Positions 1 to 64,000 of a stretch of 64,000 nt of DNA are shown here, in pieces. Source of the DNA: Bifidobacterium asteroides (GTDB taxonomy: Bacteria; Actinomycetota; Actinomycetes; Actinomycetales; Bifidobacteriaceae); NCBI RefSeq assembly GCF_019469425.1, contig NZ_CP048272.1, positions 496,001 through 560,000 of the forward strand. Direction: 5' to 3'. The number at the start of each line of letters is the position of its first letter. The first letter of the stretch is position 1. Under the pieces are notes generated by a model. It ran no database searches, was not told the origin of the DNA, and saw nothing but the letters and a program-made list of their open reading frames with translations. Both the position numbers and the translations under genes were made by a program.

Positions 1-1
1 G

Positions 2-61
2 TACCCGGTCTGTCCGGACTGCAAGCGCATTTATGAACAGATGACCGGCGGCAGCCACTGA
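2..61 (+). CDS. 3' end of a DUF3039-type protein (partial)
   Basis: Only the last 19 codons are inside the window; they read YPVCPDCKRIYEQMTGGSH and stop. The CPxCK...IYE ending with a paired-cysteine knuckle resembles the C-terminus of DUF3039 proteins, small actinobacterial proteins of unknown function. The gene begins upstream of the window, so its length and start cannot be judged. It faces the minus-strand aldo/keto reductase gene convergently, 25 bases away. Confidence 0.5.
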   Translation, partial: YPVCPDCKRIYEQMTGGSH

Positions 62-86
62 GGGCTACTGAGCGGCACAGGCTGCT

Positions 87-1106
87 TCAGGACTGCCTGT
101 CCAAGGCGATCCGGTCGATGAGGTCTAGCTCCTCCTGGCTGAAGTCGGCGGATTCGACAGCCTTGAGATTGTCCATGATCTGCTCGGGCTTGGAGGCGCC
201 GATGAGCACCGAGGTGACAGCCGGGTCCCTGAGCAGCCAGGCTAGAGCCATCTCTGCCAGACTCTGGCCGCGTTGACGGGCCAGGCCGTTCAGGTTCTGG
301 ATCTGCTTCAGCCGCTGAGGGGTCAGGGCGGACTCCTTGAGGAAGCGGCCGTCGGCCCGAATACGGCTGTCCTTGGGAATCCCCTGCAGGTAGCGGTCGG
401 TCAGCAGCCCCTGGGCCAGCGGGCTGAAGGCGATCAGTCCCTTCTTCTCGTTCATTGTCATCCGTTTGAGGCCGTTGCCTTCGATGGTTCTGTCCAAGAT
501 GGAATAGCGGTTTTGGTTGATGATGAAGGGGACGTGCATCTCGGTCAGGATGGCCGAGGCCCGTGCCATGGTCGGCCCGTCGTAGTTGGACAGTCCAAGG
601 TAGAGGGCCTTGCCGCTGGTGACCGCTTGAGCCAGGGCGCCCATGGTCTCTTCTAGGGGCGTGTCCGGGTCGGGGCGGTGGTGGTAGAAGATGTCCACAT
701 AGTCAAGTCCCAGCCGTTTCAGGCTCTGGTCCAGCCCGGACAGCAGATGCTTGCGTGAGCCGAGGTCCCCGTAAGGGCCAGGCCACATTTCATAACCGGC
801 CTTGGTGGAGATGACCAGCTCCTGGCGATGGTGGCTGAAGCATTTCTGCAGGATGATTCCCATGTTGCGCTCAGCGGCGCCCGGTCCAGGCCCGTAATTG
901 TCAGCCAGGTCGAAGTGGGTGATGCCGTGGTCGAAGGCCGTCGTGCATAGTCCCTGCATACGGTCCAGGGGCGTGGTGTCGCCGAAGTTGTGCCAGCAGC
1001 CCAGGCAAATGGGCGGCAATTTCAGACCGCTGTCTCCGCAGCGCCGGTAGGTTGTGGAATCATATCGGCTTGGGTCGGGCTGATGGTTTTCGGATCGCGC
1101 GCCCAT
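87..1106 (-). CDS. Aldo/keto reductase, YghZ/Kv-beta-like
   Basis: NADPH-dependent cytoplasmic oxidoreductase of 339 aa, the usual length for the (beta/alpha)8 aldo/keto reductases. The expected tetrad is visible: Asp66 and Tyr71 in FDLADNYGPG, Lys102 in STKAGYEMWPGPYG and His143 in FYHHRPD. The GPGPGAAE and WPGPYGDLGSRK stretches resemble the L-glyceraldehyde 3-phosphate reductase (YghZ) branch, but the physiological substrate is not determined by sequence. The ATG overlaps the stop of pncB (TGATG, 1104-1108 on the complement), so it is probably translationally coupled to and co-transcribed with pncB. Confidence 0.9.
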   Translation of the reverse strand: MGARSENHQPDPSRYDSTTYRRCGDSGLKLPPICLGCWHNFGDTTPLDRMQGLCTTAFDHGITHFDLADNYGPGPGAAERNMGIILQKCFSHHRQELVISTKAGYEMWPGPYGDLGSRKHLLSGLDQSLKRLGLDYVDIFYHHRPDPDTPLEETMGALAQAVTSGKALYLGLSNYDGPTMARASAILTEMHVPFIINQNRYSILDRTIEGNGLKRMTMNEKKGLIAFSPLAQGLLTDRYLQGIPKDSRIRADGRFLKESALTPQRLKQIQNLNGLARQRGQSLAEMALAWLLRDPAVTSVLIGASKPEQIMDNLKAVESADFSQEELDLIDRIALDRQS

Positions 1107-2452
1107 CAGATGCTCCTGACCAGGGTGGGCAGGACAGGCTCGCCCTTCATCAGGCTCAGGGCGTTGATGGGCAGCTCCTCAAGGGCCTTGGCCCGGTGCT
1201 CACGGGCGTCCAGGACGGCTTGCCCCCCCTGGTGCCCTGGCATGCTCTGGCCATGGTCCACGTAGGTGACCAGCAGATCTCGCCAGTCCTGATCAGGCGT
1301 ATAGGCCGACAAAGCCTGTTCGGCGCCCGAGATGACGTGCTCAGCGTCGGCCACCCCGTTGTGGTAGGAGCGGTAGGCCAGCTTGCGCCCCGGCACCGAG
1401 GCCTTGCCCACCGACTTCTTGGCCACGGCCTGCATGACTCCGTCGGAGTTCTCGCGCTCGGTCAGCTTGTAGACCATGGCGCAGGTGGGGGCCCCCGAAC
1501 CGGTGACCAGCATGGTGCCCACCCCGTAGGAGTCCACTGGAGCGTTCTGCAGGGAGGCGATGGCGTACTCGTCCAGATCGTTGGTGACGGTGATGGTGGC
1601 CTTGGTGGCTCCCAGGGAGTCCAGCTGGGCGCGGACCTGCTGGGCCAGCGAGCCCAGGTCTCCAGAGTCTATGCGGACCCCGCCCAGCTCTGGCCCGGCC
1701 ACCTCGACGGCTGTCCTGACGGCCTCCTCGATGGAGTAGGTGTCGGTCAGCAGGGTGGTTCCCTTGCCCAGGGCCTGAATCTGCCCTTGGAAGGCCTCGC
1801 GTTCATTGTCATGAAGGAGGGTGAATGAGTGGGCTGCGGTTCCGATGGCCTTAAAGCCATATCGCTTGGCCGCCAGCAGGTTTGATGTCCCCTGGAATCC
1901 GCCGACTATGGCCGCTCTGGCCGCTGCCACGGCTGCATATTCGTTGGCACGGCGCGCGCCCATATCCATGCAGGGCCGGCCCTTGGCTGCGGTGACCATG
2001 CGGGAGGCCGCCGAGGCCACAGCCGAGTCGTAGTTGAGTATGGACAGGATCAGCGTCTCCAGGAGGGTGCACTCGCCGAAACTGCCTTCGACCTGCAGAA
2101 TAGGGGAGTCGGGGAAGAATATCTCGCCCTCCCGATAGCCGCGGATGGTTCCGGTGAAGCGGAAGTGCTCCAGCCAGTCGATGGTGGTCTGGCTGACGAT
2201 GCGACGGTCGGACAGGAAGCGAAGTTCATCCTCGCTGGGCTGGAAATCCGCCAGCGCGTCCAGAATCCGCCCAGTGCCTGCCACCACTCCGTAGCGGCGC
2301 CCTGCTGGCAGGTGTCTGGTATAGACCTCGAAGACGGATTGGCGTCCGGCCGTACCATCCTGCAAGGCTGCATCCAGCATGGTGTATTCGTACATATCGG
2401 TCATCAGAGCCGTAGAGGTTCCGGTGCCCTTGCTATTGTTTTCAGCGTTCAT
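1106..2452 (-). CDS. pncB: Nicotinate phosphoribosyltransferase
   Basis: Converts nicotinate, PRPP and ATP to nicotinate mononucleotide in NAD salvage; cytoplasmic. The 448 aa protein starts LMTDMYEYTMLDA, has the AAHSFTLLHDNE segment holding the family's phosphorylated histidine, and RIDSGDLGSL plus VTGSGAPTCAMVYKL near the phosphoribosyl site. The ATG at 2452 is preferred over an in-frame upstream ATG (2512) because AAGGGGA lies just upstream and the extra 20 residues do not look like the family. It is first in a two-gene operon with the aldo/keto reductase and diverges from the membrane protein gene at 2555. Confidence 0.95.
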   Translation of the reverse strand: MNAENNSKGTGTSTALMTDMYEYTMLDAALQDGTAGRQSVFEVYTRHLPAGRRYGVVAGTGRILDALADFQPSEDELRFLSDRRIVSQTTIDWLEHFRFTGTIRGYREGEIFFPDSPILQVEGSFGECTLLETLILSILNYDSAVASAASRMVTAAKGRPCMDMGARRANEYAAVAAARAAIVGGFQGTSNLLAAKRYGFKAIGTAAHSFTLLHDNEREAFQGQIQALGKGTTLLTDTYSIEEAVRTAVEVAGPELGGVRIDSGDLGSLAQQVRAQLDSLGATKATITVTNDLDEYAIASLQNAPVDSYGVGTMLVTGSGAPTCAMVYKLTERENSDGVMQAVAKKSVGKASVPGRKLAYRSYHNGVADAEHVISGAEQALSAYTPDQDWRDLLVTYVDHGQSMPGHQGGQAVLDAREHRAKALEELPINALSLMKGEPVLPTLVRSI

Positions 2453-2554
2453 GCGTTCCCCTTTGTGGGTGAAAAAGCACTTGGTTGGCACCCAGTCTAA
2501 TCCTCCAGCCACCTGGCTCGCCCTGCCCTCCCAAGGTGGGCTAAGCTGGTCCGC

Positions 2555-3193
2555 ATGAGATTCGTCGTGGGCATCTACCGATTGCTGATCGCCTTTTTCT
2601 GCCTGGGCGGCACCTACGAGGCCTGGCTGCTGGGGATCGGCAACAAGTGGGTCTACTTTACCTTCCAGACCAATATCGCCCTAGGTCTGGTCATGCTCTG
2701 GGCCGGAGCGGCCACCTTGCTCAAGGGCGTCCAGCCTCCCGCCTGGCTTAAAGGCTGCCTGACGCTCTACATCGTCATCACCGGGCTGGTGGCCATCCTG
2801 GTTCTGGGGCTGAACAGCACGGACTACAAGCTGGTCCTGGGCATCCGGACCACATGGATGATTCACGTCATCAGCCCCATCCTGGCATCGGTGGACTTCC
2901 TCTTGTTCGACCCTCATCGTCGTTTCCATTGGCACAATGTGCTGACCTGGCTGATCTATTTCCCCTTCTATGTGGCTTTTGTGCTGATCAGGGCCGCCAT
3001 CTGGCCTCATTCGGGACCGCAGCCGGGCGGTAATCCCTACCCCTATGCCTTCTTGGACCTCGGACACTTGGGATGGGCCCAGCTGCTGGTCAACCTGGCT
3101 GAGTACCTGGTCGTTTTCTTCGCCCTGTCGCTGGTCATCTTCCTGATTGATCGCATCCTGCCGGCCAAGACACCGCTGACCATTGATCGGTAG
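2555..3193 (+). CDS. Pr6Pr-family integral membrane protein
   Basis: A 212 aa polytopic protein with about six hydrophobic segments, for example residues 5-25 (LLIAFFCLGGTYEAWLLGIG), the IVITGLVAILVLGL segment and a C-terminal YLVVFFALSLVIFLI helix. The FTFQTNIALG and HxxxPxxAxxDFLLFDP patterns match the actinobacterial Pr6Pr / FAR-17a-AIG1-like membrane family, whose function in bacteria is unknown. The start codon is seven bases after a TAAGCT box (2542-2547) and has no Shine-Dalgarno sequence, so the message is probably leaderless. It stands alone between pncB and rph. Confidence 0.75.
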   Translation: MRFVVGIYRLLIAFFCLGGTYEAWLLGIGNKWVYFTFQTNIALGLVMLWAGAATLLKGVQPPAWLKGCLTLYIVITGLVAILVLGLNSTDYKLVLGIRTTWMIHVISPILASVDFLLFDPHRRFHWHNVLTWLIYFPFYVAFVLIRAAIWPHSGPQPGGNPYPYAFLDLGHLGWAQLLVNLAEYLVVFFALSLVIFLIDRILPAKTPLTIDR

Positions 3194-3259
3194 ACGGCTG
3201 ACGGAATAATAGGGACCAGACCAGGGGAGCCTGGGCGGAACAGGAAAGGATCATCACTG

Positions 3260-4024
3260 ATGGTTGCTATCAAGGACATGCTCCAGGAAGGTGCCGTGTT
3301 GCGGCCTGACGGCAGGGCGGCTGATGAGTTGCGACCGGTCGTCATCACCCGGCATTGGACGGATGCCCCCGAGGGATCGGTGCTGATTGAGTGCGGCAAG
3401 ACCCGGGTCATGTGCACGGCCTCCTTCACGCCGACGCTGCCCCGTTGGCGCAAGGACTCCGGACTGGGCTGGGTCACGGCCGAGTACGCCATGCTTCCCA
3501 GAGCCACCAGCGACAGGACTGCACGGGAATCGGTCCGCGGAAAGGTCGGTGGACGCACCCAGGAGATCAGCCGGCTGATAGGGCGCTGTCTGCGCGGCGT
3601 AGTGGATATGAAGGCCTTGGGCGAAAACCAGATCCAGCTTGATTGCGACGTGCTCCAGGCCGACGGCGGCACCCGTACGGCCTCCGTCACCGGCGCCTAC
3701 GTGGCCATGGTCGATGCCCTCCGATGGGCCCAGGACCATCATCACATCCGCAGCGCCGACAAGGTGACCAAGGATTGCGTCTCGGCCGTCTCGGTGGGCA
3801 TCATCGATGGTAACCCCATGCTTGATCTTCCTTATCTGGAGGACAGCCGGGCCATGACCGATATGAACGTGTCGATGACCGGCTCCGGCGATTTCATAGA
3901 GATACAGGGAACGGCGGAGCATCGTCCCTTCAGCCGTCAGGAGCTCGGCCTCTTGCTGGACCTGGCATCCAAGGGGAACAAGGAGCTTCAGGCCGCTCAG
4001 CACAAGGCTCTGGCATCTGACTGA
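3260..4024 (+). CDS. rph: Ribonuclease PH
   Basis: Phosphorolytic 3'-5' exoribonuclease that trims tRNA 3' ends; forms a hexameric ring in the cytoplasm. Its 254 aa show the RNase PH signatures: [33 protein letters not shown] (active site) and [19 protein letters not shown] near the end. GGAAAGG lies upstream of the ATG. The gene is followed after 35 bases by rdgB, a common pairing in actinobacteria, so the two are probably one operon. Confidence 0.96.
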
Positions 4025-4059
4025 CGCTTAGGGCAGGTATTTCAGCGAGGAGAATCTGT

Positions 4060-4746
4060 ATGGGGCAGGCCAGAAAAGTGGTTGTGGCCACGCACAACGA
4101 GGGTAAAATGCGTGAGCTTCGTAGTATACTCAACGGTTTCCTGCCCCATGAGGGGCAGAGGATCGAGCTGGTTTCGGCCGGCCAGTTGGGCCTGCCCGAT
4201 CCGGTAGAGACCGGCACCACTTTTCAGCAGAATGCTCTCATCAAGGCTGGGCGGGCCGCTCGGGAATCCGGTCTGCCCGCGCTGGCGGACGACTCGGGGC
4301 TGGTCGTTGATGTGATGGGCGCTGCCCCGGGAATCCTTTCGGCAAGGTGGAGCGGCCGCCACGGCGACGACCAAGCCAACTTGGAGCTCTTGCTGAACCA
4401 GCTGAACGACATTCCTGACGGTCACAGGGGAGGACGGTTTGTCTGCGCAGCCGCCCTAGTCATTCCTGATGTGCCAGGGTACGCCGTCCGTGGGTCTCAG
4501 GTGACTAGGACCGGCGAGATGCCCGGAAGCATCATCCGCCAGGCACGAGGGGAAAACGGGTTTGGCTACGATCCGATCTTCGTGCCCCGTGACCAGCCTC
4601 GGCGCGCCAGGGACCAGGAGCCTCTGACCTCGGCGGAAATGACCTCGGATGAAAAGAACGCCATTTCGCACAGGGGCAAGGCCTTGGCGGCCATCATGCC
4701 GATTCTCGTCAGCTGGGTGCTGGGCGACGGCCGCGTTAGAAGCTGA
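4060..4746 (+). CDS. rdgB: Non-canonical purine NTP pyrophosphatase (RdgB/HAM1)
   Basis: Hydrolyses dITP/ITP/XTP to monophosphates, keeping deaminated purines out of DNA and RNA. The 228 aa protein has the ATHNEGKMREL nucleotide-binding start, LADDSGLVVDVMGAAPGILSARW, RGENGFGYDPIF and SHRGKAL, all in family order. GAGGAG sits seven bases before the ATG. It follows rph closely and ends at the surface-protein region; the about 200 bases downstream are visibly poorer in GC and hold no gene. Confidence 0.95.
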   Translation: MGQARKVVVATHNEGKMRELRSILNGFLPHEGQRIELVSAGQLGLPDPVETGTTFQQNALIKAGRAARESGLPALADDSGLVVDVMGAAPGILSARWSGRHGDDQANLELLLNQLNDIPDGHRGGRFVCAAALVIPDVPGYAVRGSQVTRTGEMPGSIIRQARGENGFGYDPIFVPRDQPRRARDQEPLTSAEMTSDEKNAISHRGKALAAIMPILVSWVLGDGRVRS

Positions 4747-4904
4747 TAAATCCTTATAGATTCCGTACGGTGAACGGTCGCGAAACATCGATGATCATGC
4801 CCTGAATGCCGGTTGTGCTTAAAGCTGGTAAAGAAAACGCGAAGGTGCGATTCTTTTATCTCTGTGATAGAGTCGGCGATATTAAGGGAAAGACTAAGAG
4901 CAAA

Positions 4905-4919
4905 GTTGATCTGTTCTAG
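4905..4919 (+). promoter_or_regulatory. Conserved upstream motif of surface gene 1
   Basis: The motif GTTGATYTGTTCTAG is found here and at 8299-8313 and 11592-11606, always 33-34 bases before the TTG start of one of the three paralogs. Conserved spacing while flanking bases differ suggests a promoter or regulator site; TTGATY could be a -35 box, but no convincing -10 is visible at 16-18 bases. Confidence 0.5.
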
Positions 4920-4952
4920 CACATGACTCTATCGGGATTTGGGGGTTTCGTA

Positions 4953-7835
4953 TTGAAGCGATTGCAAGAACGGAACAATAGGGGATCACTGCACGTGAAC
5001 CGTTCGATTATCGCTGTTCTGGTGACCCTTCTGGCGGTGCTGGCCATGGTTGTTCCGCTTGGGCTGAGTGCTTTGTCGGCCGGTCAGGCGAATGCCGTCG
5101 ACGGGCAGGACGGGACGGCCAGCAGGAAGCCGCTGCTTTACAAGATGCTGGCTTACAACCAAAGGATTGATTCCAACATTGATGAGCTGCGCATGGACTT
5201 CATCCTGCGCGTGAAGCACAACGAGTTCGACCCTTCCTGCGCCAATGCTACCGGCGGCATCGACACCACGGGCTCCTGTAATCTATCTTTCGTGTATCAG
5301 TTCTATAACGGCGGATACAGTCCGAATTATTACCGTCGAGTAAAGTATTTGAACACTATAGTCTCAGATTCATCCTCAGATCAGCCCTGGTCTGGGGCCT
5401 ATAATTGGGCCAAGAATCAGGATCAGTTCTTCACTGTCCATAAGATTATAAACTCCGGTCTGTATGACTATTTGACCATATCCATTGAGGGCGATATGAA
5501 CCTTCCGGATGGTGGCGGCTCGTCAGACTATAAAACAGGCGGTGTCGACCAGTCTTTGAACGTCTTCGCGGTCGTTGGTCAACAGCAGGATGCACTGTCT
5601 TGTACCGGTAGCGGTAGTTTGTGGGGCTGGGGTAGTAGCGACTGTGACAATTTTAACCCTGACACGATGATCAACGCGCCGGATCGAACATCTAATATCA
5701 CTGCAGCTTTGATGGCGGAGGGCAGGGGTTTCAAGAAGTATATGGAAAACTGCCTGGGCAGTGGAGCTGATCTTCAGTGCAGCGGGCCGTGGTCTTGGGT
5801 TGGCTGGGATCAGCACCCAATGCTTTATAGTGGGGGTCAGTCGAATTGGGGCATGGTGACTGATTATGGTTTTCCTGCTGATAACACCAATAGCCCCAGT
5901 ATCAGTGGCACTGCTCCGGGAACAGCCCCGTCCCGGTCTTTCTTCGTGTACTGGCTGAATGTTCGTGGCGGCTCTGATGTATGTTCGCAGACGAATTCGT
6001 ATTATTACCAGTGGGTGGCTTTGAAGGATGGCCAGTGGGTGCCTGTTGATGAGCTGACTCCTGAGCCGGTTCTGGTGACGGGCCAGCAGCCGTCTCCCAA
6101 TACGCGCACTGATTCGGGGGGCGCAGATTCCTCGGCTGATCCGTATTCGGCTTTTAATTTGCCTAAGCAGCGGAATAATCCGAATGAGTTGTTTGCGACT
6201 GATAGGGATGGCAATCCTATGCCTGCGCAGAATCCGGATGGTTCCATCAATTTCAGGGAGGCTAAGGAGAAGCAGGGTCTTGATGGTTATTTCAAGATGG
6301 TCACGTGGCCTGTGACCACGAACCGGGATGGGAGCGCTTGCACGGTCAGTCCTGAAGTGTACAACCCCATGAATGTAGGTCTTGTGGGGATAGATGACAA
6401 CATGCCCGCTTCGACGAAGGACAGGAACCTGACTGCTGGGCAGACCATCAATACGGCTTTTTATAAGTATGATGTGGCTCGTCCTAAGGATCCGACGATC
6501 ACGAAGATCGAGAATGATGCGAACAGTCCTTTGGATGCTTCGGGGAGCGTGTATACCAACAGGCTTGATCCGGTGGTCAGTGGTGAGTGCACGCCTTCCA
6601 GGGATGAGGCGCATCCCAACATGGTTGTTCTTTATGGGGAGGATCCTGCCAATCCCATCGGCGGCGGGCAGGGCCGGAATGATGACGCCTTGGCCAGAAG
6701 CGCGGACACGTGGGGGTTCAGGCTGGGCGAGGCCGAGTGCAAGGTCGATGCTGGCAGCAGGCAGGGGGGCTCCTGGCAGGTACAGGACGACAATAAGCAG
6801 TATCCGGCGCCGGATCCCGGCAACAGGTTCAGCGGGTACCGGCGGTATCATGCCTGGGTGGTTGAATCCACCTCCGGGTTCGGTTTGACTTCTTTCTTCT
6901 CGAACATAGGAACGGCTTATTTCGTTTCCATCGAGAATGCTCCGGATGCGGGCAAGCTCGCGGTCGCTGTGCCTCATACGGTGAACGGGAGCCTGCCTGC
7001 AGGTTCGGTCGTCGTGTTCAGGGGTGAGGCGTCGCCTGTGTATACGGCCTGGTCTTCGGGGGGGCTGGGGATGGCTGGTTCGAAGATGGCTGTTTCGATG
7101 AAGCAGGGGGCCGTTTCGGGCTGGACTCCTCTGGTGACCGCCCCGGCCGATACCTTCCAGAGGGATGCGGCGGCCGGCACTGCTTCTTCTGTCTCGGATC
7201 CAGCGTCGGGTTCTGTGCTCAGGGTCGTCAAGACGGCGGCTTCCGCCTGGTCCTGGACGCTGAGCATCCCTGTTGACAGGTTCACCGGCTACAACGGCAG
7301 CGACGAGACGCAGACGTACGCCTTCCGGGTTAAGATGATCAACCCGATGAACGTCAGCTCGGAGCCGGCTTCGATCGAGCGGAAGGTGGACATGACCCCT
7401 ACCACGCTGACCGTTGATCGCCATGACGTCTTCCAGGTGGCGGGCAGGGCCTATAAGTATGTGGACGGGGATGCGAAGGTTCCTGAAACCAAGGGGACCG
7501 TGGTGCGTATAACCTGGCCCGGCAATAGCAGTACGGATGTCACTGTGGGTGACCAGGGCTTGTGGCAGGCGGTTCCGCCTGAGGGCGTCAACAAGGGCGA
7601 GTTCACTGCGCAGGTGCTTTCCGATGATGCTGAGGGCGCTGACGCCCAGGGCAGGTTCCAAGGAGGAAACCAGTCAGCCGTCGTGTCGCAGACGCTGGAG
7701 TTCCGTCCTTCCAACTCGGCTTTGCCGTTGACGGGCGGGTGGCCCCTGGCCGTGTTCAGGATCCTGCTGCTGATGGCGCTTGGCCTGGTCGGCTTCGTGG
7801 CCTGCCTGAGGAACAAGCAGGAAAACCGCCACTGA
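4953..7835 (+). CDS. LPXTG-anchored surface protein, paralog 1 of 3
   Basis: A 960 aa exported wall protein of unknown ligand. Residues 1-48 form a long signal peptide (NRSIIAVLVTLLAVLAMVV, likely cut after QANA). LPLTG is at 924-928, followed by a hydrophobic helix and RNKQENRH. The body has conserved blocks separated by variable ones (about 5280-5985 and 6103-6173) and several cysteines in shared positions (DPSC...GSC, LSC...DC, NC...LQC), suggesting disulphides. No catalytic family is recognised. The TTG at 4953 is chosen over an in-frame ATG at 4923 because it aligns with the TTG starts of both paralogs and has GGGGG seven bases upstream. Adhesin is an inference from architecture only. 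Confidence 0.85.
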   Translation: MKRLQERNNRGSLHVNRSIIAVLVTLLAVLAMVVPLGLSALSAGQANAVDGQDGTASRKPLLYKMLAYNQRIDSNIDELRMDFILRVKHNEFDPSCANATGGIDTTGSCNLSFVYQFYNGGYSPNYYRRVKYLNTIVSDSSSDQPWSGAYNWAKNQDQFFTVHKIINSGLYDYLTISIEGDMNLPDGGGSSDYKTGGVDQSLNVFAVVGQQQDALSCTGSGSLWGWGSSDCDNFNPDTMINAPDRTSNITAALMAEGRGFKKYMENCLGSGADLQCSGPWSWVGWDQHPMLYSGGQSNWGMVTDYGFPADNTNSPSISGTAPGTAPSRSFFVYWLNVRGGSDVCSQTNSYYYQWVALKDGQWVPVDELTPEPVLVTGQQPSPNTRTDSGGADSSADPYSAFNLPKQRNNPNELFATDRDGNPMPAQNPDGSINFREAKEKQGLDGYFKMVTWPVTTNRDGSACTVSPEVYNPMNVGLVGIDDNMPASTKDRNLTAGQTINTAFYKYDVARPKDPTITKIENDANSPLDASGSVYTNRLDPVVSGECTPSRDEAHPNMVVLYGEDPANPIGGGQGRNDDALARSADTWGFRLGEAECKVDAGSRQGGSWQVQDDNKQYPAPDPGNRFSGYRRYHAWVVESTSGFGLTSFFSNIGTAYFVSIENAPDAGKLAVAVPHTVNGSLPAGSVVVFRGEASPVYTAWSSGGLGMAGSKMAVSMKQGAVSGWTPLVTAPADTFQRDAAAGTASSVSDPASGSVLRVVKTAASAWSWTLSIPVDRFTGYNGSDETQTYAFRVKMINPMNVSSEPASIERKVDMTPTTLTVDRHDVFQVAGRAYKYVDGDAKVPETKGTVVRITWPGNSSTDVTVGDQGLWQAVPPEGVNKGEFTAQVLSDDAEGADAQGRFQGGNQSAVVSQTLEFRPSNSALPLTGGWPLAVFRILLLMALGLVGFVACLRNKQENRH

Positions 7836-7851
7836 CTCCGGTAGCATCAGC

Positions 7852-7906
7852 CAGGGCCCGCCCCCATTTTCCAATTCCATGGAGATGAAGGCAGGCCCTG
7901 TTCTTA
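7852..7906 (+). terminator. Probable terminator of surface gene 1
   Basis: CAGGGCC (7852-7858) pairs with GGCCCTG (7894-7900), followed by TTCTT. The loop is long, so the structure is moderately convincing. The same element recurs behind copy 3 at 14544-14598. Confidence 0.5.
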
Positions 7907-7913
7907 ATACCTG

Positions 7914-7994
7914 TGCGCGAGATGGGACTCGAACCCACACGTCCGAAGACACAGGAACCTAAATCCTGCGCGGCTACCATTACGCCACTCGCGC
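7914..7994 (-). tRNA. tRNA-Leu(TAG), left copy
   Basis: On the complement, GCGCGAG pairs with CTCGCGC as acceptor stem, CAGGA/TCCTG closes the loop TTTAGGT with anticodon TAG, and a class II variable arm (TCTTCGGA) precedes the GGTTCGAGTCC T arm. It decodes CUA. CCA is not encoded. An apparently identical copy is at 14606-14686. Confidence 0.93.
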
Positions 7995-8035
7995 CTGCTG
8001 CATACCTAACCCCTGCAAAGGGCAGCTGCCAAAAG

Positions 8036-8108
8036 AGCCACTTGACAGAATCGAACTGTCGACCTTCTCATTACGAGTGAGACGCTCTGCCAACTGAGCT
8101 AAAATGGC
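8036..8108 (-). tRNA. tRNA-Thr(CGT), left copy with a U-G acceptor pair
   Basis: Complement-strand cloverleaf with anticodon loop CTCGTAA (anticodon CGT, decodes ACG), D arm TAGCTCAGTTGGCAGA and T arm AGTTCGATTCT. The 5' acceptor strand is GCCATTT against AAGTGGC, giving a U-G pair at 5:68; the right copy (14728-14800) has GCCACTT and is fully paired. The sequence upstream of its 5' end is unlike that of the right copy, and I see no promoter there. Confidence 0.88.
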
Positions 8109-8298
8109 CGCGCCCCCAACTCAGACCAGCCAGAGTCAAGACCGTGGATGGTCACGAAACGCCGGTTATGGAATATCCTATTTGAATCCCAGATAATGCT
8201 TTCGATTTCTGTACGCTTGGAACATGTAAAGCAAAAATGATGATGCATTGTTGTGCTCTATGTGCAGTTGCCTTAATTGGGGGTAAGCCAAAAGTGGA

Positions 8299-8313
8299 GT
8301 TGATTTGTTCTAG
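8299..8313 (+). promoter_or_regulatory. Conserved upstream motif of surface gene 2
   Basis: Second occurrence of GTTGATYTGTTCTAG, 34 bases before the TTG start. The wider upstream block 8245-8350 is nearly the same as 11539-11643 before copy 3. Confidence 0.5.
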
Positions 8314-8347
8314 AGCATGATTTCATTGTGATCTGGGGGGTATTGCA

Positions 8348-11266
8348 TTGAAGCGTTTGCAGGGACGGGACGCTAAGGGTTCACAGCGTGTGAGTCGTTC
8401 GGTCATCGCTGTTCTGGTGACCCTTCTGGCGGTGCTGGCCATGGTTGTTCCGCTTGGGCTGAGCGCCTTGTCGGCCGGTCAGGCGAATGCCGTCGACGGG
8501 CAGGACGGGACGGCCAGCAGGAAGCCGCTGCTTTACAAGATGCTGGCTTACAACCAAAGGATTGATTCCAACCAGGATGAGCTGCGCATGGACTTCATCC
8601 TGCGCGTGAAGCACAACGAGTTCGACCCTTCCTGCGCCAATGCTACCGGCGGTATGGACACCATGGGCTCTTGTAATCTATCTTTTGTATACCCGTTTGA
8701 AGGTTCTACCAATCCGCCGCATTATCGCCGAATAAAGTATCTGAACACCATAGCTTCAAAATCATCCACTGATCCGGCCTGGATCGGAGCCTATAATTGG
8801 GCCAAGAATCAGGATCAGTACTTCACCGTCCACAAGATCATAAACTCCGGTCTATATGACTATTTGACCATTTCCATCGAGGGCGATCTGAATCTTGGGG
8901 ATACGGGTGACTCGTCAGCCCATAAAACGGGTGGTGTCGACGAGCCTCTGAACATTTACGCAATTGTAGGTCAGCAGATAGGAGCTGTGGGTTGCGGCGC
9001 TGGTACATGGAGCTGGACCCCCTCCAACGCCCTTGATGAGTGCTTCTACTTTAATCCTGATATTAATATTAAGGCGCCGGATCGAACATCCAATATCACT
9101 GCAGCTTTAACGGCTGAGGGCAAGGGTTTCAAGAAGTACATGAAAGACTGCCTGGGCAGTGGAGCTGGTCTTCAGTGCAGCGGGCCCTGGTCTTGGGTCG
9201 GCTGGGATCGGCAGCCAGATCTTTATAGTGGAGGTCAGTCGAACTGGGGCATGGTGACTGATTATGGTTTCCCTGCCTATAATGGTTTTTATGATGGTTA
9301 CCGTGTAAATGGCACTGCTCCGGGAACAGCACCGTCCCGGTCATTCTTCGTGTACTGGCTGAATGTTCGCGGCAGCACCTACTACAACCCCGACGGCATA
9401 TGTTCTGAGACGAATTCGTATTATTACCAGTGGGTGGCTTTGAAGGATGGCCAGTGGGTGCCTGTTGATGAGCTGACTCCTGAGCCGGTCCTGGTGACGG
9501 GCCAGCAGCCGTCTCCCAATACGCTCACTGATTCGGTGAGCGGGACGCCCCTAGCCTATTCGTCTTCGGCTTTCAATGTGAGTCCGAGGGATCCGAGGTA
9601 TCTCAATAATCCGAATGAGTTGTTTGCGACTGATAGGGATGGCAATCCTATGCCTGCGCAGAATCCGGATGGTTCCATCAATTTCAGGGAGGCTAAGGAG
9701 AAGCAGGGTCTTGATGGTTATTTCAAGATGGTCACGTGGCCTGTGACCACGAACCGGGATGGGAGCGCTTGCACGGTCAGTCCTGAAGTGTACAACCCCA
9801 TGAGTGTCGGTCTTGTGGGGATAGATGACAACATGTCCGCTTCGACGAAGGACAGGAACCTGACTGCAGGGCAGACCATCAATACGGCTTTTTATAAGTA
9901 TGATGTGGCCCGTCCTAAGGATCCGACGATCACGAAGATCGAGAATGATGCGAACAGTCCTTTGGATGCTTCGGGGAGCGTGTATACCAGCAGGCTTGCT
10001 CCGGTGGTCAGTGGTGAGTGCACGCCTTCCAGGGATGAGGCGCATCCCAACATGGTTGTTCTTTATGGGGAGGATCCTGCCAATCCCATCGGCGGCGGGC
10101 AGGGCCGGAATGATGACGCCTTGGCCAGAAGCGCGGACACGTGGGGGTTCAGGCTGGGCGAGGCCGAGTGCAAGGTCGATGCTGGCAGCAGGCAGGGGGG
10201 CTCCTGGCAGGTACAGGACGACAATAAGCAGTATCCGGCGCCGGATCCCGGCAACAGGTTCAGCGGGTACCGGCGGTATCATGCCTGGGTGGTTGAATCC
10301 ACCTCCGGGTTCGGTTTGACTTCTTTCTTCTCGAACATAGGAACGGCTTATTTCGTTTCCATCGAGAATGCTCCGGATGCGGGCAAGCTCGCGGTCGCTG
10401 TGCCTCATACGGTGAACGGGAGCCTGCCTGCAGGTTCGGTCGTCGTGTTCAGGGGTGAGGCGTCGCCTGTGTATACGGCCTGGTCTTCGGGGGGGCTGGG
10501 GATGGCTGGTTCGAAGATGGCTGTTTCGATGAAGCAGGGGGCCGCTTCGGGCTGGACCCCTCTGGTGACCGCCCCGGCCGATACCTTCCAGAGGGATGCG
10601 GCGGCCGGCACTGCTTCTTCTGTCTCGGATCCAGCGTCGGGTTCTGTGCTCAGGGTCGTCAAGACGGCGGCTTCCGCCTGGTCCTGGACGCTGAGCATCC
10701 CTGTTGACAGGTTCACCGGCTACAACGGCAGCGACGAGACGCAGACGTACGCCTTCCGGGTTAAGATGATCAACCCGATGAACGTCAGCTCGGAGCCGGC
10801 TTCGATCGAGCGGAAGGTGGACATGACCCCTACCACGCTGACCGTTGATCGCCATGACGTCTTCCAGGTGGCGGGCAGGGCCTATAAGTATGTGGACGGG
10901 GATGCGAAGGTTCCTGAAACCAAGGGGACCGTGGTGCGTATAACCTGGCCCGGCAATAGCAGTACGGATGTCACTGTGGGTGACCAGGGCTTGTGGCAGG
11001 CGGTTCCGCCTGAGGGCGTCAACAAGGGCGGGTTCACGGCGCAGGTGCTTTCCGATGACGCTGAGGGCGCTGACGCCCAGGGCAGGTTCCAAGGAGGAAA
11101 CCAGTCAGCCGTCGTGTCGCAGACGCTGGAGTTCCGTCCTTCCAACTCGGCCCTGCCGCTGACCGGCGGGTGGCCCCTGGCCGTGTTCAGGATCCTGCTG
11201 CTGATGGCGCTTGGCCTGGTCGGCTTCGTGGCCTGCCTGAGGAACAAGCAGGAAAACCGCCACTGA
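8348..11266 (+). CDS. LPXTG-anchored surface protein, paralog 2 of 3
   Basis: A 972 aa protein built like paralog 1: signal peptide ending QANA, conserved N-terminal block (KPLLYKMLAYNQRID), variable block (about 8670-9400), short second variable block (about 9535-9600) and a long near-identical C-terminal half ending in LPLTG (936-940), a membrane helix and RNKQENRH. The TTG start has GGGGGG seven bases upstream (8335-8340). The reading frame is intact, with poly-G tracts of 6 (10195-10200) and 7 (10489-10495) bases. Its extreme 3' end (CTGCCGCTGACC) differs from copies 1 and 3. Ligand and function are unknown. Confidence 0.85.
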   Translation: MKRLQGRDAKGSQRVSRSVIAVLVTLLAVLAMVVPLGLSALSAGQANAVDGQDGTASRKPLLYKMLAYNQRIDSNQDELRMDFILRVKHNEFDPSCANATGGMDTMGSCNLSFVYPFEGSTNPPHYRRIKYLNTIASKSSTDPAWIGAYNWAKNQDQYFTVHKIINSGLYDYLTISIEGDLNLGDTGDSSAHKTGGVDEPLNIYAIVGQQIGAVGCGAGTWSWTPSNALDECFYFNPDINIKAPDRTSNITAALTAEGKGFKKYMKDCLGSGAGLQCSGPWSWVGWDRQPDLYSGGQSNWGMVTDYGFPAYNGFYDGYRVNGTAPGTAPSRSFFVYWLNVRGSTYYNPDGICSETNSYYYQWVALKDGQWVPVDELTPEPVLVTGQQPSPNTLTDSVSGTPLAYSSSAFNVSPRDPRYLNNPNELFATDRDGNPMPAQNPDGSINFREAKEKQGLDGYFKMVTWPVTTNRDGSACTVSPEVYNPMSVGLVGIDDNMSASTKDRNLTAGQTINTAFYKYDVARPKDPTITKIENDANSPLDASGSVYTSRLAPVVSGECTPSRDEAHPNMVVLYGEDPANPIGGGQGRNDDALARSADTWGFRLGEAECKVDAGSRQGGSWQVQDDNKQYPAPDPGNRFSGYRRYHAWVVESTSGFGLTSFFSNIGTAYFVSIENAPDAGKLAVAVPHTVNGSLPAGSVVVFRGEASPVYTAWSSGGLGMAGSKMAVSMKQGAASGWTPLVTAPADTFQRDAAAGTASSVSDPASGSVLRVVKTAASAWSWTLSIPVDRFTGYNGSDETQTYAFRVKMINPMNVSSEPASIERKVDMTPTTLTVDRHDVFQVAGRAYKYVDGDAKVPETKGTVVRITWPGNSSTDVTVGDQGLWQAVPPEGVNKGGFTAQVLSDDAEGADAQGRFQGGNQSAVVSQTLEFRPSNSALPLTGGWPLAVFRILLLMALGLVGFVACLRNKQENRH

Positions 11267-11280
11267 CCTAGGACGCATCA

Positions 11281-11340
11281 GCCAGGGCCTGTACCCACTT
11301 CCACGGAATCAGGAAGCGGGAACAGACCCTGGCCTTATTT
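11281..11340 (+). terminator. Terminator of surface gene 2
   Basis: A long hairpin: GCCAGGG (11281-11287) pairs with CCCTGGC (11327-11333), with an inner stem CTTCC/GGAAG (11298-11302/11312-11316), followed by TTATTT. The gap 11267-11640 otherwise holds no gene; its right part (11539-11640) is the shared leader of the surface genes. Confidence 0.65.
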
Positions 11341-11591
11341 CCCGTGTTGCTGCCGTTGCCAAGGCTGTATTCGCCCCCAACCAAGACCGGACGGAAGAAG
11401 ACAACATATTCCTTCTCGCCAGCTGGGTGCGGGGCTTGTCGGGGGGCAAGACCTTGAACGGTAGCAAAACACCCCATCTGAATTCCAGATTATGCTCTTT
11501 AATTTCTGTAGCCTTGAAAAGCAAAGAAAAAATTATATGCATTGTTGTGCTCTATGTGCAGTTGCCTTAATTGGGGTAAGTCAAAAGCAGA

Positions 11592-11606
11592 GTTGATTTG
11601 TTCTAG
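11592..11606 (+). promoter_or_regulatory. Conserved upstream motif of surface gene 3
   Basis: Third occurrence of GTTGATYTGTTCTAG, 34 bases before the TTG start, so the broken gene keeps the shared control region. Confidence 0.5.
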
Positions 11607-11640
11607 AGCATGATTTCATTATGATCTGGGGGGTATTGCA

Positions 11641-14527
11641 TTGAAGCGTTTGCAGGGACGGGACGCTAAGCGTGTGAGTCGTTCGATTATCGCTGTTCTG
11701 GTGACCCTTCTGGCGGTGCTGGCCATGGTTGTTCCGCTTGGGCTGAGCGCCTTGTCGGCCGGTCAGGCGAATGCCGTCGACGGGCAGGACGGGACGGCCA
11801 GCAGGAAGCCGCTGCTCTATCGGATGTTGGGCTACAACAATAAGATTGATTCCTATCAGGATGAGCTGCGCATGGACTTCATCCTGCGCGTGAAGCACAA
11901 CGAGTTCGACCCTTCCTGCGCCAATGCTACCGGCGGTGCCGACACTAGAGGCAATTGTAATTTGGCCTTTGTCTATCAGTACAAGGGCTCAGATAGTCCG
12001 TCATACTATCGCAGAATAAGGTATCTGAACACCATTGCTTCAGCGTCATCCTCAGATCAGCCCTGGTCTGGAGCCTATAAGTGGGCGCAGAACAGGGATG
12101 AATACTTCACTGTGCACACGATAATCAATTCTGGTTTATATGACTATTTGACCATTTCCATTGAGGGAGATCTGGCGCTTAAGAATTCTGCTGATGCGTC
12201 ATATTACCAACCTGGCGGTGCCGACGAGCCTGTGCATATCTATGCGGTTGTTGGTGAACAGAAAGGGGTGCTATCTTGCAGTCGTCCTGGTACTCCATGG
12301 AGATGGGCCACCACCAAAATCGATGATTGTAAAAATTTCGAGCCTGGCACGATGATAAATGCGCCGGACAGGGTATCCAATGTGACCTCAGCTCTAACGG
12401 CAAATGGCAAGAACTTCACCCTGTATATGCAAGAATGCCTGGGCAAGGGCGCTGGTCTTCAGTGCAGCGGCCCGTATTCTTGGGTAGGCTGGGATAACAA
12501 CCCAAATCTCTACGGAGGCAATCAGTCGAACTGGGGCATGGTCACTGATTATGGTTTTCCTGCTTATGCTGGTCTCAGCATCAGTGGCACTGCTCCGGGA
12601 ACAGCCCCGTCCCGGTCTTTCTTCGTGTATTGGCTGAATGTGCGCGGCAGCACCTACTACAACCCCGACGGGATATGTTCTGAGACGAATTCGTATTATT
12701 ACCAGTGGGTGGCTTTGAAGGATGGCCAGTGGGTGCCTGTTGATGAGCTGACTCCTGAGCCGGTTCTGGTGACGGGCCAGCAGCCGTCTCCCAATACGGT
12801 TACCACCACGGTTGCCAAGGCAGCCCAAGTCAGTAAGTATTCCGCTTTCAACTTGCCTCAACAATCTGATAATCCGAATGAGTTGTTTGCGACTGATAGG
12901 GATGGCAATCCTATGCCTGCGCAGAAGGCTGATGGGGGGATTGATTTCAGGGAGGCTAAGGAGAAGCAGGGTCTTGATGGTTATTTCAAGATGGTCACGT
13001 GGCCTGTGACCACGAACCGGGATGGGAGCGCTTGCACGGTCAGTCCTGAAGTGTACAACCCCATGAGCAAAGGTCTTGTGGGGATAGATGACAACATGAA
13101 CAGCTCGGATATAGAACGAAATATTTCTGCGGGCTGGACCATTAATACGGCTTTTTATAAGTATGATGTGCCTCGTCCTAAGGATCCGACGATCACGAAG
13201 ATCGAGAATGATGCGAACAGTCCTTTGGATGCTTCGGGGAGCGTGTATACCAGCAGGCTTGCTCCGGTGGTCAGTGGTGAGTGCACGCCTTCCAGGGATG
13301 AGGCGCATCCCAACATGGTTGTTCTTTATGGGGAGGATCCTGCCAATCCCATCGGCGGCGGGCAGGGCCGGAATGATGACGCCTTGGCCAGAAGCGCGGA
13401 CACGTGGGGGTTCAGGCTGGGCGAGGCCGAGTGCAAGGTCGATGCTGGCAGCAGGCAGGGGGCTCCTGGCAGGTACAGGACGACAATAAGCAGTATCCGG
13501 CGCCGGATCCCGGCAACAGGTTCAGCGGGTACCGGCGGTATCATGCCTGGGTGGTTGAATCCACCTCCGGGTTCGGTTTGACTTCTTTCTTCTCGAATGT
13601 CGGCACGGCTTATTTCGTTTCCATCGAGAATGCTCCGGATGCGGGCAAGCTCGCGGTCGCTGTGCCTCATACGGTGAACGGGAGCCTGCCTGCAGGTTCG
13701 GTCGTCGTGTTCAGGGGTGAGGCGTCGCCTGTGTATACGGCCTGGTCTTCGGGGGGCTGGGGATGGCTGGTTCGAAGATGGCTGTTTCGATGAAGCAGGG
13801 GGCCGCTTCGGGCTGGACCCCTCTGGTGACCGCCCCGGCCGATACCTTCCAGAGGGATGCGGCGGCCGGCACTGCTTCTTCTGTCTCGGATCCAGCGTCG
13901 GGTTCTGTGCTCAGGGTCGTCAAGACGGCGGCTTCCGCCTGGTCCTGGACGCTGAGCATCCCTGTTGACAGGTTCACCGGCTACAACGGCAGCGACGAGA
14001 CGCAGACGTACGCCTTCCGGGTTAAGATGATCAACCCGATGAACGTCAGCTCGGAGCCGGCTTCGATCGAGCGGAAGGTGGACATGACCCCTACCACGCT
14101 GACCGTTGATCGCCATGACGTCTTCCAGGTGGCGGGCAGGGCCTATAAGTATGTGGACGGGGATGCGAAGGTTCCTGAAACCAAGGGGACCGTGGTGCGT
14201 ATAACCTGGCCCGGCAATAGCAGTACGGATGTCACTGTGGGTGACCAGGGCTTGTGGCAGGCGGTTCCGCCTGAGGGCGTCAACAAGGGCGGGTTCACGG
14301 CGCAGGTGCTTTCCGATGATGCTGAGGGCGCTGACGCCCAGGGCAGGTTCCAAGGAGGAAACCAGTCAGCCGTCGTGTCGCAGACGCTGGAGTTCCGTCC
14401 TTCCAACTCGGCTTTGCCGTTGACGGGCGGGTGGCCCCTGGCCGTGTTCAGGATCCTGCTGCTGATGGCGCTTGGCCTGGTCGGCTTCGTGGCCTGCCTG
14501 AGGAACAAGCAGGAAAACCGCCACTGA
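11641..14527 (+). pseudogene. LPXTG surface protein, paralog 3 of 3, two frameshifts
   Basis: Same architecture as paralogs 1 and 2, but read from TTG 11641 the frame stops at 13581 after 646 aa, losing the LPLTG anchor. The first break is a G5 tract (13458-13462) where copies 1 and 2 have G6; the second is a G6 tract (13751-13756) where they have G7. Between the tracts translation continues in a second frame (...QDDNKQYPAPDPG...VYTAWSSGG), then a third frame (MAGSKMAVSMKQGA) to the LPLTG end at 14527. All other conserved codons are intact, so the change is recent, switchable, or a base-call error. Its variable block (about 11940-12580) differs from both neighbours. Confidence 0.85.
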
Positions 14528-14543
14528 CTCCGGTAGCATCAGC

Positions 14544-14598
14544 CAGGGCCCGCCCCCATTTTCCAATTCCATGGAGATGAAGGCAGGCCCTGTTCTTA
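14544..14598 (+). terminator. Probable terminator of surface gene 3
   Basis: Identical to the element at 7852-7906: CAGGGCC/GGCCCTG followed by TTCTT. Confidence 0.5.
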
Positions 14599-14605
14599 AT
14601 ACCTG

Positions 14606-14686
14606 TGCGCGAGATGGGACTCGAACCCACACGTCCGAAGACACAGGAACCTAAATCCTGCGCGGCTACCATTACGCCACTCGCGC
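14606..14686 (-). tRNA. tRNA-Leu(TAG), right copy
   Basis: Same sequence as the copy at 7914-7994: anticodon loop TTTAGGT, class II variable arm. It lies 41 bases beyond the tRNA-Thr on the complement strand, so the two are probably one transcript. Confidence 0.93.
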
Positions 14687-14727
14687 CTGCTGCATACCTA
14701 ACCCCTGCAAAGGGCAGCTGCCAAAAG

Positions 14728-14800
14728 AGCCACTTGACAGAATCGAACTGTCGACCTTCTCATTACGAGTGAGACGCTCTGCCAACTGAGCTAAAGTGGC
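14728..14800 (-). tRNA. tRNA-Thr(CGT), right copy
   Basis: Anticodon CGT with a fully paired acceptor stem (GCCACTT/AAGTGGC). On the complement upstream there is a possible -10 box TATGAT (about 14848-14853), which the left copy lacks. This is the better candidate for the functional, original gene. Confidence 0.93.
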
Positions 14801-14921
14801 CTTTGCCTTACCTCCGGGCTGGCCGGATGAAGACAGCAGGTTTCATCATACTGGATGCTCGGGATAAAAACGCCTTGGTCCTCGGGCCAAGGGTGTACAA
14901 GCTCCTTGACACAATAGGGGC

Positions 14922-16046
14922 ATGGACCTCGATAATTTCTATGCCGTCATTCCGGCCGGTGGGGTGGGTACCCGGCTCTGGCCCCTGAGCCGCCAGGACC
15001 GGCCCAAGTTCCTCTATGATCTCCTGGGGTCAGGCAGAACAATGATCCAAGGCACCTTTGACCGGCTGGCCGGCATCTGCGGAGCGGACCATGTGGTCGT
15101 CTCCACAGGGCAGCGGCATGTGGCCCAGGTGCGTGAGCAGCTTCCGGAACTGGCTCCGGACGCGCTCTTCGCTGAGCCCGTTCCACGCGACTCCACGGCG
15201 GCCATAGCCCTGGCTACGGCTGTACTGGCTCAGCGACATGGCGGGGAGATCATCGTGGGCTCCTTCGCCGCAGACCATATCATCCGTGACGACAAGGCGT
15301 TCGCTGCCTCAGTGGGACAGGCGGTGGCGGCGGCCCGCGCCGGCTACGTGACCACCATCGGCATCGCCGCCTCCCGTCCTTCCACCGCCTTCGGCTACAT
15401 CCACCAAGGTCCCTCCCTGGCCGATTGCATTCCCGGGGCCCCTGATGCCCGTCTGGTCAGCGAATTTGTCGAGAAGCCGGATGCCTCTACGGCACAGGCC
15501 TACCTGTCCACAGGAGAGTATCGCTGGAACGCAGGCATGTTTGTCATGCAGGCGCAGGTGCTTCTGGACTGCCTGCGTCGTTACAAGCCGGAGCTATACG
15601 CTGCGGTCATGGCCATCGCCCAGGTCTGGGACCAGGGTGAGCAGGCCCGCAGCGAGGCCATGGAGGAGCACTGGCCGGGCATCGAGAAGATCGCCTTTGA
15701 CTATGCTGTGGCCGAGCCCCTATCGGCGGCCGGCGGTGTGGCGGTTGTTCCGGGGGGATTCGATTGGGATGACATCGGCGACTTCAATTCAGTGGCCGGC
15801 CTGCTTCCGTCATCCAACAGGCGCAACATCAAGATTCTGGGTGACGCTGACCGGGTCATGTATTTGGATTCAGCCGGAGACATGGTCGTGCCGGGCTCGG
15901 AACGCACGGTCGCCCTTCTCGGTGTGAATGACATGATCGTCGTCGATACTCCCGATGCTCTCCTGGTGGCCCCCCGGGCCCGCAGCCAGGAGGTCAAGGA
16001 CATGGTGGCCAAGCTGGCCCAGTACGGTCGTGACGACATACTCTGA
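14922..16046 (+). CDS. manC: Mannose-1-phosphate guanylyltransferase
   Basis: Makes GDP-mannose from mannose 1-phosphate and GTP for mannosylated wall or exopolysaccharide polymers. The 374 aa single-domain protein has the signature PAGGVGTRLWPLSRQDRPKF at 11-30, the FAADH nucleotide-binding motif, FVEKPD and the YRWNAGMF segment. There is no C-terminal phosphomannose isomerase domain, so it is the short form. It starts 121 bases right of the tRNA-Thr and is transcribed away from it; pgi follows after 129 bases. Confidence 0.93.
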   Translation: MDLDNFYAVIPAGGVGTRLWPLSRQDRPKFLYDLLGSGRTMIQGTFDRLAGICGADHVVVSTGQRHVAQVREQLPELAPDALFAEPVPRDSTAAIALATAVLAQRHGGEIIVGSFAADHIIRDDKAFAASVGQAVAAARAGYVTTIGIAASRPSTAFGYIHQGPSLADCIPGAPDARLVSEFVEKPDASTAQAYLSTGEYRWNAGMFVMQAQVLLDCLRRYKPELYAAVMAIAQVWDQGEQARSEAMEEHWPGIEKIAFDYAVAEPLSAAGGVAVVPGGFDWDDIGDFNSVAGLLPSSNRRNIKILGDADRVMYLDSAGDMVVPGSERTVALLGVNDMIVVDTPDALLVAPRARSQEVKDMVAKLAQYGRDDIL

Positions 16047-16175
16047 CAGCGATTCGGCTCGGTTAAGAAGATTGACTGATTTTGTTGTCTTCTGTCTGCT
16101 TTTGTGAGTAGTTTGGGTTACAGAACCGGGTGCTCGGTAGAACGGGCATCACCTCATGAAAGGACCCAAATAACC

Positions 16176-17873
16176 ATGGCCATCAATCCTCCAGTGGATG
16201 CTACCAGTACCAAGGCCTGGGCGGCCTTGCGCCAGCACTTCGACGACATGCAGCGCCAGGGGATCGATCTGCGCGCATGGTTCGCCAAGGACCCGCAGCG
16301 CACCGAAAAGCTGAGCTTCGAGCTGGGTGATCTCTATATTGATCTGTCCAAAAACCTGATTCGGCCCGAGACCCTGTCCCTGCTGGCCCAGCTGGGCCGC
16401 GAGGTCGGCCTTGAGGAGCGGATCGAAGCCATGTTCAATGGCGAGCACATCAACAACACCGAGGACAGGGCCGTTCTGCATACAGCCCTGCGCCGCCCCG
16501 AGGAGGATCGCGGCCGGCTGGTTGTGGACGGCCAGGATGTGGTGGGCGATGTCCGCGACACTCTTAAGCGCATCTATGCCTTTGCCGACCAGGTCCGCTC
16601 GGGCAGCTGGACCGGTCTGACCGGCAAACGGATCACCACCGTGGTCAACATTGGCATCGGCGGCTCCGACCTTGGCCCGGTCATGGCTTACGAGGCCCTG
16701 AAGCCCTATGCGGATGCGGGCATCAGCGCCCGCTATATCTCCAACATCGATCCCAACGATCTGGCCGAGAAGACGCGCGACCTGGATCCGGAGACCACGC
16801 TCTTCATCATCGTCTCCAAGACCTTCACGACCCTGGAAACACTGACCAACGCCCGCCAGGCCCGTGCCTGGCTCCTGAAGAGCCTAGGGGGGCGTGGCCT
16901 GCTGTCCAAGAACGGTGAGGACCTCTCAGCCGAGGCCATCCGCCGGCACTTCATCGCCGTCTCAACCGCCCTGGACAAGGTCCGCGACTTTGGCATCGAT
17001 CCGGACAACGTCTTCGGTTTCTGGAACTGGGTCGGCGGACGGTACTCGGTGGATTCCGCCGTGGGCACCTCCTTGGCCATCACTATCGGACCGGACCGCT
17101 TCGAGGAGTTCCTCAAGGGCTTTAACACCGTGGATCGCTACTTCCGCGCCACTCCTCTGGATCGGAATGTAGTTGCCCTGATGGGCCTGCTCAACGTCTG
17201 GTATGTCAATTTCTTCGGCGCCCACTCCCACGCCGTGCTGCCCTACGACCAGTATCTGCACCGCTTCCCGGCCTATCTGCAGCAGCTGACCATGGAGTCC
17301 AACGGCAAGTCTGTGCGCTGGGACGGCACGCCAGTGACCAGCCTGACCGGCGAAATCTTCTGGGGGGAGCCGGGCACTAACGGCCAGCATGCCTTCTACC
17401 AGCTGATCCACCAGGGCACTCGCCTGATTCCCGCTGACTTCATCGCCTTTGCCAATACTCCCAATCCGGCCAAGGACGGCGACCAGGACGTGCATGAGCT
17501 CTTCCTGGCCAACTTCCTGGCCCAGACCAAGGCTCTGGCCTTCGGCAAAACCGCCGACGAGGTCCGCGCCGAAGGTACTCCGGAGGCCATCGTCCCGGCC
17601 CGGGTCTTCACCGGCAACCGCCCCACCACATCCATTTTCGGTGATGCGCTTACTCCGGCCGCCCTGGGCGAGCTGATCGCCCTCTACGAGCACATCACCC
17701 TGACCGAGGGCACAGTCTGGGGCATTGACTCCTTCGACCAGTGGGGCGTTGAGCTGGGCAAGAAGCTGGCCCGTGAAATTACGCCGGCCATCTCCCGGGA
17801 CGACCAGGCGCTGGCCGAACAGGATCAGTCCACAAAGTCCCTGATCGCCTTCTACAGGGCCCATCGCCGCTGA
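16176..17873 (+). CDS. pgi: Glucose-6-phosphate isomerase
   Basis: Interconverts glucose 6-phosphate and fructose 6-phosphate, feeding the fructose-6-phosphate phosphoketolase route that bifidobacteria use. The 565 aa protein shows [49 protein letters not shown] and the C-terminal [12 protein letters not shown] motif. The ATG at 16176 ([11 protein letters not shown]) is chosen over one 72 bases upstream because AAAGGA precedes it and the extra residues are not family-like. Confidence 0.97.
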
Positions 17874-18095
17874 TGTTCAGCCGGGCCCTTGCAGGTCCGG
17901 CTCGTGGTATATTATCGGAGAGTTATTCGCCGGAAGGGCGGCTGCCGCATGGGCTCCCTTCCTTTCAGGTCCAGCCGGATGCTCCGGCGGATCGGCACCC
18001 CCGACGGCAGACCGTCGGGTTCCGTCCAGGATCGCCTCCTTTGGTGGTTGCGGTCCATGTCATGGGTCGATGTGCGGCGGCCATGGAGGAACAGC
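17874..18095 (+). promoter_or_regulatory. rplS upstream leader region
   Basis: About 220 bases between pgi and rplS. A possible promoter lies near 17890-17920 (TTGCAG ... TATATTAT), and CCCGACGG (18000-18007) pairs with CCGTCGGG (18012-18019) around a CAGA tetraloop. Ribosomal protein genes often have structured leaders; whether this one is regulatory is inference. An open frame runs through it, but the residues are low-quality and precede a much better start. Confidence 0.35.
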
Positions 18096-18467
18096 ATGAA
18101 CGCGATTCAGGAATTTGACGCCAGCCACATGAAGCCTGCGGAGCAGATCCCCGACTTCCGTCCTGGCGATACCGTCGAGGTCAACGTCAACATCACTGAG
18201 GGCAACAACTCCCGTATCCAGGCCTTCACGGGCGTAGTGATCGCCCGCCAGGGCGCCGGCGTGCGCGAGACCATCCTGGTGCGCAAGGTCAGCTTCGGCG
18301 TGGGCGTCGAGCGTCGCTTCCCTCTGCACTCTCCGCAGATTGACTCCATCAAGGTGCTGCGCCACGGCCGCGTCCGTCGCGCCAAGCTCTACTATCTGCG
18401 TGGGCTGCACGGCAAGGCCGCCCGCATTGTCGAACGGCGTGACAACAAGGCTGAGTCCAACAAGTAG
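18096..18467 (+). CDS. rplS: 50S ribosomal protein L19
   Basis: Ribosomal protein at the 30S-50S interface. The 123 aa sequence has [41 protein letters not shown] and [20 protein letters not shown], full family length. The ATG at 18096 has GGAGGA immediately upstream (18084-18090). A strong terminator follows at 18507. Confidence 0.98.
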
Positions 18468-18506
18468 GTTCGGTCCGGGCGATCCAGCCCAGGCCTGGCC
18501 GCTAAC

Positions 18507-18535
18507 ACCCGGGATGCAGTTCTCCCGGGTTTTTC
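18507..18535 (+). terminator. Rho-independent terminator after rplS
   Basis: ACCCGGGA (18507-18514) pairs perfectly with TCCCGGGT (18523-18530) around an 8-base loop, followed by a T run to 18535. Confidence 0.9.
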
Positions 18536-18610
18536 CATGCTTGGGTGTGTACGCTATGAGGCATGCGGAATCTTTTGCGTGCGGGTTCCTGCTGATGACA
18601 AGGAGTGGAT

Positions 18611-19375
18611 ATGGTTTTTCGGGATGAGGAAGCGACCCCGTCGGGAATCCCGTACCCGGACGGCATACGGGCCACCTCAGCCCCAGTGCCGCCCCGCCAT
18701 GCCTTAGACCGTCCCGGTGGACGTGGCTCCACCAAGGGCAGTCACCCACGGCTGGGCGAACGCGGTTTTCTACCCGAGTTTCTGTTCGAGCTAGTTGCCC
18801 TGTTGGCCGTCGTCGCCTTCCTGCGCATATTTTTGCTCAGCATCTACGTCATCCCCTCCGGTTCCATGGAGAACACCCTCGGCATCGGAGACAGAATTCT
18901 GACCACTCACAGGCTGACCAGATCCATGGTGGCCCCCCGTCGAGGGGATGTGGTGGTCTTCACCGACCCCGCTAACTGGCTAGGCGAAGAGTCCACGCCG
19001 AGCTTCCGCGGCAGTCACCTGGTCAAACGCCTGATCGGCATGCCCGGCGACACAGTGGCCTGCAAGGGTCATGGCGCCCCAGTCACCGTCAACGGCGTCG
19101 CCTTGGATGAGAGTTCCTACCTACGCCCAGGAGTGGAGCCCAGCTCCTTTGCCTTCAAGGTCAAGGTGGACCCTGGGTACGTCTTCGTCATGGGCGACAA
19201 TCGCTCCAACTCCGCCGATTCCCGCCTGCACAAGGATGACGGCCACAATGGGCTGGTCCCCATGGAGAACATCAAGGGCACTGGTTTGCTGACTTATTAC
19301 CCTGTGGGCAGCTGGAAGCTGCTCAACAACCAGCACAAGGTCTTCGACGCCGTGCCCGAACCGACGCAGGACTGA
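18611..19375 (+). CDS. lepB: Signal peptidase I
   Basis: Membrane protease that cleaves Sec/Tat signal peptides on the outer face. After an about 50-residue charged/proline-rich cytoplasmic part comes one membrane helix (FLFELVALLAVVAFLRIFLL), then the catalytic Ser box YVIPSGSMENTL, the Lys box LVKRLIGMPGD and the GYVFVMGDNRSNSADSR box. 254 aa from the ATG at 18611, which follows AAGGAG by five bases; an in-frame GTG at 18605 is less well placed. It probably forms an operon with rnhB, seven bases downstream. Confidence 0.95.
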   Translation: MVFRDEEATPSGIPYPDGIRATSAPVPPRHALDRPGGRGSTKGSHPRLGERGFLPEFLFELVALLAVVAFLRIFLLSIYVIPSGSMENTLGIGDRILTTHRLTRSMVAPRRGDVVVFTDPANWLGEESTPSFRGSHLVKRLIGMPGDTVACKGHGAPVTVNGVALDESSYLRPGVEPSSFAFKVKVDPGYVFVMGDNRSNSADSRLHKDDGHNGLVPMENIKGTGLLTYYPVGSWKLLNNQHKVFDAVPEPTQD

Positions 19376-19382
19376 ACCGGCT

Positions 19383-20090
19383 GTGAGGCGGATCCTGCCG
19401 ACCCTGGCCACCGAGGCTGCTCTAGCTGAACAGGGAGCTGAGTATGTGCTGGGCCTTGATGAGGTCGGCCGCGGAGCCTTGGCGGGTCCGGCCATGGTCG
19501 GCGTGGTGGCGGTCCGGTCCGCTGACCTGCCCTGTCTGACGGTCCCTGACGGGGTGGCGGACTCCAAGATGCTGACCCCTGCGCGTCGGCTGGCCATATA
19601 CCGTGATCTTGAGGACTGGGCTGCCGGCTGGGCGGTGGGGGCCTGCTCCAACCATGAGATCGACCACTGGGGCATCGTTCACGCCCTGGGCGTCGCCGCC
19701 CTGCGAGCACTGGCCGAATTGGAGCATGGGATGGACCTGGGGCCTGGCCGCCGGCTGGCCGCCATCCTTGACGGTCCCCACGACTACATCACCTTGGCCG
19801 CCGATAGTTTTGACGCACCCGACCTTCCGGTTCTGCCCAAGGTTTCCACACAGGTCGAGGGCGATGCCCACTGCGCCAGTGTGGCCTGCGCAGCGGTCAT
19901 CGCCAAGGTCACCCGTGACCGGCTTATGGTTCGGCTGGCCGCCTCCGATCCAGCCCTGGCCCCATACCAGTGGGAGCGCAACAAGGGGTATGGGTCGCCT
20001 GGGCACCTGGAGGCCATTCGCCGTCTGGGGCCCAGTCGTCTGCACCGGGTCAGCTGGCATCTGCCCTCGTCCAGTCCCGGCAGGAGCTAA
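19383..20090 (+). CDS. rnhB: Ribonuclease HII
   Basis: Removes ribonucleotides from RNA-DNA hybrids. The 235 aa protein has the catalytic start GLDEVGRGALAGP, DSKMLTPARR, AILDGPHDYI, the KGDA-like EGDAHCASVACAAVIAKVTRD and NKGYGSPGHLEAIRRLG. GTG start. It lies directly behind lepB, with a LacI regulator 38 bases downstream on the same strand. Confidence 0.95.
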   Translation: MRRILPTLATEAALAEQGAEYVLGLDEVGRGALAGPAMVGVVAVRSADLPCLTVPDGVADSKMLTPARRLAIYRDLEDWAAGWAVGACSNHEIDHWGIVHALGVAALRALAELEHGMDLGPGRRLAAILDGPHDYITLAADSFDAPDLPVLPKVSTQVEGDAHCASVACAAVIAKVTRDRLMVRLAASDPALAPYQWERNKGYGSPGHLEAIRRLGPSRLHRVSWHLPSSSPGRS

Positions 20091-20128
20091 TATCGGAACG
20101 GTCGACACGGCTATCGGAAGAAGGTCAT

Positions 20129-21250
20129 ATGCCCGCAGGCAGCGGCGGCAGTTCACGGTCCAAGCGCCCCTCCATGTTCGAGGTCGCCCGGCTGGCCGGA
20201 GTCTCCCACCAGACCGTGTCCAGAGTCATCAACAATTCCAAGGATGTCTCACCCGCTACCCGGATCAAAGTCCAGCAGGCCATCAGGAAGCTGGGCTACC
20301 GACCCAGCAACTCCGCGCGGGCACTGGCATCCAGCCGCAGCAGGACCATAGGTCTGGTGGCTGGCGGCGTCAGTCTCTTTGGGCCTGTCTCGTCGATTAC
20401 GGCCATCGAGACCGTGGCTCGTTCCCATGGTTTGTTCATGTCGGTCATGATGGTGGACGAGTCGGCCTGCACTCTTAGGGGTTTCCAGGAGCTCTGCGGC
20501 ACCTTCCTTGAGCAGAATGTGGATGCCTTCATTTTTCTGACGCCCACCGACACCATGTTCCAGGCTGCCTGCCAAACAGAGGTAGGTCAGCCCCGGGTCA
20601 TCGTCACTTCTACGCATGGCATCACCAGCGTCGAGGAGGCCCTGGGTCGCAGGCGGGGCGACGGACGGATAGCCCTGACTGGAATCGACCAGTGGGGTGC
20701 CGTCCAGCGTCTGGCCAGGCTGCTGGTCTCCCGGGGCCATCGGCGGGTGCTGTACATGGCCGGTCCTTCGCAGTGGCGAGATGCGGCCACGCGACTGGCC
20801 TCCTGGAAGGTGGCATGCGCCCGCTGCCGCATTCGGACGGCCGTGGTCCATGCCCGCAGTTGGGAGGCGGGGGAGTCCTACATGCTGATGAACCATCTGA
20901 TCGATCAGCGGGGCATGAGCGGCGCCTCCCTGCCCTCGGCTGTGGTCACTGCCAACGACAACCAGGCTGTGGGCGTGGCCCGGTCCCTGCAGGAGCACGG
21001 CATCCGCATTCCAGGGGACATAAGTCTGGTGGGTTTCGACGACGTTCCCACTGTGGATAATATGTTTCCGCCGCTAGCCACGGTTCGTCCCCGCTTCGAG
21101 GATCTGGGGGTGGCCACCATGCGGCAGGTTCTGGCTCTGCTCCACCAGGGCCAGCCGGTGGACTTTCCCGTCGCCCGTCATGGGGTGGGGCTTATCCAGG
21201 CGGATGTGGTTCCGCGTCGGTCGCTAGGCTACGCCGTCAAGCGGTTCTGA
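20129..21250 (+). CDS. LacI-family regulator, probable repressor of araBDA
   Basis: Transcription factor with an N-terminal helix-turn-helix (MFEVARLAGVSHQTVSRVINN, residues about 13-33) and a periplasmic-binding-protein-like effector domain; 373 aa. ATG 20129 is chosen because AAGAAGG precedes it and the fold starts just after; an upstream frame overlaps rnhB and is not family-like. It is directly followed by the araBDA operon on the same strand, and a LacI-type palindrome covers the araB promoter (21319-21334). Arabinose or a derivative as effector is inference from context. It could also regulate genes elsewhere. Confidence 0.88.
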   Translation: MPAGSGGSSRSKRPSMFEVARLAGVSHQTVSRVINNSKDVSPATRIKVQQAIRKLGYRPSNSARALASSRSRTIGLVAGGVSLFGPVSSITAIETVARSHGLFMSVMMVDESACTLRGFQELCGTFLEQNVDAFIFLTPTDTMFQAACQTEVGQPRVIVTSTHGITSVEEALGRRRGDGRIALTGIDQWGAVQRLARLLVSRGHRRVLYMAGPSQWRDAATRLASWKVACARCRIRTAVVHARSWEAGESYMLMNHLIDQRGMSGASLPSAVVTANDNQAVGVARSLQEHGIRIPGDISLVGFDDVPTVDNMFPPLATVRPRFEDLGVATMRQVLALLHQGQPVDFPVARHGVGLIQADVVPRRSLGYAVKRF

Positions 21251-21277
21251 CCCCTTCGGCCCGCATTTCCCCCGGGC

Positions 21278-21306
21278 TTGCCTGTCGCTTCGGTCTCGGA
21301 TACAAT
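21278..21306 (+). promoter_or_regulatory. araB promoter
   Basis: TTGCCT (21278-21283), a 17-base spacer, TACAAT (21301-21306): near-consensus sigma-70-type promoter in the gap between the regulator and araB. Confidence 0.8.
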
Positions 21307-21318
21307 CGGGACCAGATT

Positions 21319-21334
21319 ATGTGAGCGTTAACAT
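21319..21334 (+). promoter_or_regulatory. LacI-type operator upstream of araB
   Basis: ATGTGAGCGTTAACAT is a 16-base imperfect palindrome of form ATGTNANCGNTNACAT with the central CG typical of LacI-family sites. It begins 12 bases after the -10 box, over the transcription start, so binding should block initiation. Confidence 0.75.
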
Positions 21335-21353
21335 ATCAGGCAAAGGAGCAGAC

Positions 21354-22967
21354 ATGGCGGTAGGCGAGCAAGGTGTCATCGTGAGCGAACTGGAGGAGGG
21401 CAAGACCAGTCTGGGCATCGAATTCGGTTCCACCCGCATCAAGGCTGTGTTGATCGACCATGACTACCGGACGCTGGCCACCGGGGACGTCGAGTGGGAG
21501 AACCGGCTGGAGGATGGCCTGTGGACCTACTCCATGGAACAGGTCCACCAGGGTCTGCAGGCGGCCTACTCGGCCATGGCCGAGGATGTCCTCCGCCGGT
21601 ACGGAGTGACGCTGACCAGGATCGGCGCCATGGGGATATCGGCCATGATGCACGGCTATCTGGCCTTCGACAAGGACGGCCGGTTGCTGGTGCCCTTCCG
21701 CACCTGGCGCAACACCAACACCCGCCAGGCCCACGAGGCCCTGTCAAAGGCCTTCAGGATCAACATTCCCGAACGCTGGTCCATCGCCCACCTCTACCAG
21801 GCCATCCTGAACGGCGAGGAGCATGTGCCCAGGGTGGCCTACATCACCACGCTGGCCGGCTATATGCACTGGAGGCTCTCCGGCCGCAAGGTCATCGGCA
21901 TCGGCGACGCTTCGGGCATGTTCCCCATCGATTCCTCCCGCAAGGAGTTCGATCAGAGCCTGCTGGACATCTTCTCCAAGCTGCCCCGGGTTCAGGCGCA
22001 GCCCTGGGACATCCACGACCTGCTGCCTGAGCCGCTGACCGCCGGCAGCCGGGCGGGCGCACTGACCTCCGAGGGCGCCGCCCTGCTGGATCCCAGCGGC
22101 CGGTTGCAGCCCGGCGTGCCCATGGCGCCGCCCGAGGGCGATGCTGGAACCGGCATGGTGGCGACCAACGCGGTCCGCCCCCGCACCGGGAACGTGTCTG
22201 CAGGCACGTCCATCTTTGCCATGGTGGTCCTGGAGCATCCCCTGCGCGATTTCCATCCCGAGGTGGATCCGGTTACCACCCCGGCTGGAGATCCGGCCGG
22301 CATGAGCCACGCCAACAATTTCACCTCGGATCTGAACGCCTGGGTGGGCTTGTTCGGAGACTTCGCCAAGGTGGTAGGCCTGGACCTGAAGGGGGATGCG
22401 CTCTACGCCGCATTGTTCAACCAGGCGCTCCGGGGTGACAAGGATGCCGGCGGGCTGATCAACTACTGCTTCTATTCCGGGGAGTTCCTGGCTGGCCTGG
22501 AGGAGGGCCGCCCGGTCTTTGCACGCGGCCCCGAGGGGCGGATGACCCTGGCCAACTTCATGCGGGCCCAGCTCTATTCGGCTTTCTCGCCGGTCACCAT
22601 CGGCATGGATGTGATGACCCGCCAGGAACATGTCCAGGTGGATACCATGGTCGGTCACGGCGGCATCTTCGCCACCCCTGTGGTGGCTCAGCGGATCCTG
22701 GCGGCTGCCTTCAACGCCCCCATCAAGGTTATGTCTACAGCGGTCGAGGGGGGCGCATGGGGCATGGCCGTCCTGGCCGACTACCTGGGCCATGCCGACC
22801 AGACGCTGGCCGATTACCTGGACGCCAATGTCTTTGCGGGCGTTCAGTCCACTACAGAGCAGCCGAACCCGGCCGACGTGAAAGGCTTCAGAGCCTTCTT
22901 CGGCCGCTTCGCCAAGGGCCTGCCCATCGAACAGGCGGCCGTAAAGACCATTCCCTTGCAGGGATGA
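21354..22967 (+). CDS. araB: FGGY carbohydrate kinase, L-ribulokinase
   Basis: Phosphorylates L-ribulose in arabinose breakdown. The 537 aa FGGY kinase has [15 protein letters not shown] (N-terminal ATP site), [31 protein letters not shown] and [21 protein letters not shown] sits five bases before the ATG at 21354; an upstream GTG at 21321 lies inside the operator. By sequence alone it could be another pentulose kinase, but the following araD and araA settle the role. First gene of araB-araD-araA. Confidence 0.92.
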
Positions 22968-23034
22968 GGCAGGGAACGAAATAAACGTCAAGCGGCCGGA
23001 TCAGCGGGATCGGGCCGGGAAAAGGAGTTGCAGA

Positions 23035-23727
23035 ATGGTGTCCTTGGCTGATTATTCACCCCAGGTGCGCGACGAGGTGAAGCTGGTGCGCGAGCAAGTG
23101 GCCACCCTCCATGCGCAGCTGACCAGGTGGAATCTGGTGGTCTGGACGGCGGGCAACGTCTCGCAGCGTTTGCGTTCTGCCGATCTGATGGTCATCAAGC
23201 CCTCGGGGGTGCGCTATGAGCATCTGACCCCGGGATCCATGGTGGTTACCGATCTGGATGGCAATGTGGTTGACGGCGCCGAGGCCCCCTCCTCGGATAC
23301 GCTGTCCCACGCCTATATCTACCGGCACATGCCCGAGGTCTACGGCGTGGTCCACACCCATTCCACCTATGCCACCGCCTGGGCGGCCACCGGCAGGGAC
23401 ATCCCCTGCGTGCTGACCATGATGGGCGACGAGTTCGGCGGTCCCGTTCCCGTGGGCCCCTTCGAGCTGATCGGTTCGGAAGCCATCGGCAAGGGTGTGG
23501 TCGACACCCTCAAGGGCCACCCCGGCTGCCCTGCCGTGCTCATGCGCAACCATGGGCCATTCACTGTGGGAGCCGATGCTGAGGCCGCGGTCAAGGCGGC
23601 CGCCATGACCGAGGAGGTGGCCCACACGGTCTGGGCGGCTGAGCAGATCGGCACGCCCAAGCCTATCGATCCGGCCGACATAGCCCGGCTCAACGACCGC
23701 TACCAACACGTCTATGGCCAGCGCTGA
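23035..23727 (+). CDS. araD: L-ribulose-5-phosphate 4-epimerase
   Basis: Class II aldolase-fold zinc enzyme converting L-ribulose 5-phosphate to D-xylulose 5-phosphate, a direct substrate of phosphoketolase. The 230 aa sequence has WTAGNVSQRL, KPSGVRYEHL, SDTLSHAYIYRHMPEVYGVVHTHS with the zinc-binding His pair, and MRNHGPFTVG with the third His. AAAAGGAG is upstream of the ATG. Middle gene of the operon. Confidence 0.95.
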   Translation: MVSLADYSPQVRDEVKLVREQVATLHAQLTRWNLVVWTAGNVSQRLRSADLMVIKPSGVRYEHLTPGSMVVTDLDGNVVDGAEAPSSDTLSHAYIYRHMPEVYGVVHTHSTYATAWAATGRDIPCVLTMMGDEFGGPVPVGPFELIGSEAIGKGVVDTLKGHPGCPAVLMRNHGPFTVGADAEAAVKAAAMTEEVAHTVWAAEQIGTPKPIDPADIARLNDRYQHVYGQR

Positions 23728-23775
23728 ACCGGTCGGGCAATCACATCGCACAAACGCATAAGCAAAGGAGCAAGC

Positions 23776-25290
23776 ATGAGCATGAAAAATCCATTCGAAG
23801 GCAAAGAGCTTTGGTTCGCCGTCGGTTCCCAGGACCTCTATGGCGAAGAGACCCTGCGCCAGGTGGGCGTTCAGGCTGCGGACATTGCCAAGTCCCTCAA
23901 CGAATCCGGTCGCATCCCGGTCAAGCTGGTCCTGAAGCCCACACTGAAGGATTCTGATTCCATCCTGAACTTTATGGTCGAGGCCTCTTCGGACCCTGCC
24001 TGCATCGGCGTGGTGGCCTGGATGCACACCTTCAGCCCGGCCAAGATGTGGATCCGTGGCCTGGAGAGGCTGCGCAAGCCGCTCCTGCAGCTGAACACCC
24101 AGCACCATATGGAGATCCCCTGGGACACCATTGACATGGACTTCATGAACCTGAACCAATCGGCTCATGGAGACCGGGAGTTTGGCTACATCCTGACCAG
24201 GCTGGGGATCCCGCGCAAGATCGTGGTCGGCCATTACACCGATCCCGAGGTCGCCGACAAGATCGGCGTCTGGGCGCGCGCCTGCGCCGGCTGGGACGCC
24301 GCCAACAACATGAAGGTCTGCCGCTGGGGCGACAACATGCGCGATGTCGCCGTCACCGAGGGCGACAAGACCGAAGCCGAGCGGGTCTTCGGAGTCTCCG
24401 TCAACACCTGGCCGGTCAATGAGCTGGTAGACCATGTGAGCGCCGTCGCTGACGACCAGGTCAAGGATTTGATCGAGGACTACAAGAGCAGCTATGAGGT
24501 GGCTCCCGAGCTTCTGGACTCCCGGTACGACTCGCTGGCTGTGGCCGCCCGCGAGGAGCTCGGCATGCGCGCCATGATGGAGGAGGTGGGCGCCTCGGCC
24601 GCCGTGGACAACTTCCAGGATCTGGGTGGCCTGCATCAGCTGCCCGGCGTGGGGGCCCAGCGGCTGATGGCTGACGGGTATGGATTCTCGGCAGAGGGCG
24701 ATTGGAAGACCTCGGTTCTAATCCGTATCGGCAACGTCATGGGCTATGGGCTCAAGGGCGGCTGCTCGCTCATGGAGGATTACTCCTATAACTTTGTGCC
24801 AGGTCACGAGGAGATCATGGGCGCCCACATGCTGGAGGTCTCGCCCACGCTGCTGACCGAGGGGCGGCCCCGCCTGGAGATCCACCCGCTGTCCATTGGC
24901 GACAGAGAGGACCCTGTGCGTCTGGTCTTCACGGCCACACCCTGCACGGATGCCGTGGTCATTTCCCTGGCGGATGTACGTGAACGCTTCCGCCTGGTCA
25001 TGAACGTGGTGGATGTGGTTGAGCCCGGCGGATCCCTGGCCAAGCTGCCTGTGGCCCGTGCACTCTGGAAGCCCCGGCCCTCGCTCAAGGTCTCGGCTGA
25101 GTGCTGGCTGCGCGCTGGCGCGGCGCATCATACCTGCATGACCACCACCGTGGGCCGTGAGGCCTGGGAGGACTTCGCGCGGATGGCCGGAGTGGAGCTG
25201 GCCGTCATTGACGAAAACAGCGAACCCAGACGTTTCGAGGCCGACCTGCGAGCAGCCGAGCTCTACCATCGGCTGGACAACCGGCACTGA
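23776..25290 (+). CDS. araA: L-arabinose isomerase
   Basis: Isomerises L-arabinose to L-ribulose, the first pathway step. The 504 aa protein is the usual length and starts NPFEGKELWFAVGSQDLYGEE, with MHTFSPAKMWI, LLQLNTQ and FSAEGDWKTS, all family hallmarks. AAAGGAG precedes the ATG. Last gene of araBDA; a stem-loop at 25314 ends the operon. Confidence 0.97.
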   Translation: MSMKNPFEGKELWFAVGSQDLYGEETLRQVGVQAADIAKSLNESGRIPVKLVLKPTLKDSDSILNFMVEASSDPACIGVVAWMHTFSPAKMWIRGLERLRKPLLQLNTQHHMEIPWDTIDMDFMNLNQSAHGDREFGYILTRLGIPRKIVVGHYTDPEVADKIGVWARACAGWDAANNMKVCRWGDNMRDVAVTEGDKTEAERVFGVSVNTWPVNELVDHVSAVADDQVKDLIEDYKSSYEVAPELLDSRYDSLAVAAREELGMRAMMEEVGASAAVDNFQDLGGLHQLPGVGAQRLMADGYGFSAEGDWKTSVLIRIGNVMGYGLKGGCSLMEDYSYNFVPGHEEIMGAHMLEVSPTLLTEGRPRLEIHPLSIGDREDPVRLVFTATPCTDAVVISLADVRERFRLVMNVVDVVEPGGSLAKLPVARALWKPRPSLKVSAECWLRAGAAHHTCMTTTVGREAWEDFARMAGVELAVIDENSEPRRFEADLRAAELYHRLDNRH

Positions 25291-25313
25291 GCCCCCGTTC
25301 CTGGAAAGACTGC

Positions 25314-25345
25314 AAGGCCCCGACCACAGAGCATGGCGGGGCCTT
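25314..25345 (+). terminator. Stem-loop after araBDA
   Basis: AAGGCCCCG (25314-25322) pairs perfectly with CGGGGCCTT (25337-25345) around a 14-base loop. Only two T follow, so it is a weaker terminator. Confidence 0.7.
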
Positions 25346-25365
25346 CGCATGTTCGGCTTGTCGGT

Positions 25366-25394
25366 TTGCGTTGTCCATATTTTGTCGGTACAGT
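25366..25394 (+). promoter_or_regulatory. Possible promoter of the pilus operon
   Basis: TTGCGT (25366-25371), 17 bases, TACAGT (25389-25394), about 95 bases before the shaft pilin start. Confidence 0.45.
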
Positions 25395-25488
25395 GATGAT
25401 TAGGCAATGGGAACAGTGGCATGTCCCAAAGTTGACATATTGCCCACCCCCCTGAGTCGGGGCAGTAAACGGTTGGGGAGGTGAAGAT

Positions 25489-27531
25489 GTGCCTGGCCAT
25501 CCTGTGCCTATTAACAAAGAAGGGAATGCGTGCATGCACATGCAACGAGATAATGAAGGGACAAGGCTCCCTAAGCTTTTAGGCTTAGCGGTTGCCGGAG
25601 CGACGCTCCTGGCGGGCATGGTCGTCATGCCTGTCACCCAGGCTTCGGCCGCTGATGCTGATGCCTATGGATTTGCACCTGAAGATAACTTCGTAGCAGG
25701 CGATCTGGATACCAACAAGGTGCCTCAGTTAACTGTCACCAAGTATCTGTCGCTGAATGACGGCTATGCGCCTACCGGTTCAGCCAATGATGTCGTACAG
25801 CTGGACAAAAATAAAGATCTGGCTCCTGCTCAAGGCATTCTGTTTAATGTTAAAGAAGTCGAGCCAACAGAAGGCAAGAGTTTAGCTGATATCGATGCAA
25901 ATAACGCTGAAACCTACACTGTTAAGAGTGGTAGCACGCTATTTGCTGGTGTGACTGACGGCCATGGTGTCATTGATAAATGGTACGCAGGCAATGCAGA
26001 CGGGACAGCAACTAGCACAGCAGCGACTTTCCCCGCAGGCCCCAATCATTACTATATCCTGTCTGAGAACAAGGACCTTTCTCCTGCTTTCCTCGACAGC
26101 AACCCACACAAGCTTGACAAGACGAAGTACAAGGCTGCAGCAAACTCGTTCTTCGGTCTGCCTTATGCAACTAATGGATCGGATGCAAACCAGACTCGTG
26201 GTTTTATATATCACCTGCACCTGTATCCCAAGAATGTCAATACACAGTCTTTCGCTAAGACTGTGCAAAGCGTGAAGAGTAAAAACGGTGCAGTCAAGAG
26301 TCAAACCACAGCGACTGCGGGTGATACGATTACATACAAGCTGTCTCAGAAGATCTACAATGAAGGTAGTGCCCGTGCTAAGAATGACGGGAAGCTTGAC
26401 GTCCAGGAATTGGGTGGTACTGGCTCTGATGTGAGGCTTGCTGATCGTATGTCTAGCTCGCTGAAGGGCGACCCAGCCACCATCAAGGCTGTCATTCGGA
26501 GCGCTGATGGTAAGGTGGTACCACTGGTAAACGCAACTGATTTCGATTCAGATACAAGTACTAATGCAAATCCCGCTCGTCTGAATGCTGCAGATCAGAA
26601 GATGTTTGCAGATGCGCCTTCGGCTAATGTGACTTACTGGGTATTCAATTTCTTTACCAAAAGCGGAGTTTCAAAAGCGCAGACTGTCGAAGCATCAGTG
26701 ATGGAGCTTGAAGTCACCTATGATGCATTGGTTACAGGAGATGGTGATTCTACAGGTACTGGTGGTGTAGTCAACGATGCAGCATCCGACTTTAGTGATA
26801 ACAAGGATTCTAGCGGCAATCCACAGGATCCTGTGCCATCACATACAAACGTTACCAATGCAGTGTTAGCATTTGGTTCTGTGCAGAGCAAGAATCAGAA
26901 TCCAAAGTATGGAGCTTTGCCCGGTACAGAATATCGTCTTGTTAAGGATGCCAATTCGACAGATAAATACTTGGGTTCGGATGGTAACTTCTATGGCTCG
27001 AAGGATACCCTTCCTGACGGTGTTCAGGTTTATAAGGCTACTGCCAACGATAAGGGCCTGGTAGTCTTCGCGGCATTGCCTATCTTCGAAGCCGGATCTA
27101 CTGCTGCAAAAGCAGCCGACAAGACAGTCCAAAATACAAGCTGGATGTTGGTTGAAACTAAGACGCCACAAGGTTGGCGTAACCCTGGTATACCCTTGGG
27201 AACTGTAACTTATGAGGATGCCGGCTTGACTGAGGAAGCCATCGTTCAGAAGTATGGCAGTAACGCTACTGTGCAGCCAGACTACTCGAAGCTGATCTTT
27301 GGCCGCTTTGACGCTCCTGCAGGTGACGTGCCAGCCGATACTCAGATGAAGTTCAACAATGTGGCAATCAGTAAGTATCTGGCTCACTACAAGACCACTG
27401 ACAGTGATGCGCCTCTGGCCCTGCCTTTGACTGGTGGTCGCGGCATCCTGCTGCTGCTGGTTGTCGGCGCCCTGATCATGGGTGGTGCCCTCTACGCCCG
27501 CAATCGGCGCAATAACGCCGCCCGGGCCTGA
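25489..27531 (+). CDS. Sortase-assembled pilus shaft pilin
   Basis: A 680 aa major pilin. It has a signal peptide ending TQASA, the pilin motif LYPK with the polymerising Lys248, an E-box MLVETKTPQGW with Glu556 for an isopeptide bond, LPLTG at 645-649, a membrane helix and RNRRNNAARA. A fimbrial isopeptide (D2-like) region precedes a SpaA/Cna-B-like domain (about 463-590). The GTG at 25489 follows GGGGAGGTG at ideal spacing; an ATG at 25534 would also keep the signal peptide. Base composition is lower in GC than the neighbours (28 of 60 bases at 26281-26340), a possible sign of transfer. First gene of a pilin-pilin-sortase set. Confidence 0.93.
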   Translation: MPGHPVPINKEGNACMHMQRDNEGTRLPKLLGLAVAGATLLAGMVVMPVTQASAADADAYGFAPEDNFVAGDLDTNKVPQLTVTKYLSLNDGYAPTGSANDVVQLDKNKDLAPAQGILFNVKEVEPTEGKSLADIDANNAETYTVKSGSTLFAGVTDGHGVIDKWYAGNADGTATSTAATFPAGPNHYYILSENKDLSPAFLDSNPHKLDKTKYKAAANSFFGLPYATNGSDANQTRGFIYHLHLYPKNVNTQSFAKTVQSVKSKNGAVKSQTTATAGDTITYKLSQKIYNEGSARAKNDGKLDVQELGGTGSDVRLADRMSSSLKGDPATIKAVIRSADGKVVPLVNATDFDSDTSTNANPARLNAADQKMFADAPSANVTYWVFNFFTKSGVSKAQTVEASVMELEVTYDALVTGDGDSTGTGGVVNDAASDFSDNKDSSGNPQDPVPSHTNVTNAVLAFGSVQSKNQNPKYGALPGTEYRLVKDANSTDKYLGSDGNFYGSKDTLPDGVQVYKATANDKGLVVFAALPIFEAGSTAAKAADKTVQNTSWMLVETKTPQGWRNPGIPLGTVTYEDAGLTEEAIVQKYGSNATVQPDYSKLIFGRFDAPAGDVPADTQMKFNNVAISKYLAHYKTTDSDAPLALPLTGGRGILLLLVVGALIMGGALYARNRRNNAARA

Positions 27532-27569
27532 TGATCACGGTCATATCAAGAATCATGTGAGGTGACCTG

Positions 27570-27606
27570 ATGGCGGACGGTTCCTCCGTGAATCGTCCGC
27601 CATTTT
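27570..27606 (+). terminator. Terminator after the shaft pilin
   Basis: ATGGCGGACG (27570-27579) pairs with CGTCCGCCAT (27594-27603), followed by TTT. It probably attenuates read-through so that shaft pilin is made in excess over the downstream genes. The rest of the 195-base gap holds no gene. Confidence 0.8.
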
Positions 27607-27726
27607 CATATGGACTGTTGAGATCTTCTTCGGTCCGCGCATGTCGGGACGCTGGTCTGATTCCATTTGGGCCAGCGGATCTGACGCAACCACGTCGTCG
27701 AAAGGCGGCCTTGGAAGGGAAGGTTT

Positions 27727-28554
27727 ATGAAGGGAATTGCCTTGCCGAAATGCCTCACCCGCCGGGTCCTGCTTTGTCTGATTGCGGCCTTGGCCTGTTT
27801 AGGACTTACCGCTTTCGATATGACGCCGGCGGCAGAGGCGGCGACGGTTAACCCGACCCTGACGGTGCAACTCAAGAGAGGGCATTCAGGTCAAGGAGGC
27901 CAGAATGACATCCTGCCAAGTGCTCCTGTATCTGCTGGAGCAGGGTACGTCTTTCGTGCCCTAAGACTGGATGCAGGTATTCTCAAGAGCCGGGTGGAGG
28001 CACTTGACCATAATCCAGGCGCTGATAAGGCACAAGCGGCCATCAGCAACGAGGTGGCAGCCAATCCAGATGCTTTCAAAGACAAGTCGCAACCCGCTGA
28101 ATATTACGGTGTCTCTGATCAAGAAGGCACTATAACCAATGCGTCAGAGGCGAAATCGCAAGGTGTTTGGCTTACTGGGGCCAATCTCGATTCAGACGCA
28201 TCCAGCCTGACCGGAGGCAGCCCGGCTGTTTTTGATGGCGACTACTTCCACGCTTCGTACTGGTTGGTCACTATGGTAGCCACACCTAAGAATGCAAAGG
28301 TAAAAGCCGACCCTGTAGTTGTACAGTTGCCGCTCTACCGCGAGCAGGGGGAGGTCCATCCGCTTTATGATGTGACTATAAGCCCCAAGCTTGTGGACGT
28401 GCCTCAGGTCGTGCCAGTGGCGCGATCTGGGCCAGGCAAACTGGCAGCTACCGGTGCATCCATGGTGGCGCCTGGCATTTTGCTTATGATTCTGGCCATG
28501 ATGGGCATCTACTTGGGGGTAGTTGCACGATCCTGGAACCGGGATGAACGCTAG
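27727..28554 (+). CDS. Minor/basal pilin with LAATG sorting signal
   Basis: A 275 aa exported protein: signal peptide to about residue 38 (CLIAALACLGL...AAEA), a core starting NPTLTVQLKRG, and a C-terminal LAATG (239-243) followed by a long helix and RSWNRDER. Its place between the shaft pilin and the class C sortase makes it the accessory or basal pilin. LAXTG is the motif typical of class E housekeeping sortases in high-GC Gram-positives, so a wall-anchoring role is plausible but inferred. No adhesion domain is recognised. AAGGGAAGG precedes the ATG. Confidence 0.8.
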   Translation: MKGIALPKCLTRRVLLCLIAALACLGLTAFDMTPAAEAATVNPTLTVQLKRGHSGQGGQNDILPSAPVSAGAGYVFRALRLDAGILKSRVEALDHNPGADKAQAAISNEVAANPDAFKDKSQPAEYYGVSDQEGTITNASEAKSQGVWLTGANLDSDASSLTGGSPAVFDGDYFHASYWLVTMVATPKNAKVKADPVVVQLPLYREQGEVHPLYDVTISPKLVDVPQVVPVARSGPGKLAATGASMVAPGILLMILAMMGIYLGVVARSWNRDER

Positions 28555-28623
28555 GTATTCTCATGGCGATGTCGGCATGTTGCCACCAAATGGCATCGTA
28601 GGCATCTGTGAGGATGCGTAAAG

Positions 28624-28656
28624 ACCGGCGGTATCATACAGGTACCGCCGGTTTTT
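28624..28656 (+). terminator. Terminator between minor pilin and sortase genes
   Basis: ACCGGCGGTA (28624-28633) pairs perfectly with TACCGCCGGT (28643-28652), followed by five T. A strong terminator just before srtC implies partial read-through or a separate promoter for the sortase. Confidence 0.88.
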
Positions 28657-28713
28657 ATATGTCAAAAAACTGGCAACTGGACTATAGGAAGCGCAGTACG
28701 AGGAAGGCTATAG

Positions 28714-30198
28714 ATGGACCAGAACACTGACTCGGCTACTATCAGCCCAGTAAATGCCACCGGCAACGGTGATGTAGCATATGAGTCCATTCCGACAGTA
28801 TCGTCATCATTAGAAAAGCCTGCTGTGCAAGCGGATATGCCGCCTGCCTATGCTCCAAGTTCCGATGTACCCCCTTCCTATCCACCTTCGGCAACACCTG
28901 AGGATCGCAGAGCTGTAGAGTCGGATAATTCAGATGCAGTAGCGGCTCCAGCGCCTGTTCCAGGCAAAGCTACCACGTCGGCTCCTATAATTATTGTTTC
29001 AGGAAATCATGCTCAGGACGCAGGCCAGACAACTGCGGCTGCGTCCAAACAAGCTAAGAACAATGGCAAGGCCAGCAAGTCGGGGCGAGGGTTCGGCCTC
29101 CTGGAGACCTTGGCTTTCCTGATTGGTCTGGCAATCTTCCTCTATCCGTTGCTGGCAGCTTACGTGAACTATTCCAAGGATTCCGCCGCAGTCGACAACT
29201 ACGATCAGATCGTGGATGCACTCTCGCCTGCACAGCGCAAAGCCATGTGGCGCGATGCCAAGAAGTACGACGAGGAATTAGGCAAGCCTACGCTGAGGGA
29301 CCCCTTCAAATACAAGGAAGTCAAGGAACCACTGGGTCGCTACTACAAGATCCTCAATGTGGACGGCAAGGGCATGATGGCCTATGTGGAGATCCCCAAA
29401 ATCAATGTCAAGCTGCCCGTGCGCCATGGAACAAGTGATGCGGTGCTCAAGGACGGCACAGGACATATTGCCACGACCCACGTGCCTACAGACAACCGAA
29501 CCATCCATGCCGTCATCACCGGGCATACCGGTGAGGTCGGGTACATGCTTTTCGACAACCTGACCCAGTTGCGCAAGGGGGATGTCTTCCAGATACGAGT
29601 GCTCAAACGGCACATGAGCTACAAGGTGGACCAGATTAAGGTCATCTTGCCTACCGATGTCAGCGCACTGCAGCCAATCCAGAATTCCAACTACGTGACC
29701 CTGCTGACCTGCTATCCCTATGGCGTCAACTCCCACCGACTGATCGTGCGGGGGCATTATATCGGTGATGATGTACCCCCCACTCAACCTGAGGGGGCGC
29801 CCATCTACATGGTCTGGGTGCTCCTTGCCCTGTTTGCGGCCAGCCTTGTGGGCTGGTACCTGCTCTCGCGCCGCCGGCGCAGCTGCCGTCAAGACCTGGA
29901 GCAGATGGAGCATCTGGTGTCTCGGGCCACAGGATCCGGAACCGTGGGGGAGCCACTGGCCACGATCATGGTCAGCCATGAGCAGGAGACCCGAGCCGAA
30001 GCCACCCGTCGTCGCCGGTTGATCAAAACACGGCGGATCTGCAGCGCACTCATGTGGCTGCTGGCTCTGCTCTGTCTGTTCTTCGCCTGGGGTTCGGTCG
30101 GCATGATGATGCGGATCGGCTTCCTGCCTGTATTCGACCTTGGCTATCACTGGTTCGACACCCACCTGCTGTACTTCTTCGGCATCGCCAAATTCTAG
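28714..30198 (+). CDS. Class C (pilus-polymerising) sortase
   Basis: Membrane transpeptidase that links the shaft pilin Lys to the LPLTG Thr. The 494 aa protein has an unusually long Pro/Ser/Ala-rich N-terminal part (1-125), a membrane helix (about 127-152), and a sortase domain with His271 (VITGHTG), Cys333 (TLLTCYPYG) and Arg342 (HRLIVRG). Two or more C-terminal helices follow (YMVWVLLALFAASLVGWYLL; LMWLLALLCLFFAWGSVGM). GAGGAAGG precedes the ATG. The first about 370 bases are less GC-rich than the rest. It closes the pilus locus. Confidence 0.93.
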   Translation: MDQNTDSATISPVNATGNGDVAYESIPTVSSSLEKPAVQADMPPAYAPSSDVPPSYPPSATPEDRRAVESDNSDAVAAPAPVPGKATTSAPIIIVSGNHAQDAGQTTAAASKQAKNNGKASKSGRGFGLLETLAFLIGLAIFLYPLLAAYVNYSKDSAAVDNYDQIVDALSPAQRKAMWRDAKKYDEELGKPTLRDPFKYKEVKEPLGRYYKILNVDGKGMMAYVEIPKINVKLPVRHGTSDAVLKDGTGHIATTHVPTDNRTIHAVITGHTGEVGYMLFDNLTQLRKGDVFQIRVLKRHMSYKVDQIKVILPTDVSALQPIQNSNYVTLLTCYPYGVNSHRLIVRGHYIGDDVPPTQPEGAPIYMVWVLLALFAASLVGWYLLSRRRRSCRQDLEQMEHLVSRATGSGTVGEPLATIMVSHEQETRAEATRRRRLIKTRRICSALMWLLALLCLFFAWGSVGMMMRIGFLPVFDLGYHWFDTHLLYFFGIAKF

Positions 30199-30325
30199 CT
30201 GGTGCATGGGGAAGCATGTTCGACCACAGGTATCAGTTCTGTCCGGGTCCGGCTCTTCCCCGGCTCTAGAATGGAGCGAGCATGGCCCGGCAGACTGCCG
30301 GGCTGCATCATGGAAGGTGTGGACC

Positions 30326-31174
30326 ATGGCAGCAGTCCCTGACGTTCTTTTGTCTGACGGCAACCGCATTCCGCAGGTGGGCTTGGGCGTGCTTAGAATC
30401 GACGATGATCAGACCGCTGGGGCGGTGCGCTCTGCCTTGGAATTGGGTTATCGCCACATCGACACCGCGGCGGGCTACCGCAATGAAGGCGGGGTGGGCC
30501 GTGGTCTCAGGGCTTTCGGCTGTCAGAGTGGCCCTGAGCGTGCTCGCCTGTGGCTGACCACCAAACTGCGTGACTCCGAACAGGGCTACGACAGTGCTCT
30601 TCGGGCATTCGACCGCCAGCTGGCCCTGCTGGGCACTGACTATGTCGATATGTATATGATCCACTGGCCCACCCCCTTTGATTGGCGGGCCGACCAGGTC
30701 TGGAGCGCATTCCATCGGCTGCGTGATGAGAGGCGAGTGCGGACTCTGGGGGTCTGCAACTTTCTGCCTGAGCATCTGGAAAGGCTGCACCGGGAGACGG
30801 GGGAATACCCTGCCGTGGATCAGATCGAACTGCATCCCAGCTGGCAGCAGCGCACAGTGACGGCTTTCTGCAAGGAACACGGCATCGCCGTCCAGGCATA
30901 CTCGCCATTGGCGCGCGGCGCAGACCTGACAGTCGGCGGCGGAAGACTGGAGAAAATCGCCCAGGCCCACGGGGTTACGCCGGCCCAGGTGGTACTCCGC
31001 TGGCACATCGAGAACGGAACCATCATCATCCCCAAGTCCGTCCACAGGAAAAGGCAGGCGGAGAACTTGAACCTGTTCGGTTTCAGCCTGACCTTTGAGG
31101 AGCATGCCTCCATCGATGCCATGGACACTCCGGTGCGTGCAGGACACGACCCAATGACTTACGCCTACGCCTGA
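30326..31174 (+). CDS. Aldo/keto reductase, 2,5-diketogluconate reductase type
   Basis: A 282 aa NADPH-dependent reductase. The tetrad Asp46 and Tyr51 (HIDTAAGYRNE), Lys80 (LTTKL) and His113 (MIHWP) is complete, and the C-terminal IIIPKSVHRKRQAENL binds the NADP phosphate in this family. ATG 30326 (MAAVPDVLLSDG) follows GGAAGGTG; the 62 residues of an upstream frame are not family-like. Substrate unknown. It stands between the pilus locus and the nuclease gene, 54 bases before the latter. Confidence 0.92.
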   Translation: MAAVPDVLLSDGNRIPQVGLGVLRIDDDQTAGAVRSALELGYRHIDTAAGYRNEGGVGRGLRAFGCQSGPERARLWLTTKLRDSEQGYDSALRAFDRQLALLGTDYVDMYMIHWPTPFDWRADQVWSAFHRLRDERRVRTLGVCNFLPEHLERLHRETGEYPAVDQIELHPSWQQRTVTAFCKEHGIAVQAYSPLARGADLTVGGGRLEKIAQAHGVTPAQVVLRWHIENGTIIIPKSVHRKRQAENLNLFGFSLTFEEHASIDAMDTPVRAGHDPMTYAYA

Positions 31175-31228
31175 GCGCTATGATGGAGATTTCATGCATG
31201 CAGCCGGCATAGGAGGTATTAGCGGCAG

Positions 31229-32026
31229 ATGACCGATTCGAGACGCAGAAGACATCGATATCGGAGCCGCGGCCGGTACGGTTCGACATTGAGGAATCCC
31301 GTCCCGGCCCGCTTTCGTCGCGAATCGCTCACGGAACGTGTGTTGATCCTTCTGGTGGTGGCTGTGGTCTTGGGCATCACTATCGGCCTGATATTGCCAA
31401 GGGTCAATGGTGGAGTCGGACGGTTGACCGGCCGATATACGGCAACCGGCGATGCGGCCCAGACCCTGCAGGGTTTGACAGTGGACGATCATGCCCGACC
31501 GGGCCGCCAGTACCGGCGCGAGGCTTTCGGCTTCAAGGAGACCGATGAGGACGGCAACGGCTGCAATGTGCGAGAGGATGTGCTGACTCGCGATCTGACT
31601 GATCTGCGCACCACCACCCCCGGCGGTTGCAAGGTGGCCAGTGGCCGTCTGCAGGACCCCTACACTGGGCGGACCATTGAATTTATCAGAGGCCCTAAGA
31701 CTAGCTCGGCTGTGCAGATCGACCACGTGGTCGCCCTGGAGAATGCCTGGCGGTCAGGAGCCAGCAAATGGGACACGGCCCGCCGTTACCGTTTTGGCAA
31801 CGACCCCTACAATCTCCTTGCCGTGGACGGCCCGGCCAACCAGGCCAAGGGGAGTGCTTCGGCCGACTACTGGCTGCCCGAGAACAAGGACTATCAGTGC
31901 TCCTATGTAGCCCGTCAGATAGCAGTCAAGGACAAGTACTCCCTGAGCGTCACCAGATCAGAAAAGCAGGCCATGCTGGCAGTTCTGCATACCTGCCCGG
32001 GCCAGCCCCTTCCGCAGGATCGCTGA
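31229..32026 (+). CDS. Membrane-anchored HNH/DUF1524-type nuclease
   Basis: A 265 aa protein: a basic N-terminus (RRRRHRYRSRGR), one membrane helix at about 38-57 (LILLVVAVVLGITIGLILP), and an outside domain with the DUF1524/HNH pattern IDHVVALENAWRSGA followed by NDPYNLLAVDGPANQAKG and DYWLPENK. Family knowledge: this domain cuts DNA with a metal ion, as in GmrSD and secreted actinobacterial nucleases. Topology suggests an extracellular nuclease, for example for nucleotide scavenging; that is inference. Two cysteine pairs could form disulphides outside. GGAGGT lies 12 bases before the ATG. Confidence 0.82.
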   Translation: MTDSRRRRHRYRSRGRYGSTLRNPVPARFRRESLTERVLILLVVAVVLGITIGLILPRVNGGVGRLTGRYTATGDAAQTLQGLTVDDHARPGRQYRREAFGFKETDEDGNGCNVREDVLTRDLTDLRTTTPGGCKVASGRLQDPYTGRTIEFIRGPKTSSAVQIDHVVALENAWRSGASKWDTARRYRFGNDPYNLLAVDGPANQAKGSASADYWLPENKDYQCSYVARQIAVKDKYSLSVTRSEKQAMLAVLHTCPGQPLPQDR

Positions 32027-32127
32027 TTGCTGGCCTTTCCCTGATAGGCGGAAACAGACCGCGATGGACAGGTCTGCTCGTATAGGATTGTCACAATCCC
32101 TCTCCTCCTTCGTTCTATTGCTTCTCT

Positions 32128-32139
32128 CCCCCCCCCCCC
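32128..32139 (+). repeat. Poly-C tract (C12) next to the GH43 promoter
   Basis: Twelve consecutive C bases end four bases before the TTGATC -35 box at 32144. It is the longest mononucleotide run I noticed in the window and could vary in length by slippage. Confidence 0.9.
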
Positions 32140-32143
32140 TGCT

Positions 32144-32173
32144 TTGATCCGGGCTTTTCTGGTGTGGTAGAAT
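32144..32173 (+). promoter_or_regulatory. Promoter of the GH43 gene
   Basis: TTGATC (32144-32149), 18 bases, TAGAAT (32168-32173), with an operator starting nine bases after the -10 box. Confidence 0.65.
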
Positions 32174-32181
32174 GATCGGAG

Positions 32182-32203
32182 GTTGATACACAGTTGTATC
32201 AAC
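32182..32203 (+). promoter_or_regulatory. Palindromic operator A of the galactan locus
   Basis: Perfect inverted repeat: GTTGATACA (32182-32190), CAGT, TGTATCAAC (32195-32203). The same element, with one base changed, lies before the ABC binding-protein gene at 34268. The LacI regulator at 39900 is the natural candidate to bind it. Confidence 0.85.
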
Positions 32204-32266
32204 CGCATGGATTCCTGAATTTCTCAGGTTCTATGCCCGCAGCCATCGGCAACAGGGAGGTTGGCC

Positions 32267-34234
32267 ATGAACGGCAATCGTGGTTCGCATATGCCAGGGG
32301 AAGGGCATCACATAGGGGGCCATATGCTGAAAAGCCGCAAATCGGCCATTCTGCTTGTCGCCCTGGCTGTGATTATGGGTTTGTTATTCGTGGCGCCAAA
32401 GACGGTCGCCGCTCAAGAAGCGGGGCAAAAATCTCATTCTGCAGGCGGAAGCGGGCAAATCGTCAATGACCGTTTCTGGAATGACGCCGACGGCAATCCG
32501 ATGTATATGCAAGGCGGAGGAATCTTCGATTTCCCGGATCCGGCCACGGGGAGGGTCTCTCACTTTTGGTATGGTGTTCACTTTTCACAGGCGGAAACTT
32601 ACCGTCATGACCCCACCCATGCGCTCACCGGCAATGACTTCATTTCAGTGGATGTCTACAAATCCGAGAATCTGTCCGACTGGCGCTATCAAGGCGTGGC
32701 TTTGGACAGAGCACAGGCCGATGCCTTCTCCGGTGATTTCGGTGGCCGCCGTGCGGGTTGGGTGTGCAGGACGGGGGTTGCCTATATCCCCGAGCTGCAA
32801 ACCTATGCCATGCTCATCCAGCATGAGATGCCTACTGATGCCGCTGGTCGCAATTTCGACAAAAAGGTGTTGATCGCTACGGCCCATTCACCTGCTGGCC
32901 CGTTCAAAGCCCAGAGGCGTATCGACATGCGCGATTACGGACTGGGCACCAGCAATACCGGGGATCAGAGCGTCTTCCAGGATGAGGACGGCACAGGTTA
33001 TCTGATCTATTCCTATGGCCGTGGCCGCGGCAGTGTCTGGGCAGCCAGAATAGGCGCCAGAAACGGCCGGGTGGATTTGCTGGAGCCTACCAAGCTCTAC
33101 CAGGGTTTTGGGCGTGAAGGCAATGCGCTTTTCAAGCACGCTGGCCGGTATTATCTTGCTGGCTCCGATCTGTTCGGGTGGGATGCTTCCCGAATTCATT
33201 TCCAGGTTGCAGATCACCTTTTCGGCCCGTATCAGCCCGTCAATCAGACGGTGATCATGGATGGCAGCCGAGCAGATTTCGGCCATATCACCCAGACCGG
33301 TTTTTACTACACCTTGCGTGGCAGCAGAGCGGAGACCGTCATCCACTGTGGCGACCGATGGGCTGACTTCGCAGGCAACGGACTTGGCTACAACCAGTGG
33401 AATCCGCTGAGCTTCGATGATGTCGGCACGCCCCGCTTCAATTCCATGAGCCAGTGGAGGCTGGATGCGGATACCGGCCTTTGGTCGGTTGGCGAGGCCA
33501 ATGACTACGTGCTCAATGGGTCCTTCGAAGCGGACAGGATTTCGGTAGGCGAGCACGGGTATCGGGATAAGGATGGCCAGGTGATTGGCGATATCGCCGG
33601 ATGGCGGCGTGTCAATCCGGATGCTGTGGCCAACGTAGCCGATGCCTATGGGCGAGTGGGCGACTTCGACCTGCGGTTCGCTCCCGGGCGATCCCGCGAC
33701 GCCTCCATCGTCCAGGATCTTAATGCACCGGGACATGTTCCCCTGCACGCGGGCCGCTACCTTCTGAAACTCTCCTATATGAATCCCAAAGGCATGGATC
33801 GGGCCAGGATCGCAATCGAATCCGGTGGGAGAACCTCTGAAATCGACCTGGCTGACTCTACTGGCACAGGCTGGAGGCAGGCCTCCTTGCCGGTCGAACT
33901 GGTTGGCGGCCAGACCAGGATCGCTGTCGAGGCTTCCGGCAGTTCGGGCCAGACCCTGCATGTGGACGACGTGTCCCTGACAGATGCGCCTGACAAGGGG
34001 GCTGAAAGCAATGGTGAAATCAATCAGGGCGCAAATGTGCTTCCGGCGGTCCATGCAGGAGGAGGGGCCGTCTCCGTTCGTCTTGGCGTCGAGAGCGCGG
34101 TTTCATCCCATGCATTGGCTGCCGGGGGCATCGCCGCCGGCAGCATTCCGATCTTCGCGGCCGGCTGTGTGGCGGCGGGCGTTCTGTTGATGGCTGTAGC
34201 CGGGCGTGGGCGGCGTCTTCTTGCGCTGAATTGA
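32267..34234 (+). CDS. Cell-surface GH43 (subfamily 24-like) galactanase
   Basis: A 655 aa exported, membrane-anchored glycosidase. A signal peptide (about 20-50) leads to a five-bladed GH43 region with YMQGGGIFDFPD, HFWYGVHF, VFQDEDGTGYLIYS, LFKHAGRYYLAGSDLFGW and GDRWADFAGNGLGYNQWNPLSF. The order resembles GH43_24 exo-beta-1,3-galactanases of type II arabinogalactan. A carbohydrate-binding-like module (VLNGSFEAD..., about 420-570) follows, then a C-terminal helix (IPIFAAGCVAAGVLLMAV) and RGRRLLALN, without LPXTG. ATG 32267 follows GGGAGG. Subfamily and substrate are inferred. Confidence 0.82.
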   Translation: MNGNRGSHMPGEGHHIGGHMLKSRKSAILLVALAVIMGLLFVAPKTVAAQEAGQKSHSAGGSGQIVNDRFWNDADGNPMYMQGGGIFDFPDPATGRVSHFWYGVHFSQAETYRHDPTHALTGNDFISVDVYKSENLSDWRYQGVALDRAQADAFSGDFGGRRAGWVCRTGVAYIPELQTYAMLIQHEMPTDAAGRNFDKKVLIATAHSPAGPFKAQRRIDMRDYGLGTSNTGDQSVFQDEDGTGYLIYSYGRGRGSVWAARIGARNGRVDLLEPTKLYQGFGREGNALFKHAGRYYLAGSDLFGWDASRIHFQVADHLFGPYQPVNQTVIMDGSRADFGHITQTGFYYTLRGSRAETVIHCGDRWADFAGNGLGYNQWNPLSFDDVGTPRFNSMSQWRLDADTGLWSVGEANDYVLNGSFEADRISVGEHGYRDKDGQVIGDIAGWRRVNPDAVANVADAYGRVGDFDLRFAPGRSRDASIVQDLNAPGHVPLHAGRYLLKLSYMNPKGMDRARIAIESGGRTSEIDLADSTGTGWRQASLPVELVGGQTRIAVEASGSSGQTLHVDDVSLTDAPDKGAESNGEINQGANVLPAVHAGGGAVSVRLGVESAVSSHALAAGGIAAGSIPIFAAGCVAAGVLLMAVAGRGRRLLALN

Positions 34235-34258
34235 CAATCCATGGCTAAGGGTTATACT
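34231..34258 (+). promoter_or_regulatory. Promoter of the ABC transporter operon
   Basis: Consensus TTGACA (34231-34236), 16 bases, TATACT (34253-34258). The -35 box overlaps the stop codon of the GH43 gene (34232-34234). Confidence 0.85.
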
Positions 34259-34267
34259 GAATACCAC

Positions 34268-34289
34268 GTTGGTACACAGTTGTATCAAC
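34268..34289 (+). promoter_or_regulatory. Palindromic operator B of the galactan locus
   Basis: GTTGGTACA (34268-34276), CAGT, TGTATCAAC (34281-34289); one mismatch from operator A, same four-base centre, starting ten bases after the -10 box. Confidence 0.85.
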
Positions 34290-34356
34290 GATCGGAAGGA
34301 GTGGGGCGTCAAAACCTTATCAAGGACGTGGTTTTTCAAACATCGAAAGGTTCATC

Positions 34357-35682
34357 ATGCATTCTGCACGGAAACTCATGACCATGGGCATCACCGTGGT
34401 CGCCCTGGCTTCGTTCGCTGCCTGTGGAAGCAGCGGCTCCGGATCAGCATCGAAGCCGGCGGACGCCAGCAAGGCCTCGGGGCGCATAGTCTTTTGGGGC
34501 TGGGGCAATGGCATCAAGGAGACCATTGCCGCCTTTGAAAAAGCCAATCCCGGCATCACCGTGAAGTACAACAACACCGGCACTGCTGGTGACACCCAGG
34601 TGGCCTTGTCCAATGCGGTCGCTGCAGGCAAGGGCATCCCCGACGTCACCATGCTGGAGGATCCTACCGTCCAGCAGTTTGCCATTGAAGACAACCTGGA
34701 GGATCTGTCGGGGTATGGGGCCGACAAGTTCGCTGACGACTTCACCCCGGGGCCATGGAACAAGGTCCAGTACGACGGGAAACCCTATGCGCTGCCCATT
34801 GATGCCGGTCCCGAGGTTTTCTTCTACAACAAGGCGGTCTTCGACAAGGCCGGCATCCCCGATCCTCCTAAGACCTGGGATGAGTACTATCAGGATGCCA
34901 AGAAGATCCGAGCCGCAGGTTCCTACATCACCAACAACGCCGGTGACAAGAATGCCTATCAGCCTTTTACTGCACAGGCCTGGCAGGCCGGGGCGCATCC
35001 TTGGAAGGTCGATGGGGACAAGATCACCATCAACATGACCAAGGACCCCGGCATGAAGCGGTATATCGACTTTCAGCAAAAGCTGATCGACGAAGACCTG
35101 CTCGATACCAAGACCGCCAACTGGTCCGATGACTGGAACAGGGCGCTTAATGATGGGTCGGTGGCCTCGCTGACCATCGGCGCCTGGATGCCCACCAATC
35201 TGGAGTCCGGCGCACCCGACCAGAAGGGCAACTGGAGGGTCGCGCCCCTGCCGCAGTGGGAAGAGGGGGGCAGCGTGTCCGCCGAGGACGGGGGCTCGGC
35301 TCTTGTTGTGCCCAAGAAGGCCAAGAACAAGGCGGCAGCCTGGAAGTTCGCAGAATATCTGACACACGGCAAGGGAGCCCAGGTTATGGCTGACCAGGGC
35401 AGTTTCCCCTCTCTGAAACGCATCCTGAGCTCAGCTGAATTCACCAGCAAGAAGAATGAGTATTTCGGAGGCCAGGAGGTCAACAAGGTCCTGACCGAGG
35501 CAGCCAACCTCAAAGTCTCCAAATTCCAGTATCTGCCCTACAACCCCTTCGCCCAGTCGACCTACGGGGATTCCATCGGCAAGGCCTACATGAAGCAGAC
35601 CAGTTTGGAGAAGGCTTTCGAGAACTATCAGCAGAAGCTGGTGGATCATGGCAACCAGCAGGGGTACCAGGTCAACAAGTGA
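34357..35682 (+). CDS. ABC transporter sugar-binding lipoprotein
   Basis: Family 1 (MalE-like) extracellular binding protein of 441 aa. Lipobox LASFAAC puts the lipidated Cys at 23, followed by a Gly/Ser/Lys linker and IVFWGWGNGIKETIAAFEKANPGI. GGSALVVPKKAKNKAAAWKFAEYL near the end is typical. It delivers an oligosaccharide to the permease pair downstream; galacto-oligosaccharides from galactan are the likely ligand given the flanking GH43 and GH42 genes, an inference. GAAAGG precedes the ATG. No ATPase gene is in the locus, so a shared MsiK-type ATPase elsewhere probably powers it. Confidence 0.93.
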   Translation: MHSARKLMTMGITVVALASFAACGSSGSGSASKPADASKASGRIVFWGWGNGIKETIAAFEKANPGITVKYNNTGTAGDTQVALSNAVAAGKGIPDVTMLEDPTVQQFAIEDNLEDLSGYGADKFADDFTPGPWNKVQYDGKPYALPIDAGPEVFFYNKAVFDKAGIPDPPKTWDEYYQDAKKIRAAGSYITNNAGDKNAYQPFTAQAWQAGAHPWKVDGDKITINMTKDPGMKRYIDFQQKLIDEDLLDTKTANWSDDWNRALNDGSVASLTIGAWMPTNLESGAPDQKGNWRVAPLPQWEEGGSVSAEDGGSALVVPKKAKNKAAAWKFAEYLTHGKGAQVMADQGSFPSLKRILSSAEFTSKKNEYFGGQEVNKVLTEAANLKVSKFQYLPYNPFAQSTYGDSIGKAYMKQTSLEKAFENYQQKLVDHGNQQGYQVNK

Positions 35683-35746
35683 ATGATGAAGGAGACGGCC
35701 GATCAGGGCCGTCTCCGGACGGCTACAGGAGAGAAGGGCAGGCATT

Positions 35747-36709
35747 ATGAGTGAAGCCGAAGGTTCGTCTGCGCGGGTTCTGGCCCCTGCGCGGGATCAA
35801 GGCCCTGGCGAAACCGGCGGGGGCCGCACTGGGGAGCGGCCCCGCAGACCAGATTGGCGTGGATGGAAGTTCATGGGGCCCTTTGTTGTGGTCTTCGTGT
35901 TCGTTTTCGTTCTGCCGGTGCTCTATGCCATCTACCTGAGTCTGTACGAGAAGCGCATGATCGGAGGGAACGTCTTTGTAGGCCTGGCCAATTACGCCAG
36001 GCTGCTCAAGGATGGGCAGTTCTGGTCATCAGTGGGCCGTGTGGCCCTCTTCACTGTGGTCCAGGTGCCCATCATGCTCCTTCTGGCGGCATTGATGGCG
36101 CTGGCTCTGGACTCGCTCAAGCTGCACGGCACGCGCTTCTTCAGGATCACCACCTTCCTGCCCTACGCAGTGCCCGCCGTGGTGGCGGCTTTGATGTGGG
36201 GGTTCATCTACGGCACCAAGTACGGAATGGTAGGTTCCTTGAATCAATGGCTGGGCACGCATATCGACGTTCTGCAGCCCAGCGTGCTCCTGGCCGCCAT
36301 AGGCAACATCAACACCTGGGAGTTCACGGGCTACAACATGCTGATTTTCTATTCCTCGCTGTCGACTGTGCCGCACTCGCTCTATGAGGCGGCGGCTATT
36401 GACGGAGCCTCGGAGTGGCAGATCGTGCGCAGCATCAAGGTTCCCGAGCTCAAGAGCTCCCTGGTCATCACGGTCATCTTCAGCATCATCGGCAGTTTCC
36501 AGCTCTTCAATGAGCCCTCGGTGCTGCAGACCATGGTCCCAGGCAATGCGATTACCACCTATTACACCCCCAACATGTATGCCTACAACCTGAGCTTCAT
36601 GGGCGGTCAGAGCAACTATGCGGCGGCCTTGGCCATCGTCATGGCCATCATCACCATGGTCGCTGCCTACGCCGTCCAGCTCAGGGGCATGAAGGAGCAG
36701 ATGCAATGA
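35747..36709 (+). CDS. ABC sugar permease, MalF/UgpA type
   Basis: A 320 aa inner-membrane subunit: about 45 polar residues, then six helices starting FVVVFVFVFVLPVLYAIYLSLYE. The ATPase-coupling EAA loop is EAAAIDGASEWQIVRSIKVPEL. It pairs with the next gene, whose ATG overlaps this gene's stop (ATGA at 36706-36709), so the two are made together. It imports the ligand of the upstream binding protein. Confidence 0.94.
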   Translation: MSEAEGSSARVLAPARDQGPGETGGGRTGERPRRPDWRGWKFMGPFVVVFVFVFVLPVLYAIYLSLYEKRMIGGNVFVGLANYARLLKDGQFWSSVGRVALFTVVQVPIMLLLAALMALALDSLKLHGTRFFRITTFLPYAVPAVVAALMWGFIYGTKYGMVGSLNQWLGTHIDVLQPSVLLAAIGNINTWEFTGYNMLIFYSSLSTVPHSLYEAAAIDGASEWQIVRSIKVPELKSSLVITVIFSIIGSFQLFNEPSVLQTMVPGNAITTYYTPNMYAYNLSFMGGQSNYAAALAIVMAIITMVAAYAVQLRGMKEQMQ

Positions 36710-37674
36710 GCACGGTTGATTCCACGGCTGTCGACGGGGCCAAGGCTGAACGTATGCGCGCCCGACGCGTCGCCCGGGATGAGCGTGCGGAACGCCAAAG
36801 GGCAGCTCGAACAGGATTCTCCAATCCGGACAATCCGCGGCGCAGCTGGCCGTTGACCCTTGCCGCGGGGATCTTCGCCCTCTACTGCCTGTTTCCCCTG
36901 ATCTGGCTGGTCATCAATGCCACCAAGACCCAGTCGGATTTCATCGGCACCTTCGGTTTGGCCTTTGGGCACAAGTTCGCCCTTTGGGACAATCTGCGCG
37001 AGGTGTTCACCTATGAAGGAGGAATCTTCGGGCGCTGGTTGCTCAATACCCTGCTCTACGTGGTTGTGGGAGCCGGTGGCGCCACCCTACTGGCTGTGCT
37101 GGGTGGATACGCCCTGGCCAAGTTCCGCTTTCCCGGCCGTCGCCTCGTCTTTGCTGTGGTCATCGGAGCCATCAGCGTGCCAGGCATCGCTCTTGCTGTG
37201 CCTCAGTTCCTGCTCTTTGCCAAGATCGGACTGACTGATACGCCTTGGGCCATGATCATCCCCAGTCTGATCTCGCCCTTCGGCCTATACCTGATGTGGA
37301 TCTTTTCCGACCAGGCAGTGCCTACTGAGCTGCTGGAAGCAGCCCGAGTCGACGGGGCTGGGGAATTCCGCACTTTCTGGCAGATCAGTCTGCCTCTGCT
37401 GGCCCCCGGCATCGTGACTACGGCGCTTTTCACTATCGTGGCCACTTGGAACAACTATTTCCTGCCTCTGATCATGCTCAAAGATTCCAATTGGTATCCG
37501 CTGACGATCGGGCTCAACAATTGGAAGGACCAGGCGTCGACCGCTGGCGCCCATGCCATTCAGAACCTGGTGGTGACCGGCAGCCTTGTCACCATCATCC
37601 CCATCGTCGTCGCTTTCCTGCTGTTGCAGAAATACTGGCAGTCCGGTTTGGCTGCCGGCGCTGTCAAGGAGTAG
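36706..37674 (+). CDS. ABC sugar permease, MalG/UgpE type
   Basis: A 322 aa second permease subunit with six helices, starting LTLAAGIFALYCLFPLIWLVI after a basic 45-residue N-terminus. The EAA loop is EAARVDGAGEFRTFWQISLPLL. It overlaps the preceding permease by four bases. The GH42 gene follows after 25 bases, giving one operon of binding protein, two permeases and intracellular glycosidase. Confidence 0.94.
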   Translation: MSTVDSTAVDGAKAERMRARRVARDERAERQRAARTGFSNPDNPRRSWPLTLAAGIFALYCLFPLIWLVINATKTQSDFIGTFGLAFGHKFALWDNLREVFTYEGGIFGRWLLNTLLYVVVGAGGATLLAVLGGYALAKFRFPGRRLVFAVVIGAISVPGIALAVPQFLLFAKIGLTDTPWAMIIPSLISPFGLYLMWIFSDQAVPTELLEAARVDGAGEFRTFWQISLPLLAPGIVTTALFTIVATWNNYFLPLIMLKDSNWYPLTIGLNNWKDQASTAGAHAIQNLVVTGSLVTIIPIVVAFLLLQKYWQSGLAAGAVKE

Positions 37675-37699
37675 CGGGAAGGCGCAGACAGGATCAGAC

Positions 37700-39850
37700 A
37701 TGAGCAGAACGGACTATCATGACCGTCGGCAGCCCCAACAGTACAGACCTTACCGATGGCCGAAAGGCCTCGACAGTCATTCAAGGGAGATCTGGTTCGG
37801 CGGAGATTACAACCCGGACCAATGGCCGGAGCGGGCATGGACCGAAGATGTCGCGTTGATGAAGCGGGCTGGCGTCACCATGGTGGCACTGGGCATTTTC
37901 TCATGGGCACGTCTGGAGCCAAGCGACGGAGTCTGGGATTTCGGATGGCTGGATCGGGCGGTGGCTTTACTAGGCGAAGCCGGTATCGCAGTGGACATGG
38001 CTTCGGCTACAGCTACGGCTCCGTACTGGCTTTATCAGGCACATCCTGAGGTGTTGCCCGTGAAGGCGGACGGAACCCTGGTCCATCCTGGTGCTCGACA
38101 ATCCTGGAGGCCCACCTCATCTGTTTTTCGGCGCTATGCCCTCCGCCTTTGCAGGGTCATGGGAGAGCATTTCCGCGACAATCCGACTGTGGTCGCCTGG
38201 CATGTCGGCAATGAATATGGATGGAACAACGCAACCGACTACTCGCAGGATGCTTTGAAGGCCTTCCAAGGCTGGTGCCGCCGGCGCTATGGCAGCATTG
38301 AGGAGCTTAACCAAGCCTGGGGCAACGATTTCTGGTCCCAACGTCTGCAGAACTTCGATCAGGTTCCCCTGCCTGAACATGCCGGCGTGCGTGATGCCTT
38401 TATCAATCCAGCACTGCGTCTGGATTTTCGTAGATTCTGCTCAGATGCGCTGATGAATTTTTTCTGTGCCGAACGCGATCAGTTGCAGGAGCTCACGCCT
38501 GATAAACCGTTGACGACCAATTTCATGGTCTCTACAGACCAATGTGTCCTTGATTATGAGCGTTGGTCCCACCAGGTCGATTTCGTGGCCAATGACCACT
38601 ATTTCGCTCATGGCCCCGGACACCTGGATGAGCTCCTCTGCTCGGATTCCCTGGTGGACGCCTATGCTCAACGGCATCCTTGGTGTCTGATGGAGCATTC
38701 CACATCAGCCGTCAATTGGCGCATTTTCAATGCTTCCAAGCGTCGAGGCGAACTGATCCGGGACGCTCTGGCCCACGTAGCTATGGGGGCGGATGCAGTC
38801 AACTTCTTCCAATGGCGGCAGTCCGCCTTCGGAGCAGAGGCCTTCCACTCGGCCATGGTCCCTCATGCAGGGCCGGATTCGGCAATTTATACTCAGGTTG
38901 CTGCTTTGGGAGACATTCTGCACAGGCTCTCCGGGAGTGGACTGGCCGGGACCCAATTGGAGCCCTCGCCTATTGCCCTGCTTTTCGATGCCGACTGCCA
39001 GTGGTCTATGGCTGATTCGACTCTGCCCGATTGTTCTCTGGATCATTGGCAGCAGGTCTATATCTGGTATCAAGCCTTGCTTGACGTCGGGCTCAGAGCG
39101 GACGTAATGCCGCTGAAAGGGCAGTGGGAGCGTTATGACGTCGTGGTGTTGCCCGCCCTGATCCTGCTGGACCAGAGGCAAGCCGGCCGTCTGCGAGACT
39201 ACGTGAGCGAGGGCGGCCGTCTGGTGGTGGACTTCGCCAGTGGCATTATGGACGGCCATATGCACGTCGGTCTGGGCGGGTATCCTGCGGTTTTGCGTGA
39301 TTTGACAGGTATCGCTTCCCAGGAGATGATCGCCTTGGGCACGAGTGGCCAAGGCGGTGGGTCCATCCTGGTATCAGAGGGCATTGAGGGCAATATATGG
39401 GTCAACGATCCCTTGAGCATAGAGGATTCGGTAAGGGTGCTGGCTCGTTACCATGGGCGTCGTTCCTATGACCTCGACATGGCTGGAAAACCTGCGGCGA
39501 CCATCCATGGATACGGTCAGGGCCGGGTTCTCTATCTCGGGACTGGTTTCACCAAGGAATCGCTGGTCTCGGTGATCAATCGGATCTTTCCTCCTGATTT
39601 TCTCACTGGCGCGGCAGGGGCAGGGTTGCATAACGGACGTGATGGCGACCCGCGGTTGGTGCACCTGATCAGGTCCGGGCCACAGGGCTGTTATCATTTC
39701 TATTTCAACCGGGGGTCGACAGTTGTCAGAGATGTGTCCACCAAGGGTGAGGCTTTGGCGGTTCAACGAGCGACCCGGTCCAATGGAGGCGGTTTATCCG
39801 GTAATCAGTACACTATAGGAGTGCATGGTGTGGTGATCACCCGTCAATAG
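37700..39850 (+). CDS. GH42 beta-galactosidase
   Basis: Cytoplasmic retaining beta-galactosidase that splits imported galactosides. The 716 aa protein begins its barrel with WFGGDYNPDQWPE, has the acid/base Glu172 in HVGNEYG and the nucleophile Glu332 in WCLMEHSTSAVNW, then the trimerisation domain and a C-terminal beta domain; no signal peptide. ATG 37700 (MSRTDYHD) has AGGA upstream; an upstream frame overlaps the permease gene. Last enzyme of the galactan operon; the regulator follows after 49 bases. Confidence 0.95.
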   Translation: MSRTDYHDRRQPQQYRPYRWPKGLDSHSREIWFGGDYNPDQWPERAWTEDVALMKRAGVTMVALGIFSWARLEPSDGVWDFGWLDRAVALLGEAGIAVDMASATATAPYWLYQAHPEVLPVKADGTLVHPGARQSWRPTSSVFRRYALRLCRVMGEHFRDNPTVVAWHVGNEYGWNNATDYSQDALKAFQGWCRRRYGSIEELNQAWGNDFWSQRLQNFDQVPLPEHAGVRDAFINPALRLDFRRFCSDALMNFFCAERDQLQELTPDKPLTTNFMVSTDQCVLDYERWSHQVDFVANDHYFAHGPGHLDELLCSDSLVDAYAQRHPWCLMEHSTSAVNWRIFNASKRRGELIRDALAHVAMGADAVNFFQWRQSAFGAEAFHSAMVPHAGPDSAIYTQVAALGDILHRLSGSGLAGTQLEPSPIALLFDADCQWSMADSTLPDCSLDHWQQVYIWYQALLDVGLRADVMPLKGQWERYDVVVLPALILLDQRQAGRLRDYVSEGGRLVVDFASGIMDGHMHVGLGGYPAVLRDLTGIASQEMIALGTSGQGGGSILVSEGIEGNIWVNDPLSIEDSVRVLARYHGRRSYDLDMAGKPAATIHGYGQGRVLYLGTGFTKESLVSVINRIFPPDFLTGAAGAGLHNGRDGDPRLVHLIRSGPQGCYHFYFNRGSTVVRDVSTKGEALAVQRATRSNGGGLSGNQYTIGVHGVVITRQ

Positions 39851-39899
39851 ATCTGATTGCCATAGTGCCTTGGAGGTTGCTGCATTCTAGGGGGTGCCT

Positions 39900-40958
39900 A
39901 TGGCTACGGATGAAGGACGTCCAGGTAAACGGATCACCTTGCGCGAGGTGGCCAGCAAGGCGGGTGTCTCGCTGAAGACCGCGTCCAATGTGATCAATGG
40001 CAATGGTCGTATGTCAAATGCGACCCGTGCGCGTGTGCAGCAGGTGATTGACGAATCGGGATACAAGGTCAATGCCGCGGCCCGCAATTTGCATCGAAAC
40101 AAAACCGGTATCATTACGCTGGCCGTGCCTTCGCTGACACCTCCCTATCTGGCCGAATTGGCTAATAGGGTCATCGACAGCGCTCGCCTGCGGGACTATG
40201 CAGTATATGTCAGCACATATGCCGAGGGGTCCGCCAAGGGTGCGCATGAGATTTTGGCATCCTTTAATAGCACTATCAGCGACGGCATAATCCTTTCTAT
40301 GTCGGAGCTTGAACGATTTGCCGTGGAGGACCTGAATGTACGCTATCCCCTGGTTTGCGTGGGTGCGCGGACCACCCATGGGGTGGCGGATCACGTCATG
40401 GTCGACGATGCCGAGGCAGCTCGGATGGCTGCAGAGTATCTATTTGATCGGTCGGTGCGTTCGTTGGCGGTCATCGGTCTGCATGCGCCGCTTGACCGGA
40501 ATCAGTTGGAGGCTGCAGTCGAAGGCAATGCCGAGTTAAGGATGAAAGGCGTGCTTAAAGCGGTTCATGCCAGGGGGCTCCAGCTGGATGATCGGCTTCT
40601 GGGCGTTACCGGTTATGACTGGACCTTGGGCAGCGGGTATCTGGCCATGCAGAGGATATTAGAGGCGGGGATGCCGTTCGATGGGGTGGTTGCTCTCAAT
40701 GATCAGCTGGCTATCGGCGCCCTGTCAGCTCTGACTGCTTACGGCAGAGCCGTGCCCGACCAGGTTCAGCTCGTCGGGTTCGACAACATCGAAGAGTCGG
40801 CCTATCTGCAGACTCCGCTCACTACCATGGATTCATGCTTGGGGTGGATCTCGCGGACCTGTGTTGACCGCGTCCTGGGACGTATTGGGGGCAGAGCTAC
40901 GGTTCCCCAGGATCTTGTCATAGGATCGCGGGTCATAGCCCGCAAAACCACCCGGTAA
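39900..40958 (+). CDS. LacI-family regulator of the galactan locus
   Basis: A 352 aa repressor-type protein: helix-turn-helix TLREVASKAGVSLKTASNVING (residues about 13-34), the hinge region NAAARNL, then the sugar-binding domain with VALNDQLAIGALSAL and LVGFDNIEES. The ATG at 39900 has AGGGGG five bases upstream; a GTG at 39894 is an alternative. It probably senses a galactoside and binds the two palindromes at 32182 and 34268, which have a CAGT centre rather than the usual central CG, so this pairing needs testing. Its stop codon touches the stop of the convergent MFS gene. Confidence 0.9.
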   Translation: MATDEGRPGKRITLREVASKAGVSLKTASNVINGNGRMSNATRARVQQVIDESGYKVNAAARNLHRNKTGIITLAVPSLTPPYLAELANRVIDSARLRDYAVYVSTYAEGSAKGAHEILASFNSTISDGIILSMSELERFAVEDLNVRYPLVCVGARTTHGVADHVMVDDAEAARMAAEYLFDRSVRSLAVIGLHAPLDRNQLEAAVEGNAELRMKGVLKAVHARGLQLDDRLLGVTGYDWTLGSGYLAMQRILEAGMPFDGVVALNDQLAIGALSALTAYGRAVPDQVQLVGFDNIEESAYLQTPLTTMDSCLGWISRTCVDRVLGRIGGRATVPQDLVIGSRVIARKTTR

Positions 40959-42530
40959 TCAGTTTTGTGTTTTGGAGTCGGCAGTGGAGGCAGTGACGGC
41001 AGGCGCATCGGTGTGGATGATGTGCATGTGACGCAGGAGCATGCGGGTCATCTGACGGCCGGAGCCGGCGCCGTTTCCGCGAACGCCGAAGTAGACCAGC
41101 AGGACCATGCCCAGGCAGATCAGTGCCGAGATGCGCAGAGCCCACTGCACCCCGAAAATGTTGGCTGCGATCTGGGTGGAGTGGCCGCCGCCCAAGGCGT
41201 TGTGGCGCAGGGTGGTGATGGTCTCCATAAGGATGACCAGGATGGGCGCGCCGACAGCTCCGGCGATCTGCCGGGCCGTGTTGGTGACGGCTGAACCGGC
41301 TGAAACATCCTTGGGGGCCAGGTTGTTCAGGGACCAGGTGGTCAGGGGCATCAGGGTGAAGCCCATGCCGATCTGACGGATGAACTGGCAGATGGAGACC
41401 AGGCCGATCCAGGTGTTGGCCCCAATCATGCTCATGGCGATGGTGCCCAGCAGCAGGACCGAGCAGCCGGTCATGGCTACGGGCCGAGCGCCCCAGCGGT
41501 CCAGCAGGCGGCCACCGAAGAACTGAGCGATGGCGGTGCCGATGGCCCCTGGCAGCATGACCAGGCCGCTCATGGTGGCTGAGAAGCCACGATCCGTCTG
41601 GATGTACATGGGCAGGATGACGGTGACCGAGCTGAAGGCGAAGAAGGACATAGAGGCGATGATGGTGCCTACGGTGAAGTTCTTGATCCGCAGCACATGC
41701 AGGTCCAGCAGGGGTTTGTCGTGGTTGAGCTGGCGGAGGACGAACCAGATGATTCCGATCAGGCCGACCAGCATGAAGGGCCAGGTCATGAAGGAGGTGA
41801 TGGGGAAGTTCTCGATGTTGGTGAAGCCGAACATGAGGCCGCCGAAACCGAAGATGGACAGGGCCACTGAGAAGAAGTCCGCCTTGACGCTCTTGTCTCG
41901 CTGCCCGAAGTTGCGTAGACCAAGGATCGACAGGAGCAGCGCCACGGCCCCGCAGATGCTCAGCGTCAGGAAAATGGAGCGCCAGCCGTTGGCATCGGTC
42001 TGCCATCCGCCCAGGGTGGGGCCGATGGCCGGGGCCACGCTCATGGCCAGGCCCACGGTGCCCATGGCCATGCCGCGCTTGGCCAGAGGATAGATGGAGA
42101 AGACGGTGATCTGCAGGACGGGCCACATGGTCCCGGTGCCCACGGCCTCCAGGATGCGCCCCAGCAGAACCATGGCGAAGGTCTGCGATTGCCAGCTCAG
42201 CAGGGAACCCAGTGTGAAGACCGCCATGGAGGTGATGACGATTTGCCTAGTGGAAAAACGCTTAGTCAGAAAGCCGGTCAACGGCACCATGACGCCCATG
42301 ACCAGCTGGAAGACCGAGGTCAGCCACTGACCGGTGGTCAGGGTGATGTGGAACTCGTCCACTATAGTGGGCAGTGCCGAAGCCAGCTGCAGCTGGGTGA
42401 AGTTGCCTAGGAAGGTGATGACGGTCAGGATGGCCAGCGACAGGAAGGCCTCACGGGTGAGTCTTCCGTTGACGAAGGCTCCATCCTTGCTGAGGGTCCG
42501 CCCCTGTTTGGCGAGCTCCTGCTTCCTCAT
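40959..42530 (-). CDS. MFS drug/metabolite exporter, DHA2 (EmrB/QacA) family
   Basis: A 523 aa proton antiporter with about 14 helices, the DHA2 number. GFLTKRFSTRQI and the motif C-like GLAMSVAPAIGPTLGG in helix 5 mark the family. Substrate unknown. The ATG at 42530 (MRKQELAKQG) is preferred over one 99 bases upstream, whose extra residues are not membrane-protein-like; AAAGGAAG lies about 11 bases before. Its TGA abuts the TAA of the LacI gene with no base between. An exporter next to a sugar locus may be an efflux valve, but this is only context. Confidence 0.9.
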   Translation of the reverse strand: MRKQELAKQGRTLSKDGAFVNGRLTREAFLSLAILTVITFLGNFTQLQLASALPTIVDEFHITLTTGQWLTSVFQLVMGVMVPLTGFLTKRFSTRQIVITSMAVFTLGSLLSWQSQTFAMVLLGRILEAVGTGTMWPVLQITVFSIYPLAKRGMAMGTVGLAMSVAPAIGPTLGGWQTDANGWRSIFLTLSICGAVALLLSILGLRNFGQRDKSVKADFFSVALSIFGFGGLMFGFTNIENFPITSFMTWPFMLVGLIGIIWFVLRQLNHDKPLLDLHVLRIKNFTVGTIIASMSFFAFSSVTVILPMYIQTDRGFSATMSGLVMLPGAIGTAIAQFFGGRLLDRWGARPVAMTGCSVLLLGTIAMSMIGANTWIGLVSICQFIRQIGMGFTLMPLTTWSLNNLAPKDVSAGSAVTNTARQIAGAVGAPILVILMETITTLRHNALGGGHSTQIAANIFGVQWALRISALICLGMVLLVYFGVRGNGAGSGRQMTRMLLRHMHIIHTDAPAVTASTADSKTQN

Positions 42531-42859
42531 GCAACCACCACTTCCTTTGGGCTCAGTTTCCGCTGCGTATACCACTCCCTGCGGTGCCGTCCTAGAAAAG
42601 GAATCAGGGCATACCGATACCGGTGACACTAAGAAAAGCTAGAGAGTGAAGCGTCTGACAATGTCCTTATAATATACCCGGCTGTGGATTGTGATTGAGC
42701 TTTTCCGCTTGGCTGACGCGGTTGCGGCGGCCTTGTCCTGCGGTCAGCGTTTCCAGTATGCTGTTGTTGAGCGGGCTTCGGTAATGTGAATGCAGGAGGG
42801 TCCGACACGGGCTGATGAGGACGGACGTTTGAAATGCAACGGCGGTCGAGGTAGGTAAC
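42531..42859. other. Divergent intergenic region between the MFS exporter and pstS
   Basis: No gene or RNA is recognised in these 329 bases. A TATAAT lies at 42668-42673 but without a clear -35 partner. It should carry the promoters of both divergent genes; I cannot name a phosphate-control box. Confidence 0.5.
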
Positions 42860-44008
42860 ATGCACGCACATGGTCATGGTCGTGGTAGATTTGCGGCCCT
42901 CCTCGTGTCCTTGGCAATGTTGATCCCCCTGGCGGCCTGCGGCGACAACGTCCCCATCGAAGGCGGCGGAGCAATCGATACTCCAGATCGAGCCTTGTTC
43001 CAAGGCGAGTTCGCCGGATCCGGCGCATCCTCCCAGCAGAGCGCCGACGAGGCTTGGATAGCCGGCTTCCGCAAGCAGCATCCAAGTGCGCGCATCTCCT
43101 ATGATCCAGCAGGTTCCGGTGCTGGGGTCAACGCCTTCCTTTCGGGTTCGGCCATCTGGGCCGGCACTGATGCACCGCTGACTTCAGACCAGCTTGAGCG
43201 CTCGCGCAAGGTCTGCGGTTCCGGTACGGCCATTGATCTGCCCGTTTACGCCACCCCAATCGCCGTGGCCTATAATCTCCCCGATCTGTGGCCAAAGGGT
43301 TCAGGCGGCCATCTGCGGATGGACCCGGCTCTGATCGCCATGATCTTCTCCGGAAAGGTCACCAATTGGCGGGATCCGCGCATAGCAGCCCTCAATCCGG
43401 GGGCTAATCTGCCCGACTTGGACATCACGGTGATCCATCGTTCGGACAAGTCGGGCACTACGAAAAGTTTTCTGTCCTACCTGCACGACACGGCCGGGTC
43501 TGCCTGGCCTTACCCAGCGGGCGAGAATTGGCCCAACGACTTAGGACAGGGCGCCAAGGGCACTGCCGGAGTGGTCATGACCATGAACCAGGCGAAGGGT
43601 ACCTTTGGCTATGCGGACGCGGCCCAGACCACGGGGCTGGGCACGGTGGCGGTCCAGGCGGGGAAGACCTGGCAGCCGCCTACAGCCAAGACCGTGGCCA
43701 ACCTGCTGGATGCAGCCCAGCGGGATCCGCAGGCCAGCCAGCCCGGCCGGGTGGTCCTGACCGTGGACCATCGCACCAGCCGGGAGCATACTTATCCCAT
43801 TGTTTTGGTCTCCTACAACGTGGTCTGCACCGCCTATCGAGATGATCAAGACGGATCCAAGACCCGGTTCGCCAAGGCCTGGCTGACCTATCTGCTGAGC
43901 GAGCAGGGTCAGCGCATGGCTGCGGCAAATGCGGGCAGCGCCGAGCTGGGGCAGGGGCTGCGCAACCAGGCCATGGCCTCGGTGGAGACCATCGGGGGGA
44001 AGGCATGA
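42860..44008 (+). CDS. pstS: Phosphate-binding lipoprotein PstS
   Basis: High-affinity phosphate receptor of 382 aa. Lipobox LIPLAAC puts the lipid Cys at 27; the phosphate site is formed by GSGASSQQ, PAGSGAGVNAF, WAGTDAPL and HRSDKSGTTKSF, all classic PstS segments. The N-terminus is His/Gly-rich (HAHGHGRGR). It heads pstSCAB; its stop overlaps the pstC ATG (44005-44008). Likely induced in phosphate starvation, from family knowledge. Confidence 0.96.
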   Translation: MHAHGHGRGRFAALLVSLAMLIPLAACGDNVPIEGGGAIDTPDRALFQGEFAGSGASSQQSADEAWIAGFRKQHPSARISYDPAGSGAGVNAFLSGSAIWAGTDAPLTSDQLERSRKVCGSGTAIDLPVYATPIAVAYNLPDLWPKGSGGHLRMDPALIAMIFSGKVTNWRDPRIAALNPGANLPDLDITVIHRSDKSGTTKSFLSYLHDTAGSAWPYPAGENWPNDLGQGAKGTAGVVMTMNQAKGTFGYADAAQTTGLGTVAVQAGKTWQPPTAKTVANLLDAAQRDPQASQPGRVVLTVDHRTSREHTYPIVLVSYNVVCTAYRDDQDGSKTRFAKAWLTYLLSEQGQRMAAANAGSAELGQGLRNQAMASVETIGGKA

Positions 44009-44958
44009 ACGAGAAACTGGACGGGGCTGCAACCCTGAACAAGGCTAAACGGGCGGATCGGATTTTCAAGGCCTGCGCCACCGGTGCGGGCATTCTGATC
44101 CTGCTGGCCCTGGCTGCTGTCACCCTCTTTCTGATCCTGCGGGCCTTTCCGGCCTTCACTGGGGACCCAGATTCCCGCACCCAGGCCATCCTCTCCCTGA
44201 GCGGGGGGCGGGCGGGCAGTTTCCTGGGCTATGTGGGTCCCCTGGTTTTTGGCACCATTTTGATTGCCGGGCTGGCCCTGCTCTTGGCCTTCCCTGTCTC
44301 CCTTGGCATCGCCCTCTTCATCGGCTACTACGCTCCCGCCCGCCTGTCCACGTTGCTTAGCACGGTGATCGACCTGCTGGCCGCCGTGCCCTCGGTGATC
44401 TATGGGCTTTGGGGGGCTCTGGTCCTGGTTCCCAATATCACAGGCTTCTGGCGTTGGCTATCTGTTCATTTGGGATGGATTCCGCTGTTTGCCGGACCCG
44501 TTGCAGCCCCTGCCCGGTCCGTGGCCACTGTGGCCCTGGTGCTGGCGGTCATGATCCTGCCCATCATCACCTCGGTCACCCGTGACATCCTGATCCAAGC
44601 CCCTCGATTGCAACAGGAGGCTGCCTTGGCTCTGGGCGCTACAAAGTGGGAAATGATCCGGCTCGCGGTCCTGCCCTTCGGCCGTTCGGGCATCATCTCG
44701 GCCTCCATGCTGGGCCTGGGCCGCGCTCTGGGCGAGACCATGGCGGTGCTGATGATTCTTTCGCCAGGCTTCAGCTACTCCCTGCGGCTGCTGCAGGCTT
44801 CAAACAGCCAGACCATCGCTGCCAACATCGCCGCCCAGTTCCCGGAGGCGGACTCCCAGGGTGTGGCCCTTCTAGTGGCTACCGGTCTGGTCCTCTTCAT
44901 CATCACCTTCATCGTCAACTACATGGCGCGCAGGATCACAGCGAAGGCGGGTGTATGA
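44005..44958 (+). CDS. pstC: Phosphate ABC permease PstC
   Basis: A 317 aa permease subunit with six helices and the coupling segment EAALALGATKWEMIRLAVLPFGRSGI, followed by GRALGETMAVLMI. It is coupled to pstS and pstA by ATGA overlaps on both sides (44005-44008, 44955-44958), so the operon is tightly packed. Confidence 0.96.
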   Translation: MNEKLDGAATLNKAKRADRIFKACATGAGILILLALAAVTLFLILRAFPAFTGDPDSRTQAILSLSGGRAGSFLGYVGPLVFGTILIAGLALLLAFPVSLGIALFIGYYAPARLSTLLSTVIDLLAAVPSVIYGLWGALVLVPNITGFWRWLSVHLGWIPLFAGPVAAPARSVATVALVLAVMILPIITSVTRDILIQAPRLQQEAALALGATKWEMIRLAVLPFGRSGIISASMLGLGRALGETMAVLMILSPGFSYSLRLLQASNSQTIAANIAAQFPEADSQGVALLVATGLVLFIITFIVNYMARRITAKAGV

Positions 44959-45935
44959 TGGCGAGCCGAACTGATCGTGGGCCGGTCATCGATTTTGATC
45001 GTTTCAGGCCTACAAGGTCCTCCATCCGTGCGCGCAAGCGCAAGGACCGGCTGATGACCGTCCTGATCGGGCTCTCCTTCCTGGTGGCCCTGATTCCGTT
45101 GGTTTCGGTGCTCTGGGTCAGCCTGTCCAAGGGTGTGCGACGGCTGACACCGGACTTCCTCACCCACAACATGAGCGGTGTGGTAGGGGGCAACCCCACG
45201 CCGACCGGAGGCTATGGCGGCATCCTGCACGCGGTAATCGGCACCCTGGAGATTACCTTTGGATCCATGGTCATATCCATTCCGGTGGGCGTCATGTGCG
45301 CGGTCTACCTGGTTGAGTATGCCCATGGAGGCCGCCTGGCCAAGGCCATCAGTCTCATGGTGGACGTGATGAGCGGGATTCCCTCCATCGTGGCAGGCCT
45401 CTTTGCCTTCTCCATGTTCGCCTTGGTGGTTGGACCGGGCACGGTCAATGGCCTGGCCGGCTCCGTGGCGCTCTCCCTGCTCATGCTGCCTACGGTGGTC
45501 AAGACCTCCGAGGATATGCTGACGGTGGTTCCCAATGACCTACGTGAGGCGGCCTATGCCCTGGGGGTGACCAAGCAGCGGACCATCACCCGTATTGTTC
45601 TGCGCACGGCCCTGCCTGGAATCGTCTCGGGCACTATTCTGGCCGTGGCACGGGTCATCGGGGAAACGGCGCCCCTGCTGATAGCCTCGGGCTTCATCGC
45701 CACCACCAACCCCAACCTCTTCTCCGGAAGGATGACCACCCTGCCGGTCTTCGTCTACAACGAGTATTCCCAGGGTCTGGCTGTCTGCGGGCCAGGCGCT
45801 GACCCGGGATGCCTGGCTGACGTCCACATGCAGAGGGCCTGGGCTGCGGCTCTGGTGCTGATCCTTATTGTTCTGCTGCTCAACCTGCTGGGGCGACTGG
45901 TCTCGCGCATCTTTGCTGTTGGGCGGACCCGTTGA
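44955..45935 (+). CDS. pstA: Phosphate ABC permease PstA
   Basis: A 326 aa permease with a polar N-terminus, then [21 protein letters not shown] and five further helices. The coupling loop is [29 protein letters not shown], followed by [15 protein letters not shown]. The ATG at 44955 overlaps the pstC stop; longer upstream frames are shadows of pstC. pstB follows 31 bases later. Confidence 0.96.
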
Positions 45936-45966
45936 GCGCCGCCATGAGAGGAACGGAGGCCGGAAT

Positions 45967-46746
45967 ATGGGCCAACGCATAGACATCAGCCATCTCAACG
46001 TCTACTACGGCGATTTCTTGGCCGTCCAGGACGTGAACATGCGCATCCGAGCCAACAAGGTCACCGCCTTCATCGGTCCCTCCGGCTGCGGAAAGTCCAC
46101 GGTTCTGCGCACCCTGGACCGCATGCACGAGATCACCCCGGGGGCGCATGTGAGCGGGCAGGTGCTCCTGGAGGGGCGCGACCTCTATGGACCGGATGTA
46201 GACCCGGTCGAGGTACGGCGGGACGTGGGCATGGTCTTCCAGAGGGCCAATCCCTTCCCGACCATGTCCATCCGGGAGAACGTCCTGGCTGGCATACGGC
46301 TGAACAAGAAGCACATTGCCAAGTCTGACGCCGACGATCTGGTGGAGTGGGCCCTGCGCGGGGCCAATCTTTGGAACGAGGTCAAGGACCGTCTGGACAA
46401 GCCGGGCATCGGGCTCTCTGGCGGTCAGCAGCAGAGGCTCTGCATTGCCCGTGCCGTGGCCGTGCACCCCCAGGTCCTGCTCATGGACGAACCCTGCTCG
46501 GCCCTGGACCCCATCTCCACTCTGGCCGTAGAGGATCTGATCAACGAGCTCAAGCGGGACTACACCATCGTCATCGTCACCCATAACATGCAGCAGGCCG
46601 CCAGGGTCTCGGACTATACGGCCTTCTTCAATCTCAAGGCCGTGGGTCAGCCCGGCCAGCTGGTGGAGATGGACGACACCACCACAATCTTCTCCAACCC
46701 GCACGAGCCGGACACCGAGCGTTACATATCCGGTCGCTTCGGCTGA
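45967..46746 (+). CDS. pstB: Phosphate ABC ATPase PstB
   Basis: ATP-hydrolysing subunit of 259 aa: Walker [10 protein letters not shown] (37-45), Q-loop [10 protein letters not shown], signature [14 protein letters not shown], Walker [14 protein letters not shown] and the switch His in [19 protein letters not shown] is eight bases before the ATG at 45967; the upstream in-frame residues are shadow. No phoU gene follows, so that regulator must lie elsewhere. Confidence 0.97.
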
Positions 46747-46814
46747 GACAGAACCGGTCTGCGCACCCGCTCGTCAGGTATCATGGTTCCGGCATCCGTG
46801 GAAGGAGCGAGGGC

Positions 46815-47801
46815 ATGGGAGCACTGCTGGAACCGGCCACCCTCTTGGGCATCATCCTGGTGGGCTACCTGTTCAAGCGGTTTGGACTCTTTCGCCCGTT
46901 GGACTACCGGGTGCTGCAGACTGTCGTGTTCGATCTGGTCCTGCCCGGGGCCATCATCTACTCCTTCGCCACCAACCCCCACAATCCCAGCCTGCTTCTG
47001 GTCTCGGCCTTCGCCTTCGTGGCTTCGCTGATTCCACCCCTGGCCATCTTCCTGACCAGCAGGCATCGTCCTACGGCTCAGCGGGCTTTTCTTATGCTCA
47101 ACGGATCGGGCTTCAACATCGGGTGTTTCTGCTTCCCCATGCTCCAGTCGCTGCTGGGCACGGCGGCCCTGGTCCCCGCCGCCATGTTCGACATCGGCAA
47201 TTCGGTTATGGTCTCTGCCGGCACCAACGTCATGACCCAGGGGCTTCTGCATATTCGACCGGGCCAGTCCCTGGATCCCGATGCGGGGGAGACCGTCAAG
47301 CTGGATGACCCAGATGCCCGCAAACTCCACCGCAAGGCTGCAGCCCTCTCCATAGCCAAGGGCTTCCTGAGCTCGCCCTCATTCGACACCTACTTGGTCA
47401 TGGTGGGATTTACGCTGGCCGGGATCTCATTGCCTGACTGGTCGGCCCAAATCACCCGTCCATTTTCGGCGGCCAACGCCTTCTGCTCCATGCTCATGGT
47501 GGGCATGCTCATGGAGCTGCCCGGCGGACGGGCTGACATCAAGGCCGTATTGCAGATTCTGGCCTGGCGACTGCCCTTCGGCATCCTGTTCGCGGCGGCC
47601 GCATGGTATCTGTTGCCCTTCGAACCCTTGATCCGTCAGGCGGTGGCCTTGTGCTGCCTGGCTCCGACGGCGGTTTTCGCCACCATGTTCACTGACAAGG
47701 TTCTTGGCAACGCCCGTCTGGCGGGATTCACCCTGGCTCTGACTGCGCTGATCGGTGCCGTGCTCATGGTTTTGGCGCACCTGCTGATGGGCGCCCTCTG
47801 A
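46815..47801 (+). CDS. AEC-family transporter
   Basis: A 328 aa membrane protein of the auxin efflux carrier family with about ten helices: VFDLVLPGAIIYSFATNP near the start, LNGSGFNIGCFCFPMLQSLLG and the C-terminal LCCLAPTAVFATMFTDK. Family members export or exchange carboxylates, peptides or malate; the substrate here cannot be told. A hydrophilic loop (about 150-190) splits the two halves. AAGGAG precedes the ATG. Confidence 0.88.
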   Translation: MGALLEPATLLGIILVGYLFKRFGLFRPLDYRVLQTVVFDLVLPGAIIYSFATNPHNPSLLLVSAFAFVASLIPPLAIFLTSRHRPTAQRAFLMLNGSGFNIGCFCFPMLQSLLGTAALVPAAMFDIGNSVMVSAGTNVMTQGLLHIRPGQSLDPDAGETVKLDDPDARKLHRKAAALSIAKGFLSSPSFDTYLVMVGFTLAGISLPDWSAQITRPFSAANAFCSMLMVGMLMELPGGRADIKAVLQILAWRLPFGILFAAAAWYLLPFEPLIRQAVALCCLAPTAVFATMFTDKVLGNARLAGFTLALTALIGAVLMVLAHLLMGAL

Positions 47802-47805
47802 GGAA

Positions 47806-48009
47806 TCAATCCTCCTTGTCGTTTTGGCGCTGGTCGCGGCGTTCCTGCTCCTGACGCAGGGTTCGGCCCTCGCGGGTGCGTTGCTTGTTGACTGTGGCGG
47901 CTGCAATCCGCTCGGCGGAGCGCTCGTCCTGTCCGCGATCGACTTCGCTGTCATGCACGTGCTGATACTGCTTCTGATCGTCCGGATCCCAATGATTGTT
48001 CCTGGCCAT
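47806..48009 (-). CDS. Small conserved hydrophilic protein (Rho-N-linked or 'plasmid stabilization' type)
   Basis: 67 aa, highly charged, ending RQEQERRDQRQNDKED. The pattern QKQYQHVHDSEVDRGQDERSAERIAAATVNKQR matches a widespread small bacterial family usually labelled plasmid stabilization or Rho-N-terminal-domain protein, of unknown function. A very good AGGAGG lies upstream of the ATG on the complement (around 48015-48021), so it is expressed despite its size. It ends four bases from the stop of the convergent AEC gene. Confidence 0.78.
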   Translation of the reverse strand: MARNNHWDPDDQKQYQHVHDSEVDRGQDERSAERIAAATVNKQRTREGRTLRQEQERRDQRQNDKED

Positions 48010-48211
48010 ATACCCCTCCTCAAAAAGTGCCCGCCCATCAGCTCATCCCCATGTGGGACGGCTTCAGGGCCGTGCCGGTATGCCGATTATAGATGAGCGG
48101 AAGGTGGTGGGGCGGTATTGGAGCCTGGAGGAGGTCTTGTAACAAAAAAGCCGAGCGCTCGTGATATTCTGCTCTTGTCTCATCGCCAAATAAGACAATA
48201 AGGAATCGAAT

Positions 48212-49612
48212 ATGCATAAGCTATTTCGGCTTTCGGATAATAATACCACAGTCTCTACGGAAGTGGTAGCAGGCATTACCACCTTCTTCGCCATGGCCTA
48301 CATCATCGTGGTGAATCCCTCGGTGCTTTCCACGGCGGGCATGCCTTGGGGTGCCGTCTTTCTCGCCACCCTGATCGCTGCTGTCATCGGCACTTTGATC
48401 ATGGGTCTGGTGGCCAACGTGCCCTATGGCGTGGCGCCAGGTGTCGGGTTGGATGCCTTCTTCACCTTCACCGTGGTCAAGGGGCTGGGCTTCACTTGGC
48501 AACAGACCATGTGCATGGTCTTCCTGTGCGGCCTGATCAACATCCTGGTCACGGCCACCAAGCTGCGCAAGATGATCATCCAGGCCATTCCGCCCCTGCT
48601 TCAGCATGCCATCGGCGGAGGCATCGGCGTCTTCATCGCCTATGTGGGTCTGCTCAATGTGGGCATTATCAAGTTCGCGCCCGACAAGACTTCGGCATCA
48701 GGCGCCAACCCTGGACTGACCACCTTCAACACCCCCGGGGTCATCCTCTTCGTCATCGGATTGTTGCTGACCGTCTTTCTCCTGATCTTCAAGTTCAAGG
48801 GTCACCTGGCCTTCGTCAACAAGGGCGCCCTCGTCATCTCTATCATCGCGGTCACGCTCCTGGGCATCCCCATGGGGGTCACCAGTATGGCCAAGTCGGT
48901 CGATCTGGGCCAGGCCTGGTCACAGCTGCCGCAGACCTTCCTGGCCATTTTCAGCCAGGAAGGTTTTCCGGCTCTCTTCTCCGACCCGGCCAAGCTGCCA
49001 GTGGTTCTGGTGACCATCTTCGCCTTCTCCCTGTCTGACACCTTCGACACCATTGGTACCTTTGTGGGCACCGGTCGGCGCTCAGGCATCTTCTCAGCCG
49101 AGGATGAACAGGCTCTGGAAAGCGGCCGAGGTTTCAGCTCCAAGATGGATAGGGCCCTGTTCGCCGATGCCACAGCCACCTCCATCGGCGCCCTCTTCGG
49201 CACCTCCAACACCACTACTTATGTGGAGTCCGCAGCGGGCATCGCAGCCGGTGGCCGGACCGGACTGACCTCGGTGGTCATCGCCGCCTGCTTCGCGCTC
49301 AGCGCCGTCTTTGCCCCCCTGATTTCGGCCGTGCCTTCGGCGGCCACTGCGCCCGTCCTGGTTATTGTGGGCTGCATGATGATGAGTTCCTTCGCCGAGA
49401 TCGAGTGGGGCGAGCTGTCGGAGGCCATTCCGGCCTTCTTCACGGCCATCTTCATGGGCTTCGCCTACTCCATCTCCTACGGCGTGGCTGCCGGCTTCAT
49501 CACCTACTGCCTGACCATGGTCTGCAAGCGCAGGGGCAAGGAGGTCCACCCCATCATCTGGGCGGTCTCAGCCCTCTTCATTCTGGACTTCGTGCTCCAG
49601 GCTGTCCTCTAG
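48212..49612 (+). CDS. Purine (hypoxanthine/guanine) permease, AzgA/GhxP type
   Basis: A 466 aa nucleobase-proton symporter of the NCS2 AzgA-like branch, with 12-14 helices. It shows VAGITTFFAMAYIIVVNPSVL, ANVPYGVAPGVGLDAFFTF, AIGGGIGVFIAYVGLLN and FGTSNTTTYVESAAGIAAGGRTGL, which carry substrate-binding residues in the family. Preferred base (guanine, hypoxanthine or adenine) is not decided by sequence. AAGGAA precedes the ATG. I see no purine riboswitch in the 202 bases upstream. Confidence 0.92.
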   Translation: MHKLFRLSDNNTTVSTEVVAGITTFFAMAYIIVVNPSVLSTAGMPWGAVFLATLIAAVIGTLIMGLVANVPYGVAPGVGLDAFFTFTVVKGLGFTWQQTMCMVFLCGLINILVTATKLRKMIIQAIPPLLQHAIGGGIGVFIAYVGLLNVGIIKFAPDKTSASGANPGLTTFNTPGVILFVIGLLLTVFLLIFKFKGHLAFVNKGALVISIIAVTLLGIPMGVTSMAKSVDLGQAWSQLPQTFLAIFSQEGFPALFSDPAKLPVVLVTIFAFSLSDTFDTIGTFVGTGRRSGIFSAEDEQALESGRGFSSKMDRALFADATATSIGALFGTSNTTTYVESAAGIAAGGRTGLTSVVIAACFALSAVFAPLISAVPSAATAPVLVIVGCMMMSSFAEIEWGELSEAIPAFFTAIFMGFAYSISYGVAAGFITYCLTMVCKRRGKEVHPIIWAVSALFILDFVLQAVL

Positions 49613-49713
49613 CGCACGGTTTCGGATTCCGGGTCCGAGAGTGCTGCGGAATGTGGTCCTAGCGGCCTGCAGACCAGGGGAGGCAGGGAGAGAAGGCTAA
49701 CCAAGACACGCGC

Positions 49714-49750
49714 AAGGCCCGCCGCTTGCAAGGTGGATGGGCCTTGTTTC
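49714..49750 (+). terminator. Terminator after the purine permease
   Basis: AAGGCCC (49714-49720) pairs with GGGCCTT (49739-49745), followed by GTTTC. Confidence 0.6.
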
Positions 49751-50117
49751 GTCGCGGTCCGATGGAGTGCGGGGTCAAGCTCCATGGCTTCGGATCTGCT
49801 CCCTTGGCTCATTGTTGCGTCGGACCGTCGTCTCTCCGTTTCGGTTTCCACAGGCTTGCCATTCTCAGTCAGGGCGTCTTGATGGACCAAGGGGAGAAAA
49901 TGGTCTGGTTCGGATGGGGCTTGGGGCCCCGTTCGTCCTCCCGGAGGTATTCATGGGGAAGCGCTGGTCTATGGCTGCCACGGCTGGTGGGGGACTGTCC
50001 AGCGCTCTCCGGTCTTCTGCATCCTGGCGAAAGGGCAAACCATCTGCGTCGTATGGCTGCGCTGGCCCTGCGATGACCAACAATGGTGAATCATGTCCGC
50101 CCTGCATGAAAGAAAAA
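49751..50117. other. Intergenic stretch without a recognised gene
   Basis: About 370 bases between two terminators. The frames here have no family-like protein. AGCGCTGG (49960-49967) can pair with CCAGCGCT (49999-50006) and other GC-rich stems are possible. It does not show the hallmark boxes of tmRNA, RNase P RNA or SRP RNA. It may be a small RNA or plain spacer. Confidence 0.4.
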
Positions 50118-50151
50118 CCCCGGCAGGCTGGGGAATGTCTGCCGGGGATTT
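50118..50151 (-). terminator. Bidirectional terminator after the Rpf-like gene
   Basis: CCCCGGCAG (50118-50126) pairs with CTGCCGGGG (50139-50147). On the complement the stem is followed by TTTTTCTTTC; on the + strand by ATTTTC. Confidence 0.88.
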
Positions 50152-50177
50152 TCAAGTTCGGGCATATGAAAAACGGA

Positions 50178-51185
50178 TCAGTACCAGTTGGTCGCCTGGG
50201 ATTGGGCCCATGCGCCGCAGGGGTTCCCGTAGCGACCCTGGATGTAGCCCAGTCCCCAAACGATCTGGGTGTGGGCATCGGTCTGCCAGTTAGGGCCGGC
50301 CGAGGCCATCTTGCTGCCAGGCAACGCCTGGGGTATGCCATAGGCGCCCGACGGGTTGGAGGCGTTGGTCCGCCAGCCGGACTCCTTGTTCCACAGCTGT
50401 ACCAGGCAGGTGAACTGGTCTTCGCCCCATCCGCGGGAGGTAACCAGACCATGGGCGATGCTTTGGGCATCGCCCACAGGGACAGTGGTCGTGGTCGAGC
50501 CTGACTGTGCCGGGGCGCCGCCGCCGGTGCCCACCAGGATCACCTTGTCGACGGGGACCGTCTTGACGAAGGATGCAAAAATATTGCTGGTCAAATGCTT
50601 ATTGCCGGCTGCGGTGACCAGGCTGGTGGTCTCCATGACGCCGTTCTGTCCCTCTGTCTTGACCTTGGTGGTGCCTGCCGGAAGGAAGTTGGTCTTCTCT
50701 TCAATGGTGTTGAAGGGGATGGGCGACTCTTCCGTCTTGACCTGGGAGTCGGCCCGGTCGATGCGGATGACGGTCTTCTCTGTGACGGGAGTGGTCAGAG
50801 AGGGGCTGATCTGGTCCCCAGGCTGCAGGGTTATGTCCCCGGCCTCCAGCACGGATTTGACATCGGTGAAGCCTGCGCCCAGGACCACCTTGTTCTTCCC
50901 ATTAATCTGCACATTCACATAGGAGGTGTTCGCATTGGCGCCGCCCGCACCGTTGCGGATGGCCTGCCTGGTGCTGCCACGGGACACAGTGTCCACATCT
51001 TGGGTAGCAGAATAGGACGTTACGCCCGACTTGGCTGAGTTCTCAGTGGATGTGTAGAAGTCACGCGATACAAAGCCCGCGCCAACGACCATGCCGAGAA
51101 TAGTGACACCGGCAGCCAACCGCAGCCACTGACGCTTAGTCAGAGCCTTGACCGCACTCATCCGTCCTCTACGGTGGTTCGCCAT
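50178..51185 (-). CDS. Rpf-like secreted cell-wall enzyme (DUF348-G5-lytic domain)
   Basis: A 335 aa protein: basic N-terminus and a helix at about 22-40 (AAGVTILGMVVGAGFV), a ubiquitin-like DUF348 segment (NVQINGKNKVVLGAGFTDVKSVLEAG), a G5 domain ending KVILVGT, and a lysozyme-like domain with WNKESGWRTNASNPSGAYGIPQALPGSKM, where Glu is the catalytic acid. This is the layout of resuscitation-promoting factor B and related muralytic enzymes. ATG 51185 follows GAGGAG; an upstream ATG at 51278 is a worse fit. It likely remodels peptidoglycan during growth. Confidence 0.9.
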   Translation of the reverse strand: MANHRRGRMSAVKALTKRQWLRLAAGVTILGMVVGAGFVSRDFYTSTENSAKSGVTSYSATQDVDTVSRGSTRQAIRNGAGGANANTSYVNVQINGKNKVVLGAGFTDVKSVLEAGDITLQPGDQISPSLTTPVTEKTVIRIDRADSQVKTEESPIPFNTIEEKTNFLPAGTTKVKTEGQNGVMETTSLVTAAGNKHLTSNIFASFVKTVPVDKVILVGTGGGAPAQSGSTTTTVPVGDAQSIAHGLVTSRGWGEDQFTCLVQLWNKESGWRTNASNPSGAYGIPQALPGSKMASAGPNWQTDAHTQIVWGLGYIQGRYGNPCGAWAQSQATNWY

Positions 51186-51295
51186 TACTCTCCTCTGTTG
51201 GACCGACGGATCCTCAGTGATCAGTCGACGTAACGCTTCCTGTCGACCGCATGCTTCCGGCAGCGCCGAAAGGGTCACTGGACAAACACAGCACT

Positions 51296-51324
51296 ATTTT
51301 AGTGCAAATCTACCTTGGAGCCAA
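51296..51324 (-). promoter_or_regulatory. Promoter of the Rpf-like gene
   Basis: On the complement: TTGGCT (51319-51324), 17 bases, TAAAAT (51296-51301). The -10 box lies inside a perfect inverted repeat GCACTA-AAA-TAGTGC (51291-51305), which could be a regulator site. Confidence 0.7.
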
Positions 51325-51334
51325 CTCGACTGAC

Positions 51335-51679
51335 TCAGGCCTGTGCCGGGGTTGACAAATCGGCCTTGCGGGCCTGGTCAATCAGGTCGTCCAGGTCCGA
51401 AGACCTGAGAGCACCAGCCTGCTTGAAGATGATCTGCCCCTGTTTGGTGATCATCAGCGTGGGCACCGCCTGGATGTCGGCGGCCGCGGCCAGATCCTGG
51501 TTCTGGTCGATGTCCACCTTGCCGAAGACGATGTCGGTGTTGGCCCGCGAAGCCTTCTCGAAAATGGGGCCAAAGGCCTTGCAAGGTCCGCACCAGGTGG
51601 CCCAGAAGTCAATCAGCACCAGGTCGTTGTCCTTGATGGTCTGCTCGAAGTTTTCCGAAGTAATAGTCGTGGTGGCCAT
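51335..51679 (-). CDS. trxA: Thioredoxin
   Basis: Small dithiol reductase of 114 aa with the active site WCGPC (Cys30, Cys33), DFWATWCGPCKAFGP, VDIDQN and the cis-Pro loop VPTLMITKQG. The ATG at 51679 has AAGGAG seven bases upstream; an upstream ATG adds 22 unrelated residues. It lies upstream of and parallel to the Rpf-like gene, whose promoter overlaps the trxA 3' flank. Confidence 0.97.
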   Translation of the reverse strand: MATTTITSENFEQTIKDNDLVLIDFWATWCGPCKAFGPIFEKASRANTDIVFGKVDIDQNQDLAAAADIQAVPTLMITKQGQIIFKQAGALRSSDLDDLIDQARKADLSTPAQA

Positions 51680-51850
51680 AATAACGCTCCTTGAAGTCGT
51701 TTGACTGTCGCGCGGGAAGCTCCCGTGCTTAGCAACCGCTTTCAATCATCAGCATTCCATCAAGGCTGGAGAAAGCACCCGAATATGCTCTGGGTGGAGA
51801 TGTCCGTCGGGGTCCCGTGGGCGGTCAAGCCTGGTACGGATAATGGAACC

Positions 51851-52480
51851 ATGCCAGTGCTGAACGACGAGATTCCCGATGATGACGACTTCGATGCCGA
51901 TCGCGACCGTGGCGCCTTCTCGCACATCACTCCAGAGGACTTCAACCGGGGTTTTTCGGGTTCGAATCCTCCCGGATGGCTGGACCGTGATGCCATCGAC
52001 CGTGCGCGGCGATGCTTGCCCATGCCCTATGTGGAGGCAGTGCCGGTACGCGTGGATGAAATGGGCGCCGTCACTCAAGTGGGCACTCTTCTGCGCGTGG
52101 ATGATCAGGGCAACATTGAACGCACCCTGGTCACTGGACGAATCCTATACCACGAGACCATCAGGGAGGCTCTGGCCAGAAACATCGCCAAGGATCTGGG
52201 CCAGCTGGCCCTGCCCATGCTGCCTGCCAGCCCACAGCCTTTCACCGTGGCTGAGTTCTTCCCCACGCCGGGGGTCTCGGAGTACTACGATCCGCGTCAG
52301 CATGCCATCGCTCTGTGCTACCTGGTGCCGGTGGCCGGGGACTGCAAGCCCCAGGATGAGACCCTGGATGTGGAGTGGATCGATCCCAAGGGGGATATGC
52401 TGGAGTCCTTCACGAGCCAGATGGCCGGCGGGCACGGCAAGATTCTGATGAGCGCCCTGACCTGGGCCGGTGCACTATGA
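51851..52480 (+). CDS. NUDIX-fold protein of the DUF4916 family
   Basis: About 209 aa. An acidic N-terminus (NDEIPDDDDFDADRD) precedes the family core PPGWLDRDAIDRARRCLPMPYVEAVPVRVDEMGAVTQVGTLLR and FTVAEFFPTPGVSEYYDPRQHAIALCYLVPV. A full Nudix box is not visible, so hydrolase activity is uncertain; the role is unknown. The ATG at 51851 is taken because a GATAAT box lies six bases before it (leaderless pattern) and the family starts soon after; ATGs upstream cannot be excluded. The next gene overlaps or lies within 35 bases. Confidence 0.75.
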   Translation: MPVLNDEIPDDDDFDADRDRGAFSHITPEDFNRGFSGSNPPGWLDRDAIDRARRCLPMPYVEAVPVRVDEMGAVTQVGTLLRVDDQGNIERTLVTGRILYHETIREALARNIAKDLGQLALPMLPASPQPFTVAEFFPTPGVSEYYDPRQHAIALCYLVPVAGDCKPQDETLDVEWIDPKGDMLESFTSQMAGGHGKILMSALTWAGAL

Positions 52481-52512
52481 GTATTATGAGCCGGGAATCC
52501 GTGGAGGCGGAC

Positions 52513-53370
52513 ATGAGCATTGCCAATACCGTATATCGCCAAGGACAGGGGCTGCCCCTGGTGCTGGTCCATGCCTTTCCTGTGGACCACCGCATGTGGG
52601 ATCGGTGCGCGGCCTTGCTGATCACCCAGGCGGATCGTGCGGGTATGGACCCCTTCCCTGTCTATGCCCCGGATATGCCTGGAGCAGGAGATTGCCCCCT
52701 GCCTGGGCCGGCGTCATATGGTCCGGCAGACTCTGACGGCGCCCTGCCTGGTGCCTTGGATGCCATGGCTCGAGCCTTTGCGGACATGGTCGCCGCCACG
52801 GGTGCCCAGAAGGCCATCTGGGTCGGACTTTCCATGGGCGGCTACCTGGTCGAGGCCGTAGCCAGGCTTTACCCTCAGATGGTGGCCGGTCTGGCCCTGT
52901 GCGACACCACTATGATGGCTGATCGTCCGGCCTCCCGGGCCAATCGGCTGCACATCGCCCGAACCTGCGAGATGGAGGGGACACTTGATCCGGTCATGCA
53001 CTTCGCTCGGCCCCAGGAGGGCGATTCCACGGTCAAATGTTCGCCCGCCTTCGTGCAGACCATGACCGAATGGATACAGTCCCAGGATCCCCGGGGCATC
53101 GCCTGGCGGGAGCGGATGGCTGCGGGCCGCCCGGACCAGAGCGATCTGGTCGGCCGCATCAGAGTTCCCGTGGCCCTGGTCAGCGGCCGCTGCGACCCCT
53201 CCAGCCCTCCACGCGCCATGGAGCCTCTGGCTCAGACCATGCGTCAGGCCGGAACGGACGTTGCTTTCACCGCCATTGATGACTGCGGCCACTTCAGCGC
53301 TGTTGAGCATCCGGATCAGGTGGCTGCTACCCTGCTGGACCTGGTTCGTCGCGTGGGGAGGCTCTCATGA
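52513..53370 (+). CDS. Alpha/beta hydrolase
   Basis: A 285 aa serine hydrolase: oxyanion-hole region LVLVHAFPVDHRMW, nucleophile elbow GLSMGGYL, acid VSGRCDPSSP and His in DCGHFSAVEHPDQV. The substrate cannot be told. The ATG at 52513 follows GGAGGCGG; an upstream ATG (52477) that overlaps the previous stop is also possible. Its stop overlaps the nudC ATG (53367-53370), so it is in an operon with nudC. Confidence 0.88.
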   Translation: MSIANTVYRQGQGLPLVLVHAFPVDHRMWDRCAALLITQADRAGMDPFPVYAPDMPGAGDCPLPGPASYGPADSDGALPGALDAMARAFADMVAATGAQKAIWVGLSMGGYLVEAVARLYPQMVAGLALCDTTMMADRPASRANRLHIARTCEMEGTLDPVMHFARPQEGDSTVKCSPAFVQTMTEWIQSQDPRGIAWRERMAAGRPDQSDLVGRIRVPVALVSGRCDPSSPPRAMEPLAQTMRQAGTDVAFTAIDDCGHFSAVEHPDQVAATLLDLVRRVGRLS

Positions 53371-54404
53371 GTGATTCTGAAACGGTCTTCTCCCCGCTGG
53401 CCCTCACCGAGCCCCTGCCCTTCCTGCCCCTGGCACAGGGGGATGTGGACTACGACACGGCATCGCGGCCGCAGCCCGGTCTGCTTGACCATCTGCTGGA
53501 CCAGGACGGCACGGGGGTCATCCTGGTGCGGGGCGAGAAGGTTGCTGTGCCCAGGGGCAAGGGGGCGCTGGCTGGCCGCACTGGAGCCAGCATCCGTCTG
53601 GCCACCCTGCCCGCTGCATACTTGCGGGGTCCTCTAGCAGGCTCGACAGACCAGTTCGAGCCGCCCTGCTACTACCTGGGGAAGGCCGACCAGCAGGCCT
53701 GGCTGGCCCTGGATCTGGATCTTGCCTGTACCGGTCGGGCCGTCCAGGACCCTCTTCGCGACCTGGCCCAGGCCGCGGATCAGCGCTTGGACTGGCTTGG
53801 CCTGCGCGAGTATGCCCCTCATGGACGTCCGCGTCAGGTGGGCCTGGCAACCTGCGCAGTGGCCCTGTCCGTATGGCATGGACGCCAGGTCTTCTGTCCC
53901 CACTGCGGCGCACCGGTTCGTCCCTGTCAGGCTGGATGGGCTCAGATCTGCCAGGGGGATGCGTCAGGGGACCAACACACGCTCTTTCCCTGCATTGAGC
54001 CTGCAGTGATCATGGCCGTGGTGGATGGCCGCGATCGGCTTCTGCTCCAGCACAACCGGAAGTGGGCTCCCGGCTTTTGCTCGGTCACTGCTGGATTCGT
54101 CGAGGCTGGGGAGAATCTGGAGCACGCAGTCCGGCGGGAGACCCTGGAAGAGGTGGGCCTGAACCTGGGGGAGATGCGGTACCTGGGCTCCCAGCCTTGG
54201 CCCTTCCCAGCCTCCCTGATGGTGGCCTTCAGGGCCAGATCCCTGGATACGGACATCCGGGTGGACGGTCAGGAGACCGATGAGGCCGACTGGTTCACAC
54301 GGGAGGAATTCAGCGCTGCTCTGGCCTCGGGCCGGTTGCGTATACCTCAGGCGGCCAGTGTGGCCAGGCACATGATTGAGCAGTGGTACGGCAGTGAGAT
54401 CTGA
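53367..54404 (+). CDS. nudC: NAD(+) diphosphatase / RNA decapping NudC
   Basis: Hydrolyses NAD(H) to NMN and AMP and can remove NAD caps from RNA. The 345 aa protein has an N-terminal NUDIX-like domain, a zinc ribbon beginning FCPHCGAPVRPC, the Nudix box GFVEAGENLEHAVRRETLEEVGL and the family-specific SQPWPFPASLM. The second half of the zinc ribbon (ICQGD...LFPCIEP) departs from the usual Cys spacing, so zinc binding may be altered. Four-base overlap with the upstream hydrolase. Confidence 0.93.
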   Translation: MSDSETVFSPLALTEPLPFLPLAQGDVDYDTASRPQPGLLDHLLDQDGTGVILVRGEKVAVPRGKGALAGRTGASIRLATLPAAYLRGPLAGSTDQFEPPCYYLGKADQQAWLALDLDLACTGRAVQDPLRDLAQAADQRLDWLGLREYAPHGRPRQVGLATCAVALSVWHGRQVFCPHCGAPVRPCQAGWAQICQGDASGDQHTLFPCIEPAVIMAVVDGRDRLLLQHNRKWAPGFCSVTAGFVEAGENLEHAVRRETLEEVGLNLGEMRYLGSQPWPFPASLMVAFRARSLDTDIRVDGQETDEADWFTREEFSAALASGRLRIPQAASVARHMIEQWYGSEI

Positions 54405-54485
54405 CTCATCCGAGCGACGTTGCGCCCCAGGACTTGGTCTCGTCGTAAGATACTCCAAGGAACTGTCAGCAGCGAAAGGTGTGTT

Positions 54486-56090
54486 ATGGCCATGGAGAGG
54501 CAAGAAGAGCCTCGTATCTCGGATGTCAACCAGGCCGAAACTGTGACCATGCCGCTGGCGACCGGGGAGGGGTCCGACCCTGTAGACCTGTTCGCCGACG
54601 AAGAAGCAGATCGGGCTTTCGGCGCAGGTGCTGCCCACAGGTCTCCTTCGAGTGGCCATCGAGGACGCAACATCCTGGCCCTGCTTCTTCTGACTGTGCT
54701 GATTCTGGTGGGGTGCTGGTTCGGCGTCCGTGCCTTTTTCCGCGATCGGGTGGCCCCCGGCGTCACCCTGGGTGGACAGGCCATGATGGGTCGGACCAAG
54801 GACCAGGTCAGGCAGATCGTCGATCGGCAGGTTCGTGACTCCCAGGTGGAACTCAAGGGCGAAGGCACCTCAGCCCGGGCAGGGCTGAAGGACCTGGGCG
54901 TAAGCGTGGATTCGGATGCCACGGTCACCAAGATTATGAATGCCAAGGGCTCTGCAGGCCTCTCCCGGCTGAATCCCTTCCATGGCGAGGCGGTGCCGCT
55001 GGTGGCCGAGCGGGATCAGCTGGCCATGGACAGGTATCTGACCGAACGTTTCATTCCCCGCCAGGATCGCTCCATTCCCTCCACCATCGTCTTTGACCAA
55101 GGCGCACACGCCTTCCGGCCCCAAGAGGGTCGCGGGGGTAAGGCGCCTGAGCTGGGCCGCGTGCAGGATGCCGTCTCATCTTTGATAGACAAGCCCGGCA
55201 GGCGTCTGGCCGTAGGCGTGGTCTATAAGGATGTGACCATGCCCATCAGTCTGGACACCGCCAATCAGGTGGCCTCCCAGGCCAACCAACGACTGGCCAA
55301 GGACCTGGTCATCAAGGGTGCTGATGATGACCTCATGACCGTCCCGGCCGCCACGGTGGCCACCTGGGTCAAGCCGGTCACCGATCTGGACAGGGGGACC
55401 ATGGAGCTTGGCTTCGATCGGCAGGCCATCAAGCAGTATCTGGACCAGGAACTGGCCCGGCAGCTCGACCGGGATATGGTCACCGCCGTCAACGTCAAGA
55501 ACACCAAGGGCGATGTGGTCGCCGAGACCACCAAGGGAGTGGACGGTGTCCGGGTTACGGATGTGTCCGCCACGGCGGACTTGGTCGTCAAGGCCCTGGA
55601 AGAGGGCGACACGAAACCAGTGCAGGCGAGCGCCGAGATCACGCCTCACAAGGAGCAGACCCGGGTGGCCCGCTACGACGTACCCGACGGCGACATCTGG
55701 ATTCAGGTCAACCTCAGCGACCAGACCGCTACTGCCTACCACGGCACCACCCAGGTCAAGACCTTCCCCATATGCTCAGGCAAGCCCCATGACGGGAAAT
55801 GGTCCGACACCGGCACCTTCTTCATCAATGTGCGCTACGCGGTCCAGACCATGCGCGGGGAGGGTTACGTCACCCCCAATGTCAAATGGGTCTCCTACTA
55901 CAACGGCAGCGAGGGCTTCCACACGGCTAGCTGGAACTCTGCCGGCATTGCCAAGGGCGACCCTGCCCAATACGGATCCCACGGCTGCATCAACATGTAT
56001 GAGCAGGACGCCAAGTGGATCTTTGACAACGCCCCCATCGGGACCATGGTCAAGGTGGAGGGTCAGGTTCCGTCGGGTCCGGCCCGCTAG
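54486..56090 (+). CDS. L,D-transpeptidase (YkuD) with peptidoglycan-binding-like repeats
   Basis: A 534 aa membrane-anchored wall enzyme: cytoplasmic acidic part, helix about 58-78 (NILALLLLTVLILVGCWFGV), two PG4-like repeats (GVTLGGQAMMGRTKDQV...; the second about 220-330), then the YkuD domain from WIQVNLSDQTATAYHG with His in EGFHTASW and Cys501 in SHGCINMY. It forms 3-3 cross-links or anchors proteins to peptidoglycan. ATG 54486 follows AAAGG. The transcript probably also serves gcvH, 39 bases on, although gcvH has its own -10 box. Confidence 0.93.
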   Translation: MAMERQEEPRISDVNQAETVTMPLATGEGSDPVDLFADEEADRAFGAGAAHRSPSSGHRGRNILALLLLTVLILVGCWFGVRAFFRDRVAPGVTLGGQAMMGRTKDQVRQIVDRQVRDSQVELKGEGTSARAGLKDLGVSVDSDATVTKIMNAKGSAGLSRLNPFHGEAVPLVAERDQLAMDRYLTERFIPRQDRSIPSTIVFDQGAHAFRPQEGRGGKAPELGRVQDAVSSLIDKPGRRLAVGVVYKDVTMPISLDTANQVASQANQRLAKDLVIKGADDDLMTVPAATVATWVKPVTDLDRGTMELGFDRQAIKQYLDQELARQLDRDMVTAVNVKNTKGDVVAETTKGVDGVRVTDVSATADLVVKALEEGDTKPVQASAEITPHKEQTRVARYDVPDGDIWIQVNLSDQTATAYHGTTQVKTFPICSGKPHDGKWSDTGTFFINVRYAVQTMRGEGYVTPNVKWVSYYNGSEGFHTASWNSAGIAKGDPAQYGSHGCINMYEQDAKWIFDNAPIGTMVKVEGQVPSGPAR

Positions 56091-56129
56091 GAGCACCTGC
56101 CGTGGCAGACGGCCGAGTAGGCTGGAACC

Positions 56130-56543
56130 ATGAGCGATGAACACAGTGATGGAACTTCCCGTCTGGATGTGCCCGACCATCTGCGGTATTCCCAGGATCA
56201 CGTCTGGATCGACCCCAGCCAGTCCCCGGCGCCCATGGGTGTGACCGAGTATGCGGCGGATCAGCTGGGAGACCTGGTTTTTCTGGACCTGCCCGAGACC
56301 GGCACCCACGTCGATGCCGGTGATGAGGTCATCGAGCTGGAGTCCTCCAAGGCTGTTGAGCCGGTGGTCTGCCCGGTGGCGGGCACCATCGCCTACGTCA
56401 ACAGGGCGGCCTCGGACGATCCGGAGGTCATCAACTCCGACCCCTATGGGGAAGGCTGGATAGTCAAGATCGATCTGGAGGACGATGAGCCCGATCTGAT
56501 GAGCGCCGAGGAGTACGGTCAGCTGCTGAAGAGCCTGAACTGA
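56130..56543 (+). CDS. gcvH: Glycine cleavage system H protein (standalone)
   Basis: Lipoyl-carrier protein of 137 aa, family length. Lys74 in ELESSKAVEPV is the lipoylation site; GVTEYAADQLGDLVFLDLPETG and YGEGWIVKIDL are typical. No gcvP or gcvT is nearby, and bifidobacteria generally lack the glycine cleavage complex, so its use is unclear; a lipoate ligase gene at 62239 could modify it. A TAGGCT box six bases before the ATG and the absence of a Shine-Dalgarno sequence suggest a leaderless message. Confidence 0.93.
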   Translation: MSDEHSDGTSRLDVPDHLRYSQDHVWIDPSQSPAPMGVTEYAADQLGDLVFLDLPETGTHVDAGDEVIELESSKAVEPVVCPVAGTIAYVNRAASDDPEVINSDPYGEGWIVKIDLEDDEPDLMSAEEYGQLLKSLN

Positions 56544-56553
56544 CGGTCCGGTG

Positions 56554-57744
56554 ATGACCAGGCGATCCGGCCGCAATGAAGGGCCTCTGCGGGTCCGATC
56601 GGTCAGCACTACCTTCGATTCGGCCGCGCCCGGTGAGGGCATCGAGAGCAGACCAGCTCCGGTGCGTCTGCTGCGTCGCCTGATTACTGGCGCTTTCGAC
56701 CTCTGGGTGGGGCTGTCCATCAATATGACCGGCCGCCTGGGCTGGTCGCCCGACGTTCAGCCCTATGTGGGCTACGGCACCGAATCATATTCCCGGCTGA
56801 TCTGCCGCACCATTCTGACTGACGGCCGCAGACGCGGGGATCCGGCCATTCGGGGCATCCGTGGCCTGCTGACCGTACCTGCGCCCAGGACCAGGGTCAG
56901 TCTGGCCATCGACAGCACTGCCATCGGGAGGGTCCAGGTGGGTGACTCCTCGGTCTACGATGCTGTCGATCCCGCCCGCAGCCTGAGCGCGGATGCGGTC
57001 TTCTCGGACCGATCGGGCTATCTGGATCTGGTGGCCGAGCATGGTCTGGTCCCAGGCGTGCACCGTGTCTCCTACCAGGTACGGGGCCGCCGGCCCATCG
57101 ATGCGCCGCTCTACATCGTGCCCGGTCAGACTCCTGTCGGCGTCATATCTGACGTGGACGACACCATCATGATCAGCCAGGTGCCCAATCATTGGAAGGC
57201 TGCCTGGAACCTGCTCCTTTCGAATCCGCACCGCCGGTCCTCGGTGCCGGGCATGGCCGTGCTCTACAACCGCATCCGCGATCTGGACCCCCGGATGCCT
57301 TTCTTCTACCTGTCGGCCTCGCCCTGGAATGTGGAGGGATCCATACGCGGATTCATCCGCGATCATGGTTTTCCTGCCGGGCCTCTGCTGCTACGGGATC
57401 TGGATCCCAGGCCCAAGACCTTCGTGCCCTCCATCGTGCAGCACAAGATGGAGTTCATCCGCCAGCTCATGGCCGACTTTCCCAAGATGCGCTTCGTGCT
57501 CATGGGCGACGACGGCCAGAGCGATCCCTCCACCTTCGCTCAGGTGGTACGGCAGTATCCGGGCCGGGTCCTGGCCATCGGCATCCGTCAGTTGAGCCCC
57601 CAGGAGACCGGGCTGGGAACCTTGGTCAAGCGCACTGCCACACAGCCGGTGCCCGTGACGGAGGTGCCTGTCTTCTACGGGACCACGGGCGCCAATCTGA
57701 TGCGGACCCTGCTGCCTTATCTGCGTCGCCGCGCCCGAATATAA
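56554..57744 (+). CDS. App1-like phosphatidate phosphatase (DUF2183)
   Basis: A 396 aa protein with the HAD-type catalytic box ISDVDDTIMIS (nucleophile Asp), YLSASPWNV and MGDDGQSDPSTFAQV, matching the App1/DUF2183 family. In yeast App1 dephosphorylates phosphatidate; the bacterial role is not established. The N-terminal 190 residues form a beta-rich region (LLTVPAPRTRVSLAIDS...). GTG 56551 and ATG 56554 are both possible starts; neither has a clear Shine-Dalgarno sequence. Its TAA lies inside the TATAAT box of the next gene. Confidence 0.85.
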   Translation: MTRRSGRNEGPLRVRSVSTTFDSAAPGEGIESRPAPVRLLRRLITGAFDLWVGLSINMTGRLGWSPDVQPYVGYGTESYSRLICRTILTDGRRRGDPAIRGIRGLLTVPAPRTRVSLAIDSTAIGRVQVGDSSVYDAVDPARSLSADAVFSDRSGYLDLVAEHGLVPGVHRVSYQVRGRRPIDAPLYIVPGQTPVGVISDVDDTIMISQVPNHWKAAWNLLLSNPHRRSSVPGMAVLYNRIRDLDPRMPFFYLSASPWNVEGSIRGFIRDHGFPAGPLLLRDLDPRPKTFVPSIVQHKMEFIRQLMADFPKMRFVLMGDDGQSDPSTFAQVVRQYPGRVLAIGIRQLSPQETGLGTLVKRTATQPVPVTEVPVFYGTTGANLMRTLLPYLRRRARI

Positions 57745-57751
57745 TCGCCCC

Positions 57752-60175
57752 ATGAGTTTTTCGGCCGTCAACCCCGCCCCTCCTCGTGCGGAACGCCGTC
57801 CTGCTGATCGATGCTTTCATGGGGATCGCTTCGAGGATCCTTACGAGTGGATGCGCAACCGGGAGGATCCTGCCACCAAGGCCTACGTGCGCGACCAGAA
57901 TCGCTACTGCCAGGAACGGCTTGCCGGCCAGGAGGGTTTGCGGGCCACCCTGCTTAAGGAGTTCACCGACCGGGTACAGCAGACCGACATGTCGGTACCC
58001 ACTCGGATGCATGGTTATTGGTACTTCTCCCGGACGCTCAAGGGCCAGGAGTATGGGGTGCAGTGCCGCCTGCCGGTGCGCGACCAGCATGACTGGGACC
58101 CTCCTGCCGTCCAGGCCGATGCAGCACCTGGATCCATGCCTGGCGAGGAGGTCATCTTCGACGCCAATGCCGAGGCCAAGGGGCATGACTTTTTCTCTCT
58201 AGGATGTCTGGACCTGAGCGCCGACGGCCGTTGGATGCTCTATGGACTGGACACCAGGGGCAATGAGCGCTACGACCTGCGCATTCGTGATCTATGTCAA
58301 GGCCGAGACCTACCTGATCGAATCGACCAGGTCTCCTCAGGGGCAGTGCTGACCCCCGACGGCCACTGGGTCTTCTACACCGGCCTGGACAAGGCCTGGC
58401 GTCCGGACACGGTTTGGCGGCATAAGGTGGGCACTTCGGCCGATCAGGATGTCATGGTCTATCAGGAGGATGATGAGCGCTTCTGGGTGGGGCTGGGCCT
58501 GAGTTACGACGAATCCGCCGTGCTGATTGCCACCGGGTCCAAGATCACCAGCGAGGTGCTCATGCTGGACCTGAAGGATCCGCAGGGCGAATTTGTGCCC
58601 CTGATCCCCCGCAAGGAGGGAATCGAGTACGACATCAGCCTGGCCCGGTTCGAAAATGCCGGTCCCGCGGGGGAGGACCTGCCGGTGGCTGTGGTCTATC
58701 ACAATGTGAAAAACCCCAACTTTGAGGTGGATCTTATCGATCTGCGCAGCCATCGTCCGCCATTTCGGCTGGGAGAAGGGGTGCGGCTGGCCCAGGGCAG
58801 CCCCTATGGCTGCGAGCGCTCCGGAGACCTAGCCTCCCTGCCGCCAGAGAAGCCCTATCGGGATCCAGGCAATCCGGCCATCCTCCAAGGCGCTCGCGGG
58901 CTAGGCATCGAGGGGCTGGGCATCCACCGCAGCTTCGTGGTCCTGACCTACCGGGCCGACAGCATGCCCCACATAGCCGTTATCGCCAAGGACCAGGCGC
59001 TGGAGGATCTGCGGGCGGGCCGACCCTGGCGCTTCCGCGAGGTTCTGCCCGACCAGGCCAGGGACGGCATCGACCGTCTCTACAGCATAGGACCCACGGA
59101 CAATCCCTCCTACAAGGCTCCTGGGCTGCGCTACATCCGGGGCAGCTATGGGACCCCCGCCGAGCTGCGGGAGCTGGATCCGGTCCGGGGCGTGGATCGG
59201 TTGCTCAAGCGGGCCAGGGTGCTGGGCGACTTCCGGCCGGAGCGCTACGCCGAGCGTCGAATTCTGGTCCGTGTCAGGGATGGGGCCCTGGTGCCGGTCT
59301 CCCTGGTCTGGCGGCGAGGCATGCATCCGGCGTTGGATGCCTGCGGGAGGACTGGTCTTGATGACACGGTCATTCAGGCCCCCGACCATCCTGAACGCCG
59401 TCCCTGGCCGGACCAGGATCAGGACAAGCCTTCTCCCATGTTCATCACCGGGTATGGAGCCTACGAGATCAGCCAGGACCCTGGTTTCTCCACAGGCAGG
59501 CTCAGCCTGCTTGACAGAGGCGTGCTCTACGCCGTCCCCCATGTGCGTGGCGGCGGGGAGATGGGCCGCGCTTGGTACGAGCAGGGCCGTCGGCTGCACA
59601 AGGTCAATACCTTCCTGGACTTCATCGACGTGACCGCCGCACTGCAGGCTCAGGGCTGGGCGGATCCCCGTCATACCGTGGCCAACGGCGGTTCGGCCGG
59701 CGGGCTATTGATGGGGGCCGTGGCCAATATGGCTCCCCAGCTCTATGCCGGCATCGAGGCGGATGTGCCCTTCGTGGACGCGCTGACCAGCATCCTGGAC
59801 CCGAATCTGCCGCTGACCGTGACTGAATGGGACGAGTGGGGAGACCCTCTGCATGACCAGCAGGTCTACCGGTATATGCGCTCCTACTCGCCCTATGAGA
59901 ACGTTCCTGACGCCGATAGCAGGCTCCGGCTCTTCAACAGCGACCACTTCCCTGCCATCCTGGCGACCACATCCATGAACGACACCCGTGTGCTCTACGT
60001 GGAGCCGCTCAAGTGGGTTGCCAGGTTGCAGGAGCCGCAGGTAGGTGCCGATGCTCTGATTAGGATCGAGGCCCAGGCAGGCCACGGGGGCATCAGCGGA
60101 CGCTACCGGCAGTGGGAGGAACTGGCCTTCGAGAACGCCTGGTGCCTGTCCATCATGGTCCCCGAAAGCCGCTGA
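57752..60175 (+). CDS. ptrB: Oligopeptidase B-like S9A serine peptidase
   Basis: Cytoplasmic peptidase of 807 aa cutting oligopeptides, usually after basic residues. A beta-propeller (about 70-480) covers a hydrolase domain with Ser648 (GGSAGGLL), Asp744 (MNDTRV) and His778 (AGHGGISGRY). PYEWMRN near the start and GYGAYEISQDPGFS and HVRGGGEMGRAWYEQG are family hallmarks. It has several insertions (110-135; RPWPDQDQDKPS) beyond the common about 700 residues. TATAAT (57740-57745) is six bases before the ATG, a textbook leaderless arrangement. Confidence 0.93.
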   Translation: MSFSAVNPAPPRAERRPADRCFHGDRFEDPYEWMRNREDPATKAYVRDQNRYCQERLAGQEGLRATLLKEFTDRVQQTDMSVPTRMHGYWYFSRTLKGQEYGVQCRLPVRDQHDWDPPAVQADAAPGSMPGEEVIFDANAEAKGHDFFSLGCLDLSADGRWMLYGLDTRGNERYDLRIRDLCQGRDLPDRIDQVSSGAVLTPDGHWVFYTGLDKAWRPDTVWRHKVGTSADQDVMVYQEDDERFWVGLGLSYDESAVLIATGSKITSEVLMLDLKDPQGEFVPLIPRKEGIEYDISLARFENAGPAGEDLPVAVVYHNVKNPNFEVDLIDLRSHRPPFRLGEGVRLAQGSPYGCERSGDLASLPPEKPYRDPGNPAILQGARGLGIEGLGIHRSFVVLTYRADSMPHIAVIAKDQALEDLRAGRPWRFREVLPDQARDGIDRLYSIGPTDNPSYKAPGLRYIRGSYGTPAELRELDPVRGVDRLLKRARVLGDFRPERYAERRILVRVRDGALVPVSLVWRRGMHPALDACGRTGLDDTVIQAPDHPERRPWPDQDQDKPSPMFITGYGAYEISQDPGFSTGRLSLLDRGVLYAVPHVRGGGEMGRAWYEQGRRLHKVNTFLDFIDVTAALQAQGWADPRHTVANGGSAGGLLMGAVANMAPQLYAGIEADVPFVDALTSILDPNLPLTVTEWDEWGDPLHDQQVYRYMRSYSPYENVPDADSRLRLFNSDHFPAILATTSMNDTRVLYVEPLKWVARLQEPQVGADALIRIEAQAGHGGISGRYRQWEELAFENAWCLSIMVPESR

Positions 60176-60241
60176 TTCTAGTCTGTCCGGGATTCGGTCG
60201 GGGTCGTGAAAGGGGCTTGGCTGGCTCGTTATGCTCGCAGT

Positions 60242-61285
60242 ATGACAAATAGCAAGCAGAAAACATATAACATTGCAGTCATTGCCGGTGACGGCATCGG
60301 CAAAGAGATCGTTCCCCAAGCTCAGGCCGTCTTGGAAAAGGTTACCCGGGGCAAGGTTGACATACGCTACGAGGACTTCGACCTGGGCGCTGAGCGATAC
60401 CTGCGCGATGGAGCCATTCTGCCCGATGAGGATCTGGACCGGCTCAAGCGGCAGGATGCCATCCTCCTGGGGGCCATCGGCGACCCCCGCATCAAGGCCG
60501 GCATCCTGGAACGGGGGCTGCTGCTCAAAATGCGTTTCGAACTGGACCAGTATGTCAATCTTCGGCCTTCCAAGCTCTACAAGGGCGTGGTGTCGCCCCT
60601 GGCCAATCCGGGCAACATCGACTTCGTGGTCGTGCGGGAGGGCACCGAGGGGCTCTACGCCGGGGCCGGCGGCTCCATTCGCCGGGGCACTCCCCAGGAG
60701 GTGGCCACCGAGGTCTCCATCAACACTGCTTACGGGGCGGAACGGGTCATCCGCTACGCCTTTCAGCTGGCCATGAAGCGTCGCCGCCGCCTGACCCTGG
60801 TCCACAAGAAGAACGTACTGACCAATGCGGGAGACATGTGGCAGCGGCTGGTCGACCAGGTGGGCCAGGAGTACCCCGATGTGGAGCGAGAATACCTGCA
60901 CATCGATGCCTCCACCATATTCATGGTGACCGAGCCCAGTCGCTTCGACGTGATCGTGACCGACAACCTCTTCGGCGACATCCTTACGGACGAGGCGGGA
61001 GCTGTGGTAGGAGGCGTGGGTTACTCGGCCTCCGGCTGCATCAATGCCTCGGGCACCTACCCATCCATGTTCGAGCCCATCCACGGGTCCGCTCCTGACA
61101 TCGCCGGCAAGGGGATTGCCAACCCTACGGCGGCCATTCTTTCGGCGGGAATGCTCCTGAATCATCTGGGCTTCGAGGACGAGGCGGCCAGCATTGAGCG
61201 GGCCGTGGAGGACGACATCGAGCGCTCCGGCTCCGCCCAGAGGAGCACCGAGCAGATCGGCAGGGATATTCTGGCCCGTCTATGA
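60242..61285 (+). CDS. leuB: 3-isopropylmalate dehydrogenase
   Basis: Oxidative decarboxylation step of leucine synthesis, NAD-dependent. The 347 aa protein starts YNIAVIAGDGIGKEIVPQ, has LLKMRFELDQYVNLRP, VVREGTEGLYAG and the signature FDVIVTDNLFGDILTDEAG, and ends with PIHGSAPDIAGKGIANPTAAILS. The ATG at 60242 sits six bases after TATGCT (60230-60235), another leaderless pattern; an upstream GTG (60206) adds 12 unrelated residues. No other leu genes are in the window. Confidence 0.95.
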   Translation: MTNSKQKTYNIAVIAGDGIGKEIVPQAQAVLEKVTRGKVDIRYEDFDLGAERYLRDGAILPDEDLDRLKRQDAILLGAIGDPRIKAGILERGLLLKMRFELDQYVNLRPSKLYKGVVSPLANPGNIDFVVVREGTEGLYAGAGGSIRRGTPQEVATEVSINTAYGAERVIRYAFQLAMKRRRRLTLVHKKNVLTNAGDMWQRLVDQVGQEYPDVEREYLHIDASTIFMVTEPSRFDVIVTDNLFGDILTDEAGAVVGGVGYSASGCINASGTYPSMFEPIHGSAPDIAGKGIANPTAAILSAGMLLNHLGFEDEAASIERAVEDDIERSGSAQRSTEQIGRDILARL

Positions 61286-63486
<2,201 letters not shown>

Positions 63487-63598
63487 TCGGAGGGGGTTGA
63501 TGTGTGAGTATAATCGTGCTCAGTCGCGTCGAATCCGGCGTGAGGTCATCAACCAGTCGGTGCAGACCCGCCAAATATGGCGAAAAGGAGTGCGGAGT

Positions 63599-64000
63599 AT
63601 GGCGGTTCACAAGCCCAACGAGATTCCCGATGACGGGAACGCCCTCAGGCAGACCGCCCTATTCAAACAAGTTCCCAGGCAGGATGCCGACCAGCTTTTG
63701 GACACCATGCACGAGTCCACTTACGCCAAGGGGTCCACGATCTTTCGACAGGGCGACACAGACCACCGCATGTATCTGCTGGAGGAGGGCCGGGTCAAGC
63801 TGGTCCGGCAGTCGCCCGACCGCCGCATCCAGCTGCTCAGCATCCACGGACGCGGGGAGATCCTGGGCGAGATTCCCGTCTTTGACCCTTCAGGCGGGCC
63901 TCGTACCGCATCGGCCGTGGTCATGGTCAACAAGACCAAGGTGGCTGCCCTGGACCATGACGCCCTCTTTGACTGGCTCAACCAGCATCCCAAGGTGGCT
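63599..64000 (+). CDS. Crp/Fnr-family regulator (partial, 5' part)
   Basis: 134 codons before the window ends. The cyclic-nucleotide-binding domain shows GSTIFRQGDTDHRMYLLEEGRVKLVRQ and GRGEILGEIPVFDPSGGPRTASAVVMV, close to the phosphate-binding cassette of the actinobacterial GlxR/Crp group; the DNA-binding domain is outside. AAAGGAG is upstream of the ATG, and TATAAT at 63509-63514 may be the -10 of its promoter, 85 bases before the start. Confidence 0.9.
   Translation, partial: MAVHKPNEIPDDGNALRQTALFKQVPRQDADQLLDTMHESTYAKGSTIFRQGDTDHRMYLLEEGRVKLVRQSPDRRIQLLSIHGRGEILGEIPVFDPSGGPRTASAVVMVNKTKVAALDHDALFDWLNQHPKVA

Follow-up and report, generated by a model that had tools for sequence, protein, structure and literature searches.

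The two G residues missing from the third of three tandem surface-protein genes in Bifidobacterium asteroides are best read as consensus errors in the assembly, a reading to which we assign a probability of roughly 0.55. It is favored over genuine recent inactivation of the copy, which is possible, and inactivation is in turn favored over poly-G phase variation, which is improbable. A preliminary description of the same DNA had offered phase variation, decay, and base-call error side by side; the last of these is preferred here, and a mechanism based on repeat context has been added to it. The shortened runs are probably not a real feature of the gene, and the recombining surface array in which they lie is more interesting than the losses themselves.

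Three tandem surface-protein genes and their family

The window (i.e., the whole 64,000-nucleotide stretch that was analyzed, positions 496001 to 560000 of a single-contig genome of 2.23 Mb) contains three tandem forward-strand genes encoding proteins of ∼970 amino acids (aa). Based on the list of open reading frames (ORFs) and on tblastn, copy 1 (4923 to 7835) and copy 2 (8348 to 11266) are intact LPLTG surface-protein genes of 970 aa from an ATG and 972 aa from a TTG, respectively; the true start of copy 1 may be a conserved TTG at 4953. Both proteins end in LPLTG followed by a hydrophobic stretch and a basic tail, the C-terminal layout of a sortase-anchored protein. Copy 3 also encodes this anchor, yet out of frame. 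On the reverse strand behind copy 3, a tRNA-Leu(tag) and tRNA-Thr(cgt) pair (14605 to 14800) corresponds to the 3′ border that the locus usually has in relatives, and a second such pair, within a duplicated unit, lies behind copy 1 (7913 to 8108, reverse strand). Since one pair is present in the scanned stretch of each of 11 relatives with the full 3′ border visible, the two pairs of the window point to a segmental duplication in the array.

Named domains above threshold were found in neither Pfam nor NCBIfam for the array proteins. Pfam gave a subthreshold Big_13 match, as well as a subthreshold PEP-CTERM match for the last piece of copy 3, while NCBIfam gave no match close to the cutoff. A profile search of PDB sequences returned two weak matches only, with the biofilm-associated surface protein 7dm0 matched weakly at residues 860 to 909 (E value of 5e-4). 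By searching genome contigs, relatives of the window were retrieved from bifidobacteria at 10 loci, including B. asteroides, B. mellis, B. mizhiense, B. apousia, B. choladohabitans, and Bifidobacterium sp. These species are bee-gut bacteria. For B. asteroides, this habitat is given in PMC4449606, which also describes LPxTG genes with RCC1 repeats in honeybee bifidobacteria. Those genes are likewise tandem, variable in number, of the sortase type, and from the same bacterial group; unlike them, the window genes have no RCC1 match in Pfam and appear to form a family of their own. Among the papers listed in literature searches for this array, PMC4449606 included, none named the family.

Two single-G losses divide copy 3 into three frames

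The lengths and coordinates given in the preliminary description were reproduced from the sequence and from an alignment of the copies. At the first site, copies 1 and 2 carry G6 (6764 to 6769 and 10195 to 10200) and copy 3 carries G5 (13458 to 13462, forward strand). At the second site, copies 1 and 2 carry G7 (7058 to 7064 and 10489 to 10495) and copy 3 carries G6 (13751 to 13756, forward strand). Each run in copy 3 is one G short, and the frame shifts at each; copy 3 is thus spread over three forward reading frames that are otherwise open. The first frame (11641 to 13581) comprises the gene head, with ∼605 native and ∼40 out-of-frame residues (646 aa in total). The second (13404 to 13793) is open from run 1 to run 2, and the third (13763 to 14527) holds the C-terminal part with an undamaged LPLTG sorting signal. 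By tblastn, the corresponding pieces span 11626 to 13461, 13407 to 13763, and 13751 to 14524.

The ORF starting at 11641 does lose the LPLTG motif and does encode 646 aa, as had been claimed; the idea that a secreted 646-aa form is a functional product found no support. Also borne out was the statement that copy 3 shows no further disabling change, the remainder of the gene being intact, as was the point that two losses in the same direction exceed a single switch, the net frame being unrestored. The runs affected are the two longest of the tail, in which a T5 and two G5 runs are unaltered.

A recently homogenized tail surrounds both runs

The C-terminal ∼1.3 kb of the three genes is ∼99% identical. 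Copies 1 and 2 align without gaps over 1,289 bp, and copies 2 and 3 differ by exactly the two gaps in question. From 13174 to 14319 (forward strand), copy 3 equals copy 2 except for these gaps and four clustered substitutions at 13598 to 13604 (forward strand). The four letters specific to copy 3 were found together in relatives' copies (e.g., the first copies of G018, G007, and G019), which identifies this stretch as genuine copy-3 DNA rather than an assembly shadow of copy 2. In the 464 kb of the source genome (G000) searched for G/C runs and repeats, two repeat families only were found at a length of at least 300 bp and an identity of at least 94%, namely, the array tail and one 792-bp pair, which has no gaps. 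The nearest sites distinguishing copy 3 from copy 2 are 285 and 136 bases from run 1 and 147 and 564 bases from run 2, distances at which single 150-base reads barely separate the two copies. Copy 1 can be told from copy 3 at nearer sites (13262 and 13806). Both changes affect homopolymers and are limited to a single instance of a near-identical repeat, as is expected of a repeat-confined error.

Phylogenetic trees were built from 44 rows (41 copies from relatives and the three from the window). In the tail tree, the window copies are united in a single clade (100/100), with path lengths of ∼0.007 to 0.008. In the head tree, copy 3 clusters with 14 middle copies from other species (100/100), and copies 1 and 2 pair with each other (100/100). 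This combination of a short-branched tail clade with separate head classes indicates recent homogenization of the tail in the lineage of the window. The run differences, if real, would then be younger than the homogenization, unless a copy since lost supplied them. The copy-3 head is under constraint (dN/dS of 0.37 against copy 2 and 0.35 against copy 1), so copy 3 either still functions or did so until very recently.

Short G/C runs are stable outside copy 3

The nearest relative found was a sister strain, G025. From 207,865 bases of this strain, 114,095 were aligned to the source genome in 13 segments after reverse-strand, short, and <92%-identity pieces were dropped; the aligned bases contained 2,347 mismatches, or ∼2% divergence with the pieces below 92% left out. 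Among unsubstituted coding G/C runs of 5 to 7, where coding denotes a position inside a mechanical ORF of at least 100 aa, length was kept in 157 of 157, with 21 further coding runs set aside because they carried a substitution. Across all positions, there was one short-run change (a noncoding G5/G6) and one long-tract change (C12/C15). The looser left-edge rule used in the coding/noncoding count misses the noncoding G5/G6 change, and neither rule yields a coding change. As for the array itself, what was recovered from G025 is limited to the final 201 bases of the tail.

Screening for frameshifts with 159 G018 coding queries (214 kb aligned) flagged both copy-3 sites and six other positions of the source genome. 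Five of the six have no G/C run of at least 5 within 60 bases on either side. The sixth, at 460894, has a G5 at a distance of 8 bases; read in all frames, the gene around it is diverged and shows an additional gap of 13 residues. Of the other five, the position at 311471, likewise read in all frames, appears to stem from a query with a shadow frame fused to it; judged from match coordinates only, 498537 and 516127 reflect leading query parts in another frame, and 378472 and 378770 reflect short, weak pieces. In-frame stops occurred in the best match of 17/159 queries, with all stops in the first fifth in 13 cases and near the end in 2; the remaining 2 have internal stops, one in the fused query just mentioned and the other in a strongly diverged gene. 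The reverse screen, using 160 queries from the source genome against G018, returned 11 rows with frameshifts and 12 with stops. Taken together, the run comparison and the frameshift screens indicate that single-base shifts in G/C runs are rare in this assembly outside copy 3; DNA beyond the repeat is largely clean, with one doubtful case near a G5. The gene around 460894 (G000 459.9 to 461.2 kb, L052) resembles a helix-turn-helix regulator by eye, and against G018 it has, besides that gap of 13 residues, a change of frame.

How a consensus error could be confined to one copy

The mechanism we favor combines what is observed (the repeat, the distances to the distinguishing sites, and the stable runs elsewhere) with a sequencing and polishing route that we infer for the source genome. 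Recent homogenization of the tails would have left the short reads of copy 3 barely separable from those of copy 2 at either run. A long-read error in one copy of the draft would then attract few corrective reads, since the error-free copies align better, and homopolymer deletions could thereby survive polishing in copy 3, which would in truth be an ordinary intact, anchored surface protein. Such behavior has been described by Wick and Holt (PMC8812927): reads are drawn to whichever repeat instance is free of error, and a homopolymer error in another instance stays uncorrected. The case in PMC8812927 and copy 3 share single-base homopolymer losses in one repeat instance, with the other instances clean. 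They differ in that the other runs of the copy-3 tail are unaffected and in that copy 3 is known from the assembled sequence alone.

Several of the results above are consistent with this mechanism, which fits the pattern described in PMC8812927: the losses affect the two longest tail runs, the 464 kb hold just one comparable repeat family besides the tail, the sites separating copy 3 from copy 2 are far from both runs, and all 157 comparable coding runs agree with the sister strain. In addition, frameshifts are absent from all 41 full-length array copies found in relatives, each being one uninterrupted tblastn match, contig-end pieces aside.

Other observations weigh against an error. The genome retains runs of up to C20, and its count per base of runs of 5 to 7 is not below that of G018. 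Copies 1 and 2 are gap-free within the same tail, the sites distinguishing copy 3 from copy 1 are nearer than those for copy 2, and repeats would fare no worse than the rest of the genome had the assembly relied solely on accurate long reads. The rRNA operons, moreover, have no private indel in the 23S gene or in the part of the 16S gene compared (its last part), with gaps in the spacer only. These operons are a weak control for repeat accuracy, as differences at 66/4,544 positions make reads easier to place. The two operons (G000 28356 to 31423 and 186086 to 189157) differ at these 66 of 4,544 aligned positions, and the operon pair is identical in each of five other genomes, with one pair compared per genome and the third copies in G013 and G014 left out (the third copy of G013 scores lower).

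Recent inactivation as the principal alternative

Alternatively, copy 3 may have lost one G from each run by replication slippage, leaving a young pseudogene or a gene for a truncated, unanchored protein, with redundancy to copies 1 and 2 having relaxed selection on it. Decay, as raised in the preliminary description, is a possible explanation that we consider less probable than assembly error; it would have to be very recent. All that follows the first lesion is a second single-base loss. Slippage would also account for the loss of bases from the longest runs of the tail. A match to NucS is present in the genome, and a search for the MutS_V domain gave no match in it (the same search was positive in 11/14 control genomes). 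According to PMC8228993, NucS leaves indels uncorrected in the actinobacteria reviewed there; together with the missing MutS_V match, this suggests that slippage at G6 or G7 would escape mismatch repair. Broken members of the family also occur elsewhere. The fourth array copy of G010 (L100) has a stop inside its anchor motif, the one such case among the 41 copies from relatives, and a distal paralogue in G025 (L114, ∼3402) shows a 2-base frame change (two extra bases) relative to the source genome. It is the disabled family members and the apparent gap in mismatch repair that keep inactivation a serious, if minority, candidate.

Against it stands the need for two independent slips within 1,146 bp that otherwise show no unclustered change relative to copy 2, in a genome whose short G/C runs are stable against a sister strain at ∼2% divergence. 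The absence of frameshifts from all 41 full-length copies of relatives counts against it as well. The neutral rate of change at G6 to G7 is hardly constrained by this comparison, which includes one comparable noncoding G6 and no noncoding G7. Should the losses be real, they would mean that one member of a recombining surface array can fall silent very quickly.

Phase variation and the long tracts of the genome

Switching of copy 3 by poly-G slippage between an anchored form and a truncated or secreted form is improbable, and the phase variation proposed in the preliminary description fares poorly: the tracts are short, of background length, seldom present in homologues, and changed by two losses in the same direction. 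The proposal is a natural one for a surface gene with G runs, as bifidobacterial pilus genes use G-tract slippage (PMC9187656). In the Bifidobacterium breve UCC2003 genes bbr_0113 and bbr_1889 described there, as in copy 3, a surface gene carries a coding G run and the number of Gs sets the frame. The tracts shown in PMC9187656 are, however, G9 to G12, with one tract per UCC2003 pilus gene, whereas the window copies have G5 to G7 and copy 3 has two runs. Furthermore, unlike the UCC2003 case, the window array has no conserved tract and is not a pilus operon.

Within the 464 kb searched, G/C runs number 741 (length 5), 113 (length 6), 12 (length 7), and 3 (length 8), beyond which stands a distinct set of 14 tracts with lengths of 9 to 20, the expected appearance of contingency tracts; the G5 to G7 runs of the array fall on the background curve. 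At the homologous sites in relatives, runs of at least 5 occur in 8/41 copies (site 1) and 2/41 copies (site 2), with a maximum of G6, and the other copies have interrupted runs or different codons, so the tract is not conserved. Run lengths are equal between copies 1 and 2, and two same-direction losses would need two reversals. The copy-3 runs lack all three features of a contingency gene, i.e., a tract of at least 9 (the lengths in the Bifidobacterium cases shown in PMC9187656), retention of the tract in homologues, and a switch by a single change. This in-genome yardstick, with the 9-to-20 group set against a background of 5 to 7, distinguishes an attractive phase-variation account from a recognized weakness of assemblies.

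Among the long tracts, a C12 at 32128 to 32139 of the window lies upstream of a gene for a GH43-like secreted protein (32261 to 34234; Pfam Glyco_hydro_43) and corresponds to C15 in G025; it is plausibly a real phase-variable tract. Further G/C tracts of 9 to 20, several inside mechanical ORFs, occur at G000 83948, 258633, 305263, 333187, 686202, and other positions, forming a set of candidate contingency loci. In the second copy of G004 (L099, 4838 to 4848), the stretch immediately preceding the conserved TTG start, possibly the ribosome-binding region, holds a G11 where G5/G6 is usual.

A mosaic array

The mosaic heads and homogenized tails would also suit a silent donor cassette, in which a broken copy 3 still feeds copies 1 and 2 by gene conversion. 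We regard this as very unlikely: copy 3 comes with a leader of its own and, as in copy 2, a G6 region that may bind the ribosome, and its head is constrained (the dN/dS values of 0.37 and 0.35) and belongs to a cross-species class. Scarcely more probable is a scheme in which the array keeps trans-species heads and spreads a homogenized anchor tail by conversion, with G-run slips toggling the anchor of single copies; if true, it would present anchored and shed versions of different heads. Programmed frameshifting and transcriptional slippage were rejected by reasoning, as G5 and G6 are short and two shifts would be required.

Anchor motifs vary across the arrays of relatives. LPFAG in place of LPLTG defines a class of copy that is last but one in the arrays seen whole. 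Among the 41 copies, 32 carry LPLTG, 8 carry LPFAG (including the single gene of G009), and that of G010 is cut at LPFA; arrays with this class are those of G018, G007, G020, G004, G019, G003, G011, and G010, with G009 having it as a single gene.
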